This document shows positions 1 to 64,000 of a stretch of 64,000 bases of DNA, piece by piece (within the stretch, counting starts at the first letter, position 1; the number at the start of each line of letters is the position of its first letter). Source of the DNA: Chloroflexota bacterium (GTDB taxonomy: Bacteria > Chloroflexota > Anaerolineae > Anaerolineales > UBA4823); assembly GCA_029265355.1 (NCBI GenBank), contig JAJUJL010000004.1, positions 186,001 to 250,000 of the forward strand, given 5' to 3'. Made by a program: the position numbers and the translations under genes. A model generated the notes under the pieces. It saw nothing but the letters and a program-made list of their open reading frames with translations, made no database searches and had not been told where the DNA came from.

Positions 1-638
1 CTAAGCGCCAGCCAGCGGACAGCTTCCGCCACATCTTCTGGGCGCATCATGCGCTGTTGCACTTCCGCGGGCGCCTGCCCTTCCCAGATAGGCGTCTCGG
101 TGTTGCCCGGGCACAGCACGTGCACGCGGATGCCGCGCTTTTTCCCCTCCAGCGCTAGCACCTCGCTCAAGCCCACCAGCCCGTACTTGGAAGCGCTGTA
201 GGCGGCGCAGCCGCTATAGGGCTGTACGCCAGCCACCGAGCTGATATTGATGATTTGCCCGCCGCCCAGGTGAGGCCAGGCAGCTTTGCAAAAGTTAAAA
301 GCGCCGGTCAGGTTGGCGCCCAGCGACTCTTCCCACAGCGCAGCATCGGTATCCTCAAACGAAACCAACTTGAACACGCCGGCGCTGTTGACCAGCAGAT
401 CGAGCTTGCCATATTGCTTGACCGTGGCTTCGACAAAATCGCGCACCGCTGGCGCGTCTCGCACATCCAGGGCGCCGTACCAGGCCTGCCCGCCAGCGCC
501 CTGGATGCTGTCTACGGCCTGTTCCAATAGTTGGGCTCTCCTGCCCACCAATCCGACCCGGTATGCAGACTGGGACAGCAGGCGGGCAGCAGCCAGGCCG
601 ATACCGCTGCTGCCGCCGGTGATAATCGCCGTCTTCAT
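1..638 (-). CDS. SDR family oxidoreductase, sepiapterin-reductase-like role (C-terminus outside window)
   Basis: Short-chain dehydrogenase/reductase, cut at its C-terminus by the window edge; 212 residues are visible. The N-terminal NAD(P)-binding motif TGGSSGIG is at residues 7-14, NSAG near residue 84, a catalytic Ser in SSVAG, and the YSASK catalytic Tyr/Lys motif near residue 147. The start ATG overlaps the stop of the dehydratase gene as ATGA, so it is the last visible gene of the pterin operon. SDRs such as sepiapterin reductase reduce 6-pyruvoyl-tetrahydropterin to tetrahydrobiopterin, and the context makes that the best guess. Sequence alone cannot separate it from the many other SDRs. 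Confidence 0.85.
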   Translation of the reverse strand, partial: MKTAIITGGSSGIGLAAARLLSQSAYRVGLVGRRAQLLEQAVDSIQGAGGQAWYGALDVRDAPAVRDFVEATVKQYGKLDLLVNSAGVFKLVSFEDTDAALWEESLGANLTGAFNFCKAAWPHLGGGQIINISSVAGVQPYSGCAAYSASKYGLVGLSEVLALEGKKRGIRVHVLCPGNTETPIWEGQAPAEVQQRMMRPEDVAEAVRWLAL

Positions 639-934
639 GCTTTTGGTTTGCGCAGTGGCAGCGCCTGGACCTGGGCAGCCAGCGCAAAATCATTTTCCGT
701 CAACCCGCCAGCGCTGTGCGTGGTCAGGCGCACTTCGAGCATATTGTAGCTGTAGATGCGCAGGTCCGGATGGTGACCGGCAGCTTCCGCCAACTGCCCC
801 ACTGCGCCCGCCAGCAGCAGGGCGTGAGCGAAAGATGGCAAGCTGAATGTGCGCACCAGTTCGCTGCCCTGTACTTCCCATTCGGGTAGGGTCGATAGAT
901 ATGATTGAATCTGGTTGGAGTCCAGCAGCGCCAT
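635..934 (-). CDS. 4a-hydroxytetrahydrobiopterin dehydratase (pterin-4a-carbinolamine dehydratase)
   Basis: A 99-residue protein of the usual length for the PCD/DCoH family. It dehydrates 4a-hydroxytetrahydropterin to the quinonoid dihydropterin, recycling a tetrahydropterin cofactor. The hallmark GHHPDL is at residues 53-58, and the conserved TTHSAGGLTENDF block follows at about 71-83 with its third His at 73. I chose ATG 934 because the family starts there and the upstream folE stop ends only one base away. It sits between folE and the SDR in the pterin operon. No aromatic amino acid hydroxylase lies nearby, so the reaction that would generate its substrate is not identified here. Confidence 0.93.
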   Translation of the reverse strand: MALLDSNQIQSYLSTLPEWEVQGSELVRTFSLPSFAHALLLAGAVGQLAEAAGHHPDLRIYSYNMLEVRLTTHSAGGLTENDFALAAQVQALPLRKPKA

Positions 935-935
935 C

Positions 936-1628
936 TTAGAACAGCTCCTGGGTGGAGGCGCGCCCGATGTGCTCCATAAACTCACGCCGCAGCTCAGCAT
1001 CCTCCCTGAACTGGCCGCGCATGGTGCTGGTGACCATGCGTGCGTTGGCTTTTTTCACACCGCGCATGGTGGCGCACATGTGGGCGGCTTCCACCACCAC
1101 AGCCACACCCTGCGGCTGCAATGTCTCTTCCAAGAAGTCAGCGATCTGCGCCGTCAGCCGTTCCTGAACCTGCAGGCGTCGCGAGAACATATCCACGATG
1201 CGCGGGATTTTGGATAATCCCAGCACTTTGCCATTGGGGATATATGCCACGTGCGCCTTGCCAATGAAAGGCAACATGTGGTGCTCGCACAGACTGTGCA
1301 GCTCGATATCCCGTACAATGACCATCTCGTTGTAATCCACCTCGAACAATGCGTTGTTGATCAGCGCTACGGGGTCGGTGGTATAGCCAGAGAGCAGCTC
1401 ACGGTACATCTTGCGCACCCGCAGCGGGGTATTGAGCAAACCATCGCGCTCGGTGTCTTCGCCCAGGTTCATCAGCAGGCTGCGCACCGCGCCTTCGATG
1501 GCCATGTTTTGCGCCTCTTCGCCAGCCACAGCCAGGGAGGTGTTTTCCACCTCGAATTCTGGCTCAGCCAGCTCGACCAAAGAATTCAGGGTATAGTTTT
1601 TTTGCGAACCGTTGCGTCCGTTGTTCAT
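936..1628 (-). CDS. folE: GTP cyclohydrolase I
   Basis: A 230-residue GTP cyclohydrolase I that converts GTP to 7,8-dihydroneopterin triphosphate, the entry step to folate and biopterin. The zinc ligands are visible as C114 and H117 in SLCEHH and C185 in HMCATMRG; the [23 protein letters not shown] core (given here as residues 137-159) is well conserved. About 40 N-terminal residues precede the conserved core. Its start ATG overlaps the stop of the upstream synthase (ATGA), indicating translational coupling. The surrounding genes suggest a dedicated biopterin-type pathway rather than only folate. Confidence 0.96.
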
Positions 1629-2737
1629 TTGAAAAGATCTCCTTCCAGAGAAGCGATAAATTGGTTATTTGGGGTTTCCCACAGCCGCACCTCTCGCAGT
1701 GCCCCGGGCAATCGCCCAGCGAAGCGCTCAAAAAGGTAGGCGGCGATATTTTCACCGGTACTGGGCATTTCAGCAAAAGCTGCAATGTCCTGGTCGATAT
1801 AGGTGTAATCCAGTTCACCCAGGATGCCTGCGGCGACTTCATCCAGGCAGCCCAGGTCGAAGGCAGTTTCGGTCAGCGGGTCGAGCTCGCCGCGCACTGT
1901 CACCAGGGCTTTGTAGGTGTGCCCGTGCGGGTCGGAGCGGTTGCACTTGCCGAAGATCGACTGGTTTTGCTGCGGGCTGAGCTCATGGCTCTCCAGGCGA
2001 TGAGCGGCGTGGAAGCGGTAGCGCCGTCCCAGGCGGTAGGAGTTATCGCCAGGGTGATATTCGGCAAAGAAATCCGGCGTCTCCCACACGCGCACCCGGG
2101 CAGCCCGGGGTGATTTCATGGCGATCAGGGCGGCGATGGCCTCGGTGACCACATTGCGCCCGGAGAGCTCCGGAATGTCGTTGGACAGGTTGCGGTGATC
2201 GAAATATTGCCAAAGGTCGGCGGGCACACTGCTCGCGTGGGGTGCAGCGATCTCCACCTGGTAATTGTGCCCGTGACCAGCGGGATTGTTGCAAATACCA
2301 TACAGGCGCTGATTTTCAGCCTGGCTGAGGCGCGGCGCATGTGTGCGGTGCGCGGCAGAAAAGCCAAAGCGCACAATTTCCAGCTCTTCGTCCAGCGTGA
2401 CCAGGGCGGCATTTTCATCCTCTTCCGCCAGTTCCAGAGAATACAGGTAGACTGGATCAGGCAGGCCCACTTGCAGGTCGGCAAAGATAGCGCGCGCCAC
2501 GTTGAGGGTAGTCGGTTCTTCGCCAGGCATCTGGCTGTTCAAATTGCGATGATCGAAGCGCTCCAGGGTTGCGTGCACCTTCTGCTTCAGATCGACAATG
2601 TTGATCTGCATACCCGTCAGCGAGTCGAGCGGACCGCGGATGCCAGCCCAGCCGTAGAAGTTGTTGCCATGCAGGCGACCACCAGAGAGCTGGCGTGAAG
2701 CGGAGAATTCAAAACGTCTCAAGGTTGTAATTTGCAT
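1625..2737 (-). CDS. Triple-domain 6-pyruvoyltetrahydropterin synthase-like protein
   Basis: A 370-residue protein made of three tandem PTPS/QueD folds: about 1-122, 123-232 and 233-370. Single-domain family members are about 120-150 residues. Domain 2 keeps the zinc histidines (H130, H155, H157), Cys149, the DH of FDHRNL and the Glu of VWET. Domain 3 keeps H246, H271, H273 and Cys265 but has LDY instead of LDH. Domain 1 keeps FDHRNL but has SASR and HGN where zinc histidines are expected. The [11 protein letters not shown] signature resembles the animal-type PTPS rather than QueD, which favours formation of 6-pyruvoyl-tetrahydropterin from dihydroneopterin triphosphate. The next gene is folE, overlapping by 4 bases. 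The role is inferred from family and context. Confidence 0.9.
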
Positions 2738-2806
2738 CCTGTCATCTCACTTGATACCTGATCATACACACAGATCATCGCTCAGATGCTTGCGTCAGGG
2801 ATTTCC

Positions 2807-3883
2807 CTAACCAATCAACTGCAAAAAGCGGCTGGCGGTGTTTTCCCAGCTCATTCCCTCGGCAAAGCGCCGTCCAGCGCGGCCAAGGCGGTTACGTTTT
2901 TCCTCATTTGCCAGCAAATCGCAGATCGCCTGCGCCAGCGCCTCGGGATCTTCTGGCGGCACCAGGCTGCCGCTGCCTGCCGGGCGCACCAGCTCGGGCA
3001 TCGAGGCGGCCTCCGAAACCACCAGCGGGCGACTGGAGGCCATGGCTTCTAAGCATACGTTGGCAAAGGCGTCCTGGATGCTTGGATGGACAAAGACATG
3101 GCAGCGCTTGAACTCCGCAACCACCTGGCGACGATCGTTGATGTCGCCCAACCAGGTGATGTTGCTCTCAGCGCCAATCTCGCGGCTGAGCTGCCGCAGG
3201 GCATGCCACTCGAAACCGCCACCGACAATGCGCACCTCCACATCCGGAAAACGGCTGCGAACAATCGGCACAGCCTTCACTAACACGCCGATTTTTTTGC
3301 GAGGGTAGAGCTTGCTAACTGCCAGAACAGTTGGGCGGCGAGCCGCTTCCGGCTCCGCCAAGCTCTGCCAAAGGGCATCCCATTCCGCCAGGTCGATGCC
3401 ATTGGGCACAGCATGCACGCGCCCTTCAGGCACCTGGTAATACTCGATCACCTTGCGGCGAGCATACTGGCTGGGGGTGATCACCCGTTCGGCGCTGCGC
3501 AGGTTGTGCCCTTCGAAGAAAGCCTGGGTTTGCAGCAGTGTGCGGAATGGCTCGGGCTCTGTTTCCACCAGGTCGGCGAACACCGCTCGCGCCGTGCCGA
3601 TGAAACGCTGTCCGCTGCGGCGGGGAATGGCAAAACCATCGTAATCCAGACCCAGGACCCAATCCACCTGCTCCAGACGAGGGTCGCGCCCAAACTGCAC
3701 GTTGTACCACAGCCGCTCCAGGGTGAAACGGGCGTAGTCTTGCATGTCCAGGGGTGGGTTGACCAGTTCCACCTGGGTGCCCATGCCCTCGACGGCGCGG
3801 CGGATGGACTGGACAAACAGGGCTGTGCCGCTGCCCTGCCCAAGGGAAAGGGGCCAAGTGGTGAGGAAGAGGGCTTTGTGCAT
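2807..3883 (-). CDS. Glycosyltransferase family 4, candidate pterin glycosyltransferase
   Basis: A 358-residue GT-B glycosyltransferase of the GT4 type and the first gene of the pterin operon. The C-terminal nucleotide-sugar domain shows LAVSKLYPRKKIGVL at about 193-207, RIVGGG, and the acceptor/donor loop HPSIQDAFANVCLEAM, where the family has an E-x7-E-like motif (here D...E). ATG 3883 was chosen because a promoter at 3907-3934 would start RNA near 3900; ATG 3898 is the alternative. The PTPS gene follows 69 bases downstream. Known tetrahydrobiopterin glucosyltransferases of cyanobacteria transfer a sugar to a pterin, so context suggests a pterin acceptor; other acceptors are possible. Confidence 0.82.
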   Translation of the reverse strand: MHKALFLTTWPLSLGQGSGTALFVQSIRRAVEGMGTQVELVNPPLDMQDYARFTLERLWYNVQFGRDPRLEQVDWVLGLDYDGFAIPRRSGQRFIGTARAVFADLVETEPEPFRTLLQTQAFFEGHNLRSAERVITPSQYARRKVIEYYQVPEGRVHAVPNGIDLAEWDALWQSLAEPEAARRPTVLAVSKLYPRKKIGVLVKAVPIVRSRFPDVEVRIVGGGFEWHALRQLSREIGAESNITWLGDINDRRQVVAEFKRCHVFVHPSIQDAFANVCLEAMASSRPLVVSEAASMPELVRPAGSGSLVPPEDPEALAQAICDLLANEEKRNRLGRAGRRFAEGMSWENTASRFLQLIG

Positions 3884-3906
3884 AGGTTTACTCAACATTG
3901 AATACA

Positions 3907-3934
3907 ATTTTACCTTTAATATAGGTTTTGTCAA
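3907..3934 (-). promoter_or_regulatory. Putative sigma-70 promoter of the pterin operon
   Basis: Reading leftward, a perfect TTGACA -35 (3934-3929), a 16-base spacer and TAAAAT as -10 (3912-3907) predict a transcript start near 3900, just before the glycosyltransferase. The surrounding 3895-3965 stretch is much more AT-rich than its neighbours. Confidence 0.6.
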
Positions 3935-4070
3935 TGTATTGTATATTGTTTTTATGTTAGAGATTGTTAACCTGCGGTGCGGCTGCAAATAGGAGCAAGC
4001 CATAGCCGATCATGACAGTTGTGATATGATTCGATCAATCAAACAATTCTTTCCAGAAAAGGAGTGCAAG

Positions 4071-4841
4071 ATGAGCATTACCCCTAACACCCCCGGTCAG
4101 CGCATCGACCTGCCCGATGCAGAAGTTCAAATCAGTGGGCGCGGCCAGACCGGCATGGAATATAAAATCATCGGCAGCACCCTGCAAGCGGTGATCATGG
4201 AGCTGGACCCGGGCGAAACTGTTTACTCTGAGAGCGGCGGTATGGCCTGGATGAGCGGAAACATCGAAATGAAGACCAGCGGGCGGGGCGGCGGCCTGGG
4301 TGGGGCGCTGATGCGCGCCGTGAGCGGCGAGTCGCTCTTCCTGGTGGAATACACCAGCTCGGGCGGCAAAGGCATGGTGGCGTTCGCCTCCGACTTCCCG
4401 GGCAAGATCGTGCCCATCAACCTGGCACCGGGGCAAGAGATGATCTGCCAGAAAACAGCCTTCCTGTGCGCAGAGAAGACGGTTGGCTTGAGCATTCATT
4501 TCCGCCGCCGCCTGGGTGCCGGCTTGTTCGGTGGCGAGGGCTTCATCTTGCAAAAGCTGACCGGTCCCGGTGTTGCCTTTGTCTGCCTGGATGGCGAGAT
4601 CGTCGAATACACCCTGGCGCCGAATCAAATCCTCAAAGTCGATACCGGGCACGTCGCCATGTATGAACCGACGGTTTCCTTCGATGTCGAAATGGTGAAA
4701 GGCCTCTCGAATATTTTCTTTGGCGGCGAGGGGCTGTTCCTGGCAACACTCAAAGGCCCGGGGCGCGTTTGGCTGCAAACCATGCCCACGAGCAACCTGG
4801 CGCGCGCCATTTTGCCGCATTTGCCCACCAAATCAGGATAG
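4071..4841 (+). CDS. AIM24 / TIGR00266 family protein
   Basis: A 256-residue protein of the AIM24 (DUF124, TIGR00266) family, a beta-rich fold with unknown biochemical role in bacteria. Typical family features are the [19 protein letters not shown] opening (about residues 28-46), the ESGGMAWM segment, Gly-rich central turns, and the repeated FGGEGF / FGGEGL blocks with LTGPG and LKGPG. Start at 4071 is favoured by an AAGGAG ribosome site at 4059-4064; an in-frame ATG at 4026 lacks one. It is transcribed away from the pterin operon and appears monocistronic or paired with the small gene after it. Confidence 0.88.
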
Positions 4842-4907
4842 CGCACACCTATCAGCAAATTTACGCCAGGCTGGTATAGAGCCACCTTTATCAGCCTGGC
4901 GAGTCAG

Positions 4908-5231
4908 ATGCTCTTGCAACGATATCCGATGGGCGCAAAACTTAAATTGGCAGCCCGGTTGCGTTACTTGTATGATCTGGCTAACGAGTTCCTGTTCGGC
5001 GCGGCGCTCTCCTGGGCATCGGTGCCTTACCAGTTGAAGCGGCGCAAAGAATTCGAAGAGATTTTCGTGCTCCACACCCTGATGAGCCTGTGGGGAGTCC
5101 CACCGCTGCTGCCCAGTCGCCGTTTGTTCTTGCTGCCGCATGTTATTCCCCAGATCTTATATTGGCGCCGGCGCCTGGCGCTGTGGGATGAATCGCTGGA
5201 GACAGCAGATCTCAAGCACCTCGGCCATTAG
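4908..5231 (+). CDS. Conserved-looking hypothetical protein, 107 residues
   Basis: A small basic protein I do not recognise. It is rich in aromatic and hydrophobic residues (YLYDLANEFLFG, ALSWASVPYQL, LPHVIPQILYWRRRLALWDE), suggesting amphipathic helices or weak membrane association, with no signal peptide and no cysteines. An internal ATG at 4929 is an alternative start. It lies 66 bases after the AIM24 gene on the same strand and its codon use matches its neighbours, which supports it being real. Confidence 0.55.
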   Translation: MLLQRYPMGAKLKLAARLRYLYDLANEFLFGAALSWASVPYQLKRRKEFEEIFVLHTLMSLWGVPPLLPSRRLFLLPHVIPQILYWRRRLALWDESLETADLKHLGH

Positions 5232-5281
5232 GCCCCCGCTTTCCAATCCAGAAAACCGATAAATCAACACAATGCAGTTCG

Positions 5282-5372
5282 TCAGGCAAGCCGCAACTTG
5301 CCTGATGAACCCGCATTCGATTAAGAGTGGGTTAAGTTTTTCAAAAAAGCGACTCGTTTTAGCGGGTTCATC
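5282..5372 (+). promoter_or_regulatory. Overlapping inverted repeats upstream of the ECF sigma gene
   Basis: Two perfect inverted repeats share bases. TCAGGCAAG (5282-5290) pairs with CTTGCCTGA (5297-5305). GATGAACCCGC (5304-5314) pairs with GCGGGTTCATC (5362-5372). The first is a compact hairpin; the second spans 47 bases and ends 20-40 bases before the sigma start. The arrangement could be a terminator for 4908-5231, an operator, or a leader structure. Confidence 0.55.
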
Positions 5373-5391
5373 CGTTATCTATTGTTGAGAG

Positions 5392-5964
5392 ATGAGGCCG
5401 GTGAATAACATGATTGAAGCTGTCAATTCGGAGACCATTACTCGAGCGGGAAAGGGAGATACCAGCGCCCTGTCCAGGTTGTACGAACAGTGCCGCCCAG
5501 GGCTGTTTCGTTTTCTATTCTATCGAGTGGGCGACCTTCATGCTGCCGAAGATCTCACTTCGGAGGTTTTCCTACGCATGCTACGCGCTCTGGAGCGCTA
5601 CCGCCCACAAGGCATTGCTTTCGAGGCCTGGCTGTACCAAATCGCCCGCAACCTGGCAATCGACTACCAGCGCAGTTTGCGCAACCGCAACCATTTGCCC
5701 CTGGAAGAAGCAGTACTCCCTGGCGATGAAGGAGCGGAATATGTGGTCGATCGCCACCTGAACAGCCAGGTATTGGTAAGCGCCCTGCATAAACTGGGCG
5801 AAGAGCAACGCGATGTGGTCGTGTTGAGATTTGTCAGCGGTCTGAGCATCACCCAGGTTGCTCAGGCGCTGCACAAAACCGAGGATTCTGTCAAGGCATT
5901 GCAGCGGCGCGGGTTGAGCGCCCTGCGGGAATTATTGAAATCGTGGGAGGATGAGGATGTCTGA
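5392..5964 (+). CDS. ECF (sigma-70 family) RNA polymerase sigma factor
   Basis: A 190-residue extracytoplasmic-function sigma factor. Region 2 is visible at about residues 28-95 (LYEQCRPGLFRFLFYRVGD, then AEDLTSEVFLRM), and region 4 with its helix-turn-helix at about 135-185 (LSITQVAQALHKTEDSVKALQRRGL). The ATG at 5410 (MIEAVN) is an equally plausible start because GAGG precedes it by 12 bases. Its stop overlaps the start of the FecR-domain gene, so the two are co-translated. That arrangement indicates a sigma factor held by its membrane partner, though the target genes are not visible. Confidence 0.92.
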   Translation: MRPVNNMIEAVNSETITRAGKGDTSALSRLYEQCRPGLFRFLFYRVGDLHAAEDLTSEVFLRMLRALERYRPQGIAFEAWLYQIARNLAIDYQRSLRNRNHLPLEEAVLPGDEGAEYVVDRHLNSQVLVSALHKLGEEQRDVVVLRFVSGLSITQVAQALHKTEDSVKALQRRGLSALRELLKSWEDEDV

Positions 5965-7876
5965 AAAAGATGATCTTTTACAGCGCCACCTGGAACAAAT
6001 CGAACAAGGTAAACCGGTGGATGAAGTATTGGCGCAGCTCCCTGCCGAGCACGCCGAGCTTGCCTCGCTGATCAAGCTGGCAACCGGCATCCGCCAGGCG
6101 CGTCACCCCCTGCCGCAGAAAGCTTTCCAGGCGCGCGTTCCAGCTCGCAACCACAACCATCGCGCTGCGCCGCGCTTGAACGGCAATGGGCGGGTGCGCG
6201 GCTTGCTGCTGCTTTCCGGCGTGGTGGGCGCAGCAGCCATGGTATTTTTGGTGATCTTCCTGGCTGCCGCGGCTGCTTTCTGGTATGCTGGCCCGCACCA
6301 GGCTGGCATGGCGAAACTGATCGATGTGCAGGGCCAGGTGCGCATGGCTGGCGCATCCAGCGATGATTGGCGCCCGGTAGCGGAGACGCAGACACTGCGC
6401 GCCGGTCAACGCCTGCGCACGGGAGCTGATTCCGGAGTAACCCTGGTGTTTTACGATGGCAGCCGAGCAACCGTGGCAGCCAACAGCGAAGTCACCTTGC
6501 AACGCTTGCAAGGCACCTGGAATCGAACGATAAAAATGGAAATGCTCCAACACAGCGGCGCAACTTTTCACAGCGTCGTCCCGATGGGCAAGCGCGATGG
6601 GCTTTACCTGGTGCACACCAGCTCTGGTACTGCTAGAGTGCACGGCACGGTATTCTCAGTGACACTGCAACCTGACGGTGCCGCCCGCTTCACAGTCGAG
6701 CGCGGACAGGTTGAGGTTGACTCGGGTAAAGGCCAGGTGATGTTGAGCGCTGGCCAGGCAACCGCCGTGCTTAGCGATAGCGCTCCCCTGGCGCCCGCTT
6801 ACCAGTTTGTGCTGCGCGGCCAACTGGAGCGCAGCTCAGCAGAAGAGTGGCAGGTCGACCGGGTTAGTTTCCGGGTAACAGAAAGCACCTCGCTGCCCGG
6901 TGATATACCCAGCGGCTCAACGGTGCTGGTCACCGGGCGCACGCTGGCAGATGGCAGCCGGGTGGCAGACCAACTCTTGCAAGTGACCGAAGACGGTGAG
7001 AACGAGTTCACCGGCATCGTTGAAAACATTGATGGCGATCTGTGGACCATCAACGGGCAGGGTGTTTGGGTATTGGAAGGCGAAACCGAGTTCGAAGGCG
7101 AGCCAGGCCTGGGCGATACGGTGCGCGTCAAGTACCGCGTGCTGGAAGATGGTCGCTGGCTGGCCCTGGAGATCGAATCACTCGAAGAAGAGGAGCCGCC
7201 GGTGACTACCGAGCCAGTCGTCACCGAGCCGGTCGGCACGGTTTCACCCACGCTGCCAGTCTCACCTACCCTGGTCACCGATTGCACTGGCGCCAATCCA
7301 CAACCCACCGGGCAGAAGCTAGCAAATCGCTATGGCGTGCCTTACGAAGAGATCATGGGCTGGTTCTGCCAGAAATTCGGTTTCGGAGAGATCGACCTGG
7401 CGTATGAATTGAGCCTGCAGGCGGGTGTGCCGGTCGAACAGATTTTCGACCTGCGTCGCTCTGGCCTGGGTTGGGGTGAGATCAAGAAGATGGTGCGCGA
7501 CGGGTTGGTCACAACTACCCCAACGCCTGTCATTACCGAGCCGGTGGTTACTGAGCCAGTGGTTACCGAACCGGTGGTTACCGAACCGGTGGTCACACCG
7601 GTGGTCACCGAGCAGCCGCCTGTAGACCCGTGTACGGGCGCCAATCCACACCCGACTGGTAGCAAGCTGGCAGCGCGCTATGGCGTCAGCTACAACGAGA
7701 TCATGAGCTGGTTCTGCCAAGGGTTTGGTTTTGGCGAGATCGACCTGGCCTACAGCCTGAGCCAGCAAAGCGGTGTGCCGGTGGTGCAAATCTTCGCCAT
7801 GCGCCAGTCGGGTATGGGCTGGGGCGAGATCAAGCAGCAGCTTTCGCCGAAACCCGTCAAGACGAAGAAGCCGTGA
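5957..7876 (+). CDS. Membrane FecR-domain protein, likely anti-sigma factor, with two C-terminal repeats
   Basis: A 639-residue single-pass membrane protein, translationally coupled to the ECF sigma gene. Start 5957 is chosen because GGGAGG (5945-5950) is then correctly spaced; ATG 5951 is too close. Order: a short acidic cytoplasmic segment (1-55) that could bind sigma, a membrane helix at about 78-112, a FecR-type beta domain (about 118-260), a DUF5666-like domain (about 330-400), then two copies of a roughly 70-residue module (about 440-510 and 557-628). These are joined by a TEPVV repeat linker. Each module has a Cys pair (CTGANP and WFCQ) and the phrase FGFGEIDLAY. The modules' function is unknown to me. 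Confidence 0.85.
   Translation: MSEKDDLLQRHLEQIEQGKPVDEVLAQLPAEHAELASLIKLATGIRQARHPLPQKAFQARVPARNHNHRAAPRLNGNGRVRGLLLLSGVVGAAAMVFLVIFLAAAAAFWYAGPHQAGMAKLIDVQGQVRMAGASSDDWRPVAETQTLRAGQRLRTGADSGVTLVFYDGSRATVAANSEVTLQRLQGTWNRTIKMEMLQHSGATFHSVVPMGKRDGLYLVHTSSGTARVHGTVFSVTLQPDGAARFTVERGQVEVDSGKGQVMLSAGQATAVLSDSAPLAPAYQFVLRGQLERSSAEEWQVDRVSFRVTESTSLPGDIPSGSTVLVTGRTLADGSRVADQLLQVTEDGENEFTGIVENIDGDLWTINGQGVWVLEGETEFEGEPGLGDTVRVKYRVLEDGRWLALEIESLEEEEPPVTTEPVVTEPVGTVSPTLPVSPTLVTDCTGANPQPTGQKLANRYGVPYEEIMGWFCQKFGFGEIDLAYELSLQAGVPVEQIFDLRRSGLGWGEIKKMVRDGLVTTTPTPVITEPVVTEPVVTEPVVTEPVVTPVVTEQPPVDPCTGANPHPTGSKLAARYGVSYNEIMSWFCQGFGFGEIDLAYSLSQQSGVPVVQIFAMRQSGMGWGEIKQQLSPKPVKTKKP
7540..7610 (+). repeat. In-frame short tandem repeat encoding TEPVV linker
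   Basis: Near-identical 15-base units (gagccggtggttacc and variants) repeat in frame four to five times and encode a Thr-Glu-Pro-Val-Val linker between the two C-terminal modules of the FecR protein. Such arrays can change copy number by slippage. Confidence 0.8.
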
Positions 7877-7907
7877 TCATCACTTAGGTCGGCAACTTGC
7901 TCATTTG

Positions 7908-7937
7908 CTCCCCCAGGTCAAGGATGGCCTGGGGGAG
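7908..7937 (+). terminator. Hairpin terminator after the FecR-domain gene
   Basis: CTCCCCCAGG (7908-7917) pairs perfectly with CCTGGGGGAG (7928-7937) over a 10-base loop, 32 bases after the stop codon. The following TTACTTTAT is only a weak T tract, so it may be a stabilising 3' hairpin rather than a full intrinsic terminator. Confidence 0.6.
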
Positions 7938-7978
7938 TTACTTTATCGTGGGGTTGATCTTTGCTGCCGATAACCGGC

Positions 7979-8299
7979 TTATCCAGCCGCGCGCGCCGTT
8001 TCGTATTCCTCACGGCTGATGAACTGCCCGCCCCGGATTTCTCGGTTCATCAGGTTGCGATTCGGGTCGAAGGTCAACTCAACCTCGATGCGCTGGAAAC
8101 AGCGACTCTCGCCGGTGAGGATCTTTCGACAGAAATAAGATGCAACTTTGTCTTCGTACTCGACGCTGAGATCGTTATTCAGGTTAACGCGCGTCTTGAG
8201 CACTTCGCCGCAACGATTGCAGCGGGCAAAGATCCAATACTCCGGCGCCGGCGAGGGCGTTGGAGAGAACAGATTGGCAAGGCGTTTGAGCAATTTCAT
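7979..8299 (-). CDS. Hypothetical small protein with CxxC motif
   Basis: A 106-residue protein of unknown function. After a basic amphipathic start (MKLLKRLANLFSP) it has CNRCGE at about residues 27-32 and two further cysteines (FCRK, SRCF), consistent with a small metal-binding or zinc-ribbon-like domain, followed by a strand-rich region ending in REIRGGQFISREEY. ATG 8299 is preferred over 8335 because the conserved-looking part begins there. It is convergent with the FecR gene and divergent from uvrA. Confidence 0.6.
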   Translation of the reverse strand: MKLLKRLANLFSPTPSPAPEYWIFARCNRCGEVLKTRVNLNNDLSVEYEDKVASYFCRKILTGESRCFQRIEVELTFDPNRNLMNREIRGGQFISREEYETARAAG

Positions 8300-8432
8300 G
8301 CAGCACCTCAATCGGGAAGCACAGGCCGTTTCCATTAATTGTACAGGAAGATGGACAAATGCGACTTCGTAATGGTGGGGAATTGGTATAATCCAAGTTT
8401 GGTCTAAAGTGGGTAATCCTGAACAGATGTGC

Positions 8433-8453
8433 TATAATCACCGGTTACCGGTG
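8433..8453 (+). promoter_or_regulatory. uvrA -10 box and 15-base palindrome
   Basis: A perfect TATAAT (8433-8438) is immediately followed by the palindrome CACCGGT-T-ACCGGTG (8439-8453), 30 bases before the uvrA start. No clear -35 is seen. The palindrome covers the expected transcript start, where a repressor would act. Confidence 0.5.
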
Positions 8454-8482
8454 TTTGATTCTCGTCGATGAAGGTGAGCAGT

Positions 8483-11377
8483 ATGTCACAAAACAGCATT
8501 CGCGTGGTTGGGGCGCGCGTTCACAATTTAAAAAATATCACCGTGGAAATCCCACGCGATAAGCTGGTGGTTATCACCGGCCTTTCGGGATCTGGTAAAT
8601 CATCTCTGGCTTTCGATACCATCTTTGCCGAGGGGCAGCGCCGCTATGTCGAATCGCTCTCGGCCTACGCGCGCCAGTTCCTGGGCCAGATGGATAAGCC
8701 AGATGTCGATTACATCGAAGGACTGTCGCCGGCGGTCTCGATTGACCAGAAAGGCGCCTCGCACAACCCACGCTCCACCGTGGGCACAGTTACCGAGATT
8801 TATGACTACCTGCGCCTGCTCTTCGCCCGCGCCGGCATTCCACACTGTCCTGAGTGCGGTCGGGAGGTGGCGCGCCAATCGGCTCAGGAGATCGTAGATG
8901 CCGTGCAAGCACTGCCGGAGAACTCCCGCCTGCTGATCCTTTCACCGCTGGTGCGCGGCCGCAAGGGTACCCACCAGGCAGTTTTGGATGAAATCCGCAA
9001 AGGCGGTTTTGTGCGCGCCCGGGTAGATGGTGTGGTGCACGAATTGGATGAAGACATCCAGATGGACCGCTACAAGGTGCACACCATCGAGGCGGTGGTG
9101 GATCGCCTGGTGCTTCGCCGCCCTGAAAACGGTGATGACTTGCTCGCCTTTCAATCGCGGCTGACCGACTCGATCGAAACGGCATTGAAATTTGGCGATG
9201 GCTACCTGACCATCCAGGATGTCAGCGATCCAAACAACCCTCGCGATCTGCATTTCTCAGAACACCTGGCTTGTCCGGAGCATGGCTCGGTGCTGCCCGA
9301 AATCGAGCCGCGCACCTTTTCCTTCAACACGCCACACGGCGCCTGCCCGGAGTGCCAGGGATTGGGCGGCAAACTGGAGATCGATCCGGACCTGTTAATA
9401 CCAGACCCGGGCTTGTCGCTCAACGAGGGAGCGATTGCCATTTCGGAATGGAGCGGACCGCGTGAAGAAGGCGGTTATTACTGGCAGACCCTGGAAGCCG
9501 TGGCGCGTGAGTATCACATTGACCTGGATGCTCCGGTCAGCGAACTGCCCCGTGAGAAACTGGACCTGGTGCTGTATGGCACTCGCGGTGAGCAGGTAAC
9601 CGTGCATTACCGCAACCGGGATGGACGCCAGGCAACCTTCAACACTTCTTTCGAAGGCGTGATCAGCAACTTGCAACGCCGCTACAACGAGACCAGTTCA
9701 GAATACATGCGCGACAAGATCTCAGAATTCATGAGCGAGCGTGTGTGCCCGGCTTGCAACGGCGCGCGGCTGCGCCGGGAGGCGCTGGCGGTCACCGTGG
9801 ATGGCAGCCACATCGTCGAGGTCACGCGCTGGCCCGTAGCGCGCACCCTGGCATGGGCTCAGCGCCTGGTGCAAGCAGATTCGCCGCTCACCCCCCGCCA
9901 GCAAGCCATTGCCGAGCGCATCCTGAAAGAGATCCAGGCGCGCCTGGGCTTCCTGGTAGATGTGGGTTTGGATTACCTGACCCTGGAGCGTTCCGCAGCC
10001 TCACTCTCGGGTGGCGAAGCGCAGCGCATCCGCCTGGCGACCCAGATCGGCTCGCGCCTGATGGGCGTCCTGTACGTGCTGGATGAGCCGTCCATCGGCC
10101 TGCATCCCCGCGATAACAACCGCTTGCTGCAAACCCTCAAAAACCTGCGCGACCTGGGAAACACCGTGCTGGTCGTCGAGCACGATGAGGAAACCATTCG
10201 CTCTGCAGATTGGATCCTGGACCTGGGTCCGGGCGCCGGTGAGCATGGCGGTTGGGTGGTGGCCGAAGGCACGGCAGATGAGATCCTGCGCCACCCCGAA
10301 TCCTTGACCGGAGCGTACCTATCCGGGCGCAAACAGGTGCCAATACCCGAGGTGCGCCGGCGCGGCAATGGCAAGTCGATCAAAATCCTCGGAGCGCGCG
10401 AGCACAATCTGAAAAATATCGACGTAACTATCCCCCTGGGCAAACTGGTGTGTATCACCGGCGTCTCAGGCTCGGGCAAGTCCACGCTGATGATCGAAAT
10501 CCTGTACAAGGCCCTGGCTCGCCACCTGCACGGCGCGCGCGCCCTGCCCGGCGATCACGATCTGATCGAAGGGTTGGAACACATTGATAAGATCATCAAT
10601 ATCGATCAGTCACCCATTGGGCGCACACCCCGCTCTAATCCCGGCACCTACACCGGCCTGTTCGACCAGATCCGCCAGTTGTTTGCCGAGATGCCGGAGA
10701 GCAAGATTCGCGGCTACAGACCAGGACGTTTCTCTTTCAATGTGCACGGCGGGCGCTGCGAAGCCTGCCAGGGACAGGGACAGTTGCGCATCGAGATGCA
10801 GTTTCTGCCCGATGTTTACGTGCCCTGCGACGTGTGTCACGGAGCACGTTTCAATCGCGAAACCCTCCAGGTGCGCTTCAAAGATTACAACATTGCCGAT
10901 GTGCTGGACATGACCGTAGATCATGCCCTGGAAGTCTTCGAGGCTTTCCCGGCGATGACCAACCGCCTGAAAACGCTGCAAGATGTTGGCCTGGGATATA
11001 TTCGCATTGGCCAGCCGGCGCCCACCCTCTCGGGCGGCGAGGCGCAGCGCGTCAAGCTGGCGCGCGAGCTTTCCAAGCGCGCCACCGGCTGCACCTTGTA
11101 CGTGCTAGACGAGCCCTCGGTGGGTTTGCACGCCGCCGATGTGCACAAGTTGATCGAGGTGCTGCAACGCCTGGTGGATACCGGCAACAGCGTGTTGATC
11201 ATCGAGCACAACCTGGATATCATCAAGGTGGCCGATTACCTGATCGACCTGGGACCAGAAGGCGGCGACCGGGGCGGCGAGGTGGTCGCCACAGGCACAC
11301 CGGAAGAGGTGTGCGCCATAGACGCTTCCTATACGGCAAAGTTCCTAAGGCCCTACCTGTGCAGGGTAGAAAATTGA
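8483..11377 (+). CDS. uvrA: Excinuclease ABC subunit A
   Basis: A 964-residue UvrA, the damage-sensing ATPase of nucleotide excision repair; length matches the family. Two ABC cassettes are evident, with Walker A motifs GLSGSGKSS near the N-terminus and GVSGSGKST about two-thirds along, and signatures LSGGEAQRI and LSGGEAQRV. Zinc-finger cysteine pairs are seen in CPEC, CPECQG, CPAC and CEACQG. Start 8483 is chosen because AAGGTGAG sits five bases upstream; the in-frame ATG at 8468 overlaps that site. uvrB and uvrC are not in the window. A palindrome at the promoter suggests repression, possibly damage-responsive. Confidence 0.97.
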
Positions 11378-11384
11378 ACAGTTG

Positions 11385-11416
11385 AGGCCCCAATAGTTGC
11401 TCGCCTTTTGGGGCCT
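11385..11416. terminator. Bidirectional intrinsic terminator between uvrA and the DUF711 gene
   Basis: AGGCCCCAA (11385-11393) pairs with TTGGGGCCT (11408-11416), followed on the plus strand by TATCCTTTTC. It lies between two convergent stops and can serve uvrA; for the opposite gene the arm overlaps the stop codon. Confidence 0.7.
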
Positions 11417-12636
11417 TATCCTTTTCGGCGCGGCGCCAGCACAAACCCTTCAGAAGTAGAAAGCAGCCCAACCAAGGGGCTGGCATCTAGCGCCATCACC
11501 CGACTGGGGGCGAAATAAGCAAAGTCGAATTCGACGGGATCACCCGCTTTTTTACCGGGCAGCGGCATCAGCCGGGCGGTGAGCGGCTTGCCCAGGCGGG
11601 CAGAGAGCGCCGCCAGGTCGAGCAGCAGCGCCGCCAGATGCTCCACGGGGGTATCCCCTGGCAGAGGTACGGTATCCAACCCTGTGCCGCATACCGCTGA
11701 AAACAACAGCAAGTCTTTGATCGAAAGGCTACCCTGAGCGGCGCGCTGCGCTAGCACGGAATCTTCCAGCACCGGCAACATCAAGCCGCTGAAACCAGTG
11801 CGCTGAAAACGCGCCCGGTCAATGCTATCGGCCAGGAAGGCGGCTGCGGCCAGCGAGCCATGCTCGCCCAGGTTGAAAACGCCCAATCGCTCCATCGCCG
11901 CCCCCAACGAGCGCGCTTCTTCAGGATAGGGCGCCAGGGAATAATCCAAACCGGTAAATACTGCTCCGCTCTCGGCGGCCAGTTCCTGGGCTTCCTCAGC
12001 CAGGTTTGCCGCTTCGCGTTCCATGCGCTCGATCAAGCTGCGGCGCGCTTCCTCCAGGCTGGCAGCCCCGCTGAAAGCCTGCACCGCCAGGTCGGCAGCT
12101 TCCAGCGCCAAGGCAAAAGCTGGCCGATCTGCATTGTGATAGGCTGCTGGGAAGAACGGCGCGCCTGCAGGCACGCTGGCCAGGGCAGCAAAGCGCAGGT
12201 TGGCAAAACCATCCGGGGAAATAGTCGCTGCCTGGTGAATCACACGGGAGCAGGCTTGCACCGCGGCCAGGGATACCTCGCCAGGCCGAGTCATGTGCCC
12301 GGCCACGAACAGGTTTTGCGTGGCAGCCAGGATTTCCGGCAATAATTGGTATTCATCTGGGTGACTCACCCGAGCTGGACCAATGGAGATGTATGAGAAC
12401 CCCAAGGCGGTGAAAGTTTGCTCCACCATGGCAGCGATTTCTGGGGCGCGGCGCTTGCCCGAATGGAACACCCACTCTCCGAAAGGCGTGGTGGCCGCGC
12501 GCGTGGTCTGCACCGCATAGCCAGCCGCCTGGAAGCGCTGGCGGGCGGCAGCTTCGAAGCGCCGCGCCTGTTCTTGCTGCTGCTCAGACAGGGGCAGCCG
12601 AGGGGCGAGAAAATAAGTGATCGAGCGGATATTCAT
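11416..12636 (-). CDS. DUF711 family protein
   Basis: A 406-residue protein of the DUF711/UPF0210 family, which is related by fold to glycyl-radical-like barrels but has no proven function that I can cite. Family-like segments are MNIRSITYFLAPR at the start, ARVSHPDEYQLLPEIL at about 104-119, AVFTGLDYSLAPYPE in the middle, and AVCGTGLDTVPLPGDTP near residue 320. It starts 10 bases after the stop of the SpoU-type methyltransferase gene, so the two probably share a transcript. No catalytic claim is made. Confidence 0.88.
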   Translation of the reverse strand: MNIRSITYFLAPRLPLSEQQQEQARRFEAAARQRFQAAGYAVQTTRAATTPFGEWVFHSGKRRAPEIAAMVEQTFTALGFSYISIGPARVSHPDEYQLLPEILAATQNLFVAGHMTRPGEVSLAAVQACSRVIHQAATISPDGFANLRFAALASVPAGAPFFPAAYHNADRPAFALALEAADLAVQAFSGAASLEEARRSLIERMEREAANLAEEAQELAAESGAVFTGLDYSLAPYPEEARSLGAAMERLGVFNLGEHGSLAAAAFLADSIDRARFQRTGFSGLMLPVLEDSVLAQRAAQGSLSIKDLLLFSAVCGTGLDTVPLPGDTPVEHLAALLLDLAALSARLGKPLTARLMPLPGKKAGDPVEFDFAYFAPSRVMALDASPLVGLLSTSEGFVLAPRRKG

Positions 12637-12646
12637 AATGGCGACC

Positions 12647-13432
12647 TCAAGCGTTTGTGGCGCTGCGCTGGCGTACCACTTCGAACATCAAGATTGCCGA
12701 GGCGATGGCGGCGTTGAGCGACTCTGCCCCGCCGGGCATGGGAATGTGCACCGGCTGGTGCGCCAGGTTGCGAGCGAACAAACCCGCACCCTGCGCCTCG
12801 CCGCCGATGATCAACGCCAGCGGCTGGCAAAAATCGGCCTGGGTGTAAGCCAGCCCTTCGCCAGCGGCAGCCAGGAAAATCTTCCACGAATGGCGCTGCG
12901 CCTGAGCCTGGATGTCTGTCCAATCTCGCGCCAGCAGCGGCAGGCGGAAATGCGCCCCCATGGCAGCCCGCACCACCTTGGGAGAGAAGGCATCCACTGT
13001 TCCGGGTGTCAGGAAAACCGCCTGCACGCCAGCAGCCAGGGCGGAGCGCAGCATGGTGCCCAGGTTGCCTGGATCGCGGATGGCATCCGCAATGAAGACG
13101 AAATCCAGGCGGGGGAGAACAGCCAGCTCGCGCTGCTCGATCACCGCCAGGATGCCCTGCGGAGCGCCAGTATCGCTGGCTGTGCGCATCACCTGCTCGG
13201 ATACTTGCTCAGCAGGAGCACCTTGCCCGGCAAAGGCTTCTACCACACGCCGCCCACGCTCCGAAAGGCCCGGGTCGTGAAGCACCAGGCGCGCCTGCCA
13301 GCCGGACTGCAGCGCCTCTTCTGCCAGGCGCACCCCTTCCACAATGAAGACCCGCTCCTCCCGTCGCTGGCGGGATTTGCTCTGCAGGCTACGCACCCAC
13401 TGGATCTTTGGATTTTGGCTGGAAGTGATCAT
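12647..13432 (-). CDS. TrmH/SpoU family RNA 2'-O-methyltransferase
   Basis: A 261-residue SpoU-class (SPOUT) methyltransferase that uses S-adenosylmethionine to methylate a ribose in rRNA or tRNA. An N-terminal substrate-binding domain (SSQNPKIQWVRSLQ, then RVFIVEGVRLAEEAL) is followed by the knotted domain. Motif 1 is DPGNLGTMLRSA, motif 2 ALIIGGEAQG and motif 3 IPMPGGAESLNAAIASAIL. ATG 13432 (MITSSQNPK) is the family-typical start; an in-frame ATG at 13510 would add an atypical leader. The exact RNA target cannot be read from sequence. Confidence 0.93.
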   Translation of the reverse strand: MITSSQNPKIQWVRSLQSKSRQRREERVFIVEGVRLAEEALQSGWQARLVLHDPGLSERGRRVVEAFAGQGAPAEQVSEQVMRTASDTGAPQGILAVIEQRELAVLPRLDFVFIADAIRDPGNLGTMLRSALAAGVQAVFLTPGTVDAFSPKVVRAAMGAHFRLPLLARDWTDIQAQAQRHSWKIFLAAAGEGLAYTQADFCQPLALIIGGEAQGAGLFARNLAHQPVHIPMPGGAESLNAAIASAILMFEVVRQRSATNA

Positions 13433-13766
13433 TTCAAGTGAGTATTCGATGCGATTAATTGTCAATCTCTGATTGATTTTAACATGTGCATTTGGAAATA
13501 CCCTTTGCAAATTGGCAAAACCGTCAATCTTTGTCCGCGCCGCCCGTAACTTTTGAAGTCGCTTTACGACTAAGACCTAGAATCATTCTATCGATGTACC
13601 TGCTTGAGAATTCCAGCTCACAATATTGTGACAAATATTACTTAAATAGAGAAAAATAATCGTAACATATTGTTTATTACTTTCATCGCTTGTTGAGATA
13701 TTGGTCCGCTCGTAGAATTCAAAGGTCTTAGCGAGATATTTCCGTGCGGTATGGTGAGGTGTTTGA
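13433..13766. promoter_or_regulatory. AT-rich divergent intergenic region with a 14-base palindrome
   Basis: No gene is evident in these 334 bases between the methyltransferase and the cytochrome locus. A 65-codon open frame on the minus strand has no ribosome site and low-complexity composition. A perfect palindrome TCACAATATTGTGA is at 13618-13631 and could bind a dimeric regulator of the cytochrome genes. Confidence 0.5.
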
Positions 13767-14677
13767 ATGGGCTCGGACATGGCAGTTCATCCGCAACACG
13801 ATAAGCCAAAGAGAAGACGAACCCTTCGGTTTACTATTGACCTGGGAAATCCTGCTCATCGCCGCAATTTGATCCTTGCGGTGCTGGTCTTGTTTTTAGT
13901 AACGACGGGTTTTATCTTCGCCGGTTATAAAGTTTACGAATACACCGAAAGCTCAGAATTCTGCGGTACGGTTTGCCATCCCATGGTTGGGCAGTTCACC
14001 CGCTATGAAATCTCTGACCACGTCAATGTGGAATGCGCCAAATGCCATATTGGACCTGGGGCGGATTTCTTCGTGAAATCCAAGATCGATGGTCTGCGCC
14101 AGGTTTATGCCGTTCTGACACACACCTACAGTGTGCCAATTCTCAGCCCGGTAGAGAACTTGAGACCGGCTCGTGAAACCTGCGAAACCTGTCATACCCC
14201 AACATCTTTCCGAGACAACCTGGTAAAGACCGTCTTGCATTATGAAAACGACGTCAAAAACACACCAATCCAATCCACTTTCATCCTGAAGCTGGGTGGC
14301 TGGAAAGAGTCGACCGGTGTAGCGCATGGTATTCACTGGCACATCACCAACAAAGTCTATTACATCGCCGCCGATCGCCAACGCCAGGTGATGAGTTGGG
14401 TGGGGGTTGAGTTACCCGATGGCACGCTCAAGGAATATATTATTCTCGTGACTTGCTCACTCTGGCAAACACATCTTTTGTCGAGGAGGCCCGCCAGAAA
14501 GGCGAAGTTCGCCTTCTCGATTGTATCGACTGCCACAACCTTAACCACCCAGAAGACATGCTGTACCAGCACGCGGATATTTTCCGCCAATTGCAAGATC
14601 AGCAAACTTGCTACACCTGCCACCAGGATGTTACTTGTATGCGCTGCCACCCGGGTGGCGTGGTCGTGAATCCTTAA
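13767..14677 (+). pseudogene. NapC/NirT-like multiheme cytochrome c, frameshifted
   Basis: An N-terminally anchored multiheme cytochrome c whose reading frame breaks near 14440. The first frame gives a basic leader, a membrane helix at about residues 37-58, FCGTVCH (a C-x3-CH site), CAKCH and CETCH. It then runs into non-heme nonsense. From about 14441 the next frame continues sensibly (YSRDLLTLANTSFVEEARQ) with CIDCH, CYTCH and CMRCH and stops at 14677. Restoring one base would give a roughly 300-residue, six-heme protein of the quinol-oxidising NapC/NirT type. GAGG before 13767 supports the start. True decay and sequencing error are both possible. Confidence 0.8.
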
Positions 14678-14716
14678 ACCCGCCACAAAATCTTTACTGA
14701 ATGGGAACCAAGAAGT

Positions 14717-15652
14717 ATGGATGTTGTCTTCAATGATGTACACCGTTTACAGCGCCTGGCCTGGGCGTTATTGACCACCGTGATCGGCGTGGGGCTGGCG
14801 TTCGCTGGCTACTATTATTGGGACCGATATGTGCATATTGGCGACAAGTCTCCCCTGGAATTGGGTATCAGCGAGTTGGAGGCGCAAGTGCGCGAAAATC
14901 CGTCGGACCCAGAGCTGCGCCTTGCGCTTGCAGAGCATTACCTGCGCAGCTCGCGGTTCGAAGACGCTTTGCAGCAAGCCAGCCAGGTGCGCTCCGCTTT
15001 GCCTGATAACGAACAGGCCATGTTGATGGTCGGACTGGCGCACACATTTTTGGGAGACCTGGAGATGGCTGTTCCCGAACTGGAACAGTTTACCGCCCTT
15101 CGCCGGCAGGCGCCCACCGCCTCTGCCGATATGGCGTTGGAAGCTGCGCTTTACTATTTAGGCGAGAATTACCTTAAGCTTGAACGACCTGCCGATGCCC
15201 TTCCGGTGATCCGCGATGCACTGGTCATCAACCCAACCGATGCAGACGCTCACTATTTGCTTGGCATCGCATATCTGCGCACAGATCAGCACCAGTTTGC
15301 CCTGGAGAGCTTCCAAGAGGCCATAAGATATGTGCCATCACTGGCAGTTGCGCCTCCTGCCATCGCGGGCATACCGCGCTGGGCCTTACACTCCGTTTCA
15401 CCTGGCCAGAAGAGGGGCTTTGTTTCTCTTGCCACACGCCGGGCGGCAGCGCCACCAATGTTCAACCCGCATTCACCAGTTACACCAATACAACCACGCG
15501 CTACTTCAAGCATGATATCGCCCTGCAGAATGGCCTCCACCAGGCTCTCGAGAATCTATCGGCGTCTTTCGGCGGAACCAATCGCCATATCGAGTGCGAA
15601 GACTGTCACGAGTCGCACGACGCCGCACGCGGTACTACCTACCCGCCGATGA
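14717..15652 (+). CDS. Membrane-anchored TPR protein of the cytochrome locus, C-terminus out of frame
   Basis: A membrane helix at residues 14-36 is followed by tetratricopeptide-like repeats: about 55-85 (ELRLALAEHYLRSSRFEDALQQ), 90-120, and 150-210 (NPTDADAHYLLGIAYLRTD). Sensible sequence ends near EAIRYVPS at about 15340. The remaining 100 or so codons to 15652 are the out-of-frame reading of the multiheme gene and should not be trusted. TPR proteins next to multiheme cytochromes often aid assembly, which is inference here. Whether this was a separate gene or the N-terminus of one TPR-cytochrome fusion is unclear. Confidence 0.65.
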   Translation: MDVVFNDVHRLQRLAWALLTTVIGVGLAFAGYYYWDRYVHIGDKSPLELGISELEAQVRENPSDPELRLALAEHYLRSSRFEDALQQASQVRSALPDNEQAMLMVGLAHTFLGDLEMAVPELEQFTALRRQAPTASADMALEAALYYLGENYLKLERPADALPVIRDALVINPTDADAHYLLGIAYLRTDQHQFALESFQEAIRYVPSLAVAPPAIAGIPRWALHSVSPGQKRGFVSLATRRAAAPPMFNPHSPVTPIQPRATSSMISPCRMASTRLSRIYRRLSAEPIAISSAKTVTSRTTPHAVLPTRR

Positions 15653-16464
15653 GCCAGTATGAACTGGGCAAGGCATCCGGCGTCGATCCGGTCTGGACGG
15701 CCGTGGGAGCCCCGGCCAGCTACACCTGGTTGCCTCGCGCCGAGCGTGAATACCAGGTGTGTTTTAAGTGCCATTCGAGTTTTACTTCCCTACCGAATTA
15801 TGTTGCAGATGGTTGGAATGGCGCCAACTATGTGGCCAATGGTCTGTATAAGCTGGAGCTGAGCACCACTACCCAGGCGCCCGATTACCGCGACCTGGCG
15901 GTGGAATTCAACCCCAACAACGCCAGCTTCCATCCTGTGGTCGCCCAGGGACGTAACCAATCCATTCCAGCAGGCAGCTTTGTCAATGGCTGGAGCCAGA
16001 CCAGTATGGTTTACTGCAGCGACTGCCACTCCAATGCCAACGCCGCCACGCAAGGCTTGGGTCCACACGGCTCCCCGCTGCTGCATTTGCTGGATGGTCA
16101 AAACAATTATTCAACCGTGGATGCCAACCAGATCCCGGCTTCAGGCGAACTGTGCTTCAAGTGTCACAGCTACAGCGTCTATGTGAACAACGGCCCAGCG
16201 ACAAATACCCTGTTTCGCGACGGAAATAATAATTTACACGATTTGCACGTCCGCGGTGAGCGAGCTCCTTGTTACGTATGCCACGATACGCATGGCAGCG
16301 AACAGCTCCACTTGATCAATTTCAACACCCAGGTTGTGACGATCACCGGGATTAACCGCAACAGCCAGAACGCCTGGGAGATAAATCCCACCACAAATGA
16401 ACGCACCTGTTACCTCTCGTGCCACAACGAGGGGCATGGCGCTGGCAAGAGCTATACTCCATAA
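15340..16464 (+). pseudogene. Periplasmic multiheme cytochrome c (about eight hemes), 5' end missing or out of frame
   Basis: In the third frame a long heme-rich sequence runs to a stop at 16464. Heme sites in order: CASCH, CFSCH, CEDCH, CFKCH, CSDCH, CFKCH, CYVCH, then CYLSCH (C-x3-CH). The part from 15649 alone has a Met start, but three heme sites lie before it in the same frame, so the gene really begins earlier. No start codon or signal peptide is found before 15340; upstream the TPR gene occupies another frame. Either a frameshift split a TPR-cytochrome fusion or a segment between the two genes is lost. Likely role: extracytoplasmic electron transfer. Confidence 0.72.
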
Positions 16465-16533
16465 CCTCACATCACTTGATCATTTGATGATATCCTTGAG
16501 CGAGCAACGATCTCAACGCTTAAGGAATGTGAC

Positions 16534-17124
16534 ATGGAAATCAAAGCCCCCAATCCTGCCGAGAGCTTGACTGCAGGCAGCGTGCTCCACCCTTTGATCC
16601 GCGTCTACTTTCAGTTCGCCCACCTCAAGCACCTCTTCCGCCAGGGATGGCTGCAACATGGCATTACCCGAGAACGCTGCGAGAGCGTCGCTGAGCACAG
16701 CTTCGGGGTCGCTGTGCTTGCCCTGATCCTGACAGACATCTATTACCCTGATCTCGACGCAGAAAAGGTGTTGCGCCTGGCGCTGCTGCACGATTTCGGC
16801 GAGATCTATGCCGGCGACCTCACCCCGCAGCATGGCGTCTCAGCGCAAGAGAAAGCCGAGCTCGAGCGCCAATCCGTCGCCCGGATATTTCAGGAGCTGG
16901 CCAATGGGCGCGACTACCTGGAGCTGTGGGAAGAGTATGAGAAGGGCAGCACGCCGGAAGCCAGGCTGGTGCGCCAGGTGGATCGGCTGGAAATGGGCTT
17001 GCAGGCTGCGATCTACGAGAGGGAAGGCGCGACTGGGTTGGATGATTTCTACACCTCCGCTCAACAAGCATTGTGGGATAATGAAGTCATTGGCATATTC
17101 AAAGGGTTGGCTAACTTGCGGTGA
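16534..17124 (+). CDS. HD-domain phosphohydrolase (YfbR/HDDC2-like)
   Basis: A 196-residue HD-superfamily metal-dependent phosphohydrolase. The metal ligands are visible as H55 in AEHSFG, H86-D87 in LLHDFGEIYAGD and an Asp in RQVDRLEM near residue 150. The arrangement and length resemble YfbR and HDDC2, which hydrolyse deoxynucleoside 5'-monophosphates, but substrate is not proven. AAGGA at 16522-16526 precedes the ATG. It is the first of three co-oriented genes. Confidence 0.88.
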   Translation: MEIKAPNPAESLTAGSVLHPLIRVYFQFAHLKHLFRQGWLQHGITRERCESVAEHSFGVAVLALILTDIYYPDLDAEKVLRLALLHDFGEIYAGDLTPQHGVSAQEKAELERQSVARIFQELANGRDYLELWEEYEKGSTPEARLVRQVDRLEMGLQAAIYEREGATGLDDFYTSAQQALWDNEVIGIFKGLANLR

Positions 17125-17187
17125 CGAGTACACCTTGCATCGCATAAGCTGGTCGCTCGTAGTGGGCCACGCAAAATGACCTGATAG

Positions 17188-17230
17188 GAGATTGCCACGA
17201 TCAGTACCGTACGCTGGTTTCGCAATGACA
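17188..17230 (+). repeat. Dispersed intergenic repeat, copy 1
   Basis: The stretch begins GAGATTGCCACGA and ends TTTCGCAATGACA, the pattern of short dispersed palindromic repeats common between genes in several phyla. Divergent relatives occur at 53228-53310. Confidence 0.45.
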
Positions 17231-17259
17231 GCTAAGATCAAAAAAGCGAAGGAGGCGGC

Positions 17260-17772
17260 ATGAGCACACAGCGAAGATCCAACATGGCAATCGGCATTAT
17301 CCTGGTTTTGCTGGGTTTGTGGTTTTTGGCCGGGCAGATCTTCCCGCAGTTTTCCCGCTGGCTGGATATTGACTTTGCCTGGCCGCTCTTTGTGGTAGGA
17401 GCCGGGCTGGTGCTGTTCATTTTTGCTTTGTTTACGGGCGTGCCTGGCCTGGCAGTGCCTGCCTGCATCGTCAGCGGCATCGGCGGGTTGCTCTACTGGC
17501 AGAACGCCACTGGAAACTGGGAAAGCTGGGCTTATGCCTGGGCGCTGATCCCTGGTTTTGCCGGCGTTGGGGTGCTCGTGCAAGGTCTATTGGGTGGGCA
17601 CCCGCGCCAATCTTGGCGTGAAGGCGCGGGCATGATCGTCACCAGCCTGATCCTGTTTTTAATCTTTGGCTCCTTCCTGGGAGGACCAAACCTGCTGGGC
17701 GATTATTGGCCGGTGCTCTTGATCGTATTGGGCGGTTGGCTGCTGGTGCGCCCCTGGCTGAGAGGCCGTTAA
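17260..17772 (+). CDS. Small integral membrane protein (LiaF-like transmembrane domain)
   Basis: A 170-residue protein with five to six hydrophobic helices: about 8-30, 40-62, 64-82, 90-108, 122-140 and 146-165. Pairs of helices carry the LLGLWFLAGQIFP and VLLIVLGGWLLVRPWL type pattern seen in the LiaF/DUF5668-like membrane domain. No soluble domain is attached, so a role in envelope-stress sensing is only a guess. AAGGAGG lies six to eight bases before the ATG. It precedes the HAD hydrolase by 21 bases. Confidence 0.72.
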   Translation: MSTQRRSNMAIGIILVLLGLWFLAGQIFPQFSRWLDIDFAWPLFVVGAGLVLFIFALFTGVPGLAVPACIVSGIGGLLYWQNATGNWESWAYAWALIPGFAGVGVLVQGLLGGHPRQSWREGAGMIVTSLILFLIFGSFLGGPNLLGDYWPVLLIVLGGWLLVRPWLRGR

Positions 17773-17793
17773 GCATCGAGTGAGGCGTTACAT

Positions 17794-18522
17794 TTGATAC
17801 GCGTGCGCGCCCTGATCTTTGACTTTGACGGGCTGATCCTGGACACAGAGGGCCCCGTTTTCCAATCCTGGCAGGAGTTGTATCATGCCTTCGGCTTGCG
17901 TCTGGAGTTAAGCGAGTGGGCAGGGTATATCGGGCTGGCGGAGGGCGCTTTCGATTTCTTCGCCATCCTGCAGGAACGTCTGGGTCGCAAGCTGGATGCG
18001 AAGCTGCAAAAACAGCGCAGTGAGCGGGAGCTGCAGCTCATCTACCAGCAGCCGGTGCTGCCAGGTGTACTGGATTATTTACAGTCCGCCCGGCGCCTGG
18101 GATTGAAGATCGGGCTTGCCTCCAGTTCGAGCTGCGCCTGGGTGACCGGGCACCTGCAACGGCTGGGATTGTTGGATTACTTCGATTGCCTGCGCGCCGC
18201 TGATGATGTCCAGCGGGCCAAGCCAGACCCAGACCTGTACCAGGCTGTTCTGGAGGCCTTTCGGCTCAGCCCGAATGAAGCGCTGGCGCTGGAAGACTCG
18301 CTCAATGGCGTGCGCGCGGCTCGGGCAGCGGGCATCTACACCGTCGCCATCCCCAACCCCCTCACCGATCACATGCCGCTGGAGGCTGCCAACCTGAGGC
18401 TGGCTTCGCTCGCTGACTTGCCGCTGGAAACGCTGATCGAGAGCGTGGAGCAAACCACCGCCGCCCACGGTCCCGCCAGTGGTACCAATGAGGCATTTAC
18501 CCATCGCCGCCGTCCAAGTTAA
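17794..18522 (+). CDS. HAD-family hydrolase (beta-phosphoglucomutase/phosphatase-like)
   Basis: A 242-residue HAD subfamily IA enzyme. Motif I is DFDGLILDTE with catalytic D10 and D12, motif II is SSSS near residue 111, the motif III lysine is in RAKPDPD, and motif IV is LEDSLNGV. An alpha-helical cap lies between about residues 20 and 85. Such enzymes dephosphorylate or isomerise small phosphorylated metabolites. The start is TTG with GTGAGG upstream. The last 25 residues are Pro/His/Arg-rich and probably not part of the fold. Confidence 0.88.
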   Translation: MIRVRALIFDFDGLILDTEGPVFQSWQELYHAFGLRLELSEWAGYIGLAEGAFDFFAILQERLGRKLDAKLQKQRSERELQLIYQQPVLPGVLDYLQSARRLGLKIGLASSSSCAWVTGHLQRLGLLDYFDCLRAADDVQRAKPDPDLYQAVLEAFRLSPNEALALEDSLNGVRAARAAGIYTVAIPNPLTDHMPLEAANLRLASLADLPLETLIESVEQTTAAHGPASGTNEAFTHRRRPS

Positions 18523-18682
18523 AATCTTTGCACCTCCGGCGACGAGTGCCGGCAAGTTCGTGCTCAATGAATCCACTCCTGGCAAGATCTGGGACTGAAA
18601 TCAGCGCCCCTGTCGTGAGATCCTCACACTTGATGAAGGTTTAGCACGCCAGGCTGCTTGCCATGACCCACCTGGGATTGCG

Positions 18683-20194
18683 ATGAAACGACCCTACCTG
18701 ATGATGACGCTGCTCCTGGTGAGCCTTTTTGCACTGCTATTACCTGGCACGCTTCATATCGCCTCATGGGCAGGCCAAGAAATGCCACCCCCGGTTTGGG
18801 GGCGTAAACCGGTTTTGGAGTATTTCTTCTTGACGGCTGGCCTGGCCGAGAAGCTGCAGGCGGAGGTTGGGCTCTCCGATGCACAGTTCCAGGCCTTGCA
18901 AGCCATCGCGCGCCAGGAAAGCGATCAATTTCGCCAGTTGAAGATGGAGAGCGAAGCGATCGTTTCCGATGCCAGCCTGAGCCAGGCGGAAAAGATCAGC
19001 CGCATTCAAGCCTCGGCCTATAACCAGCGCCTGTTACAGGTGATGAGGGATAACCAGGCAGCCGTGCAGTCGCTGTTGGATGCTGCAGCTTATCGCCGGC
19101 TGGTGGACTGGATCGAAGCCCAATGGCTGGTGGAGCGCGAGCTGCATTATGTCCCGGAGGCTGTCGAGGCTGCTCGCACCTACACAGTCTACATGACCTA
19201 TTTCGACAGCAGCGATTACAACGCCTTCCTGCCAGATCAATGCGTCAAGTTTTCCAACCTGGGGCTGACCACCTGGTGCACCAATTACGGCTACAAGGTT
19301 GGCGCCAACTATTCGATGCGCATCAAGTACGGCGGTAAAAGCGTCACCATTCGCCCCAAGGACGTTGGTCCGTGGAATATCAATGACACCTATTGGGCGA
19401 CCACGGAGGACCCGACGCCGCGGCGCAAGTTCACCGATCTGCCGCTGGGTATGCCAGAAGCACAGGCGGCATACTACGACGACTATAACGATGGTAAGGA
19501 CGAGTATGGGCGCACGGTCACCGCGCCGTTCGCGGTGGAGATCACCTTCGCCGTAGCGCCGGATCTGGGGCTTAAACCCGGGCAAAATGCGTGGGTCAAT
19601 GTCAGCTTCTTATGGACCGATGGTTGGGATACAACTCCCACACCGTCGCCGACGACCACCAGAACGCCCACGGTCACACCCACGGTCACGCCCACACCCA
19701 CACCTACCGCCACGCCGACCCCCAGCTCATTCTTGCACACCGGCTCGGGCTTGATCCAACCCGGACAGCCGGTAACCATTCCGATCGGAATGAGCTATGT
19801 ATATCTGCCAGGCCTGAGCTACGCCCTGCTGGACTTGAAGTATGATCCGAATTTATTAGCGGTCACGGGCTGCCAGGCTAACCCGGATGGCGACTTCTTG
19901 AGCGGCGGCTGTTATCTCCAGTATGAGCAAGATGGTATCAGTCCAGATACGGTGCGTTTTAGCGTGTATGCTCTCCAGGGCGTCACGGGTACAGCCCGCC
20001 TGGCTGAGGTGATCTTCCTGGGGCTGGGCGCGCCGGGCAGCTACACGTCCCTGGTCTTGGAAGCCAACACGCTCAGCGGGCCCTCAGCAGAAGCGCTGGA
20101 TATCCCCGCCTTCGGGGCAGGTGTCTGCCAGTCGCCCTGCCAAAACATTTTCTATTTTCCGTTTTTCGGTAAAGACTGGTCGACAGCGCCTTAA
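18683..20194 (+). CDS. Secreted protein with Thr-Pro linker and C-terminal cohesin-like domain
   Basis: A 503-residue exported protein. A signal peptide spans residues 1-30 (hydrophobic core MMTLLLVSLFALLLPG). Residues 45-155 are helical and hydrophilic. Residues 165-310 form a domain with aromatic-rich strands and the pair CVKFSN / WCTNYG, which I do not confidently assign. A Thr-Pro linker lies at about 315-350. Residues 355-480 resemble a cohesin-type beta sandwich (GQPVTIPIGMSYV, ALLDLKYDPNLLAVTGC, LAEVIFLGLG). The C-terminal IFYFPFF tail may be a surface or sorting feature. Its 3' end overlaps that of the opposing gene by four bases. Confidence 0.75.
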   Translation: MKRPYLMMTLLLVSLFALLLPGTLHIASWAGQEMPPPVWGRKPVLEYFFLTAGLAEKLQAEVGLSDAQFQALQAIARQESDQFRQLKMESEAIVSDASLSQAEKISRIQASAYNQRLLQVMRDNQAAVQSLLDAAAYRRLVDWIEAQWLVERELHYVPEAVEAARTYTVYMTYFDSSDYNAFLPDQCVKFSNLGLTTWCTNYGYKVGANYSMRIKYGGKSVTIRPKDVGPWNINDTYWATTEDPTPRRKFTDLPLGMPEAQAAYYDDYNDGKDEYGRTVTAPFAVEITFAVAPDLGLKPGQNAWVNVSFLWTDGWDTTPTPSPTTTRTPTVTPTVTPTPTPTATPTPSSFLHTGSGLIQPGQPVTIPIGMSYVYLPGLSYALLDLKYDPNLLAVTGCQANPDGDFLSGGCYLQYEQDGISPDTVRFSVYALQGVTGTARLAEVIFLGLGAPGSYTSLVLEANTLSGPSAEALDIPAFGAGVCQSPCQNIFYFPFFGKDWSTAP

Positions 20195-22215
20195 TCTTCC
20201 ACCTCTGGCTCGACGATCTCGCGTCGCAACGGCGACCAGGCCAGGGAAAGCGCGTGCGAATTTGCAGCAACCTGGATTTCTCGAGCCGGGAAACTGCTGC
20301 TGACATAGGGATTTTCATAGCGTGGGTATCCATCCAACGGCACCACGACGCCGTTTTGGCGCAGCGGCCCTTGCCAGTCGAACTCCAGCCGTCCTTGGGA
20401 GGGAGATTGGTAGCTCACCCACAGTCCCTCGCAGCTCAGTTCCGCCGCGCAAATGCGCTGAATGAAATCTGCAAATTCACCATCCACCTGGCGCCGGCCC
20501 AGTTCGCAAATCCAGGCGTTGCGAGTCCCTGGCGCGATGAGTTCTCGACCCTGGTCTTCTCCAGGCTGCTCCTGCCAGTGTGTGGGTTGGTGGGAGTGCA
20601 ACGCCAGGTAGCCCTCGCCCTGGCGAGCAAAATACCAGCCCTGGCGTTCCACAAACTCATCGAAGCGATCGCGCGGCAGCCAGGCATGCGTCAGGCGAAG
20701 CTGGTTGCGCACGTACAGGGCAGGTCGATCTTCGATATGGTAGAGCACGATCACCACGTTCTTCACCTGCGCCGCCCGCGGCAGATACCCCGAGCCTGTC
20801 CAATAATTGGGTGAAACACCTTCGCGGCGCGGCGGTTGGGTGGTGAAGCAGACTGCATCCGGCCCCAGGGTCGCCTGCCAGATGTGCTGCTGATCCCCGC
20901 CATAGCCCTTGCGGTAGTCCTGGGCGCTGCTAAGCATATAATCGGGTGTGCGATAAGTCAGAATATTGACCTGCTCGCGGGTGTTGCGGCACAGATCGTA
21001 TTCCATCCAGCGCGCCAGCGGGCGGGTTAACCCGCTGCGCCGTAGGAAGCCCAGCAAAGACCGGTAACGCTGGAAGGGTGAGAAGAAGCGATTCTCCCAC
21101 CAATTGTAAGCGTCGAACATGTTCATCACCAGGTTGATCGTGAGCGGGTGGGCGTATGCCTCCAGGCTGAGCAATGCCATGCCATCTTCGAAGTTATCGA
21201 AGCCCAATCCCCACTGCCCGGCCTCTGCCAGGCGAATGCCCATGCGTTGGCGATTGAGCATCTCGGGACGTTGTAGATCATTGGCGATGGTTTCCAACAC
21301 CGCGGGTGGCTGGTAGTTGAGGCTCAATGCCAGGCAGGCCGCGCCCATGTTGTCGAAGGCAGAAAACACACCCATCCCAAAAGCCAGCTTCTGGGTGTCT
21401 GTGGTGCCCTCGTTAGCGGCCCACTTTTTGGTGTTTTCGTAGCTGCGCCCATGCGTGCTACCGAATACGCCGCGGAAACTGTTGACCGCCATATCGAGCA
21501 AGAGCAGGTCCAAAACACAGCGCGCCTGCTCCTGGATGAGCGCATCCTGGCAAAAATCCACCAGGCTGAGCAGCGCAGCCATGTCCTCATCATAATAGAC
21601 ATGCGAGAGCCATTCGCTGAAGCCTGTGCGGAAACGCAAATCCAGCCAGCGCAGGATGCGCGGCCGGTTGCGCGCCATCATCTCTAGTCCGTTGCGCCCG
21701 CTGTTGGTAAAGATGCGCGCTGGAAAGAGCTGCCCCGCCAGGTAAGCGCCAGAGGCAAACAAAATCTGGTGGTTTTCTGTCCAGGTGCACAGCGAGTCGA
21801 CGCCAGGCTCATCCGGCCAATACTTAAATGCCAACAGGGTATCCTCGGCGCGCTGCAGCAGGCTGGGGGGTATTGCGGGGTGGCCGCCAAACTGGTACAG
21901 CATGCGCAGGATGCTGTGCAGGGCAAAATCGGCGCAATCTTTGCGCGCTTGGATGTAATCCAGCGCAGCATGCACCAGGCCGGCGTGCAGGCTGCCTCCG
22001 GCTTGCAGGCGGACCAATTCGTAATACACCGCTTTGGTGTTCTCTGGCGTCGGGTTGCGCCGTACATGCTCGATGTAAGCCTGCCGCCGTTGCGGGTAGG
22101 TGGGCAAAAATGGGGTGTTGGCAAATGAATCGGGATTGGGTTGGCGCGGGTAATCATCCGGCGCTGGATGCTCAACGCGCAATCGATAATCCGGCGAGGC
22201 GTGCACTGTAGTCAT
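20191..22215 (-). CDS. Large uncharacterised protein, probable alpha/alpha-toroid carbohydrate enzyme
   Basis: A 674-residue protein I cannot name. The N-terminal two-thirds is helix-rich with paired aromatic motifs (CTWTENHQILFASGAYLAGQ near residue 145, then FDNFEDGMALLSLEAY), recalling the alpha/alpha toroids of polysaccharide lyases and glycosidases. The C-terminal third is strand-rich and could be a beta-sandwich. No signal peptide. The ATG at 22215 overlaps the oxidoreductase stop (ATGA). In an operon with a Gfo/Idh/MocA oxidoreductase and a ThuA-like protein, a role in sugar or glycoside breakdown is reasonable inference. Confidence 0.72.
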   Translation of the reverse strand: MTTVHASPDYRLRVEHPAPDDYPRQPNPDSFANTPFLPTYPQRRQAYIEHVRRNPTPENTKAVYYELVRLQAGGSLHAGLVHAALDYIQARKDCADFALHSILRMLYQFGGHPAIPPSLLQRAEDTLLAFKYWPDEPGVDSLCTWTENHQILFASGAYLAGQLFPARIFTNSGRNGLEMMARNRPRILRWLDLRFRTGFSEWLSHVYYDEDMAALLSLVDFCQDALIQEQARCVLDLLLLDMAVNSFRGVFGSTHGRSYENTKKWAANEGTTDTQKLAFGMGVFSAFDNMGAACLALSLNYQPPAVLETIANDLQRPEMLNRQRMGIRLAEAGQWGLGFDNFEDGMALLSLEAYAHPLTINLVMNMFDAYNWWENRFFSPFQRYRSLLGFLRRSGLTRPLARWMEYDLCRNTREQVNILTYRTPDYMLSSAQDYRKGYGGDQQHIWQATLGPDAVCFTTQPPRREGVSPNYWTGSGYLPRAAQVKNVVIVLYHIEDRPALYVRNQLRLTHAWLPRDRFDEFVERQGWYFARQGEGYLALHSHQPTHWQEQPGEDQGRELIAPGTRNAWICELGRRQVDGEFADFIQRICAAELSCEGLWVSYQSPSQGRLEFDWQGPLRQNGVVVPLDGYPRYENPYVSSSFPAREIQVAANSHALSLAWSPLRREIVEPEVED

Positions 22216-23231
22216 TCGCAATTTTCCAATTCGACAAGTTCCTTACGCCCTGTTCTTGCTGAGCGGTAGATCGCCTCAATGGTTGCCAGCACATTCAGCG
22301 TCTGCTCCGCCGGCGTCAGGTAAGGCGCATCCTCCTGGATCCAGCGGCGAAAAGCCTCCAGGCTGCGCTGCAAGGCATGCACGCCGCCCACCGGCAAGCG
22401 CACCCTGGGCGGGCGAATACCCAAGAAGCGCGTTCGCGGCCAGGGTCGATCGCTGTACAGGCCGATGCCCCTCTCGCCATAAATTTCTATCTGCAGAGGC
22501 CGTTCACGTGGAGAAAGCAAGGCGCTGCTGATTTGCACCAGTGCGCCAGATGGCATCTCCAGGACAGCCTGAGCCAGGTCTTCCACCTCCACCTGGCTGA
22601 ACTTCAAGCGCGCCGTGCTGCCGTAAGCATAGCGGGGCGGCTCGCCCAGCGCCCACAAGATCAGATCCAATAGGTGGCTGCCCTGGGTGATCAGCGTACC
22701 TCCACCGGAAGTCTGCAGGCTAGCATGCCAGCTTGCCTGTTGGAAATAATCCATCTCCCGGCGCCAGGCCAGGTTGATGCGCGCGTGATAAATACGGCCC
22801 AAAGCGCCCTGCTGCACTGCCCGTGCCAGAACGAAACAGCCGCTGTCATAGCGATACTGGTAGTTCACAGCGATCTTTACACCCCGTTCGTGCGCCCGGC
22901 TGACCACATCTCGCGCTTCTGCCAGCGTGCGGGTGATCGGCTTTTCCACCAGCGCCGGTATCTGGCGATCAATGGCTTGATGCAACATGGCGGCATGCAG
23001 GTGGTGAGGCACTGCCAGATAGACAGCATCCAGGGCTTGCTCATTCAGCATTGCCTCGTAGCTCTGAAAGGTGTACGGAATGCGGAAGCGCTTGGCAAAA
23101 CGCTGCAGACGATCCTCGGCGATATCGCAGCAAGCCGCCAGAGCGATGCCCGGATTCAGGCGCGCCAACAAAGCCAGGTAACCGGCGATATCGCCACAAC
23201 CCACAATGCCCAATTGCAATTTGCGCCTCAC
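22212..23231 (-). CDS. Gfo/Idh/MocA family oxidoreductase
   Basis: A 339-residue NAD(P)-dependent oxidoreductase. The Rossmann motif is GIVGCGDIAGYLALL at residues 8-22, the family EKP motif is in ALVEKPITRT near residue 99, and the C-terminal domain has GSHLLDLILWALGE, with the conserved His. The GTG start overlaps the upstream stop as GTGA and has GGGAG five bases before it; a longer in-frame reading to 23441 overlaps the previous gene and is rejected. Typical substrates are sugars, inositols or aminosugars, and the ThuA neighbour fits sugar metabolism. Confidence 0.9.
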   Translation of the reverse strand: MRRKLQLGIVGCGDIAGYLALLARLNPGIALAACCDIAEDRLQRFAKRFRIPYTFQSYEAMLNEQALDAVYLAVPHHLHAAMLHQAIDRQIPALVEKPITRTLAEARDVVSRAHERGVKIAVNYQYRYDSGCFVLARAVQQGALGRIYHARINLAWRREMDYFQQASWHASLQTSGGGTLITQGSHLLDLILWALGEPPRYAYGSTARLKFSQVEVEDLAQAVLEMPSGALVQISSALLSPRERPLQIEIYGERGIGLYSDRPWPRTRFLGIRPPRVRLPVGGVHALQRSLEAFRRWIQEDAPYLTPAEQTLNVLATIEAIYRSARTGRKELVELENCE

Positions 23232-23878
23232 CCCGGCTCCCTGGTATCTGGAGAGCATACCCAGATCAGGCCGCGGGTTAGAATCGATCCAACTGTGGGA
23301 TGCCTGAGCACAGCCGAGCGATGTCCCAGCGAACAATAGCACACCCGGCCTGTTCCATACAGGCGCGTCCAAACCACAGGTTCCGGCGTGTCGCTTCCAA
23401 CCGCCGAGGTGAAAAAATGGATGTGGTTTCCCGCATCCCACTCGTGGCGGTACAGCTCATCCCGCACCTGGAATACCGGTAACTGCCCAAATACAGGGTC
23501 TTGCTCCAAAGCCGGTTGCACCGTGTAGTTTTGAACGGGCCCATGCCCCACGAAGCGTCCACCCAAGAGCTGCGCGAAACGCTTTTCATCTTTGAAGGAA
23601 GCCGAGGCCGAATGAACCGCCAGCAAACCGCCGCCCTGGCTGACGAAACTTTCCAGGCGCTCCAGGGCGGCTGCACTGATTTGTTGACGGTGAATATAGA
23701 GCACGATGGCGGCATAGTGATCCGTCACCGTATCCGGCAATCCCTCCGGGGAGGCTATCCGATGAAAACGATAGCCGGGCAAGGCGCTCAAGGTCCAGGC
23801 CAGCGACAGGCGCGCCAACCAACTCGGGTGTACCCAGCCTGAGCTTATCAGCAGGACAGTGGTAGGCTTTGACGACAA
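23228..23878 (-). CDS. ThuA-like (trehalose utilisation) domain protein
   Basis: A 216-residue protein with the class I glutamine amidotransferase-like fold of ThuA. Diagnostic are GGGLLAVHSASASFKD near residues 82-97, LLGGRFVGHGPV, the ELYRHEW segment and the C-terminal GRVCYCSLGH. ThuA homologues occur with Gfo/Idh/MocA oxidoreductases in disaccharide use; the biochemical activity is not settled. It is the promoter-proximal gene of a three-gene operon with 4-base overlaps. It is preceded on the same strand by the histidine kinase gene, which ends 25 bases away. Confidence 0.85.
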   Translation of the reverse strand: MSSKPTTVLLISSGWVHPSWLARLSLAWTLSALPGYRFHRIASPEGLPDTVTDHYAAIVLYIHRQQISAAALERLESFVSQGGGLLAVHSASASFKDEKRFAQLLGGRFVGHGPVQNYTVQPALEQDPVFGQLPVFQVRDELYRHEWDAGNHIHFFTSAVGSDTPEPVVWTRLYGTGRVCYCSLGHRSAVLRHPTVGSILTRGLIWVCSPDTREPG

Positions 23879-23903
23879 GGCCGCTCAATTCCCTTGTGCA
23901 ATC

Positions 23904-26207
23904 TCAGGAGGGTGGTTGCCAACGAACGATGATGTGCGTGCCCTGGCCCGGCCTGGATTGCAGTTCAATGGTGGCATGGATGATCGCAGCTCGCTCATAC
24001 ATCCCCGCCAGGCCAAAATGCTGACGCTCCAGCAGGCTGATCACATCGAAAGGCGAAGGGATATCGAAGCCTTTGCCATTATCAATGATACTTAGCTCCA
24101 CCGAATTTGGCAACAGCTTTCCCGACAGCTCCACTCGTGTCGCGCCGCCATGCTGCAGCGCATTGTGAACAGCCTGCTGGGCAATCCGGAACAACTGCAA
24201 TTCAACATCAGGTGAATAGCGTTCGGAACTACCTGCCAGGTTGAGGCAGATACCTGTTTTTTCAGCGGCCTGTTTATTCAGGTCATCCACCAACTCTTCC
24301 AGTGCCGAGTAAAGACCATAATTGAGCATACTGGGGCGAAGTCCGCTGATCATATCTCGAATACTGTTCACCGTCTTTTGATAAGCGGCCTGGATCTGGG
24401 GCGTAAAACGCTGGTCATCCATTTGGTTAGCCAGCGCCGCCAACTGGTTTAGCACTTGGTCGTGGAGTTCGCGCGCCAGATGATGCTGCATGGCCTCTTG
24501 ATTGATCACATCATGTTGGTAAAGAGCATGCAATTGTTCAGTTTGACGGATGTTTACCAGCGCCAGAGCGGTTTGGTTTGCCAATGCCTGCAGAGCGGAA
24601 ATATCCGCCTGCGTATACATGCCGCCCAGGTCGCGACGTCCCAAGAGCAATAAGCCGATTTCTTCCTGCTCCAGGCTCAACTGGAGCGCCAGGTGCACCC
24701 ACGGGCACACGACATGTCTCGGATGGTATTGCTCAATATCCCTTTGCCGCCCGACCTCTTCCCTGAGGGCAGCATAGTCTCCCAATTCGCATTTCAGGCC
24801 AGGCGGTGTGCCCATTTGAAAGAGAATTTCGGTTGAGGCGCCGCCTGGTTGGAGCACAACCAATGCCGCCTGGTGAATGGAGAGCGATGGTAAGACTTCG
24901 TCGCGCAGCACAGCCGCCAGGCGGCGGATATCCAACGTGGTGGTGATGCGGGCCGAGTACGTCTCCAGTACCTGGCTTGGGGGAATCGTTACCCCAAACA
25001 CACGCCGGTCAAGAACATTTTGCACAAAGGGATAAAGAATGGCCGTGAACAAACCCACCATGGCGCTGAGGTCCACAGCCAGCGGCACTTCTCGCCCGGT
25101 GGAGGGTCGCCAGATCTGGGTAGCCAGCATTCCTAATGCCAAAAAACTATAGGTGACCAGGCCAAAGAAAAGCGGCGTGATCGTATGGCTGGCAACCGTT
25201 CCCAGTTCACTCCTGGGTTGGGCGAAACCAGCATAATAATACGCTACCGGGATCGACGCGGTCATCAGAAGCACACTTGAACCTGACCAGGGACTTCTGT
25301 TCGTCAGGTAGGAAATCATCAGCAACACACCCGGCGCCACGGAAAATCCCACGGCAAGGCCAAGCACGCCCAGGCTGCGACGCTGTTCAGGATTGGAAAT
25401 GAGATGAGCAAACAGCAAGACCAGGCTGCCCACCAATCCAAGAATGACGCCAATCGGAAACAAAGAAGCCGGCAACCAGGCAAACCATTCTGCCACTGCC
25501 AGGCATCCAAAGAGCATGTAAAACGCCAGGAATGCGCGCCGATTGAACCGGGGCAGCGGCTGCGGAAACAGCCAGTGAAAATGCCAGTAGACGGGCACGC
25601 TCAACCAAATGCCCATGCGCATGACGATTGAACTGTAAAAGAACCTGCCGCTGGAGGCCAGGCCGGCGATGACCCAAATCGCGGTCAGGTAGTTAAAAAC
25701 CACGTACAGGAACCGGCGGCTATCCAATTCCTGGCTGCCAAACAAAACGATGGTTCCCATCAACCAAAATATGTAAGGAACCCATATCAATGTCAGATGG
25801 TCGGAAATCTCTTCCAGGGTGGCGGTGGTAATCTGCCAGGGAATGGTCAGCGTTTGATCACCGCGCTGAACGACCAATTGAACAATTTCGCCAGGCTTGT
25901 AGGCTTCGAAAAAGGGACGCCGTGCATCGTTGCGATATTCTTCCCAGGTGACGCTTCCAGCCTGGAGCAAACGATCTCCAACTTGTAGCGACGGTTGAGT
26001 CGTGGAGGTTACATAGATTTCACCGATGTATCCCAGGACGGGGTGGTGCTTAAAGCCCATGTATGGGAAGAAAAACAGCTTGACAAGTGAATAGAACACC
26101 AGCACAGCCAGCACAATCACGGCAAGCACCCACTGCAGGCGAAGCAGGAGTTGAGGGGGATGAACTTTCAACGCACTGATGGCCTGGGGGTTGGTTGCAT
26201 CACCCAT
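23904..26207 (-). CDS. Membrane sensor histidine kinase with PDZ-like, multi-TM and GAF modules
   Basis: About 767 residues from ATG 26207. Order: a membrane helix near 25-45, a PDZ-like extracytoplasmic segment (about 50-120, containing LQVGDRLLQAGSVTW), a block of some seven to eight membrane helices (about 135-390), a GAF-like domain (about 425-575), a HisKA_3 dimerisation helix with the phospho-His in ARELHDQVLNQL, and an HATPase domain with DNGKGFD and GLAGMYERA. This is the NarX/DesK-type architecture. ATG 26237 is another possible start, overlapping the response regulator stop. It is translated after the regulator gene and should phosphorylate it. The signal is unknown. Confidence 0.92.
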   Translation of the reverse strand: MGDATNPQAISALKVHPPQLLLRLQWVLAVIVLAVLVFYSLVKLFFFPYMGFKHHPVLGYIGEIYVTSTTQPSLQVGDRLLQAGSVTWEEYRNDARRPFFEAYKPGEIVQLVVQRGDQTLTIPWQITTATLEEISDHLTLIWVPYIFWLMGTIVLFGSQELDSRRFLYVVFNYLTAIWVIAGLASSGRFFYSSIVMRMGIWLSVPVYWHFHWLFPQPLPRFNRRAFLAFYMLFGCLAVAEWFAWLPASLFPIGVILGLVGSLVLLFAHLISNPEQRRSLGVLGLAVGFSVAPGVLLMISYLTNRSPWSGSSVLLMTASIPVAYYYAGFAQPRSELGTVASHTITPLFFGLVTYSFLALGMLATQIWRPSTGREVPLAVDLSAMVGLFTAILYPFVQNVLDRRVFGVTIPPSQVLETYSARITTTLDIRRLAAVLRDEVLPSLSIHQAALVVLQPGGASTEILFQMGTPPGLKCELGDYAALREEVGRQRDIEQYHPRHVVCPWVHLALQLSLEQEEIGLLLLGRRDLGGMYTQADISALQALANQTALALVNIRQTEQLHALYQHDVINQEAMQHHLARELHDQVLNQLAALANQMDDQRFTPQIQAAYQKTVNSIRDMISGLRPSMLNYGLYSALEELVDDLNKQAAEKTGICLNLAGSSERYSPDVELQLFRIAQQAVHNALQHGGATRVELSGKLLPNSVELSIIDNGKGFDIPSPFDVISLLERQHFGLAGMYERAAIIHATIELQSRPGQGTHIIVRWQPPS

Positions 26208-26226
26208 ACGCAAGCTCGAAGAAAGG

Positions 26227-26925
26227 CTACAACTCATTTGAGTCCATGATCTGAGGCAGATCCGGCTGCAGCAACCCAAGTTGGCGAGCCCTGGCAACTG
26301 CAGCCTGGCGGGTGCGCACCCCCAGGCGAATGTAGGCTTCCGAAAGCAAGTTGCGTAGGGTAGAGTTGGCCACTTTCATCATCTTGGCGAGCTCACTCTG
26401 GCTGGCATCTGGATATGCGGCGCACAGCGCCAGGGCTTCGATCTGGCGGGCGGCGAGCAAGGGTTCGCTGCCCGATTGCATGTTCTGGATGAGAATCTGA
26501 TAGGCTTGCTGGCTGAGGTGCACACCTCCCTGAACCAACGAGCGGATAATGGACACTAACTCTTGTATCGAGGCGCGGTCATCCTTCAAAATATAACCGC
26601 TGACGCCTGTTTCCATGATCGATTGGATCAGCGATCGCTGCCGGTACATAGAAATGACCAGGATCGCCAGATCCGGATAACGTTCCAATAATTGCGGAAT
26701 AGCATGTTGAACCGGAAAGGGATTAGGGTTATCAGCGCTGATCGGCACACTGATATCCAGGATCAAGACGTCCACCGCCTGTCCAGCCAGCATCGGTTCC
26801 AGATCATTGCCGAACAAGGCGATGCCCACGATCTTGATCTCAGGCGCCATGCTCAGCCGGTACAGGTAGCCATCTATGATCGGTTGGTGGTCATCCAGGA
26901 TCGCGACGCGAATAGTTTTTGTCAT
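26227..26925 (-). CDS. NarL/LuxR-type response regulator
   Basis: A 232-residue response regulator. The receiver domain (1-125) has DDH near the start, the phospho-acceptor Asp in LILDIS near residue 55, a Ser in VISMYR and the Lys in YILKDD. The C-terminal LuxR-like helix-turn-helix (about 160-222) reads SQSELAKMMKVANSTLRNLLSEAYIRLGV, a divergent version of the usual pattern. It is the first gene of the operon with the histidine kinase. Two inverted repeats in its upstream region (26946-26964 and 26976-27001) are candidate autoregulatory sites. Confidence 0.93.
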   Translation of the reverse strand: MTKTIRVAILDDHQPIIDGYLYRLSMAPEIKIVGIALFGNDLEPMLAGQAVDVLILDISVPISADNPNPFPVQHAIPQLLERYPDLAILVISMYRQRSLIQSIMETGVSGYILKDDRASIQELVSIIRSLVQGGVHLSQQAYQILIQNMQSGSEPLLAARQIEALALCAAYPDASQSELAKMMKVANSTLRNLLSEAYIRLGVRTRQAAVARARQLGLLQPDLPQIMDSNEL

Positions 26926-27222
26926 AGCTGGATCGCAGCCCCCATTAGTGTATAAATGACACTATATTGATATCAAAAACAGTACATATGCCTACTGTTT
27001 TCAGACAACTTGAGATAGAAGATTTGATCGTTAAGGTGTATATATAGAGATGCAAGTAACAAATCTCACGAGCAGTTTGGAAAGTGGGTGGAGGGGAGAC
27101 ACCCATTTTCATTTTAATACAGAATGGAACAATTTCGCTTAGATTTGCGTCTATAATATACCGGGTATGGCACAATTCTCAATATTCTCCCGGTACAAGT
27201 CACGCAATCCGGAGTTCGTTCT
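26926..27222. promoter_or_regulatory. Divergent control region with two inverted repeats
   Basis: No gene is evident. Near the regulator start, TAGTGT (26946-26951) pairs with ACACTA (26959-26964), and AAAACAGTA (26976-26984) pairs with TACTGTTTT (26993-27001). A TATAAT at 27152-27157 is a plausible -10 for the rightward lipoprotein gene. Confidence 0.55.
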
Positions 27223-28683
27223 ATGAAGTATACCCATCTTCGCACTATCTTGTTTGTTGTATTGGTTTGGTTAATGGTCAGCGCCTGCGGACTATTGGCG
27301 CCGCAGGCTGAAGAGATCACCCCAGAAGGGCTGTACACACAGGCGGCTCAAACCGTATCGGCCCAGCTCACGCAGCGCGTTGAAGAAGCGCAGATGACAC
27401 CTGCACCGGGTGACAGCGCTTTGCCAACCCAACCGGCGCCGACCAACACGCCTTCGAATACGCCAACCAATTTGCCGCCCTCTGCCACGCCAACGCTGCC
27501 GCTGCCAACCTTCACCCCTGCTCCTCCAACTGCCACTCCCGACCTGCGCCCTTGCGATGCGGCGCGTTTCGTCTCGGACATCACCATCCCTGATGGCACC
27601 ACCCTCCCCTCAGATGCTGTGTTTCGCAAGACCTGGCGATTAGAGAATGTGGGCATTTGTAACTGGACGACCAGCTACTCATTGGTGTATGTGAGCGGCG
27701 ATCGAATGAGCGGCAGCCGGGTGATTCCTTTGCCCAGGACGGTTGCTCCAGGCGAACGCATAGACCTCTCCGTCGACCTGGTCGCCCCCGACCGCAGCGG
27801 TCGTTATACGGGATATTGGATGTTGGCAAATGCCTCTGGTGAGCGTTTTGGCATTGGCGCCGATGCCTCCGGGGCATTCTGGGTTGAGATTCGCGTCCTG
27901 GGTGCAAACTCCCGGTATGCGTATGACCTGACGGCCAATCTGTGCATGGCGAGCTGGCGCAGCAGCGCTGGCAGCCTGGCCTGCCCTGGCGATACAGGCA
28001 GCTCAGATGGCTCCATCGCACTGCTTTCCGCGCCTCTGCTGGAGGGGGGGCGACAGGAAAATGAGCCTGCTCTCTGGACTCGACCCGAAACCGTGCGCGA
28101 TGGCTGGATCTCCGGCGTCTACCCAGCTTACAAGGTGAAAGCCAACGATCATTTCCTGGCAGAAATTGGCTGCCTGGACGGCAGCGACGATTGCGAGGTA
28201 GTTTTCTCGTTGGACTACCAGGAAGTCGGAGGCTCGACCCGCAACCTGGGTGAATGGACCGAGGTGAACGACGGCAAAATGCGCTTGATCAATGTTGACC
28301 TCACGCCTCTGGCAGGGAAATCGGTGAAATTTATTCTCACCGTCACCAACCGAGGCCGGCCGGCGGAGGCAGATGCTGTCTGGCTGGTGCCCTCGGTGCG
28401 TCAGATCGCGCCACCAGATGAGAATCCGACCGCCGTAAAAGCCGCCATCAGCCGCTTAGCCAGCGACCTGGGAATCGATCCCGCCAGCGTGGTGGTGATC
28501 AGCTGGCAGGAGGTGAAATGGAACGATACCTGCCTGGGTTTTTCCCAGCCCGATGATATCTGTGATATCGCCAACATCCCAGGCTACCGCATCATGCTCT
28601 CGACCGAAAAGCGACGCTTCGAAGCGCATACCGACCAAACCGGTTCGATTGTGATTTGGGTAGAAATTACTACCGAATCCTGA
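27223..28683 (+). CDS. Lipoprotein with NBR1-type Ig-like domain
   Basis: A 486-residue predicted lipoprotein. The signal peptide ends in the lipobox VSAC with Cys22. Residues 55-108 are a Pro/Thr linker. Residues 115-225 match the NBR1 (next-to-BRCA1) Ig-like fold: FVSDITIPDGTTL, then FRKTWRLENVGICNW and GRYTGYWMLANASGE are characteristic. The middle region (230-390) is strand-rich, and the C-terminal 85 residues form a small domain with cysteines near WNDTCLGFSQPDDIC. Role unknown; extracellular adhesion or scaffold is plausible. It is divergent from the two-component system. Confidence 0.82.
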   Translation: MKYTHLRTILFVVLVWLMVSACGLLAPQAEEITPEGLYTQAAQTVSAQLTQRVEEAQMTPAPGDSALPTQPAPTNTPSNTPTNLPPSATPTLPLPTFTPAPPTATPDLRPCDAARFVSDITIPDGTTLPSDAVFRKTWRLENVGICNWTTSYSLVYVSGDRMSGSRVIPLPRTVAPGERIDLSVDLVAPDRSGRYTGYWMLANASGERFGIGADASGAFWVEIRVLGANSRYAYDLTANLCMASWRSSAGSLACPGDTGSSDGSIALLSAPLLEGGRQENEPALWTRPETVRDGWISGVYPAYKVKANDHFLAEIGCLDGSDDCEVVFSLDYQEVGGSTRNLGEWTEVNDGKMRLINVDLTPLAGKSVKFILTVTNRGRPAEADAVWLVPSVRQIAPPDENPTAVKAAISRLASDLGIDPASVVVISWQEVKWNDTCLGFSQPDDICDIANIPGYRIMLSTEKRRFEAHTDQTGSIVIWVEITTES

Positions 28684-28705
28684 AGATGGATGCCCTATTC
28701 TGCGC

Positions 28706-28765
28706 TATAATGGTCAGTAACCGGCGGCGCAGGTCAGATCTTCCTGGTGAAGATCGTCCGCCGGT
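28706..28765 (+). promoter_or_regulatory. Promoter -10 and leader hairpin of the LysM gene
   Basis: TATAAT (28706-28711) precedes a long hairpin: ACCGGCGG (28720-28727) with CCGCCGGT (28758-28765), and inside it GATCTTC (28737-28743) with GAAGATC (28749-28755) closing a 5-base loop. The hairpin would form at the 5' end of the mRNA. Confidence 0.55.
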
Positions 28766-28821
28766 CTATAGTTAGCCAGGCGTTTTGCTTGAGCACAAGT
28801 AAGTAAGGAGAGACAATTGTA

Positions 28822-29418
28822 ATGAACGGTAACATGTCAACGAAAAGCCTGCTCACCCGAGCGTTGAGCCTGCTTCTGGCTCTGGTCGTCCTGGTGAGCG
28901 CATTCCCCCAAGGAGCGTACGCGGCTGCCCCGACGCAAACAGTCGCCTGTTCGACACGCTACACCGTCAAAGCCGGCGACACGTTGAGCGCCATTGCTTT
29001 CACCTATGATGTGAGCATCGAGGAAATCGCGACAGCAAACAACCTCAAGGCGCCTTACACCCTCTTCGTCGGGCAGGTGCTGTGCATCCCGGCTTCCACA
29101 ACGACGCCAACCACTGGCACCGGCACTTCGACGAACAAGGGGCCGGGCATCACCGCCGTGCGAACCGACCGGCTGCTGTATGTGACCACTATCGGCCTGC
29201 CGAACAAGACTTTCTACTATGTCAAGATCAGGGATCCATTCCGCAACCTGGGCAAATTTGTGAAACTCGGCAATCTTCGCACCAAGAAGCTGGGCAATAT
29301 CGAGCGAAAGTACCAGATTCCGAAATTACTGCGCGACAAAGCCGTTTTGCAGGTTTGCATCCGCGATGTGAAAACAGATAAAGAGTACTGCACCCTGGTT
29401 TACAATCCGAATCCCTAG
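28822..29418 (+). CDS. Secreted LysM-domain protein
   Basis: A 198-residue exported protein. The signal peptide is about residues 1-34 (hydrophobic ALSLLLALVVLVSAF, cleavage after AYA). One LysM module at about 45-91 (YTVKAGDTLSAIAFTYDVSI, then LFVGQVLCIP) should bind peptidoglycan or another glycan. A Thr/Gly linker follows, then a basic C-terminal domain (110-198) with FYYVKIRDPFRNLGKF and two cysteines near the end. AAGGAG is well placed upstream. The C-terminal domain is not recognised. Confidence 0.88.
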   Translation: MNGNMSTKSLLTRALSLLLALVVLVSAFPQGAYAAAPTQTVACSTRYTVKAGDTLSAIAFTYDVSIEEIATANNLKAPYTLFVGQVLCIPASTTTPTTGTGTSTNKGPGITAVRTDRLLYVTTIGLPNKTFYYVKIRDPFRNLGKFVKLGNLRTKKLGNIERKYQIPKLLRDKAVLQVCIRDVKTDKEYCTLVYNPNP

Positions 29419-29436
29419 ATCAAAGAATTGAGCACG

Positions 29437-29469
29437 ACAGGCCCGTTCTAAGCTCAAGAACGGGCCTGT
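29437..29469. terminator. Intrinsic terminator after the LysM gene
   Basis: A perfect 13-base stem, ACAGGCCCGTTCT (29437-29449) with AGAACGGGCCTGT (29457-29469), is followed by TTGTTT on the plus strand. It lies between convergent genes; the plus-strand gene is the better match. Confidence 0.85.
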
Positions 29470-29483
29470 TTGTTTAAGCCCTC

Positions 29484-31436
29484 TCATTGTATCTGGTACG
29501 GCACCTCGGTGATGACAATGCCCTTCTTGAAAAGCAGCGCCAGGCGCAGCCAGAATGCGGTTTGCGTGTGCAAAAGGTTATGCCAGTTGCGGCGCGGCAC
29601 GAACTGGGGTACGACAATGGTGATCAATTCATTGGGCTGGCAGGAACGAGAGATCTGCTCGATGTAATCCAGCAATGGTTCCAGCAGCAAGCGGTAGGGC
29701 GAATCCAGGATTACCAGGCGCACACCATCACCCCAGTTATCCCATTTGGCGCGCAATTTCTCGGTATCCGCCGGGTCAATCGACACATGCACCGCGGTTA
29801 CATCGCAGGAAAGCGAGCGAGCGTAATTGAGCGCCTGGAGAGACCCACGGTGCACACCCGAAACTGGAATAATCACCCGGTTACGCTTGATACTGGCAGG
29901 GGTATCATAATTCTCCAACGATAATTTATTTGCCAGATCCTTGTAGTGATTGTGAATGGAGCTGAAGATAAACACCAGGATCGGTAAAAGCACCAGCACG
30001 AGCCAGGCGCCATCGGCAAATTTAGTAACCGCAAAAACGATCATGACAATAAAGGTCAGCACCGCTCCAAAGCCATTGATCGCCATTTTCAGTTTCCAGT
30101 TCTTATCGAAGGCCACCACCGAGCCGCGCTCTTTCTTTTCCTCGCCGGGTTTAAGGCGCCCCGATTTCCACCAGCGGTGCGCCATGCCTGACTGGGAAAG
30201 TGTAAACGAAAGAAATACACCGATAGCGTACAGTGGGATCAACAAAGTCACGCTGGCATTGAAAGCGACCAACAAGATCGAAGCCATCAGCGCCAGCGTC
30301 CCGATGCCACGCGAATACACCAGCCGGCTGCCGCGGAAAGCCAACTGCCTGGGCAGGTAGCCATCCGCTGCGGTCAGGGCGCTCAAACGGGGGAAATCTG
30401 CAAACGCTGTGTTGGCTGCCATGATCAAAATAACGGTCGTGGCTGCGATCGTCAGGAGATAAAGCAGGTTGCGCCCGCCGTAAACCGTGCGCACGAGCTG
30501 TGAGATGACGGTCTCCGACTCGGAGGGAATTGCGCCAATTTGACCGCTCAAGTATGTGATGCTCAGAAAGAGAACACCCAGGATCAGCGACATCCAAATC
30601 AGGGTGATGCCAGCGTTGCGGCTGGCCGGTTTCTTGAAGGCAGTGATGCCGTTAGAAATAGCCTCCACCCCGGTCAGGGCAGTCGTGCCGCTCGAAAAGG
30701 CGTGCAGGATTAAGAACAGGCTGATCGCCTGGGTGGCATGGTGTTCCAGCTCTGGCGGATCAATTACCATACCCAGGTTGCCCGTTATCAATCGTACGAA
30801 GCCAACGATGATGGTCAGGAGCATCATGCCGAGAAAGAAATACGTGGGAATTGCAAAAGTGATACCGGACTCCTTCACCCCCCGCAAGTTGATCAACATG
30901 ATGAAGCCGACCATGCCGATGGCGATATAGACGCGATAGGGCATCAAATCCGGAAAAGCAGAGGATAACTGCGCAACGCCTGAGGCAATCGACACCGAAA
31001 CCGTGAGAATGTAGTCCGTTAACAGTGCCGCCCCAGCCACTTGCGCCGGGAACTCACCCAGGTTGTCACGCGAAACGATATAAGCCCCGCCTCCGTTGGG
31101 GTAGGCATGGATGGTCTGTTCATAAGATATCGTCACAATCGCCAACAGGGCTACGATAGCAATTGAGATGGGAAAAGCATACCCGAAGGCGGCCGTGCCT
31201 GCAATTGCCAGGATAACCAGGATCTCCTGGGTAGCATAGGCGGTGGATGAGAGCGCATCAGAAGCAAAAACGGCCAGGCCGATCAATTTGCCAATGGTTT
31301 GGTGTGGCGCATCGGCGGTTGCCAGCGGGCGACCAATCAGCCAGGTGCTCAGGCTGCGCCGCGGCTGGAACTCAGGATCGCGATAAACCAGCACAGCGCC
31401 TTCCTCAGGTTTTTCCAGCGTGGTTTGTACGCTCAT
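29484..31436 (-). CDS. KimA-like APC-superfamily potassium importer
   Basis: A 650-residue APC-family permease with about 12 membrane helices in residues 50-500 and a C-terminal cytoplasmic domain (about 505-650). Close resemblance to the Bacillus K+ importer KimA (YdaO) is visible in ASDALSSTAYATQEILVILA, HAYPNGGGAYIVSRDNLGE, TDYILTVSVSIASG and ALTGVEAISNGITAFKKP. KimA takes up K+ with protons and is inhibited by c-di-AMP. I see no ydaO-type riboswitch in the short upstream region. Substrate assignment is by similarity only. Confidence 0.85.
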   Translation of the reverse strand: MSVQTTLEKPEEGAVLVYRDPEFQPRRSLSTWLIGRPLATADAPHQTIGKLIGLAVFASDALSSTAYATQEILVILAIAGTAAFGYAFPISIAIVALLAIVTISYEQTIHAYPNGGGAYIVSRDNLGEFPAQVAGAALLTDYILTVSVSIASGVAQLSSAFPDLMPYRVYIAIGMVGFIMLINLRGVKESGITFAIPTYFFLGMMLLTIIVGFVRLITGNLGMVIDPPELEHHATQAISLFLILHAFSSGTTALTGVEAISNGITAFKKPASRNAGITLIWMSLILGVLFLSITYLSGQIGAIPSESETVISQLVRTVYGGRNLLYLLTIAATTVILIMAANTAFADFPRLSALTAADGYLPRQLAFRGSRLVYSRGIGTLALMASILLVAFNASVTLLIPLYAIGVFLSFTLSQSGMAHRWWKSGRLKPGEEKKERGSVVAFDKNWKLKMAINGFGAVLTFIVMIVFAVTKFADGAWLVLVLLPILVFIFSSIHNHYKDLANKLSLENYDTPASIKRNRVIIPVSGVHRGSLQALNYARSLSCDVTAVHVSIDPADTEKLRAKWDNWGDGVRLVILDSPYRLLLEPLLDYIEQISRSCQPNELITIVVPQFVPRRNWHNLLHTQTAFWLRLALLFKKGIVITEVPYQIQ

Positions 31437-31624
31437 AGAAATCTTCTCCTATTGATCACGGATCCCTGGGGATCCACAAACAATCATTTTATCATAGCAG
31501 CCACCGCCGCAGGATCGATTCGCAAGAGTTTCGGAGTTGCCTTGGTAGGATCATGAGCGGGAAATGTTCCCGGGGCAAACAATGATGGGTCAAAAGTGCG
31601 ATACAATTGCTGGCATCTCTCACT

Positions 31625-32194
31625 ATGTCGCATGCTCTACTCGTGATCATCACCGGGCTGCCATCTACTGGCAAAACCACCCTCGGCCGCAGGCTGTCCG
31701 CCGATCTGGGCATTCCATACCTGCATAAGGATGGCATCAAAGAGCGCCTGTTTGATACCCTCGGCTGGCATGACCGGGGGTGGTCCCGCCGCCTGGGACA
31801 GGCGACTTATGAGCTCATGTTCTACTTTCTGGAAATCATGCTCCAAAGCCGGGCGACTTTGATCATTGAAAGCAATTTCAAAGCCAACTTGCATTCGGAG
31901 CGCCTGCGCAGCTTGCTGGTAAGGTACAACTACCCGGCGGTGCAAATTCTTTGCTGGACTAAGGGTGAGCAGTTGCTCGAGCGCTTTAAATCACGCTTGC
32001 AAACCAACCAGCGCCATCCAGGGCATGTCGACCATCTGGCATGGGCTGAGCTGCAACCAGCCCTGCTCCAGGGACGGCAAGCGCCGCTGGAGTTGCCCTG
32101 TCCCTTGATCGAAGTCGAGACGACAGATTTTTCACAAGTGGACTACGCCGCCATTCTTACCGCAGTCCAGGCCTGTTTGCACCCTCAACAATAG
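31625..32194 (+). CDS. P-loop kinase-like ATPase
   Basis: A 189-residue AAA/zeta-toxin-like small kinase. The Walker A motif GLPSTGKTT is at residues 10-18, followed by HKDGIKERLFD and a later IIESNF that matches a Walker B-like strand. Arg-rich lid residues are seen in ERFKSRLQTNQRHPGH. Such enzymes phosphorylate small molecules; the substrate is unknown. ATG 31625 is preferred to TTG 31607. Divergent from the potassium importer; the CorA gene follows 29 bases later. Confidence 0.8.
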   Translation: MSHALLVIITGLPSTGKTTLGRRLSADLGIPYLHKDGIKERLFDTLGWHDRGWSRRLGQATYELMFYFLEIMLQSRATLIIESNFKANLHSERLRSLLVRYNYPAVQILCWTKGEQLLERFKSRLQTNQRHPGHVDHLAWAELQPALLQGRQAPLELPCPLIEVETTDFSQVDYAAILTAVQACLHPQQ

Positions 32195-32223
32195 TTGAAT
32201 CACTCTACCGGAGGTGTTCGATC

Positions 32224-33210
32224 ATGATACGCAGCCTCTGCTACACCACCGAACAACACCTGCAAGTGGATCTCTCCTGGGAGCAGATCACCGCCTTTCT
32301 CCAGGAGCCCAAAGGGGTTTTGTGGGTGGACTTCGAAGGCACACCTCCAGAGGAAGATGAGCCGCTGCTGCGCGAGGTTTTCCACTTTCACCCCCTGGCT
32401 GTGGATGACGCATTGCAGGAATCGCACGTCCCCAAGATTGATGATTGGGGTAGTTTTTTGTACATTGTCTTGCACTCGGTCACTTTCGATCAGCAACGCC
32501 GTGAGGAAATTGCCACCTGGGAATTGGATGTTTTCCTGGGCGCCAACTTCATGGTAACGCACCATGACCACCCCATTGCTGCCATCGAGCGCACCTGGAA
32601 TGCCTGCCATCGCGACGAGCGCCACCTGAGGAATGGGGCTGACCACCTGCTGTATCGCCTGGCAGACGAAGTGGTTGCCAGTTATATGCCGGTGGTCGAA
32701 GAAATGGATGATGAGATCGATCAGATCGAGGATCACCTGTTTAACCAGCCGCGCCCGGAGATCATCGAACATGTCTTTGCTCTCAAACGCGCTGCGCTGC
32801 AATTGCGCCGCATCATCGGCCCGCAGCGAGAAGTGTTGAACAAGCTGGCGCGGGATGATTACGCTGTGATCGATAGCCGCGCCCGGGTTTACTTTCGCGA
32901 TGTGTACGATCACCTGGTGCGCCTGCACGACATCACCGAAAGCCTGCGTGATCTGATCAGCGGCACGTTGGAAACCTATCTCTCGGTGATCAACAACCGC
33001 ATGAACGATATCATGAAAACGCTGACCATTATCACCACCCTGTTCATGCCCATCTCCTTCCTGGCAGGCTTCTTCGGCATGAACTTCTTTGCACCCACGG
33101 CGCCGCTCCCCGGATGGACCTCGATGCCTGCTTTCATCTTCACCATCGTGCTCACACTGGCGTTTCCCGTGGGTATGTTCTACTGGATGCACCGCCGAGG
33201 ATGGATGTGA
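32224..33210 (+). CDS. corA: CorA family magnesium/divalent cation transporter
   Basis: A 328-residue CorA. A large N-terminal cytoplasmic domain (1-265) with the long stalk helix is followed by two membrane helices at about 270-290 and 305-323. The signature GMN is in FFGMNFF just after the first helix. Length and C-terminal basic tail (MHRRGWM) are typical. A GGAGG site lies upstream of the ATG. It carries Mg2+, Co2+ or Ni2+ across the inner membrane as a pentamer, as known for the family. Confidence 0.95.
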   Translation: MIRSLCYTTEQHLQVDLSWEQITAFLQEPKGVLWVDFEGTPPEEDEPLLREVFHFHPLAVDDALQESHVPKIDDWGSFLYIVLHSVTFDQQRREEIATWELDVFLGANFMVTHHDHPIAAIERTWNACHRDERHLRNGADHLLYRLADEVVASYMPVVEEMDDEIDQIEDHLFNQPRPEIIEHVFALKRAALQLRRIIGPQREVLNKLARDDYAVIDSRARVYFRDVYDHLVRLHDITESLRDLISGTLETYLSVINNRMNDIMKTLTIITTLFMPISFLAGFFGMNFFAPTAPLPGWTSMPAFIFTIVLTLAFPVGMFYWMHRRGWM

Positions 33211-33301
33211 CAGGCAAGATCAATGTAGGTAGATCGAGCACAGCATGCTATAGTCTGTTTATTCGACAAGCAAAACCCTTAGCCTTGGAGGCGGAGATCG
33301 T

Positions 33302-33796
33302 ATGAATCAAGAACTCAGCAGCAGCGCACAACGTGTCCAGGAATACCTGGTCGCCAGGGGTCTGGAGTCAAGGGTGGTTGAACTGCCAGACTCAACCCGC
33401 ACCGCCCCAGAAGCCGCCCAGGCGGTGGGCTGCCAGGTCGGGCAGATCGTCAAATCCCTGATTTTTCGCGCCAAACACAGCGGTCGAGGCGTGCTGGTGC
33501 TTGCCAGCGGCGCCAATCGCGTGAATGAAACGCTGATCGAAGCTCTGATTGGCGAGCCGCTTGGCAAAGCTGACGCCGATTTTGTGCGCCAACAGACTGG
33601 CTTTGCCATTGGCGGCGTGCCGCCCGTCGCACACGCTAACCCAATGTTGACTTACATCGACCAGGATCTGCTGCAGTATGCGGAGATCTGGGCTGCCGCC
33701 GGGACACCGCACGCCGTCTTTCGCCTCTCTCCGCAGGAACTGATCTCCCTGACCGATGGGAAAGTGGTAGAAATCGCCCAGCAGCCTCACAATTGA
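33302..33796 (+). CDS. YbaK/EbsC-type aminoacyl-tRNA deacylase
   Basis: A 164-residue protein of the YbaK/ProX superfamily, which hydrolyses mischarged aminoacyl-tRNAs in trans. Family features include the early ESRVVELPDSTRTAPEAA segment, the Lys in GQIVKSLIFRA (about residues 48-58), FAIGGVPPVAH with its GxxxP loop (about 101-111), and the C-terminal AAAGTPHAVFRLSPQEL. GGAGG is upstream. The specific editing substrate cannot be told. Confidence 0.92.
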   Translation: MNQELSSSAQRVQEYLVARGLESRVVELPDSTRTAPEAAQAVGCQVGQIVKSLIFRAKHSGRGVLVLASGANRVNETLIEALIGEPLGKADADFVRQQTGFAIGGVPPVAHANPMLTYIDQDLLQYAEIWAAAGTPHAVFRLSPQELISLTDGKVVEIAQQPHN

Positions 33797-33854
33797 AGGT
33801 GAGAACAGAGCTGGAAACTTAAACCCGGCCTCAAAGATGACCTTCAATATCTGG

Positions 33855-33860
33855 TATAAT
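33855..33860 (+). promoter_or_regulatory. Putative -10 box upstream of moaA
   Basis: TATAAT at 33855-33860 in an AT-rich patch, followed by the small inverted repeat GATAA-gta-TTATC (33864-33876). No convincing -35. The moaA leader would be about 90 bases. Confidence 0.35.
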
Positions 33861-33957
33861 TATGATAAGTATTATCTAAAATAACCTGAGCCTGTGCGCT
33901 ATCTGCACCCCTTGCACTGCGCAACCGATTCCCGGGTAGTGACACTGGACAAAAACA

Positions 33958-34938
33958 ATGGCAATCGACCGCTTTGGACGCAACATCCACTATCTACGCA
34001 TCAGCCTGACCGATCACTGCAACCTGCGCTGCGTTTACTGCATGCCGGAGGACATGACCTTTCGGCCGAATGCGGAATTGATGCAGGATGACGAGCTGAT
34101 CCAATTGGTTAAGCTGTTCGCCAGCCTGGGCTTCGATAAATACCGCTTGACCGGCGGCGAGCCGACCGTGCGGGCGCACATCGTCGACCTGGTCAAGGAG
34201 ATCGCCCAGGTTCCTGGCGTGCGCTCGCTTTCGATGACCACCAACGGCGTGCTGCTCAAACGCCTGGCAGGACCTTTGAAAAACGCCGGCTTGCAGCGCG
34301 TTAATGTCAGCATCGATACGCTCAACCCAGAAAAATTCAAACGTATCACCCGCTGGGGCTCGCTGCAGGATGTTTGGGAAGGAGTACTGGCAGCAGAACA
34401 GGCCGGCCTGCTGCCCATCAAGCTGAATGCGGTGGTGGTGAGCGGGTACAACGAGAGCGATGTGGTTGAGCTGGCTGGTTTGACGCTCGAACACCCCTGG
34501 CAGGTGCGTTTCATCGAGATGATGCCTTTTGCTGGCGCAACTGAGCTGCAGCTCAATCAGATCGTGACAGCCCAACAGATCCAGGAGCGCATCGAAGCAA
34601 AATTTGGCCCGCTGCAAATCGCTAACGGCGGCAAGCTGGATGGCGAGGCGCGGCTGTTCCGTCTCTCCGGTGGACTGGGCGAGGTGGGGTTTATCTCTTC
34701 GGTCACCGTGCCATTCTGCGCCGCCTGCACCCGCGCCCGCCTGACGGCGGATGGGCGGCTGCGACTGTGCCTGCTGCGCGAGGGCGAAGTGGATCTGCTC
34801 TCACCGCTGCGCCAGGGCGCGAGCCTTGACGAGCTACGCCAGATCATCTTGGATGGGGTGTGGCACAAACCGTGGGGGCACGGGCTGGCAGACGGAGTGA
34901 TCCCGCTCAACCGGGTGATGAGCGAAATCGGCGGTTGA
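33958..34938 (+). CDS. moaA: GTP 3',8-cyclase, molybdenum cofactor biosynthesis
   Basis: A 326-residue radical-SAM enzyme that starts molybdopterin synthesis by cyclising GTP to 3',8-cyclo-7,8-dihydro-GTP. The N-terminal cluster motif is C21-x3-C25-x2-C28 (CNLRCVYC), with TGGEPTVR soon after. The second 4Fe-4S cluster motif C-x2-C-x13-C is in FCAACTRARL...CLL, and the functionally important Gly-Gly ends the protein (EIGG). No other Moco gene is nearby. Confidence 0.96.
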   Translation: MAIDRFGRNIHYLRISLTDHCNLRCVYCMPEDMTFRPNAELMQDDELIQLVKLFASLGFDKYRLTGGEPTVRAHIVDLVKEIAQVPGVRSLSMTTNGVLLKRLAGPLKNAGLQRVNVSIDTLNPEKFKRITRWGSLQDVWEGVLAAEQAGLLPIKLNAVVVSGYNESDVVELAGLTLEHPWQVRFIEMMPFAGATELQLNQIVTAQQIQERIEAKFGPLQIANGGKLDGEARLFRLSGGLGEVGFISSVTVPFCAACTRARLTADGRLRLCLLREGEVDLLSPLRQGASLDELRQIILDGVWHKPWGHGLADGVIPLNRVMSEIGG

Positions 34939-35050
34939 AATGTAGACCAGGCTGTCAGCTTGTTCGTTCCAAGCGGGCAAACTGACCAGACCTCTAACCG
35001 TGCGTTTCATCCAAGCCATGAGCTTGTGGACTTTCGATTATTGGGAGGCA

Positions 35051-35776
35051 ATGTTGTCGGGAACAAACGGGGTGGAAACGATCATTTTCGACCTGGACGG
35101 CACATTGAGGCATAACCGTCCAACTTTTTTACAAGGCTTTCAAGAAGCCGTCCGGCGCCTAGCGCTGTCCCCCAACCCTGCGCAATGGCGGACCGCCGTG
35201 CGCTGGTTGCATTACTATTGGGCGCAATCCCCAGACCTGTCGAGGGATCGACTTCGCTTTGCCGATCAACAGGAAGAATTTTGGACCAATCATGCCCGGC
35301 GACACTTGCTTGCCTACGGCTATTCCCCATCCCAGGCTGCCCTCTTTGCGCCCCAAATCCAGCGTTACATGGCAGAGGAGTATCAAGCGGAGAACTACGT
35401 CCCTCCTGAGGTGCCTGAGTCCCTGGCATTGCTGAGGTCCAGGGGCTACCGCATTGTGCTGCTCTCGAACCGCAGCGCGCCGTGCGATGAAGAACTGCAG
35501 GAGATCGATCTCTTAAAGTACTTCGATTTCACCCTGGTGGCAGGCGAGGTCAACGCCTGGAAACCTGACCCGCGCATTTTTCATGAGGCTCTGCAGCGCG
35601 CTGCAAGCCGCCCCGAGCGTACGCTTTACGTGGGGGATAATTACTTCGCCGATGTGGTCGGTTCGCGCCGCGCCGGGATACGCCCAGTGCTGCTCGACCC
35701 GGAGGGAATATTCGTTGAAGCCGATTGTATGGTGATCCATTCGATCGGCGATCTGCCGGATCTCTTAGCGCAGTAA
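35051..35776 (+). CDS. HAD-family hydrolase
   Basis: A 241-residue HAD subfamily IA phosphatase. Motif I FDLDGTL begins near residue 12, motif II is LLSNRS, the Lys is in NAWKPDPRIF, and motif IV is YVGDNYFADVVGSRRAG. A helical cap lies between about 20 and 105. In-frame GTG at 35000 and ATG at 35018 are alternative starts; 35051 sits just after GGGAGG, though the spacing is short. It ends 12 bases inside the convergent DUF92 gene. Substrate unknown. Confidence 0.87.
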   Translation: MLSGTNGVETIIFDLDGTLRHNRPTFLQGFQEAVRRLALSPNPAQWRTAVRWLHYYWAQSPDLSRDRLRFADQQEEFWTNHARRHLLAYGYSPSQAALFAPQIQRYMAEEYQAENYVPPEVPESLALLRSRGYRIVLLSNRSAPCDEELQEIDLLKYFDFTLVAGEVNAWKPDPRIFHEALQRAASRPERTLYVGDNYFADVVGSRRAGIRPVLLDPEGIFVEADCMVIHSIGDLPDLLAQ

Positions 35777-36571
35777 GAGCAGACTGGCAAGCACAGCGCC
35801 AACCGCCCCTGCCAGTGAGCAGGAGAAATTGACCCAGTCGTTATCCAGCCAGCGCCAGCCACGCCGGTGCACGGTGGCGCTCCCACAGGAATGGCGAGGG
35901 TGGCGTTCGGTTTCTTTTTGGCAGACGGGGCAGTAATAGATCGCCTGCAAGCTGGCGCCCAGCAACGAATCCAGGGTCGAGCCAACTAATCCACCGACCA
36001 GGGCAAGAATGATCGTGGACAGCCAACTGCCCGCAGAGAATGGCAGGGCTGCCAATCCCACCAGGGTGGATGCGCCCAAAATCGCCAGGTACCCCACCAA
36101 CGACACTCCGCCGGAGGTGCCCCGTTCCACCGCCCGCCCGGTGGTGATCAAGCGCGGTGGGGAGGGATTGAGCACACCCAGCTCTGTGGCCCAGGTATCG
36201 GCGTTGACCGCAGCCATGCCGCCGATGAAAGCCACCCAGGGCCAATTCTGATCGGGAAACAGCGCCGCGAAAATCGCCAACAGCGCCCCTAAACCGCCAT
36301 TTGCCAGCACCTGCCCCCAATCACGTCGCGAGCCTTTGGCGTACTTCTCATCGATGGCTGCTTTTCGGCTTCGAAAAGCTCGCGACAGGGCGCTGGATGA
36401 GACGAAGAACGTCATCAGCAGCCCTGCCCAGCCCAGGCCCCCGAATCCAAAAACTGCACCGCCCACCAAGGCGGCAGCCCAGGCGCCGCTGGCATTGAGC
36501 GCGCCAGCTCTAAACGCCAGGTAGCTGATGAACGCGCCGAGTGCAAAACCAACCAGGATCTGTTCGAGCAT
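35765..36571 (-). CDS. DUF92 family membrane protein (VTE6-like)
   Basis: A 268-residue integral membrane protein with about six helices (1-20, 28-58, 88-105, 110-122, 158-200, 248-266). The family features GALNASGAWAAALVGG and AAVNADTWATELGVL are clear. Plant VTE6, a phytyl-phosphate kinase, belongs to this family, so a prenyl-phosphate kinase role is possible. A loop near residues 212-230 holds CPVC...C, which may bind metal. Two direct repeats with DnaA-box-like cores lie just upstream (36585-36614). Confidence 0.85.
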   Translation of the reverse strand: MLEQILVGFALGAFISYLAFRAGALNASGAWAAALVGGAVFGFGGLGWAGLLMTFFVSSSALSRAFRSRKAAIDEKYAKGSRRDWGQVLANGGLGALLAIFAALFPDQNWPWVAFIGGMAAVNADTWATELGVLNPSPPRLITTGRAVERGTSGGVSLVGYLAILGASTLVGLAALPFSAGSWLSTIILALVGGLVGSTLDSLLGASLQAIYYCPVCQKETERHPRHSCGSATVHRRGWRWLDNDWVNFSCSLAGAVGAVLASLLLLR

Positions 36572-36584
36572 AAGGGGACAAACC

Positions 36585-36614
36585 TGTGGATAACTCCTGA
36601 AAACCTGTGGATTT
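36585..36614. promoter_or_regulatory. Pair of DnaA-box-like direct repeats
   Basis: TGTGGATAA (36585-36593), an exact DnaA-box sequence in reverse, and TGTGGATTT (36606-36614) are direct repeats 21 bases apart, embedded in a longer repeated AACCTGTGGAT. They lie between two leftward genes. Confidence 0.45.
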
Positions 36615-36623
36615 ACCCGGGGA

Positions 36624-37637
36624 TCACCCGGCGCTGCTCACAATCAAGACCACCGCCAGCAGGAAAAATGCGCTGCTCAGCGTGCCCCCGATCCACAGCA
36701 AGTAGGCCAACAACCAGCCAGGGATGGGCAAGGGGCTGAACAATCTCAGCCACCCGGCTGCCGCAGCCGGCAGGCGCTCCGCGAGCGGGACAGCAGCGCT
36801 TGAGTCTGAAGACTCTCCGCTCAACGCCGCATGGCCGCGCCGGAAGAAGTACAATCCGGCAGCAAAATCAAGCACATAAAATAGGCTGCTGATGATGGGA
36901 AGCAACAACAACCTGACAGACGGCGCCGCTTCGCGCCCGGGGGCAAACCCCAAGGCAACCACCGGCATCCCTGGAATTGCCAGGCTCACCCAGGTAAAAG
37001 ATACCAGGTTAAGTATCAACCCCGCCAGCAGCAGGTTGCGCGCCGACCTGGATTGCCAGACACGCAGCAACAAAAAGCCAGGGTAATCCGATCGCCAGGG
37101 CAATGGAGAGAGTGACCCGAGCTCAGCCAGGCGATGAAAAGCCTGCAAGAAGGCAGCCGGGTCTGCGGGAGAAATGAGAAACAGGCGTTCGCCGGCGACG
37201 ATCAAGACCAGGTCACGGTTGCGCGAGGCCAGGTACTCTGCCGTGCGCCCATCTGGTAAGCGGCGAGTGCCCAACACTGCGCCAGGCCAACGCAACCTGG
37301 GCTGCGGCACGGGTTGGGGAAAATCACGCGCTAATCCTACCCACACCACAGCATCGCTGGGGATTTGTTCGCTGCGCAACCCCCAGCGCAGACGCAATCC
37401 ATCGCGCTCGAGTTGGTATGACGCGGCCAATAAAGCATAGCTGCGGTAAGCAAGCAAAAAAATGACCGGCGCCGATATCAGCGCCGGAAGCAAATACACC
37501 AGAAAGGTGGGACCAATCGACGCTTTCGACGCCTGCCACAGCCCCAGGCCGCTGGCAGCCAGGAAGAACAGCAACGCCCCTGCCTGGAAAATCATCCCGT
37601 CCCGCCTGGGCGGGTAGAAAGCGCGCGCAACGTTCAC
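36624..37637 (-). CDS. Membrane protein with bacterial PH-like domain
   Basis: A 337-residue protein. Two helices at about 18-35 and 42-62 are followed by a PH-like beta domain (about 70-172: LERDGLRLRWGLRSEQIPSD, LVLIVAGERLFLISPADPAAF). More membrane helices follow at about 200-225, 240-268 and 308-335. The helix pair plus PH domain resembles bacterial PH-domain membrane proteins of unknown function. It is followed by the DUF92 gene on the same strand. Confidence 0.75.
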   Translation of the reverse strand: MNVARAFYPPRRDGMIFQAGALLFFLAASGLGLWQASKASIGPTFLVYLLPALISAPVIFLLAYRSYALLAASYQLERDGLRLRWGLRSEQIPSDAVVWVGLARDFPQPVPQPRLRWPGAVLGTRRLPDGRTAEYLASRNRDLVLIVAGERLFLISPADPAAFLQAFHRLAELGSLSPLPWRSDYPGFLLLRVWQSRSARNLLLAGLILNLVSFTWVSLAIPGMPVVALGFAPGREAAPSVRLLLLPIISSLFYVLDFAAGLYFFRRGHAALSGESSDSSAAVPLAERLPAAAAGWLRLFSPLPIPGWLLAYLLWIGGTLSSAFFLLAVVLIVSSAG

Positions 37638-37771
37638 AAGCCATATTTATACCATATCCACAGCTCTGGAATTGCCATTGCTATTTTTAGACATATATAA
37701 TAATATTTATAATATTTAGCCCTGGATATCCATCCACATTTGAGTCACACACTCCACTTGGATGGGGAATA

Positions 37772-37802
37772 GTGTTTTGGCAGGCGAAGCCCGCCAAAAC
37801 AC
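37772..37802. repeat. Palindromic hairpin element in an intergenic region
   Basis: GTGTTTTGGC (37772-37781) and GCCAAAACAC (37793-37802) are perfect inverses; inside them GGC (37783-37785) pairs with GCC (37789-37791) around a GAA loop with one mismatch between the stems. There is no T tract, so it is not an obvious terminator. Around it, 37638-37887 holds an AT-rich patch but no gene. Confidence 0.6.
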
Positions 37803-37887
37803 CCCTACAAATTTCCCACCAACTTCGTAAGCCCGGTACTGTTAATCCGCTGTTCGTTGCGGCACATAACCATAAGGAGGCAGGTAC

Positions 37888-40812
37888 ATGAGCTCTGATA
37901 AGCGCACTTTTTGGCTGGTGATATTCGCCATTGCCCTGGCAATGGTGGCTTTTGTGGCTCCTGCGCTGGCAGGTGCATCTGGAGGCTTTAAGCAGGGCCC
38001 GGCAGCCGCGCTCGTTCCCCAACAACCCCAGCAATGCACCTCGATTAAGGGTCCCGATGAAATCCCTGCAGCGGCTTTGATCAATTTCGATGATCTGTCC
38101 AATGCTGCGGTGATCGCCGACCACTACCGCCCCACTTTTGGCGTCAGGTTCGAAAAAAACAGCCTCACCGAGGCCATGATCTATGGCAATGAGCCGGCAG
38201 AAGCCGCTTCGCCCCCCAATGTCGCCATCAACAATGCCATCTTCCCCAACACCAGCGCCAACGTGCCAATGAACATATTTTTCGATGAACCCAAGACGCA
38301 CGTTGGTTTTTACCTGGGCAACGGCGAGACCATCCAACCAGTTGCCTTGCTCACTGCTTATGACGTTGCCGGCGCCGTCTTGTGCCAGGCGCGCCTGGCA
38401 GGCGTACCCGAGCCGCACACGGCCTTCATCGGCCTGTTTGATCCGGATGGGCGTATTGCCTCGGTCAGCCTGACCTATGGAGACACGGCGCTGTCCGAGT
38501 CGATCGACAACCTGTACTTCGCGCCCCGCCGTGGCATCCCTCCGACGCGCACACCCGCGCCAACCTGGACGCCCGTGCCCAGCCCGACCCCCACCCAGGG
38601 TCCCGAGCCAACCGCCACGCCTCTGGTGCCCGCCTATGCGTATTTCCCGGTAAAGCCGGTTGTGCTCCAGCCCCTTTTCACCTATGATCTCTCCATCCAG
38701 GGTATCGAGATCACCCAGGGCATTCAGTGCTTCGACACCAGCAAGGGTCTGGCTACCTGCCCGGACAACTCCATGCCGGTAGCAAACAAGAAAGACACCA
38801 CCGCACGCATTTATATCAAGATCGGCGGCATGCTGACCAGCCTGGCAAATGTACCGGTGCGCCTGCACATCTTTGCTAATGGCGTCGAATACATCGCCAA
38901 TACCTCCGGCAAGGCAGTCACCACCATCAACCAGGCGAACCACGATGCCGCTGAGGTGTATTTCAACGTCAATTTCAGCAATGACATCCCGGTATCCTTT
39001 TACGCCGAAGTGGATCCCAATAACGTTCTCTCGGAAACCAACGAATCCAACAATCGTTACCCGGCAACCGGCACGATCTCCCTGACCTTCCGCAAGCGCG
39101 ATACGCTCAAGATCGTCGGTTATCGCCTGTACTACCATCCCAGCGGCTACAGCGGGTCTCAATACGCCGGCGGTTGGGCAGTCAACGGCGGCGCAGCCGA
39201 TTGGTTCGAGCAATTGCTGCCCATGCAAAACAACGGCGTCAACTACTCGCTGCGCAGCGGCTACCTGAACTGGACCAAAAGCCTGAGCAGTGGAGACAAC
39301 CAGCACGACCTGATCCAGACTCTGAATGGCATATGGCTGCTCGAAAACCTGTTCCCCTGGTTGATCAGCGGGCAATTCACCCACGCCGAGCATGTCTATG
39401 GCTGGGCGCCCAACGATGGCTACACGGGCGGGCATGCCGACATGCCTGTTTACCCGCACGCGGGCGGTTTGGGCGTGGTGGGCATTGGCACCGACCGCCC
39501 AGGCACCAGCACGGATGACCCCGGCGGCGGAGCTCTGATTTTCGGTCACGAGCTGGTGCACGATTACGATGTCTTCCACACCAATACCGTCGACGCCTGC
39601 GGCTCGAATGACAGCAATTCCGATTTTCCCTACAGCTCATCCAACATTCAAGAGTTTGGTTTCAACCCGCTCACCGGCAAGATTTACGATCCATCGCTCA
39701 CCCATGACGTGATGAGCTACTGCCCTGCCGGGGGTTCAAAACTGGGCTGGATTTCTCCCTTCACCTGGAACCGCATGTTCAGCGAGCTGACCCCGGCGCT
39801 GGTGGAAGGAGCTGCTCCCAGCCAACCTGGAGCCATCTACACCACGCAAGCCAGCGAATCGCTGCTCGTCGATGCCACCATTTACAATCCGCTCTACCAG
39901 CCGCCGCAGGCAGGCAAACTGGGCGTGCTGCACAAAGTGGAGAACAGCATCGCCTCTGTCGTGCCAAAGGGCGAGTATGCCATCGAACTGCGCAATATCG
40001 ATGGCGCCGTGCTGTACAGCCAGCCTTTCGCTGTCAACTTCGAAAGCGAATATGACGCCCACAGCGGTGGGGTCGAAGATGCGCCGCCCTTCCCACCCGA
40101 GCCAACCTACCAGACAGATGTTTCTTTTATCATCCCCTGGATCGACGGCGCCACCCAGGTGGTGCTGACCTCCGCACAGGGGATCATCGACCAGCGCACA
40201 TTGAGCGCCAACCCGCCCCAGGTGCTGATCACCGCCCCAACCACTGCCGAGACCTGGCAGGCTGGCAGCACCCATACCCTGACCTGGCAAGGGCTCGACC
40301 TGGATAACGATCCATTGAGCTACACCGTCTTTTACAGCTACGATGGCGGCAGCAATTGGGGTTTGCTGGCTGGCGGCCTGAGCCAGACCTCGCTGGACAT
40401 CCACACCGATGACATGGCTGGCGGCAGCGACGTGCGTTTCCGGGTGATTGCCAGCGACGGCATTCAAACAGGCCTGGATGAAACCGACCAGTCGATCACC
40501 ATACCCAACCATGCCCCATCGGCGATCATCTTGAGCCCGGCAGCAGGCGTATTCGTCGAGCCGGGAGGCCTGGTCGTGCTGCAGGGCGCCGGTTTCGACT
40601 TCGAAGATGGCACCCTGCCAGATGCAAGCCTGGTTTGGTCCAGCGATGTTCAAGGCGGTGTGGGCATCGGCCCATCCGTACCGCTCAACAGCCTGCAACC
40701 AGGCGCTCACACTCTGACGCTGACAGTGACTGACAGCTTTGGGATCAGCGCTGAGAGCAGCGTGGCAATCTTCGTCGGATATCCGCTCTATCTGCCCGCC
40801 ATCAATCGTTGA
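37888..40812 (+). CDS. Large secreted metzincin-like zinc protease
   Basis: A 974-residue exported protein. Signal peptide residues 1-28 (cleavage after ALA). Residues 50-210 form a jelly-roll-like domain ending in SIDNLYFAP; a Pro/Thr linker is at 215-245. A CARDB-like domain (about 265-395) has ETNESNNRYP. The catalytic domain (about 405-630) has HELVHDYDVFH at about 552-562, which fits HExxHxxxxxH with Asp where metzincins usually have Gly, and a Met-turn DVMSYC near 610. Two Ig-like modules follow (about 780-870 and 875-965), and the tail is YPLYLPAINR. Preceded by AAGGAGG. Likely a surface or secreted protease; target unknown. Confidence 0.85.
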   Translation: MSSDKRTFWLVIFAIALAMVAFVAPALAGASGGFKQGPAAALVPQQPQQCTSIKGPDEIPAAALINFDDLSNAAVIADHYRPTFGVRFEKNSLTEAMIYGNEPAEAASPPNVAINNAIFPNTSANVPMNIFFDEPKTHVGFYLGNGETIQPVALLTAYDVAGAVLCQARLAGVPEPHTAFIGLFDPDGRIASVSLTYGDTALSESIDNLYFAPRRGIPPTRTPAPTWTPVPSPTPTQGPEPTATPLVPAYAYFPVKPVVLQPLFTYDLSIQGIEITQGIQCFDTSKGLATCPDNSMPVANKKDTTARIYIKIGGMLTSLANVPVRLHIFANGVEYIANTSGKAVTTINQANHDAAEVYFNVNFSNDIPVSFYAEVDPNNVLSETNESNNRYPATGTISLTFRKRDTLKIVGYRLYYHPSGYSGSQYAGGWAVNGGAADWFEQLLPMQNNGVNYSLRSGYLNWTKSLSSGDNQHDLIQTLNGIWLLENLFPWLISGQFTHAEHVYGWAPNDGYTGGHADMPVYPHAGGLGVVGIGTDRPGTSTDDPGGGALIFGHELVHDYDVFHTNTVDACGSNDSNSDFPYSSSNIQEFGFNPLTGKIYDPSLTHDVMSYCPAGGSKLGWISPFTWNRMFSELTPALVEGAAPSQPGAIYTTQASESLLVDATIYNPLYQPPQAGKLGVLHKVENSIASVVPKGEYAIELRNIDGAVLYSQPFAVNFESEYDAHSGGVEDAPPFPPEPTYQTDVSFIIPWIDGATQVVLTSAQGIIDQRTLSANPPQVLITAPTTAETWQAGSTHTLTWQGLDLDNDPLSYTVFYSYDGGSNWGLLAGGLSQTSLDIHTDDMAGGSDVRFRVIASDGIQTGLDETDQSITIPNHAPSAIILSPAAGVFVEPGGLVVLQGAGFDFEDGTLPDASLVWSSDVQGGVGIGPSVPLNSLQPGAHTLTLTVTDSFGISAESSVAIFVGYPLYLPAINR

Positions 40813-40832
40813 TGGTGAATTCGAGCAAGTAA

Positions 40833-40869
40833 AAAAACAGCCGGGCAGTTGAGCTACCCGGCTGTTTTT
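40833..40869. terminator. Bidirectional intrinsic terminator
   Basis: AAAAACAGCCGGG (40833-40845) pairs with CCCGGCTGTTTTT (40857-40869), giving T tracts on both strands between the convergent protease and SIMPL genes. Confidence 0.9.
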
Positions 40870-40883
40870 GATCTATGCAGGAC

Positions 40884-41645
40884 TTACTCTATGGCATAGA
40901 CGATGCTGACATCCACCTGCACAACGAGCTGCCCGGCGGAAACCGGCGCTGCCGCTGCCTGGTCGGCGAACACGCCGCCGCCGCCCTTGCCTTCATACAT
41001 CGGCACCGGCATCCCGCTGGTGTAAGAGCTCATCGACTGCACCGCGCCCAGGGAAACGTCCACCGCGGTTGCCAGCTCTTCCGCCTGCCGGCGAGCATCG
41101 GCGACTGCCGCCTTGCGAGCCTCGCTCAGCGCTTCTGCTTTATCCTCGACATCAAATTGAATGTTGTTGATGGTATTGGCGCCGGCGGTCACTGCGGCAT
41201 CGATCACCTCGCCGACCTTTTCGATATCGCGCAGGGTAACATACACCGTGTTGTTGACCATGTAGATGACGCCCGTCAGCTTACCATTCTCATCATACTG
41301 CTGCTGGGGGAAGATGCTGAAGTTCGTCGTCTGGATGTCCTTGGCTTCGATCTTGAACGCCTTGATGGCATCCACGACTTTTTGAGCCTTGGTATTGTTT
41401 TCAGCCACGGCTTCAGCTGCATCGGCGTTTTCAGTCTGCACGCCAATGTAAATGTAGGCGATGTCTGGCGTGAGGTAGGCTTTACCGGTGCCATTGACGG
41501 CCAGTGTGCGCACCGGCGGCTGGTCTGTGCCAGTCGCTTGCTGGAGATTGCCAGCCGCCTGGGCTGCAATGGCAGGTCCGCAGCCGCTCAACGCCAAAGC
41601 CATTACTACCAGTATTAGGACGCTAATGATACCCTTGTTACGCAT
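40884..41645 (-). CDS. SIMPL-domain (DUF541) lipoprotein
   Basis: A 253-residue predicted lipoprotein. Signal peptide with lipobox LSGC (Cys near residue 21). The SIMPL/DUF541 domain spans about 45-250: VNGTGKAYLTPDIAYIYIGV at its start, AQKVVDAIKAFKIEAKDIQT, then LSEARKAAVADARRQAEELA. Family members (for example the E. coli homologue YggE) are periplasmic and linked to oxidative stress tolerance, with no defined activity. ATG 41645 follows a GGAGG site; the longer frame to 41738 is rejected. Confidence 0.87.
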   Translation of the reverse strand: MRNKGIISVLILVVMALALSGCGPAIAAQAAGNLQQATGTDQPPVRTLAVNGTGKAYLTPDIAYIYIGVQTENADAAEAVAENNTKAQKVVDAIKAFKIEAKDIQTTNFSIFPQQQYDENGKLTGVIYMVNNTVYVTLRDIEKVGEVIDAAVTAGANTINNIQFDVEDKAEALSEARKAAVADARRQAEELATAVDVSLGAVQSMSSYTSGMPVPMYEGKGGGGVFADQAAAAPVSAGQLVVQVDVSIVYAIE

Positions 41646-41689
41646 TTCAAAACCTCCACATTGATTGTTGATGTTGAATATTTTGCCGT

Positions 41690-41710
41690 CCGGGAACGGA
41701 CAATTCCCGG
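41690..41710. promoter_or_regulatory. Palindrome in the divergent SIMPL/DUF389 promoter region
   Basis: CCGGGAA (41690-41696) pairs with TTCCCGG (41704-41710) with a 7-base spacer. Placed between divergent starts at 41645 and 41783, it could be an operator. Confidence 0.4.
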
Positions 41711-41782
41711 GACCAACACTTTTATGACGGCTGAGCACCCGTTTTAGTTCCCGTCAGGTGAGTATTTGGGTACAATTAGAAC

Positions 41783-43315
41783 ATGAAAACTGCGGATGCC
41801 CCTCCATCCATGCGGGTGCGCCTGCTGTACAGCATCCGCCGTGTATTACCGCGCGTCACCCGCGAGCGGCGCGGCGAAGTACAGGTCTTGCTGCGCGACT
41901 CATCCGATTCGGACTTTAGCTTCTATTTGCTGGTCGTGCTTTCGTGTGTCATCGCCTCACTGGGCTTGCTGACCAACTCAGCCGCAGTGATTATCGGCGC
42001 TATGTTAGTTGCGCCGCTCATGTCGCCAATCATTGGTCTTGGGTTGGCATCGATCACTGGCGACAGCGTATTGCTGCGCAAAGCTGGCAGCTCTCTACTG
42101 CGCGGCGCTTTGTTGGCGATTGTGTTCTCATACATCATCGCCTGGGGTAACTTACACTTGCCCTTCATCTCTCTGCAAATTCAAGATTTACCCGGAGAGC
42201 TGATTGCACGTACCCGCCCCTCGCCTATTGACCTGGGTATCGCTTTGGCGGGAGGATTGGCAGCCGCTTTTGCCCTGGCGATGCCCAATATCTCTGCTGC
42301 CTTGCCGGGAGTAGCCATTGCCACGGCATTGATGCCGCCATTGTGCACCGTAGGCATTTCTTTGGCGCTGGCGCGCTGGAGCGAGGCTGGCGGGGCTTTT
42401 CTGCTGTTCACCACCAACGCAGTCACCATTGCCTTTGCGTCTACTCTTGTATTTTTTGTGCTTGGATTTGCTCCCCGGTTTCAAGGGAACAGCCGCCGCA
42501 TCCCTCAAAGCCTGGTGCTATCTGCCAGCCTGACTATGGCGCTGTTGGTGCCGTTGACTTACCTGAGCGTGGAGTTCGTTCGTCAAGCAGGTGAAGATCG
42601 CGCCATTAGCCAGGTGGTGAACGAGAAAGTCTCCGAGTTAGCTAACACGGAACTGGTGGGATGGGTGCCGCGACGAGAGGGGGAAACGCTCAAACTTGTC
42701 CTGACCGTCCGCACGATCCGCCCGCTGGAGTACCAGGACAGCGTCGATCTGCAGCAGGCGATCGGCCTCGCGCTGCGTGATCTGGGCGTGTTAACCAGCG
42801 AGCAGAGCGTGGAAGTGACCGTCAACCAGGTACTGGCAGCACGCCTGGATCCCCTGGTGCCGCCCACCAGTACTTCCACACCTACTCCCACCCGCACTGC
42901 GACCCCCGGCCCCAGCCCGACGCCCACGCAGACGCCCACATACACGCCAACGCAGTCTGCCACACCAACAGAGACCGCCACACCGACTGAAACCGCAACG
43001 GCATCACCCACCCCCACAAACACTGCTACTCCCTCCAGCGCTCGGGCGATCAATGTCAACCTGCCAGGCCTGGTGCTGCGCCAGTGGCCGAATGGCCCGG
43101 TGATTGGGCCTGTCCTGCGCCCGGGGGCCAGTCTCACAATTTTGTATGGTACTCAAGTGGTCGATGGGCTGGTATGGCTGGAAGTTCAAGATGCAGAGGG
43201 TCGCCTTGGCTGGGTGCCATCGATTTATCTACAGTTGGTCACCCCTACCCCCACCCGCACGCCGCGCATCACCACCAGCCTGGCGCCTGACGCCTCGCCG
43301 ACGCCTGCTCCGTGA
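41783..43315 (+). CDS. DUF389 membrane protein with Thr-Pro linker and SH3-like C-terminal domain
   Basis: A 510-residue protein. The DUF389 (TIGR00341-like) membrane domain occupies about 45-275 with some six helices and the hallmark [19 protein letters not shown] near residues 65-83. Residues 275-355 are a soluble alpha/beta segment. A Thr-Pro linker (about 360-420) leads to a bacterial SH3-like domain (about 423-485: [39 protein letters not shown]). SH3b domains usually bind cell-wall peptides, which would put the C-terminus outside. Function of DUF389 is unknown. Confidence 0.85.
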
Positions 43316-43451
43316 AAGACTCCTTGGATACTGCGGAGCTCTACGGTGTTTCATATACAACTCTAACACATTGCTGCTCAATACCATATAGCTCAAATGT
43401 TATAATTCTGACACTCGGTAGTGCATTTACCGAAGGAAGGAATAGGACCTC
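43316..43451 (+). promoter_or_regulatory. clpC upstream region
   Basis: TATAAT at 43401-43406 is a likely -10 with no good -35. TCGGTA (43415-43420) and TACCGA (43428-43433) form a small inverted repeat just before the ribosome site. No CIRCE element is seen. Confidence 0.4.
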
Positions 43452-45929
43452 ATGATGCGATTTGATCGTTTTACCGAGCGCGCTCAGGAAGCCGCACAGC
43501 GCGCCGCGGAGATTATCCAGCGCTACGGGCACAACCAGATTGACACGGAGCACATCCTGCTGGCTTTGATCGAGCAGCCCCAGGGTGTCATCCCTCAAAT
43601 CCTGGAAATGTTAAAGGTGGATGCCAGTGCGCTGACCGAGCGGCTGGATTACATCCTGCGCACTAGCCCCAAAGCCAACATCTTTGGCGGCGGCGCGGGG
43701 CAAATATTTATTACTCCCCGCGTGAAGCGCATCATTGACCTGGCGAACGAAGAGGCCAACCGCCTGCGGGATGAGTACATCTCCACCGAACACATCTTCC
43801 TGGCGATCCTCAGTGAGCGCAGCACGCCCGCCGCCCGTTTACTGGAAGGCGCAGGTGTGACGCGTGAGCGGGTGCACGAAGCGGTGCAGCAAATCCGCGG
43901 CGGGCAGCGCGTCACCGACCCGCAGGCTGAAACGCGCTACCGCACGCTGGAGAAGTATTCGCGTGACCTGACCACCGCCGCGCGCGAAGGCAAACTGGAC
44001 CCGGTCATCGGGCGCGATACCGAGATCCTGCGCGTGATCCAGATACTCTCGCGCCGCACCAAGAACAACCCGGTGCTGATCGGCGAGGCGGGCGTGGGCA
44101 AGACCGCCATTGTCGAAGGCCTGGCGCAGAAAATCGCCGCCAAAGACGTACCTGAGATCTTGAACGGCAAACGCGTGGTGGCCCTCGACCTGGGCGCTAT
44201 GATCGCCGGCTCGCGCTTTCGAGGCGAGTTCGAGGAACGCTTGAAAGCCGCCATCGAAGAAGTGCAGCGTTCCGAAGGTGAGGTGATCTTGTTCATCGAC
44301 GAGCTGCACACCGTCGTTGGGGCAGGCGCGGCCCAGGGCGCCATGGACGCCTCGAATATGCTCAAGCCAGCCCTGGCGCGCGGCGAGTTGCAATGCATCG
44401 GCGCCACCACGCTGGATGAATATCACAAGCACATCGAAAAAGACGCCGCCCTGGAGCGCCGCTTCGCCCCAGTCTACGTCGAAGAACCCAGCGTTGAGGA
44501 CACCATCAAGATGCTGCGCGGCCTGCGCGATCGTTACGAGGCGCACCACAAAGTGCATTTCTCCGACGAAGCCCTGGTGGCCGCGGCGCGCCTGTCTTCC
44601 CGCTATGTCACCGACCGTCACCTGCCCGACAAAGCCATCGACCTGATGGATGAAGCTGCAGCCAAGCTGCGCGTAGCGCTCTACTCGCTGCCCGCCGACT
44701 TGAAAGCCATGAAAAGCGAGATCGATCGCCTGGCTGCCGAGGAAGAGCAGGCTGGCCTGGAACGTGATTACGAGCGCGCCGCCCAGAAGAAAGCCGAGCG
44801 CCTGCGCCTGGAGACAGAGTTCAATGAGAAGCGCGATCAATGGGAAGCCGAGCATGAGCTGGATGAAGTGGTGGATGTCAACGACATTGCCGAGGTGGTG
44901 GCGCAATGGACGGGCATTCCCGTCACCCAGATGATGGAAACCGAGGCCGAAAAGCTCCTGCACATGGAGGAGCGCCTGCATGAACGGATCAAGGGCCAGG
45001 ACGAGGCCATCCGCGCCATTTCCGATGCCATTCGCCGAGCACGCTCCGGCCTGAAGGACCCGCGCCGCCCGATTGGCTCGTTCATCTTCATCGGGCCGTC
45101 TGGCGTTGGCAAGACCGAGCTGGCAAAAGCCCTGGCGGAATTCATGTTCGACGATGAAGAAGCCCTGGTGCGCATCGACATGAGCGAGTATCGCGAGCAG
45201 CACACCGTCTCGCGCCTGTTCGGCGCGCCGCCCGGATACGTGGGCTACGAAGAGGGAGGCCAGCTCACCGAAGCCGTTCGCCGCCGACCTTACCGCGTGA
45301 TCCTGTTCGATGAAATCGAAAAAGCCCACCCAGAAGTGTGGAACGCACTGCTGCAAATCCTGGACGATGGCCGCCTGACCGATGGACAAGGCCGGGTGGT
45401 CGACTTCCGCAATACGGTGCTGATCATGACCAGCAACCTGGGCACCGAGTTCGTGCGCAAATCGGGCAGCCTGGGTTTCTTGCAGCGCTCGGACAGCAGC
45501 GAGGAGCGCGCCGAGCATGAGAAAATCGAGAAGGCGCTGAAGAGCACCTTCCGGCCTGAGTTCCTCAACCGCATCGATGAAATCATCACCTTCTCGCCGC
45601 TCAGCCGCGAGCAGATGCGCGAGATTGTGGAGCTGCAGATGCAGGAGGTCCAAGAGCGGTTGAGTGAGCATGGCCTGACGGTGATTCTCACTCCCGCAGC
45701 CCGTGATTGGCTGGCAGACACCGGCTATGATCCCAGCTTTGGCGCTCGCCCGCTGCGCCGCGCCCTGCAGAAATACGTCGAAAGCCCGCTGTCCATCCGC
45801 CTGTTGAGCGGCGAGTTTGGCAGCAACGATATCATCGAGGTGGATGTCAATACCGAGGAGAACACCCTGGTTTTCCGCCCCGCTGGTAACAAGATGGTGG
45901 TTGAAGAGCCCAAAACGGTGGAAGCCTGA
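43452..45929 (+). CDS. clpC: ClpC-type AAA+ chaperone/protease ATPase
   Basis: An 825-residue Hsp100 ATPase that unfolds proteins for the ClpP protease. The N-terminal double Clp repeat domain is at 1-145, AAA-1 has Walker [10 protein letters not shown] at about 213-221, the middle region with a UVR-like segment ([18 protein letters not shown]) is near 435-455, and AAA-2 has GPSGVGKTE at about 548-556. The ClpB-type long coiled-coil propeller is absent, so ClpC fits better. clpP is not in the window. Confidence 0.94.
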
Positions 45930-45949
45930 CCTTCACCGCTTCCCAGGAA

Positions 45950-46001
45950 AGGCGGGGTTGGTGTTTGCGGCAGAGATGCGCTGAAAGCACCAACCCCGCC
46001 T
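45950..46001 (+). terminator. Long-loop hairpin terminator after clpC
   Basis: A perfect 14-base stem, AGGCGGGGTTGGTG (45950-45963) with CACCAACCCCGCCT (45988-46001), over a 24-base loop, followed by GCATTTTGCC. It lies 20 bases after the clpC stop. Confidence 0.75.
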
Positions 46002-46138
46002 GCATTTTGCCATGCGCGGGGGTTATTTTTGTCACCCGATTCACCGTCGAGAGTGTGATTTTTATCAGCGCATTGAGGATATTTGCCACTACAAAATAAT
46101 CTCCGGAATGGGTAAAGTGTGCACAAGGAAAATGCTGT

Positions 46139-46621
46139 ATGTCAGGCGATCCATTTATCCATCTTCCGGTCTTCGAGGGCTTCAACGAGCAGCAGCTAGC
46201 GCTGCTGCGTCCTTTATTCTCGCCCATTGACGCCTATGCCGGCGATGAGCTCTTCGAGCAAGGCGAGACGGCCCGCTATCTCTACCTGGTGGTCAGCGGC
46301 GAGGTGACCATCCGCTACAAACCAGAGGACGGGCCAGCGCTGACGGTAACGCGTGTTCGTCCGGGCGGCGTGGTGGGCTGGTCGGCAGCCCTGGGTAGTC
46401 GCAGCTATACCTCTGGAGCCATGTGTGAGGTATACTCACAGTTGCTGCGCATCAGCGGCCCGGACCTGCGCAACCTGTGCACCGAACACCCCGAAACGGG
46501 AATGCTTCTTTTGGAACGCCTGGCCTCGATCATCGCTGCCCGTTTGCGTCACACGCACGAGCAGGTGATGGCGCTGCTGAAACAAGGCCTGCGCAGCAAT
46601 TTTGCCAGTATCGAGGAGTAA
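46139..46621 (+). CDS. Cyclic-nucleotide-binding-domain protein without HTH
   Basis: A 160-residue protein consisting of one cNMP-binding beta-barrel (about 10-125: PVFEGFNEQQLALLRPLF, DELFEQGETARYLYLVVSGEV, then VRPGGVVGWSAAL) and a C-terminal helix. The usual DNA-binding domain of CRP/FNR regulators is missing, so it may act by protein contact. The phosphate-binding cassette is degenerate: GGVVGWSAALGSRSY replaces the usual GE...RxA pattern. It precedes the NifU-like gene by 7 bases. Confidence 0.82.
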   Translation: MSGDPFIHLPVFEGFNEQQLALLRPLFSPIDAYAGDELFEQGETARYLYLVVSGEVTIRYKPEDGPALTVTRVRPGGVVGWSAALGSRSYTSGAMCEVYSQLLRISGPDLRNLCTEHPETGMLLLERLASIIAARLRHTHEQVMALLKQGLRSNFASIEE

Positions 46622-46628
46622 AGTAACA

Positions 46629-46880
46629 ATGGCTATCCCCAATCATGCCACCCGCGAAGAGCAAGTGCGTGCACTGCTGGCAAACATCAGCGCTTACATC
46701 GAACATTTCCACGGCGGCTCTGTCGATATGGTTGCCCTGGAAGGCAATGTGCTGAAAGTGCGCCTGGGCGGCGCCTGCCTGGGCTGCCCGCTGCTGCCCA
46801 GCACCCTGCACGGCTGGGTCGAAGGCACTGTCAGACAGTTCTTCCCGGATATCGAACGGGTCGAGTCTGTCACTGGCTGA
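46629..46880 (+). CDS. NifU C-terminal-domain (Nfu-type) iron-sulfur scaffold
   Basis: An 83-residue Nfu-like protein. The domain has the EEQVRALLANISAYIEHFHGG helix-strand opening, VALEGNVLKVRLGGAC and the cluster-binding CLGC at about residues 50-53. Two such proteins bridge a 4Fe-4S cluster for delivery to apo-enzymes. ATG 46629 is preferred over a TTG at 46602 inside the previous gene. The radical-SAM, heme and Fe-S proteins in the window are possible clients. Confidence 0.9.
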   Translation: MAIPNHATREEQVRALLANISAYIEHFHGGSVDMVALEGNVLKVRLGGACLGCPLLPSTLHGWVEGTVRQFFPDIERVESVTG

Positions 46881-46908
46881 ACTGTCTGGCGGCAATGAGA
46901 CTCATATT

Positions 46909-46951
46909 GAGGGTTTTTGGGCAGCCGGGCTGCTCGAAAACCCTCGTTTTT
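46909..46951 (+). terminator. Strong intrinsic terminator after the NifU-like gene
   Basis: GAGGGTTTT (46909-46917) pairs with AAAACCCTC (46937-46945), with an inner GCAGC/GCTGC stem, followed by GTTTTTTG. It lies between the NifU-like and PII-like genes. Confidence 0.9.
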
Positions 46952-46964
46952 TGTGGAGTTTGGC

Positions 46965-47321
46965 ATGTACATTGTGTTGTTTGTCCTGGATGATCCCGAC
47001 CGCCTGGATGATGTGCTGGATGCCTGGGAGGCGATCGGTGTGAGCGGTGCAACCATCATCGAAAGCACCGGCATCAACCGGCTTAAACGCGCCGCCCTGG
47101 TGGGCAGCGGCGTGATGGCGGGCATCAACCGGCTGATGAGCAGCGACATTGAGAACCATTACACGCTGTTCGTGATCGTGCCGGATATCGAGATGGCCTC
47201 CGCATGCCTGGAGGCGGTCGAAGGTGTGGTGGGCAACCTGGACCAACCCAACAGCGGTGTGTTGGCCGCCTGGCCGCTCACCCTGGCCAAGGGTGTGCCG
47301 CCGGTGCCCAAGGCGCGCTGA
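46965..47321 (+). CDS. PII-like small alpha/beta protein
   Basis: A 118-residue protein with a ferredoxin-like pattern like that of PII/PII-like regulators: MYIVLFVLDDPDRLDDVLDAW (strand-helix; residues 1-21), GVSGATIIESTGI, then YTLFVIVPDIEMASACLEAVEGVVG. The segment between 35 and 60 could form a short T-loop equivalent. The start follows GGAG and a terminator. It is 4 bases upstream of a cation-exchanger half gene; PII-like proteins often control the transporter encoded beside them, so regulation of that exchanger is a reasonable inference. Fold assignment is moderate. Confidence 0.65.
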   Translation: MYIVLFVLDDPDRLDDVLDAWEAIGVSGATIIESTGINRLKRAALVGSGVMAGINRLMSSDIENHYTLFVIVPDIEMASACLEAVEGVVGNLDQPNSGVLAAWPLTLAKGVPPVPKAR

Positions 47322-47325
47322 AGCC

Positions 47326-47795
47326 ATGGCCTGGCTGACTTTCATCATCAGCGCTGCCCTGGTGGTTTTCGCTGCCACGCGCCTGGCAGAATACGGCGAC
47401 GTGATCGCGGTGCGCACTCGCTCGAGCGGCATGTTCATCGGCACCCTGCTGCTGGCAGGCGCCACCTCGCTGCCCGAGCTGCTCTCAGCTTTGAATGCTT
47501 TATCCATTCGAGCGCCAGACCTGGCGGCCGGCAGTATGTTCGGCAGTAACTTGTTCAACATGTTCGCCCTGGGCTGACCGATCTGCTCTACTTGCAGGGG
47601 CGCTTCCTGGCGGAAGTGGACGCCTCCTTTGCCCTGGTCGGTTTGCTGGGCATCATCCTGACCGCCCTGGGATTGATCGGCAACCTGGCGCGCATGGAGC
47701 GGCGCATCTTGTTTGTCGAGGTGGACGCCCTGCTGATCATGATCGACTATTTTTTCGGCATGTGGTTCCTGTACAGCCAGGGGATCGGCGCCTGA
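47326..47795 (+). pseudogene. Half-size sodium/calcium exchanger-like protein, frameshifted
   Basis: One half of a CaCA-type exchanger, interrupted. The first frame gives a membrane helix, then the alpha-repeat signature GATSLPELLSALNAL and GSMFGSNLFNMFALG before a TGA at 47575. In the next frame it continues directly as LTDLLYLQGRFLAEVDASFA, with two more helices, to a stop at 47795. Inserting a single C (ggc-ctg for ggctg) restores one frame of about 156 residues. Standard family members have two such halves in roughly 300-350 residues, so even repaired it would be a single-repeat protein. Error or real decay cannot be told apart. Confidence 0.75.
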
Positions 47796-47802
47796 GTAAA
47801 AA

Positions 47803-47835
47803 AAACTCCCGCAGGCTTTTCGCTTGCGGGAGTTT
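47803..47835. terminator. Bidirectional intrinsic terminator
   Basis: AAACTCCCGCA (47803-47813) pairs with TGCGGGAGTTT (47825-47835) between the exchanger and the ferritin gene; A-rich flank on the left gives a T tract for the leftward ferritin transcript. Confidence 0.88.
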
Positions 47836-47859
47836 GCACCTTACTCACGATCCAGAAAC

Positions 47860-48384
47860 TCAGGCAGCTTCAGCGCCGCCGGCCTCGCCTTCGGGGGGCA
47901 CGATTGGGTTGCGCGACAGGTAATCGTCGGCGAACAAGATGTTCTCCTTGGAGCGCTTGACGATGCTGAGCAGCGTTTGCATGGTAGAAATTTCCTCGAG
48001 CTGCTCGGCCACGAACCAATCCAGGAACTGCTTGGAGATATGGTCGTGGTCGGCGATGGCCTGGTCCATCAAGCCGTTGATCTGGCGGGTGACTTCCATC
48101 TCCCAATCCAGGGCAGCCTGCACCGCTTCCGTGGCATCTTTGAAATCGTACTTCGCTGCGCCGATCTCGGGGATGCGCACCTGGCCGCCGGCGTCGATGA
48201 TGAAGTGGGCGAACTTCATGGCATGCATGCGCTCTTCGTCCGCCTGGCGGTAGAAGAAGGCCGCCAGGTTGGACAGGTCTTCGGCGTCGAAATAGGCGGC
48301 GATGCTGACGTACTGCAGGCTGGCGCCGAACTCACGCCCCACCTGGTCATTGATCATTTGCTCCAGCTTTTTGCTGATAATCAT
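47860..48384 (-). CDS. Bacterial non-heme ferritin
   Basis: A 174-residue ferritin that oxidises and stores iron. The four-helix bundle carries ferroxidase ligands in REFGASLQYVSIAAYFD (Glu near 18), ADEERMHAMKFAHF (Glu-Glu and His near 50-54) and later EQLEEI. The C-terminal tail is Gly/Ala/Glu-rich. A TATAAT on the minus strand at 48470-48465 is a possible -10. No heme-binding Met of bacterioferritin is evident. Confidence 0.95.
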   Translation of the reverse strand: MIISKKLEQMINDQVGREFGASLQYVSIAAYFDAEDLSNLAAFFYRQADEERMHAMKFAHFIIDAGGQVRIPEIGAAKYDFKDATEAVQAALDWEMEVTRQINGLMDQAIADHDHISKQFLDWFVAEQLEEISTMQTLLSIVKRSKENILFADDYLSRNPIVPPEGEAGGAEAA

Positions 48385-48543
48385 AAGTCAATCTCCCTTC
48401 CATTTGAAATCTGTGAAACAACCAGCCCAAGCCCGCCCATGAAGCCGGGTTGAGCTACTCGAAGATTATAACATGCTGGTTTTTTCAGCGGCTGAGAGGG
48501 GGATTAAATCGTGGTAAGAAAGTGAGAAGCGCAGATAGTGCCC

Positions 48544-49035
48544 CTACCCAGGTGGCTGGGGGAACTGCGGGCGCGAGCTGTGGTGCACGTGCGGCTCGTG
48601 ATGGCGCAGGCCGCTCCAGCCGCAGGCGGCATTGGTGCAGCGGTAGCGGCGGGCGTCGGGCAGGAAGGTGGCGCTCAGCAGGCGGTCCAGCGAGTGGCGG
48701 TGGACGCGCATCACACTGCTGCCACAGCGCGGGCAAACCTTGGACTGCCAATAGGTCGATGAGACAAAGCGCAGCCGCGCCCGCCAGAAGGTGAAGACGA
48801 TCGCCCCAATCACCAGCAGCCAGCCCAGCAAATCCGACAGAGTGAAAGCCTTAAGATAGACCAGCAGGCGATCGATCAGCGCGTTCAACCCCAGCCATAA
48901 TCCATTGGCCAGGGCAGACAACCAGGCTCGCAGCGTGGCGCGTATCTCGAACTGCTCGGTCAGCAAGAAGACGCCCAGCAGCGCGGCAGCCAGGGCGATC
49001 AGCTCAACTCGGTATTCACGCAGAAACTTTTTCAT
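48544..49035 (-). CDS. Membrane protein with C-terminal zinc-ribbon
   Basis: A 163-residue protein. Membrane helices lie at about 10-27 and 70-86, with an amphipathic stretch between. The cytosolic C-terminal part has CPRCGSS and later CTNAACGW, a four-cysteine zinc ribbon, and ends His/Pro-rich. Function unknown. Upstream and downstream genes run the same way but spacing does not argue for a shared operon. Confidence 0.7.
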   Translation of the reverse strand: MKKFLREYRVELIALAAALLGVFLLTEQFEIRATLRAWLSALANGLWLGLNALIDRLLVYLKAFTLSDLLGWLLVIGAIVFTFWRARLRFVSSTYWQSKVCPRCGSSVMRVHRHSLDRLLSATFLPDARRYRCTNAACGWSGLRHHEPHVHHSSRPQFPQPPG

Positions 49036-49102
49036 CCGTGAAGCCCCCTACCCTCACCGCTAAGGGGGATTAGTTCTATTGTCAGGTAAAACGCTGCTTT
49101 TG

Positions 49103-50806
49103 TCAATAAGTCATGGCGCAGCCATCGGCGCGCGGGTCGCTCCCGGCGCACAGCACGTCGCTGTGCGGGTCGCGTAGCGCGCCGCGCACGATCACCTGGC
49201 CGCGGCCAAAGCTCGCCCGGGCATGGCCGCGCAGCATCTGCACGCTGTGCCCCATAACTGCCAACGCCTGTGCGCTTTCCGGTGGAATGCCATCCTCCAG
49301 CGACACCGCGCCGCCAGCCGTGCCATCTTCGATGCAGAAGCGCGGCCGGTCCAGGGCGGCCTGCGGGTCGAGACCATCGTCCACCAGCGCCACCGCCACC
49401 TGCAGGTGGCCCTGCGGCTGCATGAAGCCGCCCATCACGCCGTAGCTGGCGAACAGGCTGCCATCCAGGCGCGTTGCCAGGGCGGGGATGATCGTGTGGT
49501 AGGGGCGCTTGCCGGGCGCCAGGGCGTTGGGGTGAGCAGGGTCCAGGCTGAAGTTGTGGCCGCGGTTTTGCAGGCTGAAGCCCCAACCAGAAGGCACGAT
49601 GCCGGTGCCGAAGCCCATGTAGTTGCTGTTGATGAACGAGCAGGCGTTGCCCTGCCCATCCACCACACTCAGGTACACCGTACCCGAAGCAACCACCGGC
49701 GCGCCGCGTGCCTGGTCCAGGCTGGCGCGCTGTGGGTCGATCAGCCGGCGCCGTTGCGCAGCATATTCCTTGGACAGCAGCGGCGCGCCAATCGTGGTGC
49801 GCCAGTGCTGTCGGCGCGCCGCTTCTCCGGCGCGCCCGTCGTCCAGCGGCGCGGGTTGGAAAGCCGGGTCAGCCACGTACCAGCGGGCGTCGGCAAACGC
49901 CAGGCGCATCGCCTCGATTTCCAGGTGCAGGCGCTGCGGTGAGAGCGGCGGCAGGGCAGCCAGGTCGAAACCTTCCAGGATATTGAGCGCCAACAGGGCA
50001 GCCAGCCCTTGCCCGTTGGGCGGGCACTCCCAAATGCGCACATCCCGGTAAGTGGTGGAGATGGGCTCCTCCCACGTGGAGGTGTGGGCGGCCAGGTCGG
50101 CTTCCGAGAGACAACCACCCGCTTGCCGGACCACCGCGGCGATGGCGGCAGCGATCTCGCCCTGGTAGAAAGCGGCTGCACCGCCTTCTGCCACCCGCCG
50201 CAGCGTGCGCGCCAGCCCCGGGTTGCGGAAAATCTCACCCGGCCTGGGGCCGCGCCCCGCGATAGTCAGCTCTTGCCCGCCAGGGGCGCTGCGCAGTTGG
50301 CGCTCAGCGCCGCGCTGCCAGAAATAAGCGGTCAGCGGCGCCACCGGAAAGCCCTGCTCAGCCAGGCGCACAGCCGGCGCCAGCACCTGCTCCCGGCTCA
50401 AGCGGCCAAACCGCTCCAGCAGATCGCACCAGCCAGCGCAGGCCCCCGGCACGGTGATCGTATAAGCATGAAATGGCGGCAGTTCGGAGAATCCCTCGCG
50501 CTGCAGGCGCTCCAGGTTGAGCGCCGCTGGGGCGCGTCCGGAGCCGTTCAGGGCGTGCACCTGCCCGCTGGCGGCTTCGTAATACAGGGCAAAGCAATCC
50601 CCACCGATGCCAGTGGAGGTGGGCTCGGTGACATTGAGCGCCGCCGCGGCGGCAATCGCAGCATCGGCAGCGCTGCCGCCCAGGCGCAGCGCCTCTAAAC
50701 CTGCGGCGGTTGCCAGCGGTTGCGAGGTCGCCACCATGCCGCGCCGCCCGTAGACCGGCGAGCGCCGGGATTGGTAACTGGGTTCGGCGTTGGCAGGGAG
50801 ATTCAT
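49103..50806 (-). CDS. Gamma-glutamyltransferase family protein
   Basis: A 567-residue member of the N-terminal-nucleophile GGT family, made as a precursor that self-cleaves before a catalytic Thr. T376 in VASGTVYLSVVDGQGN aligns with the nucleophile; the oxyanion and substrate-binding features TGIGGDCF (65-72) and YGVMGGFMQPQGHLQV are present. No signal peptide is seen, so it is probably cytoplasmic, as in many GGT-like acylases. The ATG overlaps the selD stop (ATGA), so the two are co-translated. Whether it acts on glutathione is unknown. Confidence 0.92.
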   Translation of the reverse strand: MNLPANAEPSYQSRRSPVYGRRGMVATSQPLATAAGLEALRLGGSAADAAIAAAAALNVTEPTSTGIGGDCFALYYEAASGQVHALNGSGRAPAALNLERLQREGFSELPPFHAYTITVPGACAGWCDLLERFGRLSREQVLAPAVRLAEQGFPVAPLTAYFWQRGAERQLRSAPGGQELTIAGRGPRPGEIFRNPGLARTLRRVAEGGAAAFYQGEIAAAIAAVVRQAGGCLSEADLAAHTSTWEEPISTTYRDVRIWECPPNGQGLAALLALNILEGFDLAALPPLSPQRLHLEIEAMRLAFADARWYVADPAFQPAPLDDGRAGEAARRQHWRTTIGAPLLSKEYAAQRRRLIDPQRASLDQARGAPVVASGTVYLSVVDGQGNACSFINSNYMGFGTGIVPSGWGFSLQNRGHNFSLDPAHPNALAPGKRPYHTIIPALATRLDGSLFASYGVMGGFMQPQGHLQVAVALVDDGLDPQAALDRPRFCIEDGTAGGAVSLEDGIPPESAQALAVMGHSVQMLRGHARASFGRGQVIVRGALRDPHSDVLCAGSDPRADGCAMTY

Positions 50807-51870
50807 TCTTTCAGCACCTGGATATGATCACCCTGCGTGACCTCACCCACCACCCACAGCTCCTGCCCAAGCCGCCCGGCTTTCTGCAGCAGCCTGGGTA
50901 AAACATCGGGGGGCGTTGCCAGCAGCAGGCCGCCGGAGGTTTGAGCGTCGAAGAGCAGCATCTGCGAGGCCTCGTCGATGCCCGCTTCGAACTCAATGTG
51001 CTCCCCATAGTACAGGCGGTTGTCGGATGATCCACCAGGGAAGATGAACTCATCGGCGTAGCGCCTGGCGCCACGCGTGAAGGGGATGCGCTCCAGGTGG
51101 AAGCGCAAACCCACGCCCGAAGCTTCGGCCATCTCCCAAGCATGCCCCAGCAGGCTGAAACCGGTGATGTCAGTGCCGCCGCGCAGCCCGAATTCCACTG
51201 CCAGCTCGCAGGCGGTCTTGTTCAAACGCTGCATCCAGGCGACCACCTCGGCAACGTCCTCAGGCTGCGCCAGGCCGCGCTTCAACGCAGTGGTGGTCGT
51301 GCCAAAGCCAAGCGGCTTGCTCAGCACCAGCAGGTCACCGGAGCAGGCGCCGCCCTTGGTGAGCATGCGCTGTGGATTCACAAAGCCAACCACGATCAAC
51401 CCATACTTGGGCTCCTTGTCCTGGATGGTGTGCCCGCCAGCAATGACCACGCCTGCCTGGCGCGCTTTCTCTGCGCCGCCGCGCAGGATCTCGCCCAGCA
51501 GCTCGTGCGGCAAGTCTGGCGGCAGGGCGGCCACATTGAGCGCCAGGAAGGGTTGCCCGCCCATGGCGTACACGTCTGAGAGAGCGTTAGCGGCTGCAAT
51601 TGCGCCGTAGTCATAGGGATCGTCCACCACCGGCGTGAAAAAGTCGGTGGTCACCACCAGGGCTTTGTCATCCTCCAGTCGCCACACCGCGGCGTCGTCC
51701 GGATCGTCCAGGCCGACCAGCAAATCGGGATAGTCTGCCGGGTCAAAGATATTTTGTAATGGGCGCAGCACCTGCGCCAGCGCTTCCGCGCTCAGTTTGG
51801 ACGCTCAGCCTGCGCAACTCGACAGGCTGGTCAGGCGGATTTCTCGCCCACTGGTAGCATGTTCGCTCAT
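50803..51870 (-). CDS. selD: Selenide, water dikinase, itself a selenoprotein (in-frame UGA at codon 22)
   Basis: SelD makes selenophosphate from selenide and ATP, the Se donor for selenocysteine. Conventional reading begins at GTG 51771 and lacks the active site. Extending in frame gives ATG 51870 with AGGAA upstream, 21 codons, then TGA at 51807-51805 in the context SSCAG-U-ASKL, matching the family motif in which Cys or Sec precedes the essential Lys. Total 355 residues including Sec. The ATP-binding and C-terminal AIRS domains are intact (DDAAVWRL, GGTDITGFSLLGHAW, DAQTSGGLL). A hairpin with a GGAA loop follows the UGA. The organism must then encode SelA, SelB and tRNA-Sec elsewhere. Confidence 0.92.
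51779..51792 (-). promoter_or_regulatory. Candidate bacterial SECIS hairpin of selD
   Basis: On the minus strand AGCGC (51792-51788) pairs with GCGCT (51783-51779) around a GGAA loop that begins 18 bases after the UGA. Distance and a G at the loop start fit the loose consensus for bacterial SECIS elements. Confidence 0.6.
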
Positions 51871-51937
51871 AGCATGGTTCCTGTTTCTGGTGTTATCCCC
51901 GAGGCGCAGGCCATCCCCGCGCTTCGGACCTCACAGT

Positions 51938-53002
51938 CTAGGGCTGGGGCGCCGGCTGGCTGGGCTCAGCGGCAGTTGGCGCAGGCGCCGTTGGCTGCAA
52001 TGTGGGCAGCGGCAAGAGATAGGGCGCGTTGTTGGGAACCAGCATCACCTGGATGCCGGGCGCCAGCTTATTGATGTATTGGTAAGAAAGCAGATCCGGG
52101 TTATTCTGCAGCGCCTCGGCGATCTTGCGCAGCGCTTCGGCCTCAGCTTCAGCTTCAATGATGCGCGCCTGGGCTGCGCCCTGGGCTTCGATCACGGCGG
52201 CATCGGCACGCCCCTGGGCAACCTGGCGCGCCTGCTCGGCTTCCTGCCGGCGCTGCTCGACCACGAAACGCGCCTGCTGGGCCTGCTGCTCGGCGATCTG
52301 CTTCTGCTCCACCGAAGCGGCGTACTCCGGCGAGAAAGTGATATTGCGCAACACAAACTCGACCAGTTGGAGGCCATTCGCGGCAAGCCGTTCGCTCATA
52401 TCGGCGCGTATCTGAGCAGCCAACTGAGTTCGCTGGGAGCTGTAGACTTCTTCCACGCCAAACTGCGAGATAGCATCGCGGATCACACCTCGCGCCAGCG
52501 GGCGCACCAGGTCGTTGGCGTAGCGATTCTGCCATTCGATGTGCACCTGCACCACCTTGTCTGGATCCACAGCGTAAATCACCGAAGCATCCACCAGCAC
52601 TTCTTGCCCATCTGCCGTGCGGGCGGCAATCGAATCGTCGCCGCGGACCTGGCCTTCCGCCAGAGCGATCGACATGGTGTACGTCTGGCGGGAAATCGGG
52701 TAGCGCACCACGCTCTCGAAGAAAGGCACAATCCAACGCAAGCCGGGCTGCAGCGCTTCTTCACGGTAGCCCTTGGGCGCTACAGCAGAAATCACCACGC
52801 CGCGCTCCTCCGGGTTGATAAATACCAACCCGGCGCTGAGCGAAGAGAGAATGATCGACAGCGCCCCCATCACGATCAGCAAGGTGGTTGCGCCGCCCAC
52901 GCTCTGGCGGCGAGAAGCGCGCAGCACCACCAGAACGATGGCGCCAATGAAAACCAACCATGCTGCGCTGGCTAAGATTTGTACAACACTGGCAACGTTC
53001 AT
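51938..53002 (-). CDS. SPFH/prohibitin-domain membrane protein
   Basis: A 354-residue SPFH-family protein. Membrane helices at about 5-27 and 40-62 lead into the SPFH/band 7 domain (about 65-240: GLVFINPEERGVVIS, then GYREEALQPGLRWIVPFFE). A long Ala/Glu/Gln coiled coil spans about 240-305, and the tail is Pro-rich. Such proteins form oligomeric membrane-organising assemblies and often regulate proteases. No NfeD partner is adjacent. Confidence 0.9.
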   Translation of the reverse strand: MNVASVVQILASAAWLVFIGAIVLVVLRASRRQSVGGATTLLIVMGALSIILSSLSAGLVFINPEERGVVISAVAPKGYREEALQPGLRWIVPFFESVVRYPISRQTYTMSIALAEGQVRGDDSIAARTADGQEVLVDASVIYAVDPDKVVQVHIEWQNRYANDLVRPLARGVIRDAISQFGVEEVYSSQRTQLAAQIRADMSERLAANGLQLVEFVLRNITFSPEYAASVEQKQIAEQQAQQARFVVEQRRQEAEQARQVAQGRADAAVIEAQGAAQARIIEAEAEAEALRKIAEALQNNPDLLSYQYINKLAPGIQVMLVPNNAPYLLPLPTLQPTAPAPTAAEPSQPAPQP

Positions 53003-53379
53003 CAGAATAATCTCCAGGGTAGAAAAGTCGCTCGAACAATTGGCAAGTGGGGCGCCGCTGTGACTGCCTGGCAGCCTCTTGCTTGCAGCAGATTATACCT
53101 GCCTTTATCCGCTTGTGATCGAGTCTGTCCGGTTGCGGAGGCGGGTTGAGGGGCCGTGGGATCAGCTTCTCCGCCCAAACGCCCCGCTCAAGTTGAGACA
53201 ATCGTTCGGACAATTAAGATAAAACTGCCATCGCGAGCGGCAGCAAAGCGATCTCCGCGATCGTTCAGGGGATTGCCACGCCTCTGCGGGGCTCGTCATG
53301 CCCCGCGAAATGGAGGTTGTCAAAACCCTTGTCCGAAGGTCAGACCCCAAACATTTCGAAATATGGTACGATCGCAAGC
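53003..53379. repeat. Intergenic region with degenerate dispersed palindromic repeats
   Basis: No gene is seen. Two diverged copies of an intergenic repeat face each other: on the plus strand GGGGATTGCCACG at 53268-53280 followed by a GCGGGGC...GCCCCGC palindrome, and on the minus strand GGAGATCGCTTTGC at 53256-53243. They resemble the element at 17188-17230. Confidence 0.45.
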
Positions 53380-54060
53380 ATGAAAGTCTACATCGCCCAG
53401 GTCAGCGCGCTGCTTTTGGATGAACGTCGCCGGCTGGCAGCCCGCCTGGAGAGCGAGGAGCTGATCAGCCCAGCGCCGGGACAGTATTTCCTGGCCGATG
53501 ACGGAGCGGCGATTTGCGCCCAAACCATTTTTTGCGTGCGCCAGGAGGAAGCCAGCCTGCTAGCGCTGCCGCCGCTGCCGGTTGCGTGGCAGCCCGGATC
53601 GAGTTTGAGGCTGCTCGGCCCACTGGGCAACGGCGTCACCCTGCCCAGGCCGCTGCGTCGGCTGGCGCTGGCGGTCTTCGAGGAAAGCCCAACCAACTTG
53701 CTGAGCCTGGCGCGCCAGGCCAACCAGCAAGGGGCCGAAGTTGCTCTGTTTGCCGAGCCCCCGCTGCCGGCGCTGCCAGCCTGGCTGGAAGCCTCGCCTC
53801 TGGCCGCGCTGCCCGAGGCCCTGACCTGGGCTGATTTCCTGGCCCTTGACCTGCCATCCTCATCGCTGCCGCACCTGCGGCAGCACCTGGGGCTGCCATC
53901 TCACGCTGCCTGCCCTTGCCCAGCCCAGGCGCTGGTGCGCCTGCCGATGCCCTGCGGCGCCGTAGCTGAGTGCGGGGCTTGCGCAGTTTCCATGCGCCGC
54001 GGCTGGCGATTGGCCTGCAAAGATGGGCCGGTTTTCGACTTGAACGACCTGGAGTGGTGA
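53380..54060 (+). CDS. PyrK-like electron-transfer subunit lacking flavin/NAD motifs
   Basis: A 226-residue protein aligned along its length with dihydroorotate dehydrogenase electron-transfer subunits. GQYFLADD and LRLLGPLGNGVTLPRPLRRLAL match the family, and the C-terminal 2Fe-2S-type cysteines are C192, C198, C201 and C213, followed by the typical KDGPVF. The FAD-binding R-x-[YF]-S motif is replaced by CAQTIFC at 46-52, and the Gly-rich NAD motif after the GPLGNG block is missing. So the cluster site seems kept while the flavin/NAD parts are eroded. It is translationally linked to the deacetylase gene. Confidence 0.78.
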   Translation: MKVYIAQVSALLLDERRRLAARLESEELISPAPGQYFLADDGAAICAQTIFCVRQEEASLLALPPLPVAWQPGSSLRLLGPLGNGVTLPRPLRRLALAVFEESPTNLLSLARQANQQGAEVALFAEPPLPALPAWLEASPLAALPEALTWADFLALDLPSSSLPHLRQHLGLPSHAACPCPAQALVRLPMPCGAVAECGACAVSMRRGWRLACKDGPVFDLNDLEW

Positions 54061-54062
54061 CT

Positions 54063-54854
54063 GTGGACGTATTGGCCTTTTTTGCTCATCCGGATGACGA
54101 AACCATACTGGCCGGCGGCGCGCTGGCGCTGCTGGCGCACGCTGGCGCCCAGGTGCACTACCTGTGCGCCACGCGCGGCGAGGGCGGAGAAGCCGGAGAA
54201 CCGCCGCTGTGCGAGCTCTCTGAATTGGGCGCGGTGCGTGAGGGCGAGATGGTCTGCGCAGTGCAAGCTCTGGGCGGGCGCAGCCTGACTTTTTTGGATT
54301 ACATCGACCCGCGCGTCGGAGCAGACAATCAACTGTTTGCCTACACCGATGACCTACCTTTTCTGGCCGGGCAAGTGGCTGCCAGCATTCGCCAGTTCCA
54401 GGCAAAGGCTGTATTGACCCACGGCGCCAATGGCGAGTATGGACACCCGGCGCACATGCTCAGCCACCAGGCGGCGCGCCTGGCGGTGGAGTCTTTCTGG
54501 CAACAACCAGGCGATCTGCGCCCGGTGATGTACAGCGTCTCGGCGATGCACGCCCACCATCCGCGGCCGCGCCTGGCAAACAAAGACGAATCCGCTCATC
54601 TGGTCCTGGATGTCACACCCGCGCTGCCCGCCAAAACCCAGGCGGCGCTCTGCCACCGCACCCAACATGCCCTGTTTGTGCGCCGCGCCTCGCAGGAAGC
54701 CGGCCGAAAACTGAGCGTACCCGAGGTGATCCTGCGGGTGGAAAGCCTGCACCGCGCCTTTCCCGAGGTCAGCCAGGCCAGCCTGCCGGAGGATGAGCTC
54801 TTCAAGCTGCTGCTGCCCTGGGAGCTAGCGGTGCAGGATAACTCAGCCGGATAG
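54063..54854 (+). CDS. PIG-L (LmbE) family de-N-acetylase
   Basis: A 263-residue PIG-L/LmbE deacetylase, zinc-dependent, acting on N-acetyl-sugar conjugates (family members make mycothiol, bacillithiol or GPI intermediates). The zinc motif AHPDDE is at residues 7-12, and HGANGEYGHPAH provides the third ligand. GTG 54063 has GGAG eight bases upstream; GTG 54057 overlaps the previous stop as GTGA and is possible. A thiol-cofactor role is only a guess since no glycosyltransferase partner is adjacent. It lies between the PyrK-like and PyrD-like genes. Confidence 0.87.
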   Translation: MDVLAFFAHPDDETILAGGALALLAHAGAQVHYLCATRGEGGEAGEPPLCELSELGAVREGEMVCAVQALGGRSLTFLDYIDPRVGADNQLFAYTDDLPFLAGQVAASIRQFQAKAVLTHGANGEYGHPAHMLSHQAARLAVESFWQQPGDLRPVMYSVSAMHAHHPRPRLANKDESAHLVLDVTPALPAKTQAALCHRTQHALFVRRASQEAGRKLSVPEVILRVESLHRAFPEVSQASLPEDELFKLLLPWELAVQDNSAG

Positions 54855-54860
54855 GTGCGC

Positions 54861-55622
54861 ATGGCGAAATTCGACCTGGCTTTTTCTCCCCCGCTGATGA
54901 ACGCCGCTGGCACCCTGGGATTTGTCCCAGAGCGGCGAGGTTTAGCCGCGCTGGAAAGGCTGGGCGCTTTTGTCACCAACCCGATCAGCCGCCAGGCGCG
55001 CACCCCGGCTGCCGGGCAGCGCTATTTGGAGTATGCAGGGGGCTTTATGCTGCACACCGGACACCCCAACCCCGGCTTCAAAACCGCCGTCAACCGCTAT
55101 GCCCGCCTGTGGGCAAGCCTGGAGCTGCCGGTCATCGTGCACTTGCTGGCCCAAGAGCCAGCCGACCTGGCCTGGATGGTGGAACGCCTGGAAGGGTTGG
55201 AGGGCTTGATGGGGATCGAGATTGGCTTGCCGCCCGAGGCCAGCGCAGCCCAGGCCACTGAGCTGGTCGATGCTGCCTGGAGCGAGCTGCCGGTGATTGC
55301 CCGCCTTCCGCTGGAAGGCGCAGCGCAATTGGCCTGGAGTGTGCTGCAGGCTGGCGCGGCGGCGATCAGCCTGTCTGCGCCGCGCGGCGCCCTACCAGCC
55401 AGCTCGGCAGGCTTGCTCTGCGGGCGGCTGCATGGGCCGGGCGTGTATCCCCTGGCGCTGCGGGCAGTGCACAGCCTGGCCGTGCAAGATATTCCGGTCA
55501 TCGGCTGTGGGGGCATCTACTCGCCAGAGCAAGCCCGCGAAATGCTGCTGGCGGGAGCGCTGGCAGTGCAGCTAGATGCGGTTTTGTGGAGTGGGCGCGA
55601 CCTGCAAACCTTCACCGTTTGA
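54861..55622 (+). CDS. Dihydroorotate-dehydrogenase-like protein, catalytically degenerate
   Basis: A 253-residue, FMN-barrel protein of the PyrD class 1 type but about 50 residues shorter than usual. The opening LMNAAGTLGFVPE and the C-terminal phosphate-binding VIGCGGIYSPEQAREMLLAGA match the family. Where PyrD has the substrate Asn and active-site Cys region it reads IEIGLPPEAS, and where PyrD has the catalytic Lys of VKLSPN it reads ARLPLEG. So normal orotate formation is unlikely. ATG 54861 is preferred over GTG 54855. With the PyrK-like gene it looks like a repurposed redox pair. Confidence 0.75.
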   Translation: MAKFDLAFSPPLMNAAGTLGFVPERRGLAALERLGAFVTNPISRQARTPAAGQRYLEYAGGFMLHTGHPNPGFKTAVNRYARLWASLELPVIVHLLAQEPADLAWMVERLEGLEGLMGIEIGLPPEASAAQATELVDAAWSELPVIARLPLEGAAQLAWSVLQAGAAAISLSAPRGALPASSAGLLCGRLHGPGVYPLALRAVHSLAVQDIPVIGCGGIYSPEQAREMLLAGALAVQLDAVLWSGRDLQTFTV

Positions 55623-55638
55623 TGCCAGAGTGCGCTTG

Positions 55639-56082
55639 TCAGTCCTCATCTTCCAATACGATCGTCACCGGCCCATCGTTTTCAATCTCCACCAGCATGT
55701 GAGCGCCAAATTCACCCGTCTGGGTGGGTACCCCTTGCAGGCGCAGAAGCTCTGCAAAGCGCTCCACCAGCGGGCGGGCAACCTCCGGCAACGCTGCCTC
55801 GGTGAAGGAGGGTCGGCGTCCTTTGCGCGTATCGGCGTACAGCGTGAACTGTGACACCACGATCGCCTGCCCGCCCGTCTCGAGCAGCGAGCGATTCATT
55901 TTGCCGGCCTCGTCTTCGTAAATGCGCAGGTTGGCGATCTTCTCGACCAGGTGACGCGCCTGCGCTTCCCCATCCCGTGGCCCAATGCCCAGCAGAATGA
56001 CCATGCCGGGGCCAATCTCGGCGACGCAGCGATCTTCGACCGAAACGCGCCCGCGTCGCACGCGCTGCAATACGGCTCTCAC
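55639..56082 (-). CDS. dtd: D-aminoacyl-tRNA deacylase
   Basis: A 147-residue Dtd that removes D-amino acids (and mischarged Gly) from tRNA. The family signature is MRAVLQRVRRGRVSV at the N-terminus, SQFTLYADTRKGRRPSF (77-93, with the Ser-Gln-Phe-Thr active-site segment) and the GAHM motif near 125. It follows trpS by 14 bases in the T-box operon. Confidence 0.96.
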   Translation of the reverse strand: MRAVLQRVRRGRVSVEDRCVAEIGPGMVILLGIGPRDGEAQARHLVEKIANLRIYEDEAGKMNRSLLETGGQAIVVSQFTLYADTRKGRRPSFTEAALPEVARPLVERFAELLRLQGVPTQTGEFGAHMLVEIENDGPVTIVLEDED

Positions 56083-56096
56083 CGCCTTCTCCTCGC

Positions 56097-57086
56097 TCAG
56101 GGCAGCGCGATGGCTGCTTTCACTTCAGCGATGGTTTGCTCGGCAATCGCCGCCGCACGCTGCCGCCCCTGGTCCAGCACGTCCCACACCTGCTGCGGGT
56201 CGCGGCCAATCTCAGCTCGCCTCTGGCGGAACGGCGCCAGGTGCGCGTTCAGATTGCGGGCAAATAACTGCTTGCACTGCACACAGCCAATGCCCGCCCG
56301 GCGGCACTCGATATTGACCATAGCGACCTCGTCTGGGCTGGAAAAGACCTTGTGCAGCGAGAACACATTGCACACCTCCGGGTTGCCCGGATCGCTGCGC
56401 CTCTGGCGCTGTGGATCGGTCACCATTTGCATGACGCGCTGGGTGGTTTCCGCTTCCGTGGCTGCCAGCTCGATGTGGTTGTTGAGACTCTTGCTCATCT
56501 TCTGTTGCCCATCGATGCCCAACACTTTGGGGAACTCGGTGGCTTTCATCTGCGGCTCAACCAGCACATTGGTTTTATAGCGGAAATTGAAGGAGCGCAC
56601 CACCTCACGGGCGAACTCGATGTGCGGCTCCTGGTCGATGCCAACTGGCACCGTGTCTGCCTTGTAGAGCAAGATATCCGCCGCCATCAACACCGGGTAG
56701 CCCACCAGACCGTAGTTGACATTGTGGGGCTGCTGGCGCGCCTTCTCCTTGAACGTGGGCAGGTCGGTCAGCTTGCCCAGGGGTGTGACCATGGAGAGGA
56801 ACAAGTGCAGCTCAGCAACTTGCGGGACGTGCGACTGGACGAAGATGATCGAGTCTTCCGCGCGAATGCCAGCAGCCAGCCAGTCGAGAGCCATCTCATA
56901 GGTGTTCTGGCGCAGATTTTCGGTGGTGTCCACCGTGGTCAGCGCGTGGAGATCAACGATGCAGTAAACGCACTCATATTCGTCCTGTAAGGCGACGTAG
57001 TTTTTGATGGCGCCCAGGTAATTGCCCAGGTGCTGACGTCCGGTAGGCCGGGCGCCGGAAAAGACGCGTCCTTTTTTGTGTGGCAT
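56097..57086 (-). CDS. trpS: Tryptophanyl-tRNA synthetase
   Basis: A 329-residue class I synthetase charging tRNA-Trp. The HIGH-type motif is TGRQHLGN near residue 15, the tryptophan pocket GYPVLMAADIL follows, and KMSKS is KMSKSLNN near residue 193. ATG 57086 (MPHKKGRVFSG) begins five bases after the SelW-like stop, so translation may be coupled. A Trp-specific T-box leader lies upstream of the operon, matching a tRNA-charging feedback. Confidence 0.97.
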   Translation of the reverse strand: MPHKKGRVFSGARPTGRQHLGNYLGAIKNYVALQDEYECVYCIVDLHALTTVDTTENLRQNTYEMALDWLAAGIRAEDSIIFVQSHVPQVAELHLFLSMVTPLGKLTDLPTFKEKARQQPHNVNYGLVGYPVLMAADILLYKADTVPVGIDQEPHIEFAREVVRSFNFRYKTNVLVEPQMKATEFPKVLGIDGQQKMSKSLNNHIELAATEAETTQRVMQMVTDPQRQRRSDPGNPEVCNVFSLHKVFSSPDEVAMVNIECRRAGIGCVQCKQLFARNLNAHLAPFRQRRAEIGRDPQQVWDVLDQGRQRAAAIAEQTIAEVKAAIALP

Positions 57087-57090
57087 GGCT

Positions 57091-57339
57091 CTAGCCCTCC
57101 CGTAAGAATTTTTGCACCAGGCTGGCGACCTCTCCCGGCTCGGCATGCCGACGGGTCGCCAGCTTGGAATAGAGCAAGGTGCCGTTGACGGTTACCTCGA
57201 AACGACCGCCGTCCGAGGGGATCAGCGTGAGCCGCTCGATCTCGGGCTCAAATTCCTTCAACAATTCCACCGCCAGACTGGCAGCCCGATCGGTGTAATG
57301 TCAGATGGCGCAATAAACGATTTCGATATTCAGCAACAC
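57091..57339 (-). CDS. SelW/Rdx-family selenoprotein (UGA codon 13)
   Basis: An 82-residue thioredoxin-like Rdx protein missed by standard calling because codon 13 (57303-57301) is TGA. Reading it as Sec gives IEIVYCAI-U-HYTDRAASLA, the CxxU redox motif after the first strand as in SelW, then LLKEFEPEIERLTLIPSDGG, FEVTVNGTLLYSKL and RRHAEPGEVASL, all typical of the family. GTG 57339 has AGGAG about eight bases upstream. A hairpin with a GUC loop follows the UGA (57270-57284). It is the first gene of the T-box operon with trpS and dtd. The redox role is presumed from the family. Confidence 0.88.
57270..57284 (-). promoter_or_regulatory. Candidate bacterial SECIS hairpin of the SelW-like gene
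   Basis: On the minus strand CTGCCA (57284-57279) pairs with TGGCGG (57275-57270, one G-T wobble) around the loop GTC, which starts 23 bases after the UGA. The loop begins with G as in known bacterial SECIS elements. Confidence 0.6.
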
Positions 57340-57356
57340 GACCACTCTCCTCGGTT

Positions 57357-57389
57357 CAAGGGTGTGATTGTGGGACAGACACACCCTTG
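57357..57389 (-). promoter_or_regulatory. Second leader hairpin adjacent to the ribosome site
   Basis: CAAGGGTGTG (57357-57366) and CACACCCTTG (57380-57389) are perfect inverses. The hairpin lies after the T-box terminator and ends about six bases before the AGGAG of the SelW-like gene; it has no T tract. Confidence 0.6.
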
Positions 57390-57400
57390 GATTAAGTGAA

Positions 57401-57655
57401 AACCCCGCCGGTGATACGACGGGGTTGGAAAGCCAGTTTCACGCGGATCGAGTGCGGCCCAATCGGATAAAGATGGGCGATACCCTTTGCCTGGATAACG
57501 GCGGCAGCCCCGGCGCAGGATACTGAGCAGTCAATAAGACTGCCGTTGTCCGGCGCAGCTCCGAGGTCCATTCAGCGCCAGCGCTCGGGCGGAATTTTCA
57601 GCAACTACCGCTCTCTGAGCCGCCGCTTGGGCGCGTACTCGTCCTCATCAAAGCC
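57401..57655 (-). promoter_or_regulatory. T-box riboswitch specific for tRNA-Trp
   Basis: Reading leftward, the Stem I landmarks occur in canonical order: GATGAGGACGAGTA (AG-bulge GAGTA at 57640-57636), CAGAGAG (57617-57611), GCTGAAAA (57602-57595), then the specifier region GAATGGACC (57573-57565) followed by GGAGCTGC (57562-57555). The codon in specifier position is TGG, Trp (57570-57568). A terminator hairpin, AACCCCG/CGGGGTT with a TTTT tract (57426-57399), closes the leader. Uncharged tRNA-Trp should favour readthrough into the SelW-like gene, trpS and dtd. I could not clearly place the T-box bulge that binds the tRNA end; TGGC near 57435 is one candidate. Confidence 0.85.
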
Positions 57656-57676
57656 TGTGGTGGTTAAGTTGGCTAG

Positions 57677-57682
57677 AGTATA
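57677..57682 (-). promoter_or_regulatory. Putative -10 box of the T-box operon
   Basis: TATACT on the minus strand (57682-57677), about 20 bases before the start of Stem I. A clear -35 is not seen. Confidence 0.4.
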
Positions 57683-57794
57683 TCACAAATATTGTTTTGG
57701 CTGCGTTGGTCGGGTAGCTTTCATCAGCTCTGGATAATTGCATGGGCAAATAGCACACTTAATTGACGAGGGAGCCATTTAGCGGACAGAGCAC

Positions 57795-58520
57795 TTAGAT
57801 CATCCAGTAGGTGGCAAGCGCGAGCATATCGATTAGCCCATGGATGATGACGAAATACAGCATCAACTGTGGGCGGAGTTTCAGCAGCAGGCCCACAAAC
57901 AGGGCAAAGGGCATGTACATCCCCAGGCGCCACAGCATGAAGCGCGGGTCGAGGATCAACGGCAGAAACACGTGTTGCGCGCCGAGGAAAAAAGCCGCCA
58001 CCAGCCACGCCAGCCAGCCATTTTTGAGCTGTGTCGCCAGGCGGGGCATCACATAACCAAAATAGGTGGGCAACTCGGCAAACGCGATTGTCAGCGGAAA
58101 GAGAATGCTGAGTGCAAGAGCCCAGGCAGGCAGCGGGCGGAACATCACAGTGATGGGCTCCATTGGGTCGCGATAGAGCGCCGCCGCCAGCATATTCATG
58201 GGCAAAGCCGCCGCCGGCAGGCCAAGAATCGAAGTGCCCAAGAGCCACAACAGATCGGTTTTGAAGGTTTTCCGTGAGAAGCGCAAAATTGCTAGAAAGC
58301 GCAAACCTTCCGCGCGGAACAGCCTGACCAGCAGATAGATACAGACAAGATTGGCCAATATGGCAAAAAACGGCCACCAGCGAGCAGCCTCATACCAGGC
58401 AGAGGTGTTTCCCATCAAGACAAAAATCAGAGCAAACAAGACCTGGGCGAAAATAAACAATACCGAACGCGAAATCAGCATGATCCATGGGGCGGTCGGC
58501 GAAGATTGAGACGGGTTCAT
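57795..58520 (-). CDS. CPBP-like integral membrane protein, active site altered
   Basis: A 241-residue protein with about seven to eight membrane helices. The layout resembles CPBP (Abi/CAAX) intramembrane metalloproteases: motif 2-like FFLGAQHVFLPL with its His, and a late HGLIDML with His. The canonical EExxxR of motif 1 appears only as ELPTYFGYVMPRL, lacking the second Glu and shifting the Arg. So activity is doubtful, or this is a divergent subfamily. ATG 58520 has a GAGGA site nine bases upstream; ATG 58529 is too close to it. Confidence 0.72.
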   Translation of the reverse strand: MNPSQSSPTAPWIMLISRSVLFIFAQVLFALIFVLMGNTSAWYEAARWWPFFAILANLVCIYLLVRLFRAEGLRFLAILRFSRKTFKTDLLWLLGTSILGLPAAALPMNMLAAALYRDPMEPITVMFRPLPAWALALSILFPLTIAFAELPTYFGYVMPRLATQLKNGWLAWLVAAFFLGAQHVFLPLILDPRFMLWRLGMYMPFALFVGLLLKLRPQLMLYFVIIHGLIDMLALATYWMI

Positions 58521-58737
58521 CGGTATCATTCCTCGGGAGATCGGTTTTGGATGACTTTCACGCCAATTCTACACTGGTAACCGCGTTGGTGAAGGGTTTA
58601 TTATGGATGTATTGGACAGGCTTCGCGCCGCTTGCAGCGCATCATCCAATCGCTAAATGCGAATCTGCCACTTAATTATGCTACAATCTAGGTGAGTTAT
58701 CTCCCTGCTGGTATGAGCCTGATTCAGGAGGTGAGTT

Positions 58738-59598
58738 ATGGCGCCTGCGCTCGATCTGCGTCCCTCACCCATCGCCGGCCGCTGGTACACGGACGACCCG
58801 CGCCGCCTGGCGGACAGCATTGACGCCTATTTGGAACAAGCCCGCTTGCCGGAAATCCCCGGCGATGTGATTGCGGTCATGACCCCGCATGCCGGTCACA
58901 TGTATTCTGGGCATGTGGCAGGCTATGCCTTTGCAGCGCTGCAAGGCCTGCGCCCCGAGGTGGTAGCCGTGGTTTCCCCGATGCACTACCCCTCTCCCTA
59001 TCCTTTGCTGACCAGCGCCCACCAGGGTTACAAAACCCCCTTGGGGGACTTGATGATCGATCACCAGATGATCGAGGCCATTCATCTCGAGCTGCAACAT
59101 GCGCTTGGCTTTGGATTAGCGCCGGTGCGCAACGATCAAGAGCATTCGCTCGAGATCGAACTGCCATTTTTGCAACGCAGCTTGCGGGGCGAATTTCTGC
59201 TCCTGCCCTTGATGGTGCGCGACCCGGAGGCTGAAATTGCCCAGGCGCTGGGCAAGGCGCTGGCCAAAGCACTTTCTGGGCGCAATGCTGTGCTGGTCGC
59301 CAGCACCGATCTCTCGCACGGAAAACCAGAGCCTCTCGCCAACAAGCTGGATGCGGAGGTCCTGCGCCTTGTGGAGCAGTTGGACCCGATGGGCATTTTG
59401 CTGGCCGAGCAGCGAGGCACAGGGTTTGCATGCGGGCGAGGCGCATTAGCGGCTGTGCTTTGGGCTGCCTTAGAGTTGGGCGCTAACGGAGCCTGCATAC
59501 TGAACTATGCCACATCGGGAGCCGTGACTGGGGATTATTCCCAGGTGGTTGGTTACGGCTCAGCAGCAATTTACCGCAAATACGGAATGCAAAACTAG
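58738..59598 (+). CDS. Memo-like protein (AmmeMemoRadiSam system protein B)
   Basis: A 286-residue MEMO1-family protein. The metal-site segments are TPHAGHMYSGHVAG near residues 49-62, VVSPMHYPSP where homologues have a longer LGPSH-type loop, NDQEHSLEIELPFLQ near 134-148, and STDLSHG near 192. In many prokaryotes Memo is encoded with an AMMECR1-domain protein and a radical-SAM enzyme; neither is adjacent here. GGAGG precedes the ATG. Function unsettled. Confidence 0.9.
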   Translation: MAPALDLRPSPIAGRWYTDDPRRLADSIDAYLEQARLPEIPGDVIAVMTPHAGHMYSGHVAGYAFAALQGLRPEVVAVVSPMHYPSPYPLLTSAHQGYKTPLGDLMIDHQMIEAIHLELQHALGFGLAPVRNDQEHSLEIELPFLQRSLRGEFLLLPLMVRDPEAEIAQALGKALAKALSGRNAVLVASTDLSHGKPEPLANKLDAEVLRLVEQLDPMGILLAEQRGTGFACGRGALAAVLWAALELGANGACILNYATSGAVTGDYSQVVGYGSAAIYRKYGMQN

Positions 59599-59622
59599 CT
59601 CGATATTTTGGAGGTCTCAGCT

Positions 59623-60975
59623 TTGGTGTGGAGTTTGTTGTTTATCCTGCTGCTGGTTTTATTGAACGGTTTCTTCGTCAGTGTCGAGTTTGCTGCGGTG
59701 GCTTCGCGCCGCTCGAAGATAGAGATCCTGGCAGAATCGGGTAGCAGGTCAATAGAGATTGTCAAATCCTGGCTGGAGAACCCAGCGGCGCGCGACCGCC
59801 TGATCGCGGCCTCCCAGCTCGGTATTACCATCGTCAGCCTGGCGCTGGGTGCGGTGGGTGAGAACACCTTCGAAGCCCTGCTGGAACCTTACTTCAATGA
59901 TGCGCACATGCCGCCCATTTTGCAGACCCTGGATCCGTTGCTGACAGGACTGCCGCTGGTCATTTCCTTGATTGTGGTGACCAGCCTACACGTCGTGTTG
60001 GGGGAGCAGGTGCCCAAAGTGGCGTCTCTGCATGATCCAGAGCGCATCGCCTTGCTCGCCGCTCGCCCGATGCACGTGTTCAGCAAGATTTTTAAATGGT
60101 TCATCGACCTGCTGGATTGGGCTACCCGCCTGGTGCTGCGCCTGATTGGCCTCAACATGGTTGGCGAGCATGCCAGCATGTACACCATCGCCGAGCTGAA
60201 ACAAATCCTATCTGACTCTGAAGAAGTGGGCGTGATCCAAACCCCCGAGCGAGAAATGCTGGACGCCATTTTCGACCTGGGCGAGTTGGTCGTGCGCCAG
60301 GTGATGGTGCCGCGCACCGAGATGATCGCCGTGGAGGCCGATACTCCCCTGGAGGAGATTATCGGGTTGGTTACACAGTCCACCTACACAAAATTCCCGG
60401 TTTATGAAGATACCCTGGATCAAGTCCTGGGCATCGTCCACGTCAAAGATCTGCTGCGCGCCATGCAGGACAAGAACTGCGTGGGATGCACTGCGCGCAG
60501 CCTGGCTCGCGAACCCATTTATGTTCCCGAGACGATCCCCGTCAGCCAGTTACTGGCCATGTTCCGTGAACACCGCCAGCACATCGCCATCGTGTTGGAT
60601 GAATATGGCGGCACGGCTGGCCTGGTTACCCTGGAAGACTTATTGGAAGAGATCGTCGGCGAGGTCAGTGATCCATTCGATGACAGCCATCCAGAAATCC
60701 AAAAGCTTTCGGATGGTTCGGCGCTGATCGATGGGCTGGCATTGATGGAAGACGTCAATGAAGAACTGAGCCTCAACCTGTCTGATCCCAATTACGATAC
60801 CATCGCCGGCTATGTGCTGGGAAAGCTGGGGCGCATGCCGCGCCTGCACGATGTGGTGGAAGGCGATGGTGTGCGGTTGAGCGTTGAGGCGCTGGACGGC
60901 TTGCGCATCTCACGCGTGCTGCTGACGCACCTGGGACCCAACAACGGAAGCGCTCAAGCGCAAGATGCATCTTAG
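59623..60975 (+). CDS. CNNM/CorC-HlyC family transporter-associated protein
   Basis: A 450-residue membrane protein. The CNNM/DUF21 domain (about 1-190) has three to four helices and SVEFAAVASRRSKIE; two CBS domains lie at about 205-330 (VPRTEMIAVEADTPLEEI, HIAIVLDEYGGTAGLVTLEDLLEEIVG); the CorC_HlyC domain is at about 340-435. Family members act in Mg2+ or Na+ transport. The start codon TTG 59623 (or GTG 59626) follows GGAGG correctly; a TTG at 59608 is upstream of it. It follows the Memo-like gene closely. Confidence 0.9.
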   Translation: MVWSLLFILLLVLLNGFFVSVEFAAVASRRSKIEILAESGSRSIEIVKSWLENPAARDRLIAASQLGITIVSLALGAVGENTFEALLEPYFNDAHMPPILQTLDPLLTGLPLVISLIVVTSLHVVLGEQVPKVASLHDPERIALLAARPMHVFSKIFKWFIDLLDWATRLVLRLIGLNMVGEHASMYTIAELKQILSDSEEVGVIQTPEREMLDAIFDLGELVVRQVMVPRTEMIAVEADTPLEEIIGLVTQSTYTKFPVYEDTLDQVLGIVHVKDLLRAMQDKNCVGCTARSLAREPIYVPETIPVSQLLAMFREHRQHIAIVLDEYGGTAGLVTLEDLLEEIVGEVSDPFDDSHPEIQKLSDGSALIDGLALMEDVNEELSLNLSDPNYDTIAGYVLGKLGRMPRLHDVVEGDGVRLSVEALDGLRISRVLLTHLGPNNGSAQAQDAS

Positions 60976-60999
60976 CTGGCATCCAAGAGCATAGCAAGC

Positions 61000-63567
61000 A
61001 TGCCAAGATATGTTGAAGTCGCCGTGAATGTACCCCGGGTTAGCGGCGAGTACCATTACCACCTGCCGCAAGAGCTGGAAGGGGAAGTGCAGGTAGGTCA
61101 ATTGGTTGAAGTGCCTTTTGGGCAGCAGCGTGTGCAAGGGGTAGTGCTGGGCTTCCCTGAGATCCCGGCAGTGGTAGAAACGCGCCCGGTGCTGGGTATT
61201 ATCTCTGAGCAAGTAGTGCTCACCGATAAGCAGCTCGCTTTTCTGCGCCAGTTTGCCCACGACACGCTATCGTCGCTCTCAGCGAGTATCAGCTTGATGT
61301 TGCCGCCCGGTCTTTCCCAGCAAGCCGATACACAGTACACGATTGTTCAATCGCCAGGGCTGGGTGAGCGCGCCGCCTTGAGCAAATCTCAGCAGCGCCT
61401 GCTGGATTTGCTGGAACAGCGCGGGCCGCTGCACGGTCGGCAAATTGACCGGGCGATGGCGCACGTCGACTGGCGCGCCTCCATGCGCTCGCTGATGCGC
61501 CGCGGCTGGGTGGCGGGGCGTCCGGTGCTGCGCCCGCCACGCATAGGGGCGCGCCAGGTGCGCACCGCCCAACTGGCCTGCCCTGCCGCGCAAGCTGAAG
61601 CGCGCCTGGATGAGCTGGGACGACCTGGTACGCCAGCCCTGGCGCGGCGCCAGTCTCTCCTGCGCGCCTTGCTCAGGCAGGATGGACCGGTTGAGCTATC
61701 CTGGTTGTACGCGGAGAGCGGTGCTAACCTGAACGACCTGCGCCGCCTGGAAGCGCTCGGCCTGGTGAAATTGGGCAGCAGCCAGGTGTGGCGCGACCCG
61801 CTGCAGTCCATCGAAACGCCGCCCTTTCCGCCGCCGCCCCTGACCCACGATCAACAATCGATCCTGGAGCAGCTCCAGGCTGGTCTGCTCGCGGCGCAGG
61901 CTGGTCAAGAAACCCAACCCTACTTGCTGCATGGGGTAACCGGTTCGGGCAAGACAGAAATTTATTTGCGCCTGGTGCAATTGACCTTGGAGTTGGGACG
62001 CCAGGCCATCGTGCTGCAGCCAGAAATCTCGCTCACCCCGCAAATCGCACGCCGTTTCCTGGCGCGCTTTCCGGGGCAGGTGGGACTGGTGCACTCCCAG
62101 CTTTCTGAAGGCGAGCGCTACGATACCTGGCAGCGGGCTCGGTCGGGACAGTTGAATGTGATTCTTGGGCCGCGCAGCGCCTTGTTCAGCCCCCTGCCTC
62201 GCCTGGGCCTGATCGTGCTGGACGAGTGCCACGACGATTCGTATTACCAGAGTGAACCGCCCTTCTACGATGCCCGCCAGGAAGCAATCGCTTATGCCCG
62301 CATTTGCGGGGCGGTGTGTGTGCTGGGTTCGGCCACGCCCAATATCACCCACACCTACCAGGCGGTAAAAAAACGCTGGCGCTACCTGGCCTTGCCAGCG
62401 CGCATCCTGGCGCACCGCCAGGAGGTGCAAGCCCACATGCAACAGACTGGTGGACTGTCGCGCTACCGCCCGCTGGAAGGCGAAGCCGAGACGGTGGATC
62501 TGCCAGTAGTCGCGGTGGTTGATATGCGCGCAGAGTTGAAAGCTGGCAACACCTCCATTTTCAGCCGCGCTTTGATCGCCGGCTTGGGCGAAGTCCTGGA
62601 ACGTCGCCAGCAAGCCATCTTGTTTCTGAACCGGCGGGGCACCGCTACGTATGTCTTCTGCCGCGACTGTGGGCATGTACTGCGCTGCCCACGCTGCGAC
62701 CTGCCGCTCACCTTTCACAGCCCGCAGGCGCCGCGCCAGGGTGAGAGCTCCCCAATATACCAGTCGCGGCAAGCGCCGTTATCTTGCCACTTCTGCGGTT
62801 ACCAACGCCAGATGCCGTCGACCTGCCCAGGCTGCGCCAGCAAACGCATCCGCCAATATGGCATGGGCACAGAAAAGGTGGAAGCCGAGGTGTTGAGACT
62901 CTTTCCAGGATGCCGCACCCTGCGCTGGGACGCCGAAACCACCCGTCAGAAGGGCGCTCACGATGCCATACTGCAGCATTTCGTGAACCACCGGGCAGAC
63001 GTTCTGGTTGGCACCCAGATGTTGGCGAAGGGGCTGGATCTTCCGTTGGTAACCCTGGTTGGGGCAGTGCTGGCTGATGTCGGCCTGAACCTCCCCGATT
63101 ACCGCTCCCCAGAGCGCGCCTTTCAAGTGCTCACCCAGGTGGCAGGACGAGCCGGGCGCAGCCCACTCGGCGGGCAGGTGATATTGCAAACCTTTCAGCC
63201 GGAGCACTATGTCATTCAGGCGGTGCGCCATCACAGCTACCGACAGTTCTACCAACAGGAGTTGGAATACCGCCGCCAGCTTGGCTACCCGCCGTTCACC
63301 CGCCTGGTGCGGCTGGAATATCGCAGCCCCGATGAAGACAAGGCTCGCCAGGCAGCCGCATTGCTGGCAGAAAAGCTGAAAGCCTGGTTGCATGCCGAAA
63401 ACCGCTCTGCCACCGAGATGATTGGCCCTGCACCATGCTTTTTTGCCCGCCTGGATGGGCAATACCGTTGGCAAATTGTGCTGCGCGGTCCCGATCCAGC
63501 CGAACTGCTGCGCGGGCGCAGCCTGCCGGATTGGCGAGTTGAGGTAAACCCGCCATCTTTGCTATAA
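61000..63567 (+). CDS. priA: Primosomal protein N', replication restart helicase
   Basis: An 855-residue PriA, a 3'-5' helicase that reloads the replisome at stalled forks. The N-terminal DNA-binding domain (1-105: EVAVNVPRVSGEYHYHLP) and a winged-helix region are followed by Walker A GVTGSGKTE at about 312-320 and Walker B DECH (407-410; DEEH is usual). Zinc-binding cysteines are in CRDCGHVLRCPRC and, after a short insert, CHFCGY and CPGC. The C-terminal helicase motifs AKGLDLP and QVAGRAGR are intact. It lies 24 bases after the CorC gene. Confidence 0.96.
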   Translation: MPRYVEVAVNVPRVSGEYHYHLPQELEGEVQVGQLVEVPFGQQRVQGVVLGFPEIPAVVETRPVLGIISEQVVLTDKQLAFLRQFAHDTLSSLSASISLMLPPGLSQQADTQYTIVQSPGLGERAALSKSQQRLLDLLEQRGPLHGRQIDRAMAHVDWRASMRSLMRRGWVAGRPVLRPPRIGARQVRTAQLACPAAQAEARLDELGRPGTPALARRQSLLRALLRQDGPVELSWLYAESGANLNDLRRLEALGLVKLGSSQVWRDPLQSIETPPFPPPPLTHDQQSILEQLQAGLLAAQAGQETQPYLLHGVTGSGKTEIYLRLVQLTLELGRQAIVLQPEISLTPQIARRFLARFPGQVGLVHSQLSEGERYDTWQRARSGQLNVILGPRSALFSPLPRLGLIVLDECHDDSYYQSEPPFYDARQEAIAYARICGAVCVLGSATPNITHTYQAVKKRWRYLALPARILAHRQEVQAHMQQTGGLSRYRPLEGEAETVDLPVVAVVDMRAELKAGNTSIFSRALIAGLGEVLERRQQAILFLNRRGTATYVFCRDCGHVLRCPRCDLPLTFHSPQAPRQGESSPIYQSRQAPLSCHFCGYQRQMPSTCPGCASKRIRQYGMGTEKVEAEVLRLFPGCRTLRWDAETTRQKGAHDAILQHFVNHRADVLVGTQMLAKGLDLPLVTLVGAVLADVGLNLPDYRSPERAFQVLTQVAGRAGRSPLGGQVILQTFQPEHYVIQAVRHHSYRQFYQQELEYRRQLGYPPFTRLVRLEYRSPDEDKARQAAALLAEKLKAWLHAENRSATEMIGPAPCFFARLDGQYRWQIVLRGPDPAELLRGRSLPDWRVEVNPPSLL

Positions 63568-63568
63568 T
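63539..63568 (+). promoter_or_regulatory. Putative promoter inside the 3' end of priA
   Basis: TTGAGG (63539-63544), 18 bases, TATAAT (63563-63568) would drive the phosphoribosyltransferase gene separately from priA. Confidence 0.5.
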
Positions 63569-63580
63569 GGGGAACGCCAG

Positions 63581-63610
63581 GGATAGGGAGCTTGCGGATC
63601 AGCCCTATCC
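63581..63610 (+). terminator. Leader or terminator hairpin before the phosphoribosyltransferase
   Basis: GGATAGGG (63581-63588) pairs with CCCTATCC (63603-63610), followed by TCTTTCG. It sits between the TATAAT and the ribosome site, so it may be an attenuator or the priA terminator. Confidence 0.5.
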
Positions 63611-63654
63611 TCTTTCGTTGGATGCAGGGCCAATATTGTTTGCAGGAGGACGCC

Positions 63655-64000
63655 ATGTCACAGACCCGGCATGAAGTTTTGAAATGGGAAGACGTCGACC
63701 GGTTGATCGATCACCTGTTGCCGCAGTTTGAAGGCGAATTCGACGCCATGATCATGATTACGCGCGGTGGGATCATCCCTGGCGGCTTGCTCGCTGAAGC
63801 CATGAATATTACCCATATCCTGACCGCGGCAGTGGATTTCCCCTCCCAATTCGAAATGGAAAAATTGCGTCTAATGGCCTGGCCCCAATTTATCCAATTC
63901 CCTGAGAGCGAGCTGCTCGTCAACCGGCGAACACTGATCGTTGACGATGTATGGGGATCAGGGCGCACCATCACCAGCGTCAAAACTCGCGTCGAAACCG
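63655..64000 (+). CDS. Phosphoribosyltransferase (partial, C-terminus outside window)
   Basis: The first 115 residues of a type I phosphoribosyltransferase. The PRPP loop LIVDDVWGSGRT is near residues 93-104 and the early MITRGGIIPGG provides the pyrophosphate-binding loop. GGAGGA precedes the ATG. The family uses PRPP to make a nucleotide from a base; hypoxanthine, xanthine or guanine are typical, but the substrate pocket is outside the window. Confidence 0.88.
   Translation, partial: MSQTRHEVLKWEDVDRLIDHLLPQFEGEFDAMIMITRGGIIPGGLLAEAMNITHILTAAVDFPSQFEMEKLRLMAWPQFIQFPESELLVNRRTLIVDDVWGSGRTITSVKTRVET

Follow-up and report, generated by a model that had tools for sequence, protein, structure and literature searches.

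On the minus strand of the window, the 64,000-nucleotide stretch of Chloroflexota DNA that we analyzed, a selW-trpS-dtd operon is preceded by a leader that is probably, though with considerable doubt, a transcriptional tRNA-Trp riboswitch combining the Stem I/II front of a T-box with a reduced discriminator that we call D1. In a wider reading, the case for which seems to us evenly balanced, D1 would be a second architecture of the T-box discriminator, nested with the canonical one in many Anaerolineae-type Trp leaders and standing alone before selW-trpS-dtd. As part of that reading, D1 would comprise a helix in which GUGA-n-RC pairs with the terminator loop; UGGC would head the hairpin loop, and both ACC and a helix A2 would be absent. 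Sequence comparison supports the Stem I homology, the specifier, the terminator, the pairing of arm and loop, and the presence of UGGC in sets of leaders that were chosen independently of the motif.

The original prediction placed a tRNA-Trp T-box in this leader, and the landmarks that it named were all located, in order, on the minus strand between 57340 and 57700: GAGTA (57640-57636), AGAGAG (57616-57611), CTGAAAA (57601-57595), the UGG (Trp) specifier codon (57568..57570) within AATGGACC, GGAGCTGC (57562-57555), and the terminator. The Stem I, or specifier domain, spans 57551..57653 and is followed by CCGTTATC (57494..57501), the F-box of a Stem IIA/B element, and by a Stem III-like hairpin (57450..57488) with AAAG before it. 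An extended -10-like promoter element, TGTGATATACT, is predicted upstream of the leader (57677..57687, minus strand), and several relatives have TGATATACT or TGGTATACT at this place. Directly upstream of the leader lies a gene for a 244-aa hydrophobic protein (57795-58529, minus strand) with no Pfam or NCBIfam match at 0.001.

A search with the Rfam T-box model, proposed as a check of the T-box, gave a match in a permissive scan of 57200-57800, where the full RF00230 model covers 57480-57660 of the minus strand (61 bits, E 8e-13), but this score lies below the gathering score of 93 bits, at which a default scan finds no RF00230 match in the whole window. The genome that contains the window has nine T-box matches, one above the RF00230 cut-off and eight below it, and at least one match above the cut-off is present in 44 of 61 genomes (this genome and 60 relatives). 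Folding of the leader, the other check proposed, gave a z-score of -2.73, with 1 of 200 shuffles equally stable. The fold of the whole leader is a single long-range structure, unlike the T-box consensus, and was left unused for structural interpretation. The Stem I sequences of 37 Trp leaders, aligned as A1, have changed on both sides at 21 of 22 pairs. The match and the covariation bear out a tRNA-Trp T-box-type leader. The Stem I model R1 gives the window leader 100.4 bits (L039:1940-2042), but the leader is one row of that model, so the score is not independent.

ATGG stands at the specifier place in 30 of the 32 Stem I matches from protein-selected or own-genome loci, the exceptions being L091 and L069. 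The latter match (21.7 bits) was rejected as spurious, having neither an F-box nor a specifier. We discount the invariance of ATGG in the 37 rows of A1, because ATGG was in the search expression that chose them. The F-box sequence CCGTTA is found in 63 of 66 Stem I matches kept by hand, a set without duplicates and without the non-Trp L003 and L005, and is absent from L069, L090, and L091. In the 59 leaders with a D1 module, the Stem III-like hairpin fits its search expression in 29, and among the 30 that do not fit, the folds, read by eye, show a hairpin there in 28. L061 and L064, both with D1 alone, have just 17 bases at this place. Their lack of the hairpin is a point against reading D1 as a riboswitch element; excerpts of a review call Stem III indispensable in canonical T-boxes (PMC7583486).

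As an ordinary T-box, the leader holds up in its front half and fails in its 3' half, where the canonical T-box sequence is absent. GTGGNACC was not found on the minus strand from 57700 to 55601, which means that the defining T-box sequence is missing from the window leader and that no canonical box was found further downstream, as far as 55601. Likewise, none of 16 selW/trpS1 leaders has GTGGNACC within 260 bases from the F-box on. These 16 leaders (15 before selW-trpS1 operons, and L064) were picked by their proteins and the Stem I model, independently of the D1 motif, and every one of them contains GUG-n-CUGGC and then a terminator. A script test found a UUU run after the terminator in 15 of the 16; the U tract of L073 is weaker. 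Judged by the features that define RF00230, the window leader has a Stem I with a specifier codon and conserved loops, and a terminator with an antiterminator whose mutual exclusivity is deduced from geometry, and it lacks the 7-nt UGGNACC bulge between helices A1 and A2. Homology in the front half makes this leader a T-box, yet its discriminator falls outside the definition. We accordingly class it as a variant whose mode of action is probably that of a T-box.

D1 consists of GUGA-n-RC followed directly by UGGC, and it is complementary to the terminator loop GY-n-UCAC. In the window, the 5' arm GUGAAAC (57436..57442, minus strand; columns 5-11 of alignment A2) can pair with the loop GUAUCAC (57411-57417), the 3' arm of a putative antiterminator helix, AT1. 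The loop belongs to the intrinsic terminator T1 (AACCCCGUCGUAUCACCGGCGGGGUU, 57401..57426), which is supported by covariation and energy and whose core, CCCCGTCGTATCACCGGCGGGG, runs from 57424 to 57403 and is followed by TTTT. T1 and AT1 would be mutually exclusive, since they share the loop and both together would make a pseudoknot with almost no connecting bases. The UGGC directly 3' of the arm (57432..57435) is present in all 16 selW/trpS1 leaders and is a candidate for pairing with the GCCA end of tRNA-Trp. The complementarity follows from G73: the tRNA-Trp of this genome ends in G73-CC(A), as found by aragorn, which detected one tRNA-Trp in the 37 tRNA-bearing loci scanned (the genome has 43 tRNA matches).

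We tested these pairings in alignment A2, which holds 59 distinct D1 modules, of which 41 have a canonical box downstream and 18 do not; seven of the 66 Stem I matches lack D1 and lie outside it (L069, L085, L090, L091, L093, L097, and L105). Both sides have changed at five of the seven pairs of T1 (columns 28-34 with 44-50) and at one of the six pairs of AT1, in which 93.5% of cells are paired. Taken as one structure, AT1 and T1 have 93.9% of cells paired, compared with 31-61% for slid partners, and 33 cells with changes on both sides, compared with 9.1 in shuffles, a count reached by none of 500. Jointly, the two helices exceed all 500 shuffles on four of five measures, as well as all slid controls. 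Further pair types numbered 12, against 11.8 in the shuffles, and this was reached by 309 of 500. The cells with changes on both sides sit mostly in T1, and the contribution of AT1 is column pair 10-36, which is GC in 43 modules, AU in six, GU in five, and another combination in five; A is always opposite U (6/6), and G is opposite C in 43, U in five, and G in five. This pair is broken in 5 of the 59 modules and pair 8-39 in 16. In five leaders with D1 alone (L017, L020, L030, L152, and L171), the R-Y pair of AT1 is replaced by two facing Gs; at least four of these leaders (L017, L020, L030, and L152) come under one genus label, g19. Chance as a source of the leader signal is rejected on the Rfam match, the Stem I covariation, and these shuffles.

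The calculated energies in the window are -12.8 kcal/mol for T1 and -2.1 kcal/mol for AT1; alone, AT1 is a weak helix beside T1. Across a larger set of 79 modules, the duplex of arm and loop has a mean energy of -5.5, compared with -3.8 when the loops are shuffled, the lowest of 200 shuffles being -4.3. Divergent modules, the T1 stems of which differ, retain complementarity of arm and loop with changed sequence, as in GUGGGGC:GUCCCAC (L258) and GUGAG:CUCAC (L248). The invariance of CUGGC in the 59 and the 79 modules is partly a product of selection, because CUGGC was in the pattern or regular expression used. Free of that selection are only the sets chosen by protein and Stem I, or by Rfam, namely the 16 selW/trpS1 leaders and 15 other Trp T-boxes.

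It is conceivable, if rather unlikely, that D1 is a real terminator/antiterminator switch in which UGGC does not contact the tRNA: GGC:GUC pairs in the 5' arm of T1 would instead lengthen AT1, and any action of the tRNA would go by way of the Stem III-like hairpin upstream. The lengthened helix has an energy of -5.2 kcal/mol in the window, and the pairs are possible in 72 of the 79 modules, as placed by a rough script, so the conservation of UGGC need not mean that it pairs with tRNA. However, under this placement the other seven modules (L092, L089, L249, L257, L258, L260, and L261) cannot form all three pairs and still have UGGC. The position of UGGC immediately 3' of a helix also matches that of UGGN in all known T-boxes, as described in excerpts of PMC7583486, and a leader that makes no contact with the 3' end of the tRNA would hardly distinguish charged from uncharged tRNA.

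The 18 modules of A2 without a canonical box belong to selW/trpS1-type leaders in every case with a visible next gene. The 41 tandem leaders, in which the canonical box lies 65-145 bases past the start of D1, precede trpE, trpB-like (trpB2), or trpS2 in the cases with an identifiable gene; seven of the proteins were named by NCBIfam and the others by eye, and some loci end too early. In the leaders of trpE, trpB2, and trpS2, D1 lies inside Stem III of the canonical discriminator, which places two terminators in series. The trpE (L001) and trpB2 (L002) leaders of the genome that contains the window are tandem leaders of this kind, with both terminators behind a single Stem I.

In tandem leaders, AGGCUGGC pairs with a 3' strand that ends -CCU-AA just before the canonical box. 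Among 39 of the 41 (L098 and L209 have no anchor, and L095 was counted with a doubtful one), pairing is kept at AGG in 39, 39, and 38 leaders, at C in 35, and at U, G, G, and C in 31, 34, 28, and 27. The GAGUG before AGGCUGGC fits the RRRxG purine string, and the UAA after it the AA, that excerpts of PMC7583486 describe for canonical Stem III. The 5' strand of D1 thus doubles as purine string and Stem III strand in the canonical discriminator. L139 has an A at the variable position and matching changes in all three strands. The idea that UGGC is simply a second T-box was revised, since AGGCUGGC in tandem leaders also forms one strand of Stem III in the canonical module, and the leaders with D1 alone became the deciding set because they have no canonical box downstream. 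Column 4 of the purine string is A in all 41 tandem leaders, compared with 7 of the 18 leaders with D1 alone, in which CUGGC is fixed. Relaxation of column 4 with CUGGC kept is the pattern that would be expected if D1 has a function of its own. One trpS2 leader, L097, has GAGUGAGGCUGGC and a canonical box and no T1, which may represent the state before T1 was inserted or a loss.

We also scanned genomes for D1. A motif scan of the 61 genomes found 33 places in 29 genomes, compared with one for the reversed pattern; at two of the 33 (L137 and L140) no T-box front is visible. A stricter form, applied to 84,980 species genomes, gave 45 stretches, the titles of which name Chloroflexi, Chloroflexota, Anaerolineae, Anaerolineales, Anaerolinea, Thermanaerothrix, and one 'Candidatus Aquidulcis'. 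Stem I was found in 37 of the 38 stretches given to the Stem I model; in the exception, L183, the motif lies 27 bases from the edge. Thermanaerothrix daxensis, a cultured relative, has D1 together with a canonical box (L196). A D1 profile matched 23 of 251 genomes of the phylum under stricter filters, which lose weak matches: the genome that contains the window, 17 of 20 others of its order, 5 of 10 of its class, and none of the 220 genomes of other classes in the sample. CUGGC is present in all 27 of the profile matches, though the model favours it, and AATGG is present in 23 of the 24 displayed with their upstream part, the view of L263 beginning behind that place. Thus, D1 has so far been found only in one class of Chloroflexota. 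Within its genome, the window leader is one of three D1 matches (the Trp leaders of selW-trpS, trpE, and trpB2), compared with the nine T-box matches. Among the 15 other Trp T-boxes, which were chosen by the TrpS2 protein or, in the same genome, by Rfam, nine combine D1 and T1 with a canonical box, L097 shows strand and box but lacks T1, and L085, L090, L091, L093, and L105 lack D1. Since D1 accompanies T1 in just 9 of these 15 T-boxes outside the selW/trpS1 group, it is not universal.

The first gene of the operon (57091..57339, minus strand, GTG start) encodes a selW-like selenoprotein of the Rdx family, with matches to PF10262 (4.4e-20) and TIGR02174 (57.6 bits, cut-off 34.2), and has the combination that defines SelW-like proteins, an Rdx domain with a CxxU motif and an in-frame UGA (57301..57303). 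An Rdx match is present in 45 of the 61 genomes, and every one of these homologs contains a single in-frame TGA. A bacterial SECIS-like hairpin, about 17-31 bases past the UGA (57270..57284 in the window), has changed on both sides at five of six pairs in the 45 sequences, and the genome has both tRNA-Sec (75.4 bits; also found by aragorn) and SelB (309.5 bits, cut-off 242.25). By these comparisons, the selenoprotein predicted at the head of the operon is real. It is followed on the same strand by trpS, for tryptophanyl-tRNA synthetase (56097..57086; TIGR00233, 295.6 bits, cut-off 176.75), and by dtd, for D-aminoacyl-tRNA deacylase (55639..56082; TIGR00256, 163.7 bits, cut-off 101.5). A convergent gene (54855-55622, plus strand) encodes a dihydroorotate dehydrogenase domain that scores above the Pfam cut-off and below the NCBIfam cut-offs.

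The predicted conservation of the gene order was examined by tblastn on fetched loci, requiring a TrpS identity of at least 60%, the same strand, and a gap of less than 500 bases. A close TrpS homolog follows selW in 35 of the 45 genomes, as anticipated, and dtd is also present at 27 of these 35 selW-trpS1 loci, with several of the remaining ones truncated. Of the 10 genomes left, eight (L032, L040, L041, L042, L045, and L120-L122) have selW adjoining dtd with no close trpS in between, which may mean that the selW-dtd linkage is the older one.

We next compared these operons for the presence of the T-box. With the Stem I model, credible Trp T-boxes were found ahead of 15 of the 35 selW-trpS1 operons (a sixteenth match is the spurious L069) and ahead of none of the 10 selW genes without an adjoining trpS1. 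In G007, a genome with no Rdx match, a T-box precedes trpS1-dtd without selW (L064). Given this distribution, control by the T-box appears to belong to trpS. The UGA and the SECIS-like hairpin are kept with or without a T-box, which suggests that selW rides along with a switch linked to trpS. The remaining 20 selW-trpS1 operons have no T-box match. They include G032, where the upstream region is cut by a contig edge; it has a D1 leader at the end of one contig (L152) and selW near the start of another (L025), and with the contigs left unjoined it was counted as a miss. In the 18 genomes that have two types of TrpS, a close and a divergent one, a T-box was seen on the close one in five, on the divergent one in eight, on neither in five, and on both in none, a tally in which the G040 match (L091) lacks ATGG and the G046 leader precedes trpE. 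Exclusion between the two trpS genes of a genome is suggested, with flanks read for about 1.5 kb, and the 'neither' class is unsafe, because G047 and G060 have a D1 match 1.7-1.9 kb upstream of the divergent trpS, past the flanks.

The patchy occurrence of the T-box would also fit a selW-trpS leader that is a degraded T-box, stripped of its canonical discriminator, with T1 now a constitutive partial attenuator. The canonical box is indeed missing after the 18 modules of the selW/trpS1 type, and 20 operons have no T-box match, the upstream region of G032 being cut off. We consider this explanation distinctly unlikely, however: D1 persists together with Stem I and its UGG specifier across 10 genus labels, pair 10-36 has undergone compensatory change, and the substitutions fit the release of the canonical module alone from constraint. 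The original prediction further speculated that the T-box couples Trp starvation to decoding of the selW UGA by near-cognate tRNA-Trp, which has only the proximity of the UGA and UGG codons in its favor and is rejected as highly improbable, because the T-box tracks trpS rather than selW and the UGA is conserved in all 45 homologs, 30 of them without a credible T-box match (G032, cut off upstream, included); tRNA-Sec and SelB are, moreover, present.

If D1 is the reduced discriminator of a tRNA-Trp riboswitch, Stem I would read the CCA anticodon through UGG, as its homology and covariation support. The GCCA 3' end of uncharged tRNA-Trp would then pair with UGGC next to the GUGAAAC arm, stacking on and stabilizing the covarying helix of GUGA-n-RC with GY-n-UCAC. 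The antiterminator would occupy the T1 loop and block T1, and RNA polymerase would read through into selW-trpS-dtd; with charged tRNA, T1 would form and transcription would stop. Before trpE, trpB2, and trpS2, the 5' strand of D1 would then serve again, as the purine string and the 5' strand of Stem III in a canonical discriminator with a second terminator, making two checkpoints. One tRNA would thus be checked twice in tandem leaders, and the selW-trpS leaders would keep the first checkpoint only.

The window leader resembles a canonical T-box in its Stem I with UGG, AGAGAG, and apical-loop motifs, its F-box, its Stem III-like hairpin, its intrinsic terminator, and its trpS target. It differs in that a D1 leader has no T-box sequence (AGGGUGGNACCGCG), no ACC, and no visible helix A2, and in that the UGGC of D1 follows a helix made with the terminator loop. 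The 'partially double' T-boxes of Vitreschak and colleagues (2008) reportedly have one specifier domain and two antiterminator/terminator units, each with a canonical T-box sequence. The tandem leaders with D1 would be like them in having one specifier domain and two switches; the two forms may overlap, which bears on novelty.

Tandem trp T-boxes have also been described in Bacillota, where, according to excerpts of PMC12452182, every unit comes with an aptamer and a platform of its own and the trp cases are observed in that phylum alone. Leaders with D1 plus a canonical box likewise have two terminators in series before Trp genes, but their two modules are nested, have a strand in common, and depend on a single Stem I, and they occur in Chloroflexota. 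Dehalococcoides, of the same phylum, has Trp T-boxes at trpE and trpB-like genes, the same targets as those of D1 leaders, whereas no module like D1 is described in the excerpts of that report (PMC2494555). As for the first gene, excerpts of PMC1794560 describe a SelW-like family with Sec that has very few or no Cys homologs in Sec-containing organisms. The window selW belongs to this family, but an operon with trpS and dtd under T-box control goes unmentioned in those excerpts. The titles and abstracts listed for Trp T-boxes of Chloroflexi, for tandem and atypical T-boxes, for T-boxes with a selenoprotein and trpS, and for selW with TrpRS describe neither the D1 module nor such operon control, a negative that does not extend to the broad comparative surveys of 2008 (Vitreschak) and 2009 (Gutierrez-Preciado).

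Given that eight of the nine T-box matches in this genome lie below the cut-off, scans that depend on the canonical box or on the Rfam cut-off can miss leaders such as these. The aminoacylation-sensing end of T-boxes is described, in excerpts of PMC7583486, as one nearly invariant design. If our reading is true, a conserved, covarying alternative, found both in series with that design and alone, would indicate that the sensing domain can be rebuilt, and the leaders that combine D1 with a canonical discriminator would be natural double-checkpoint riboswitches.
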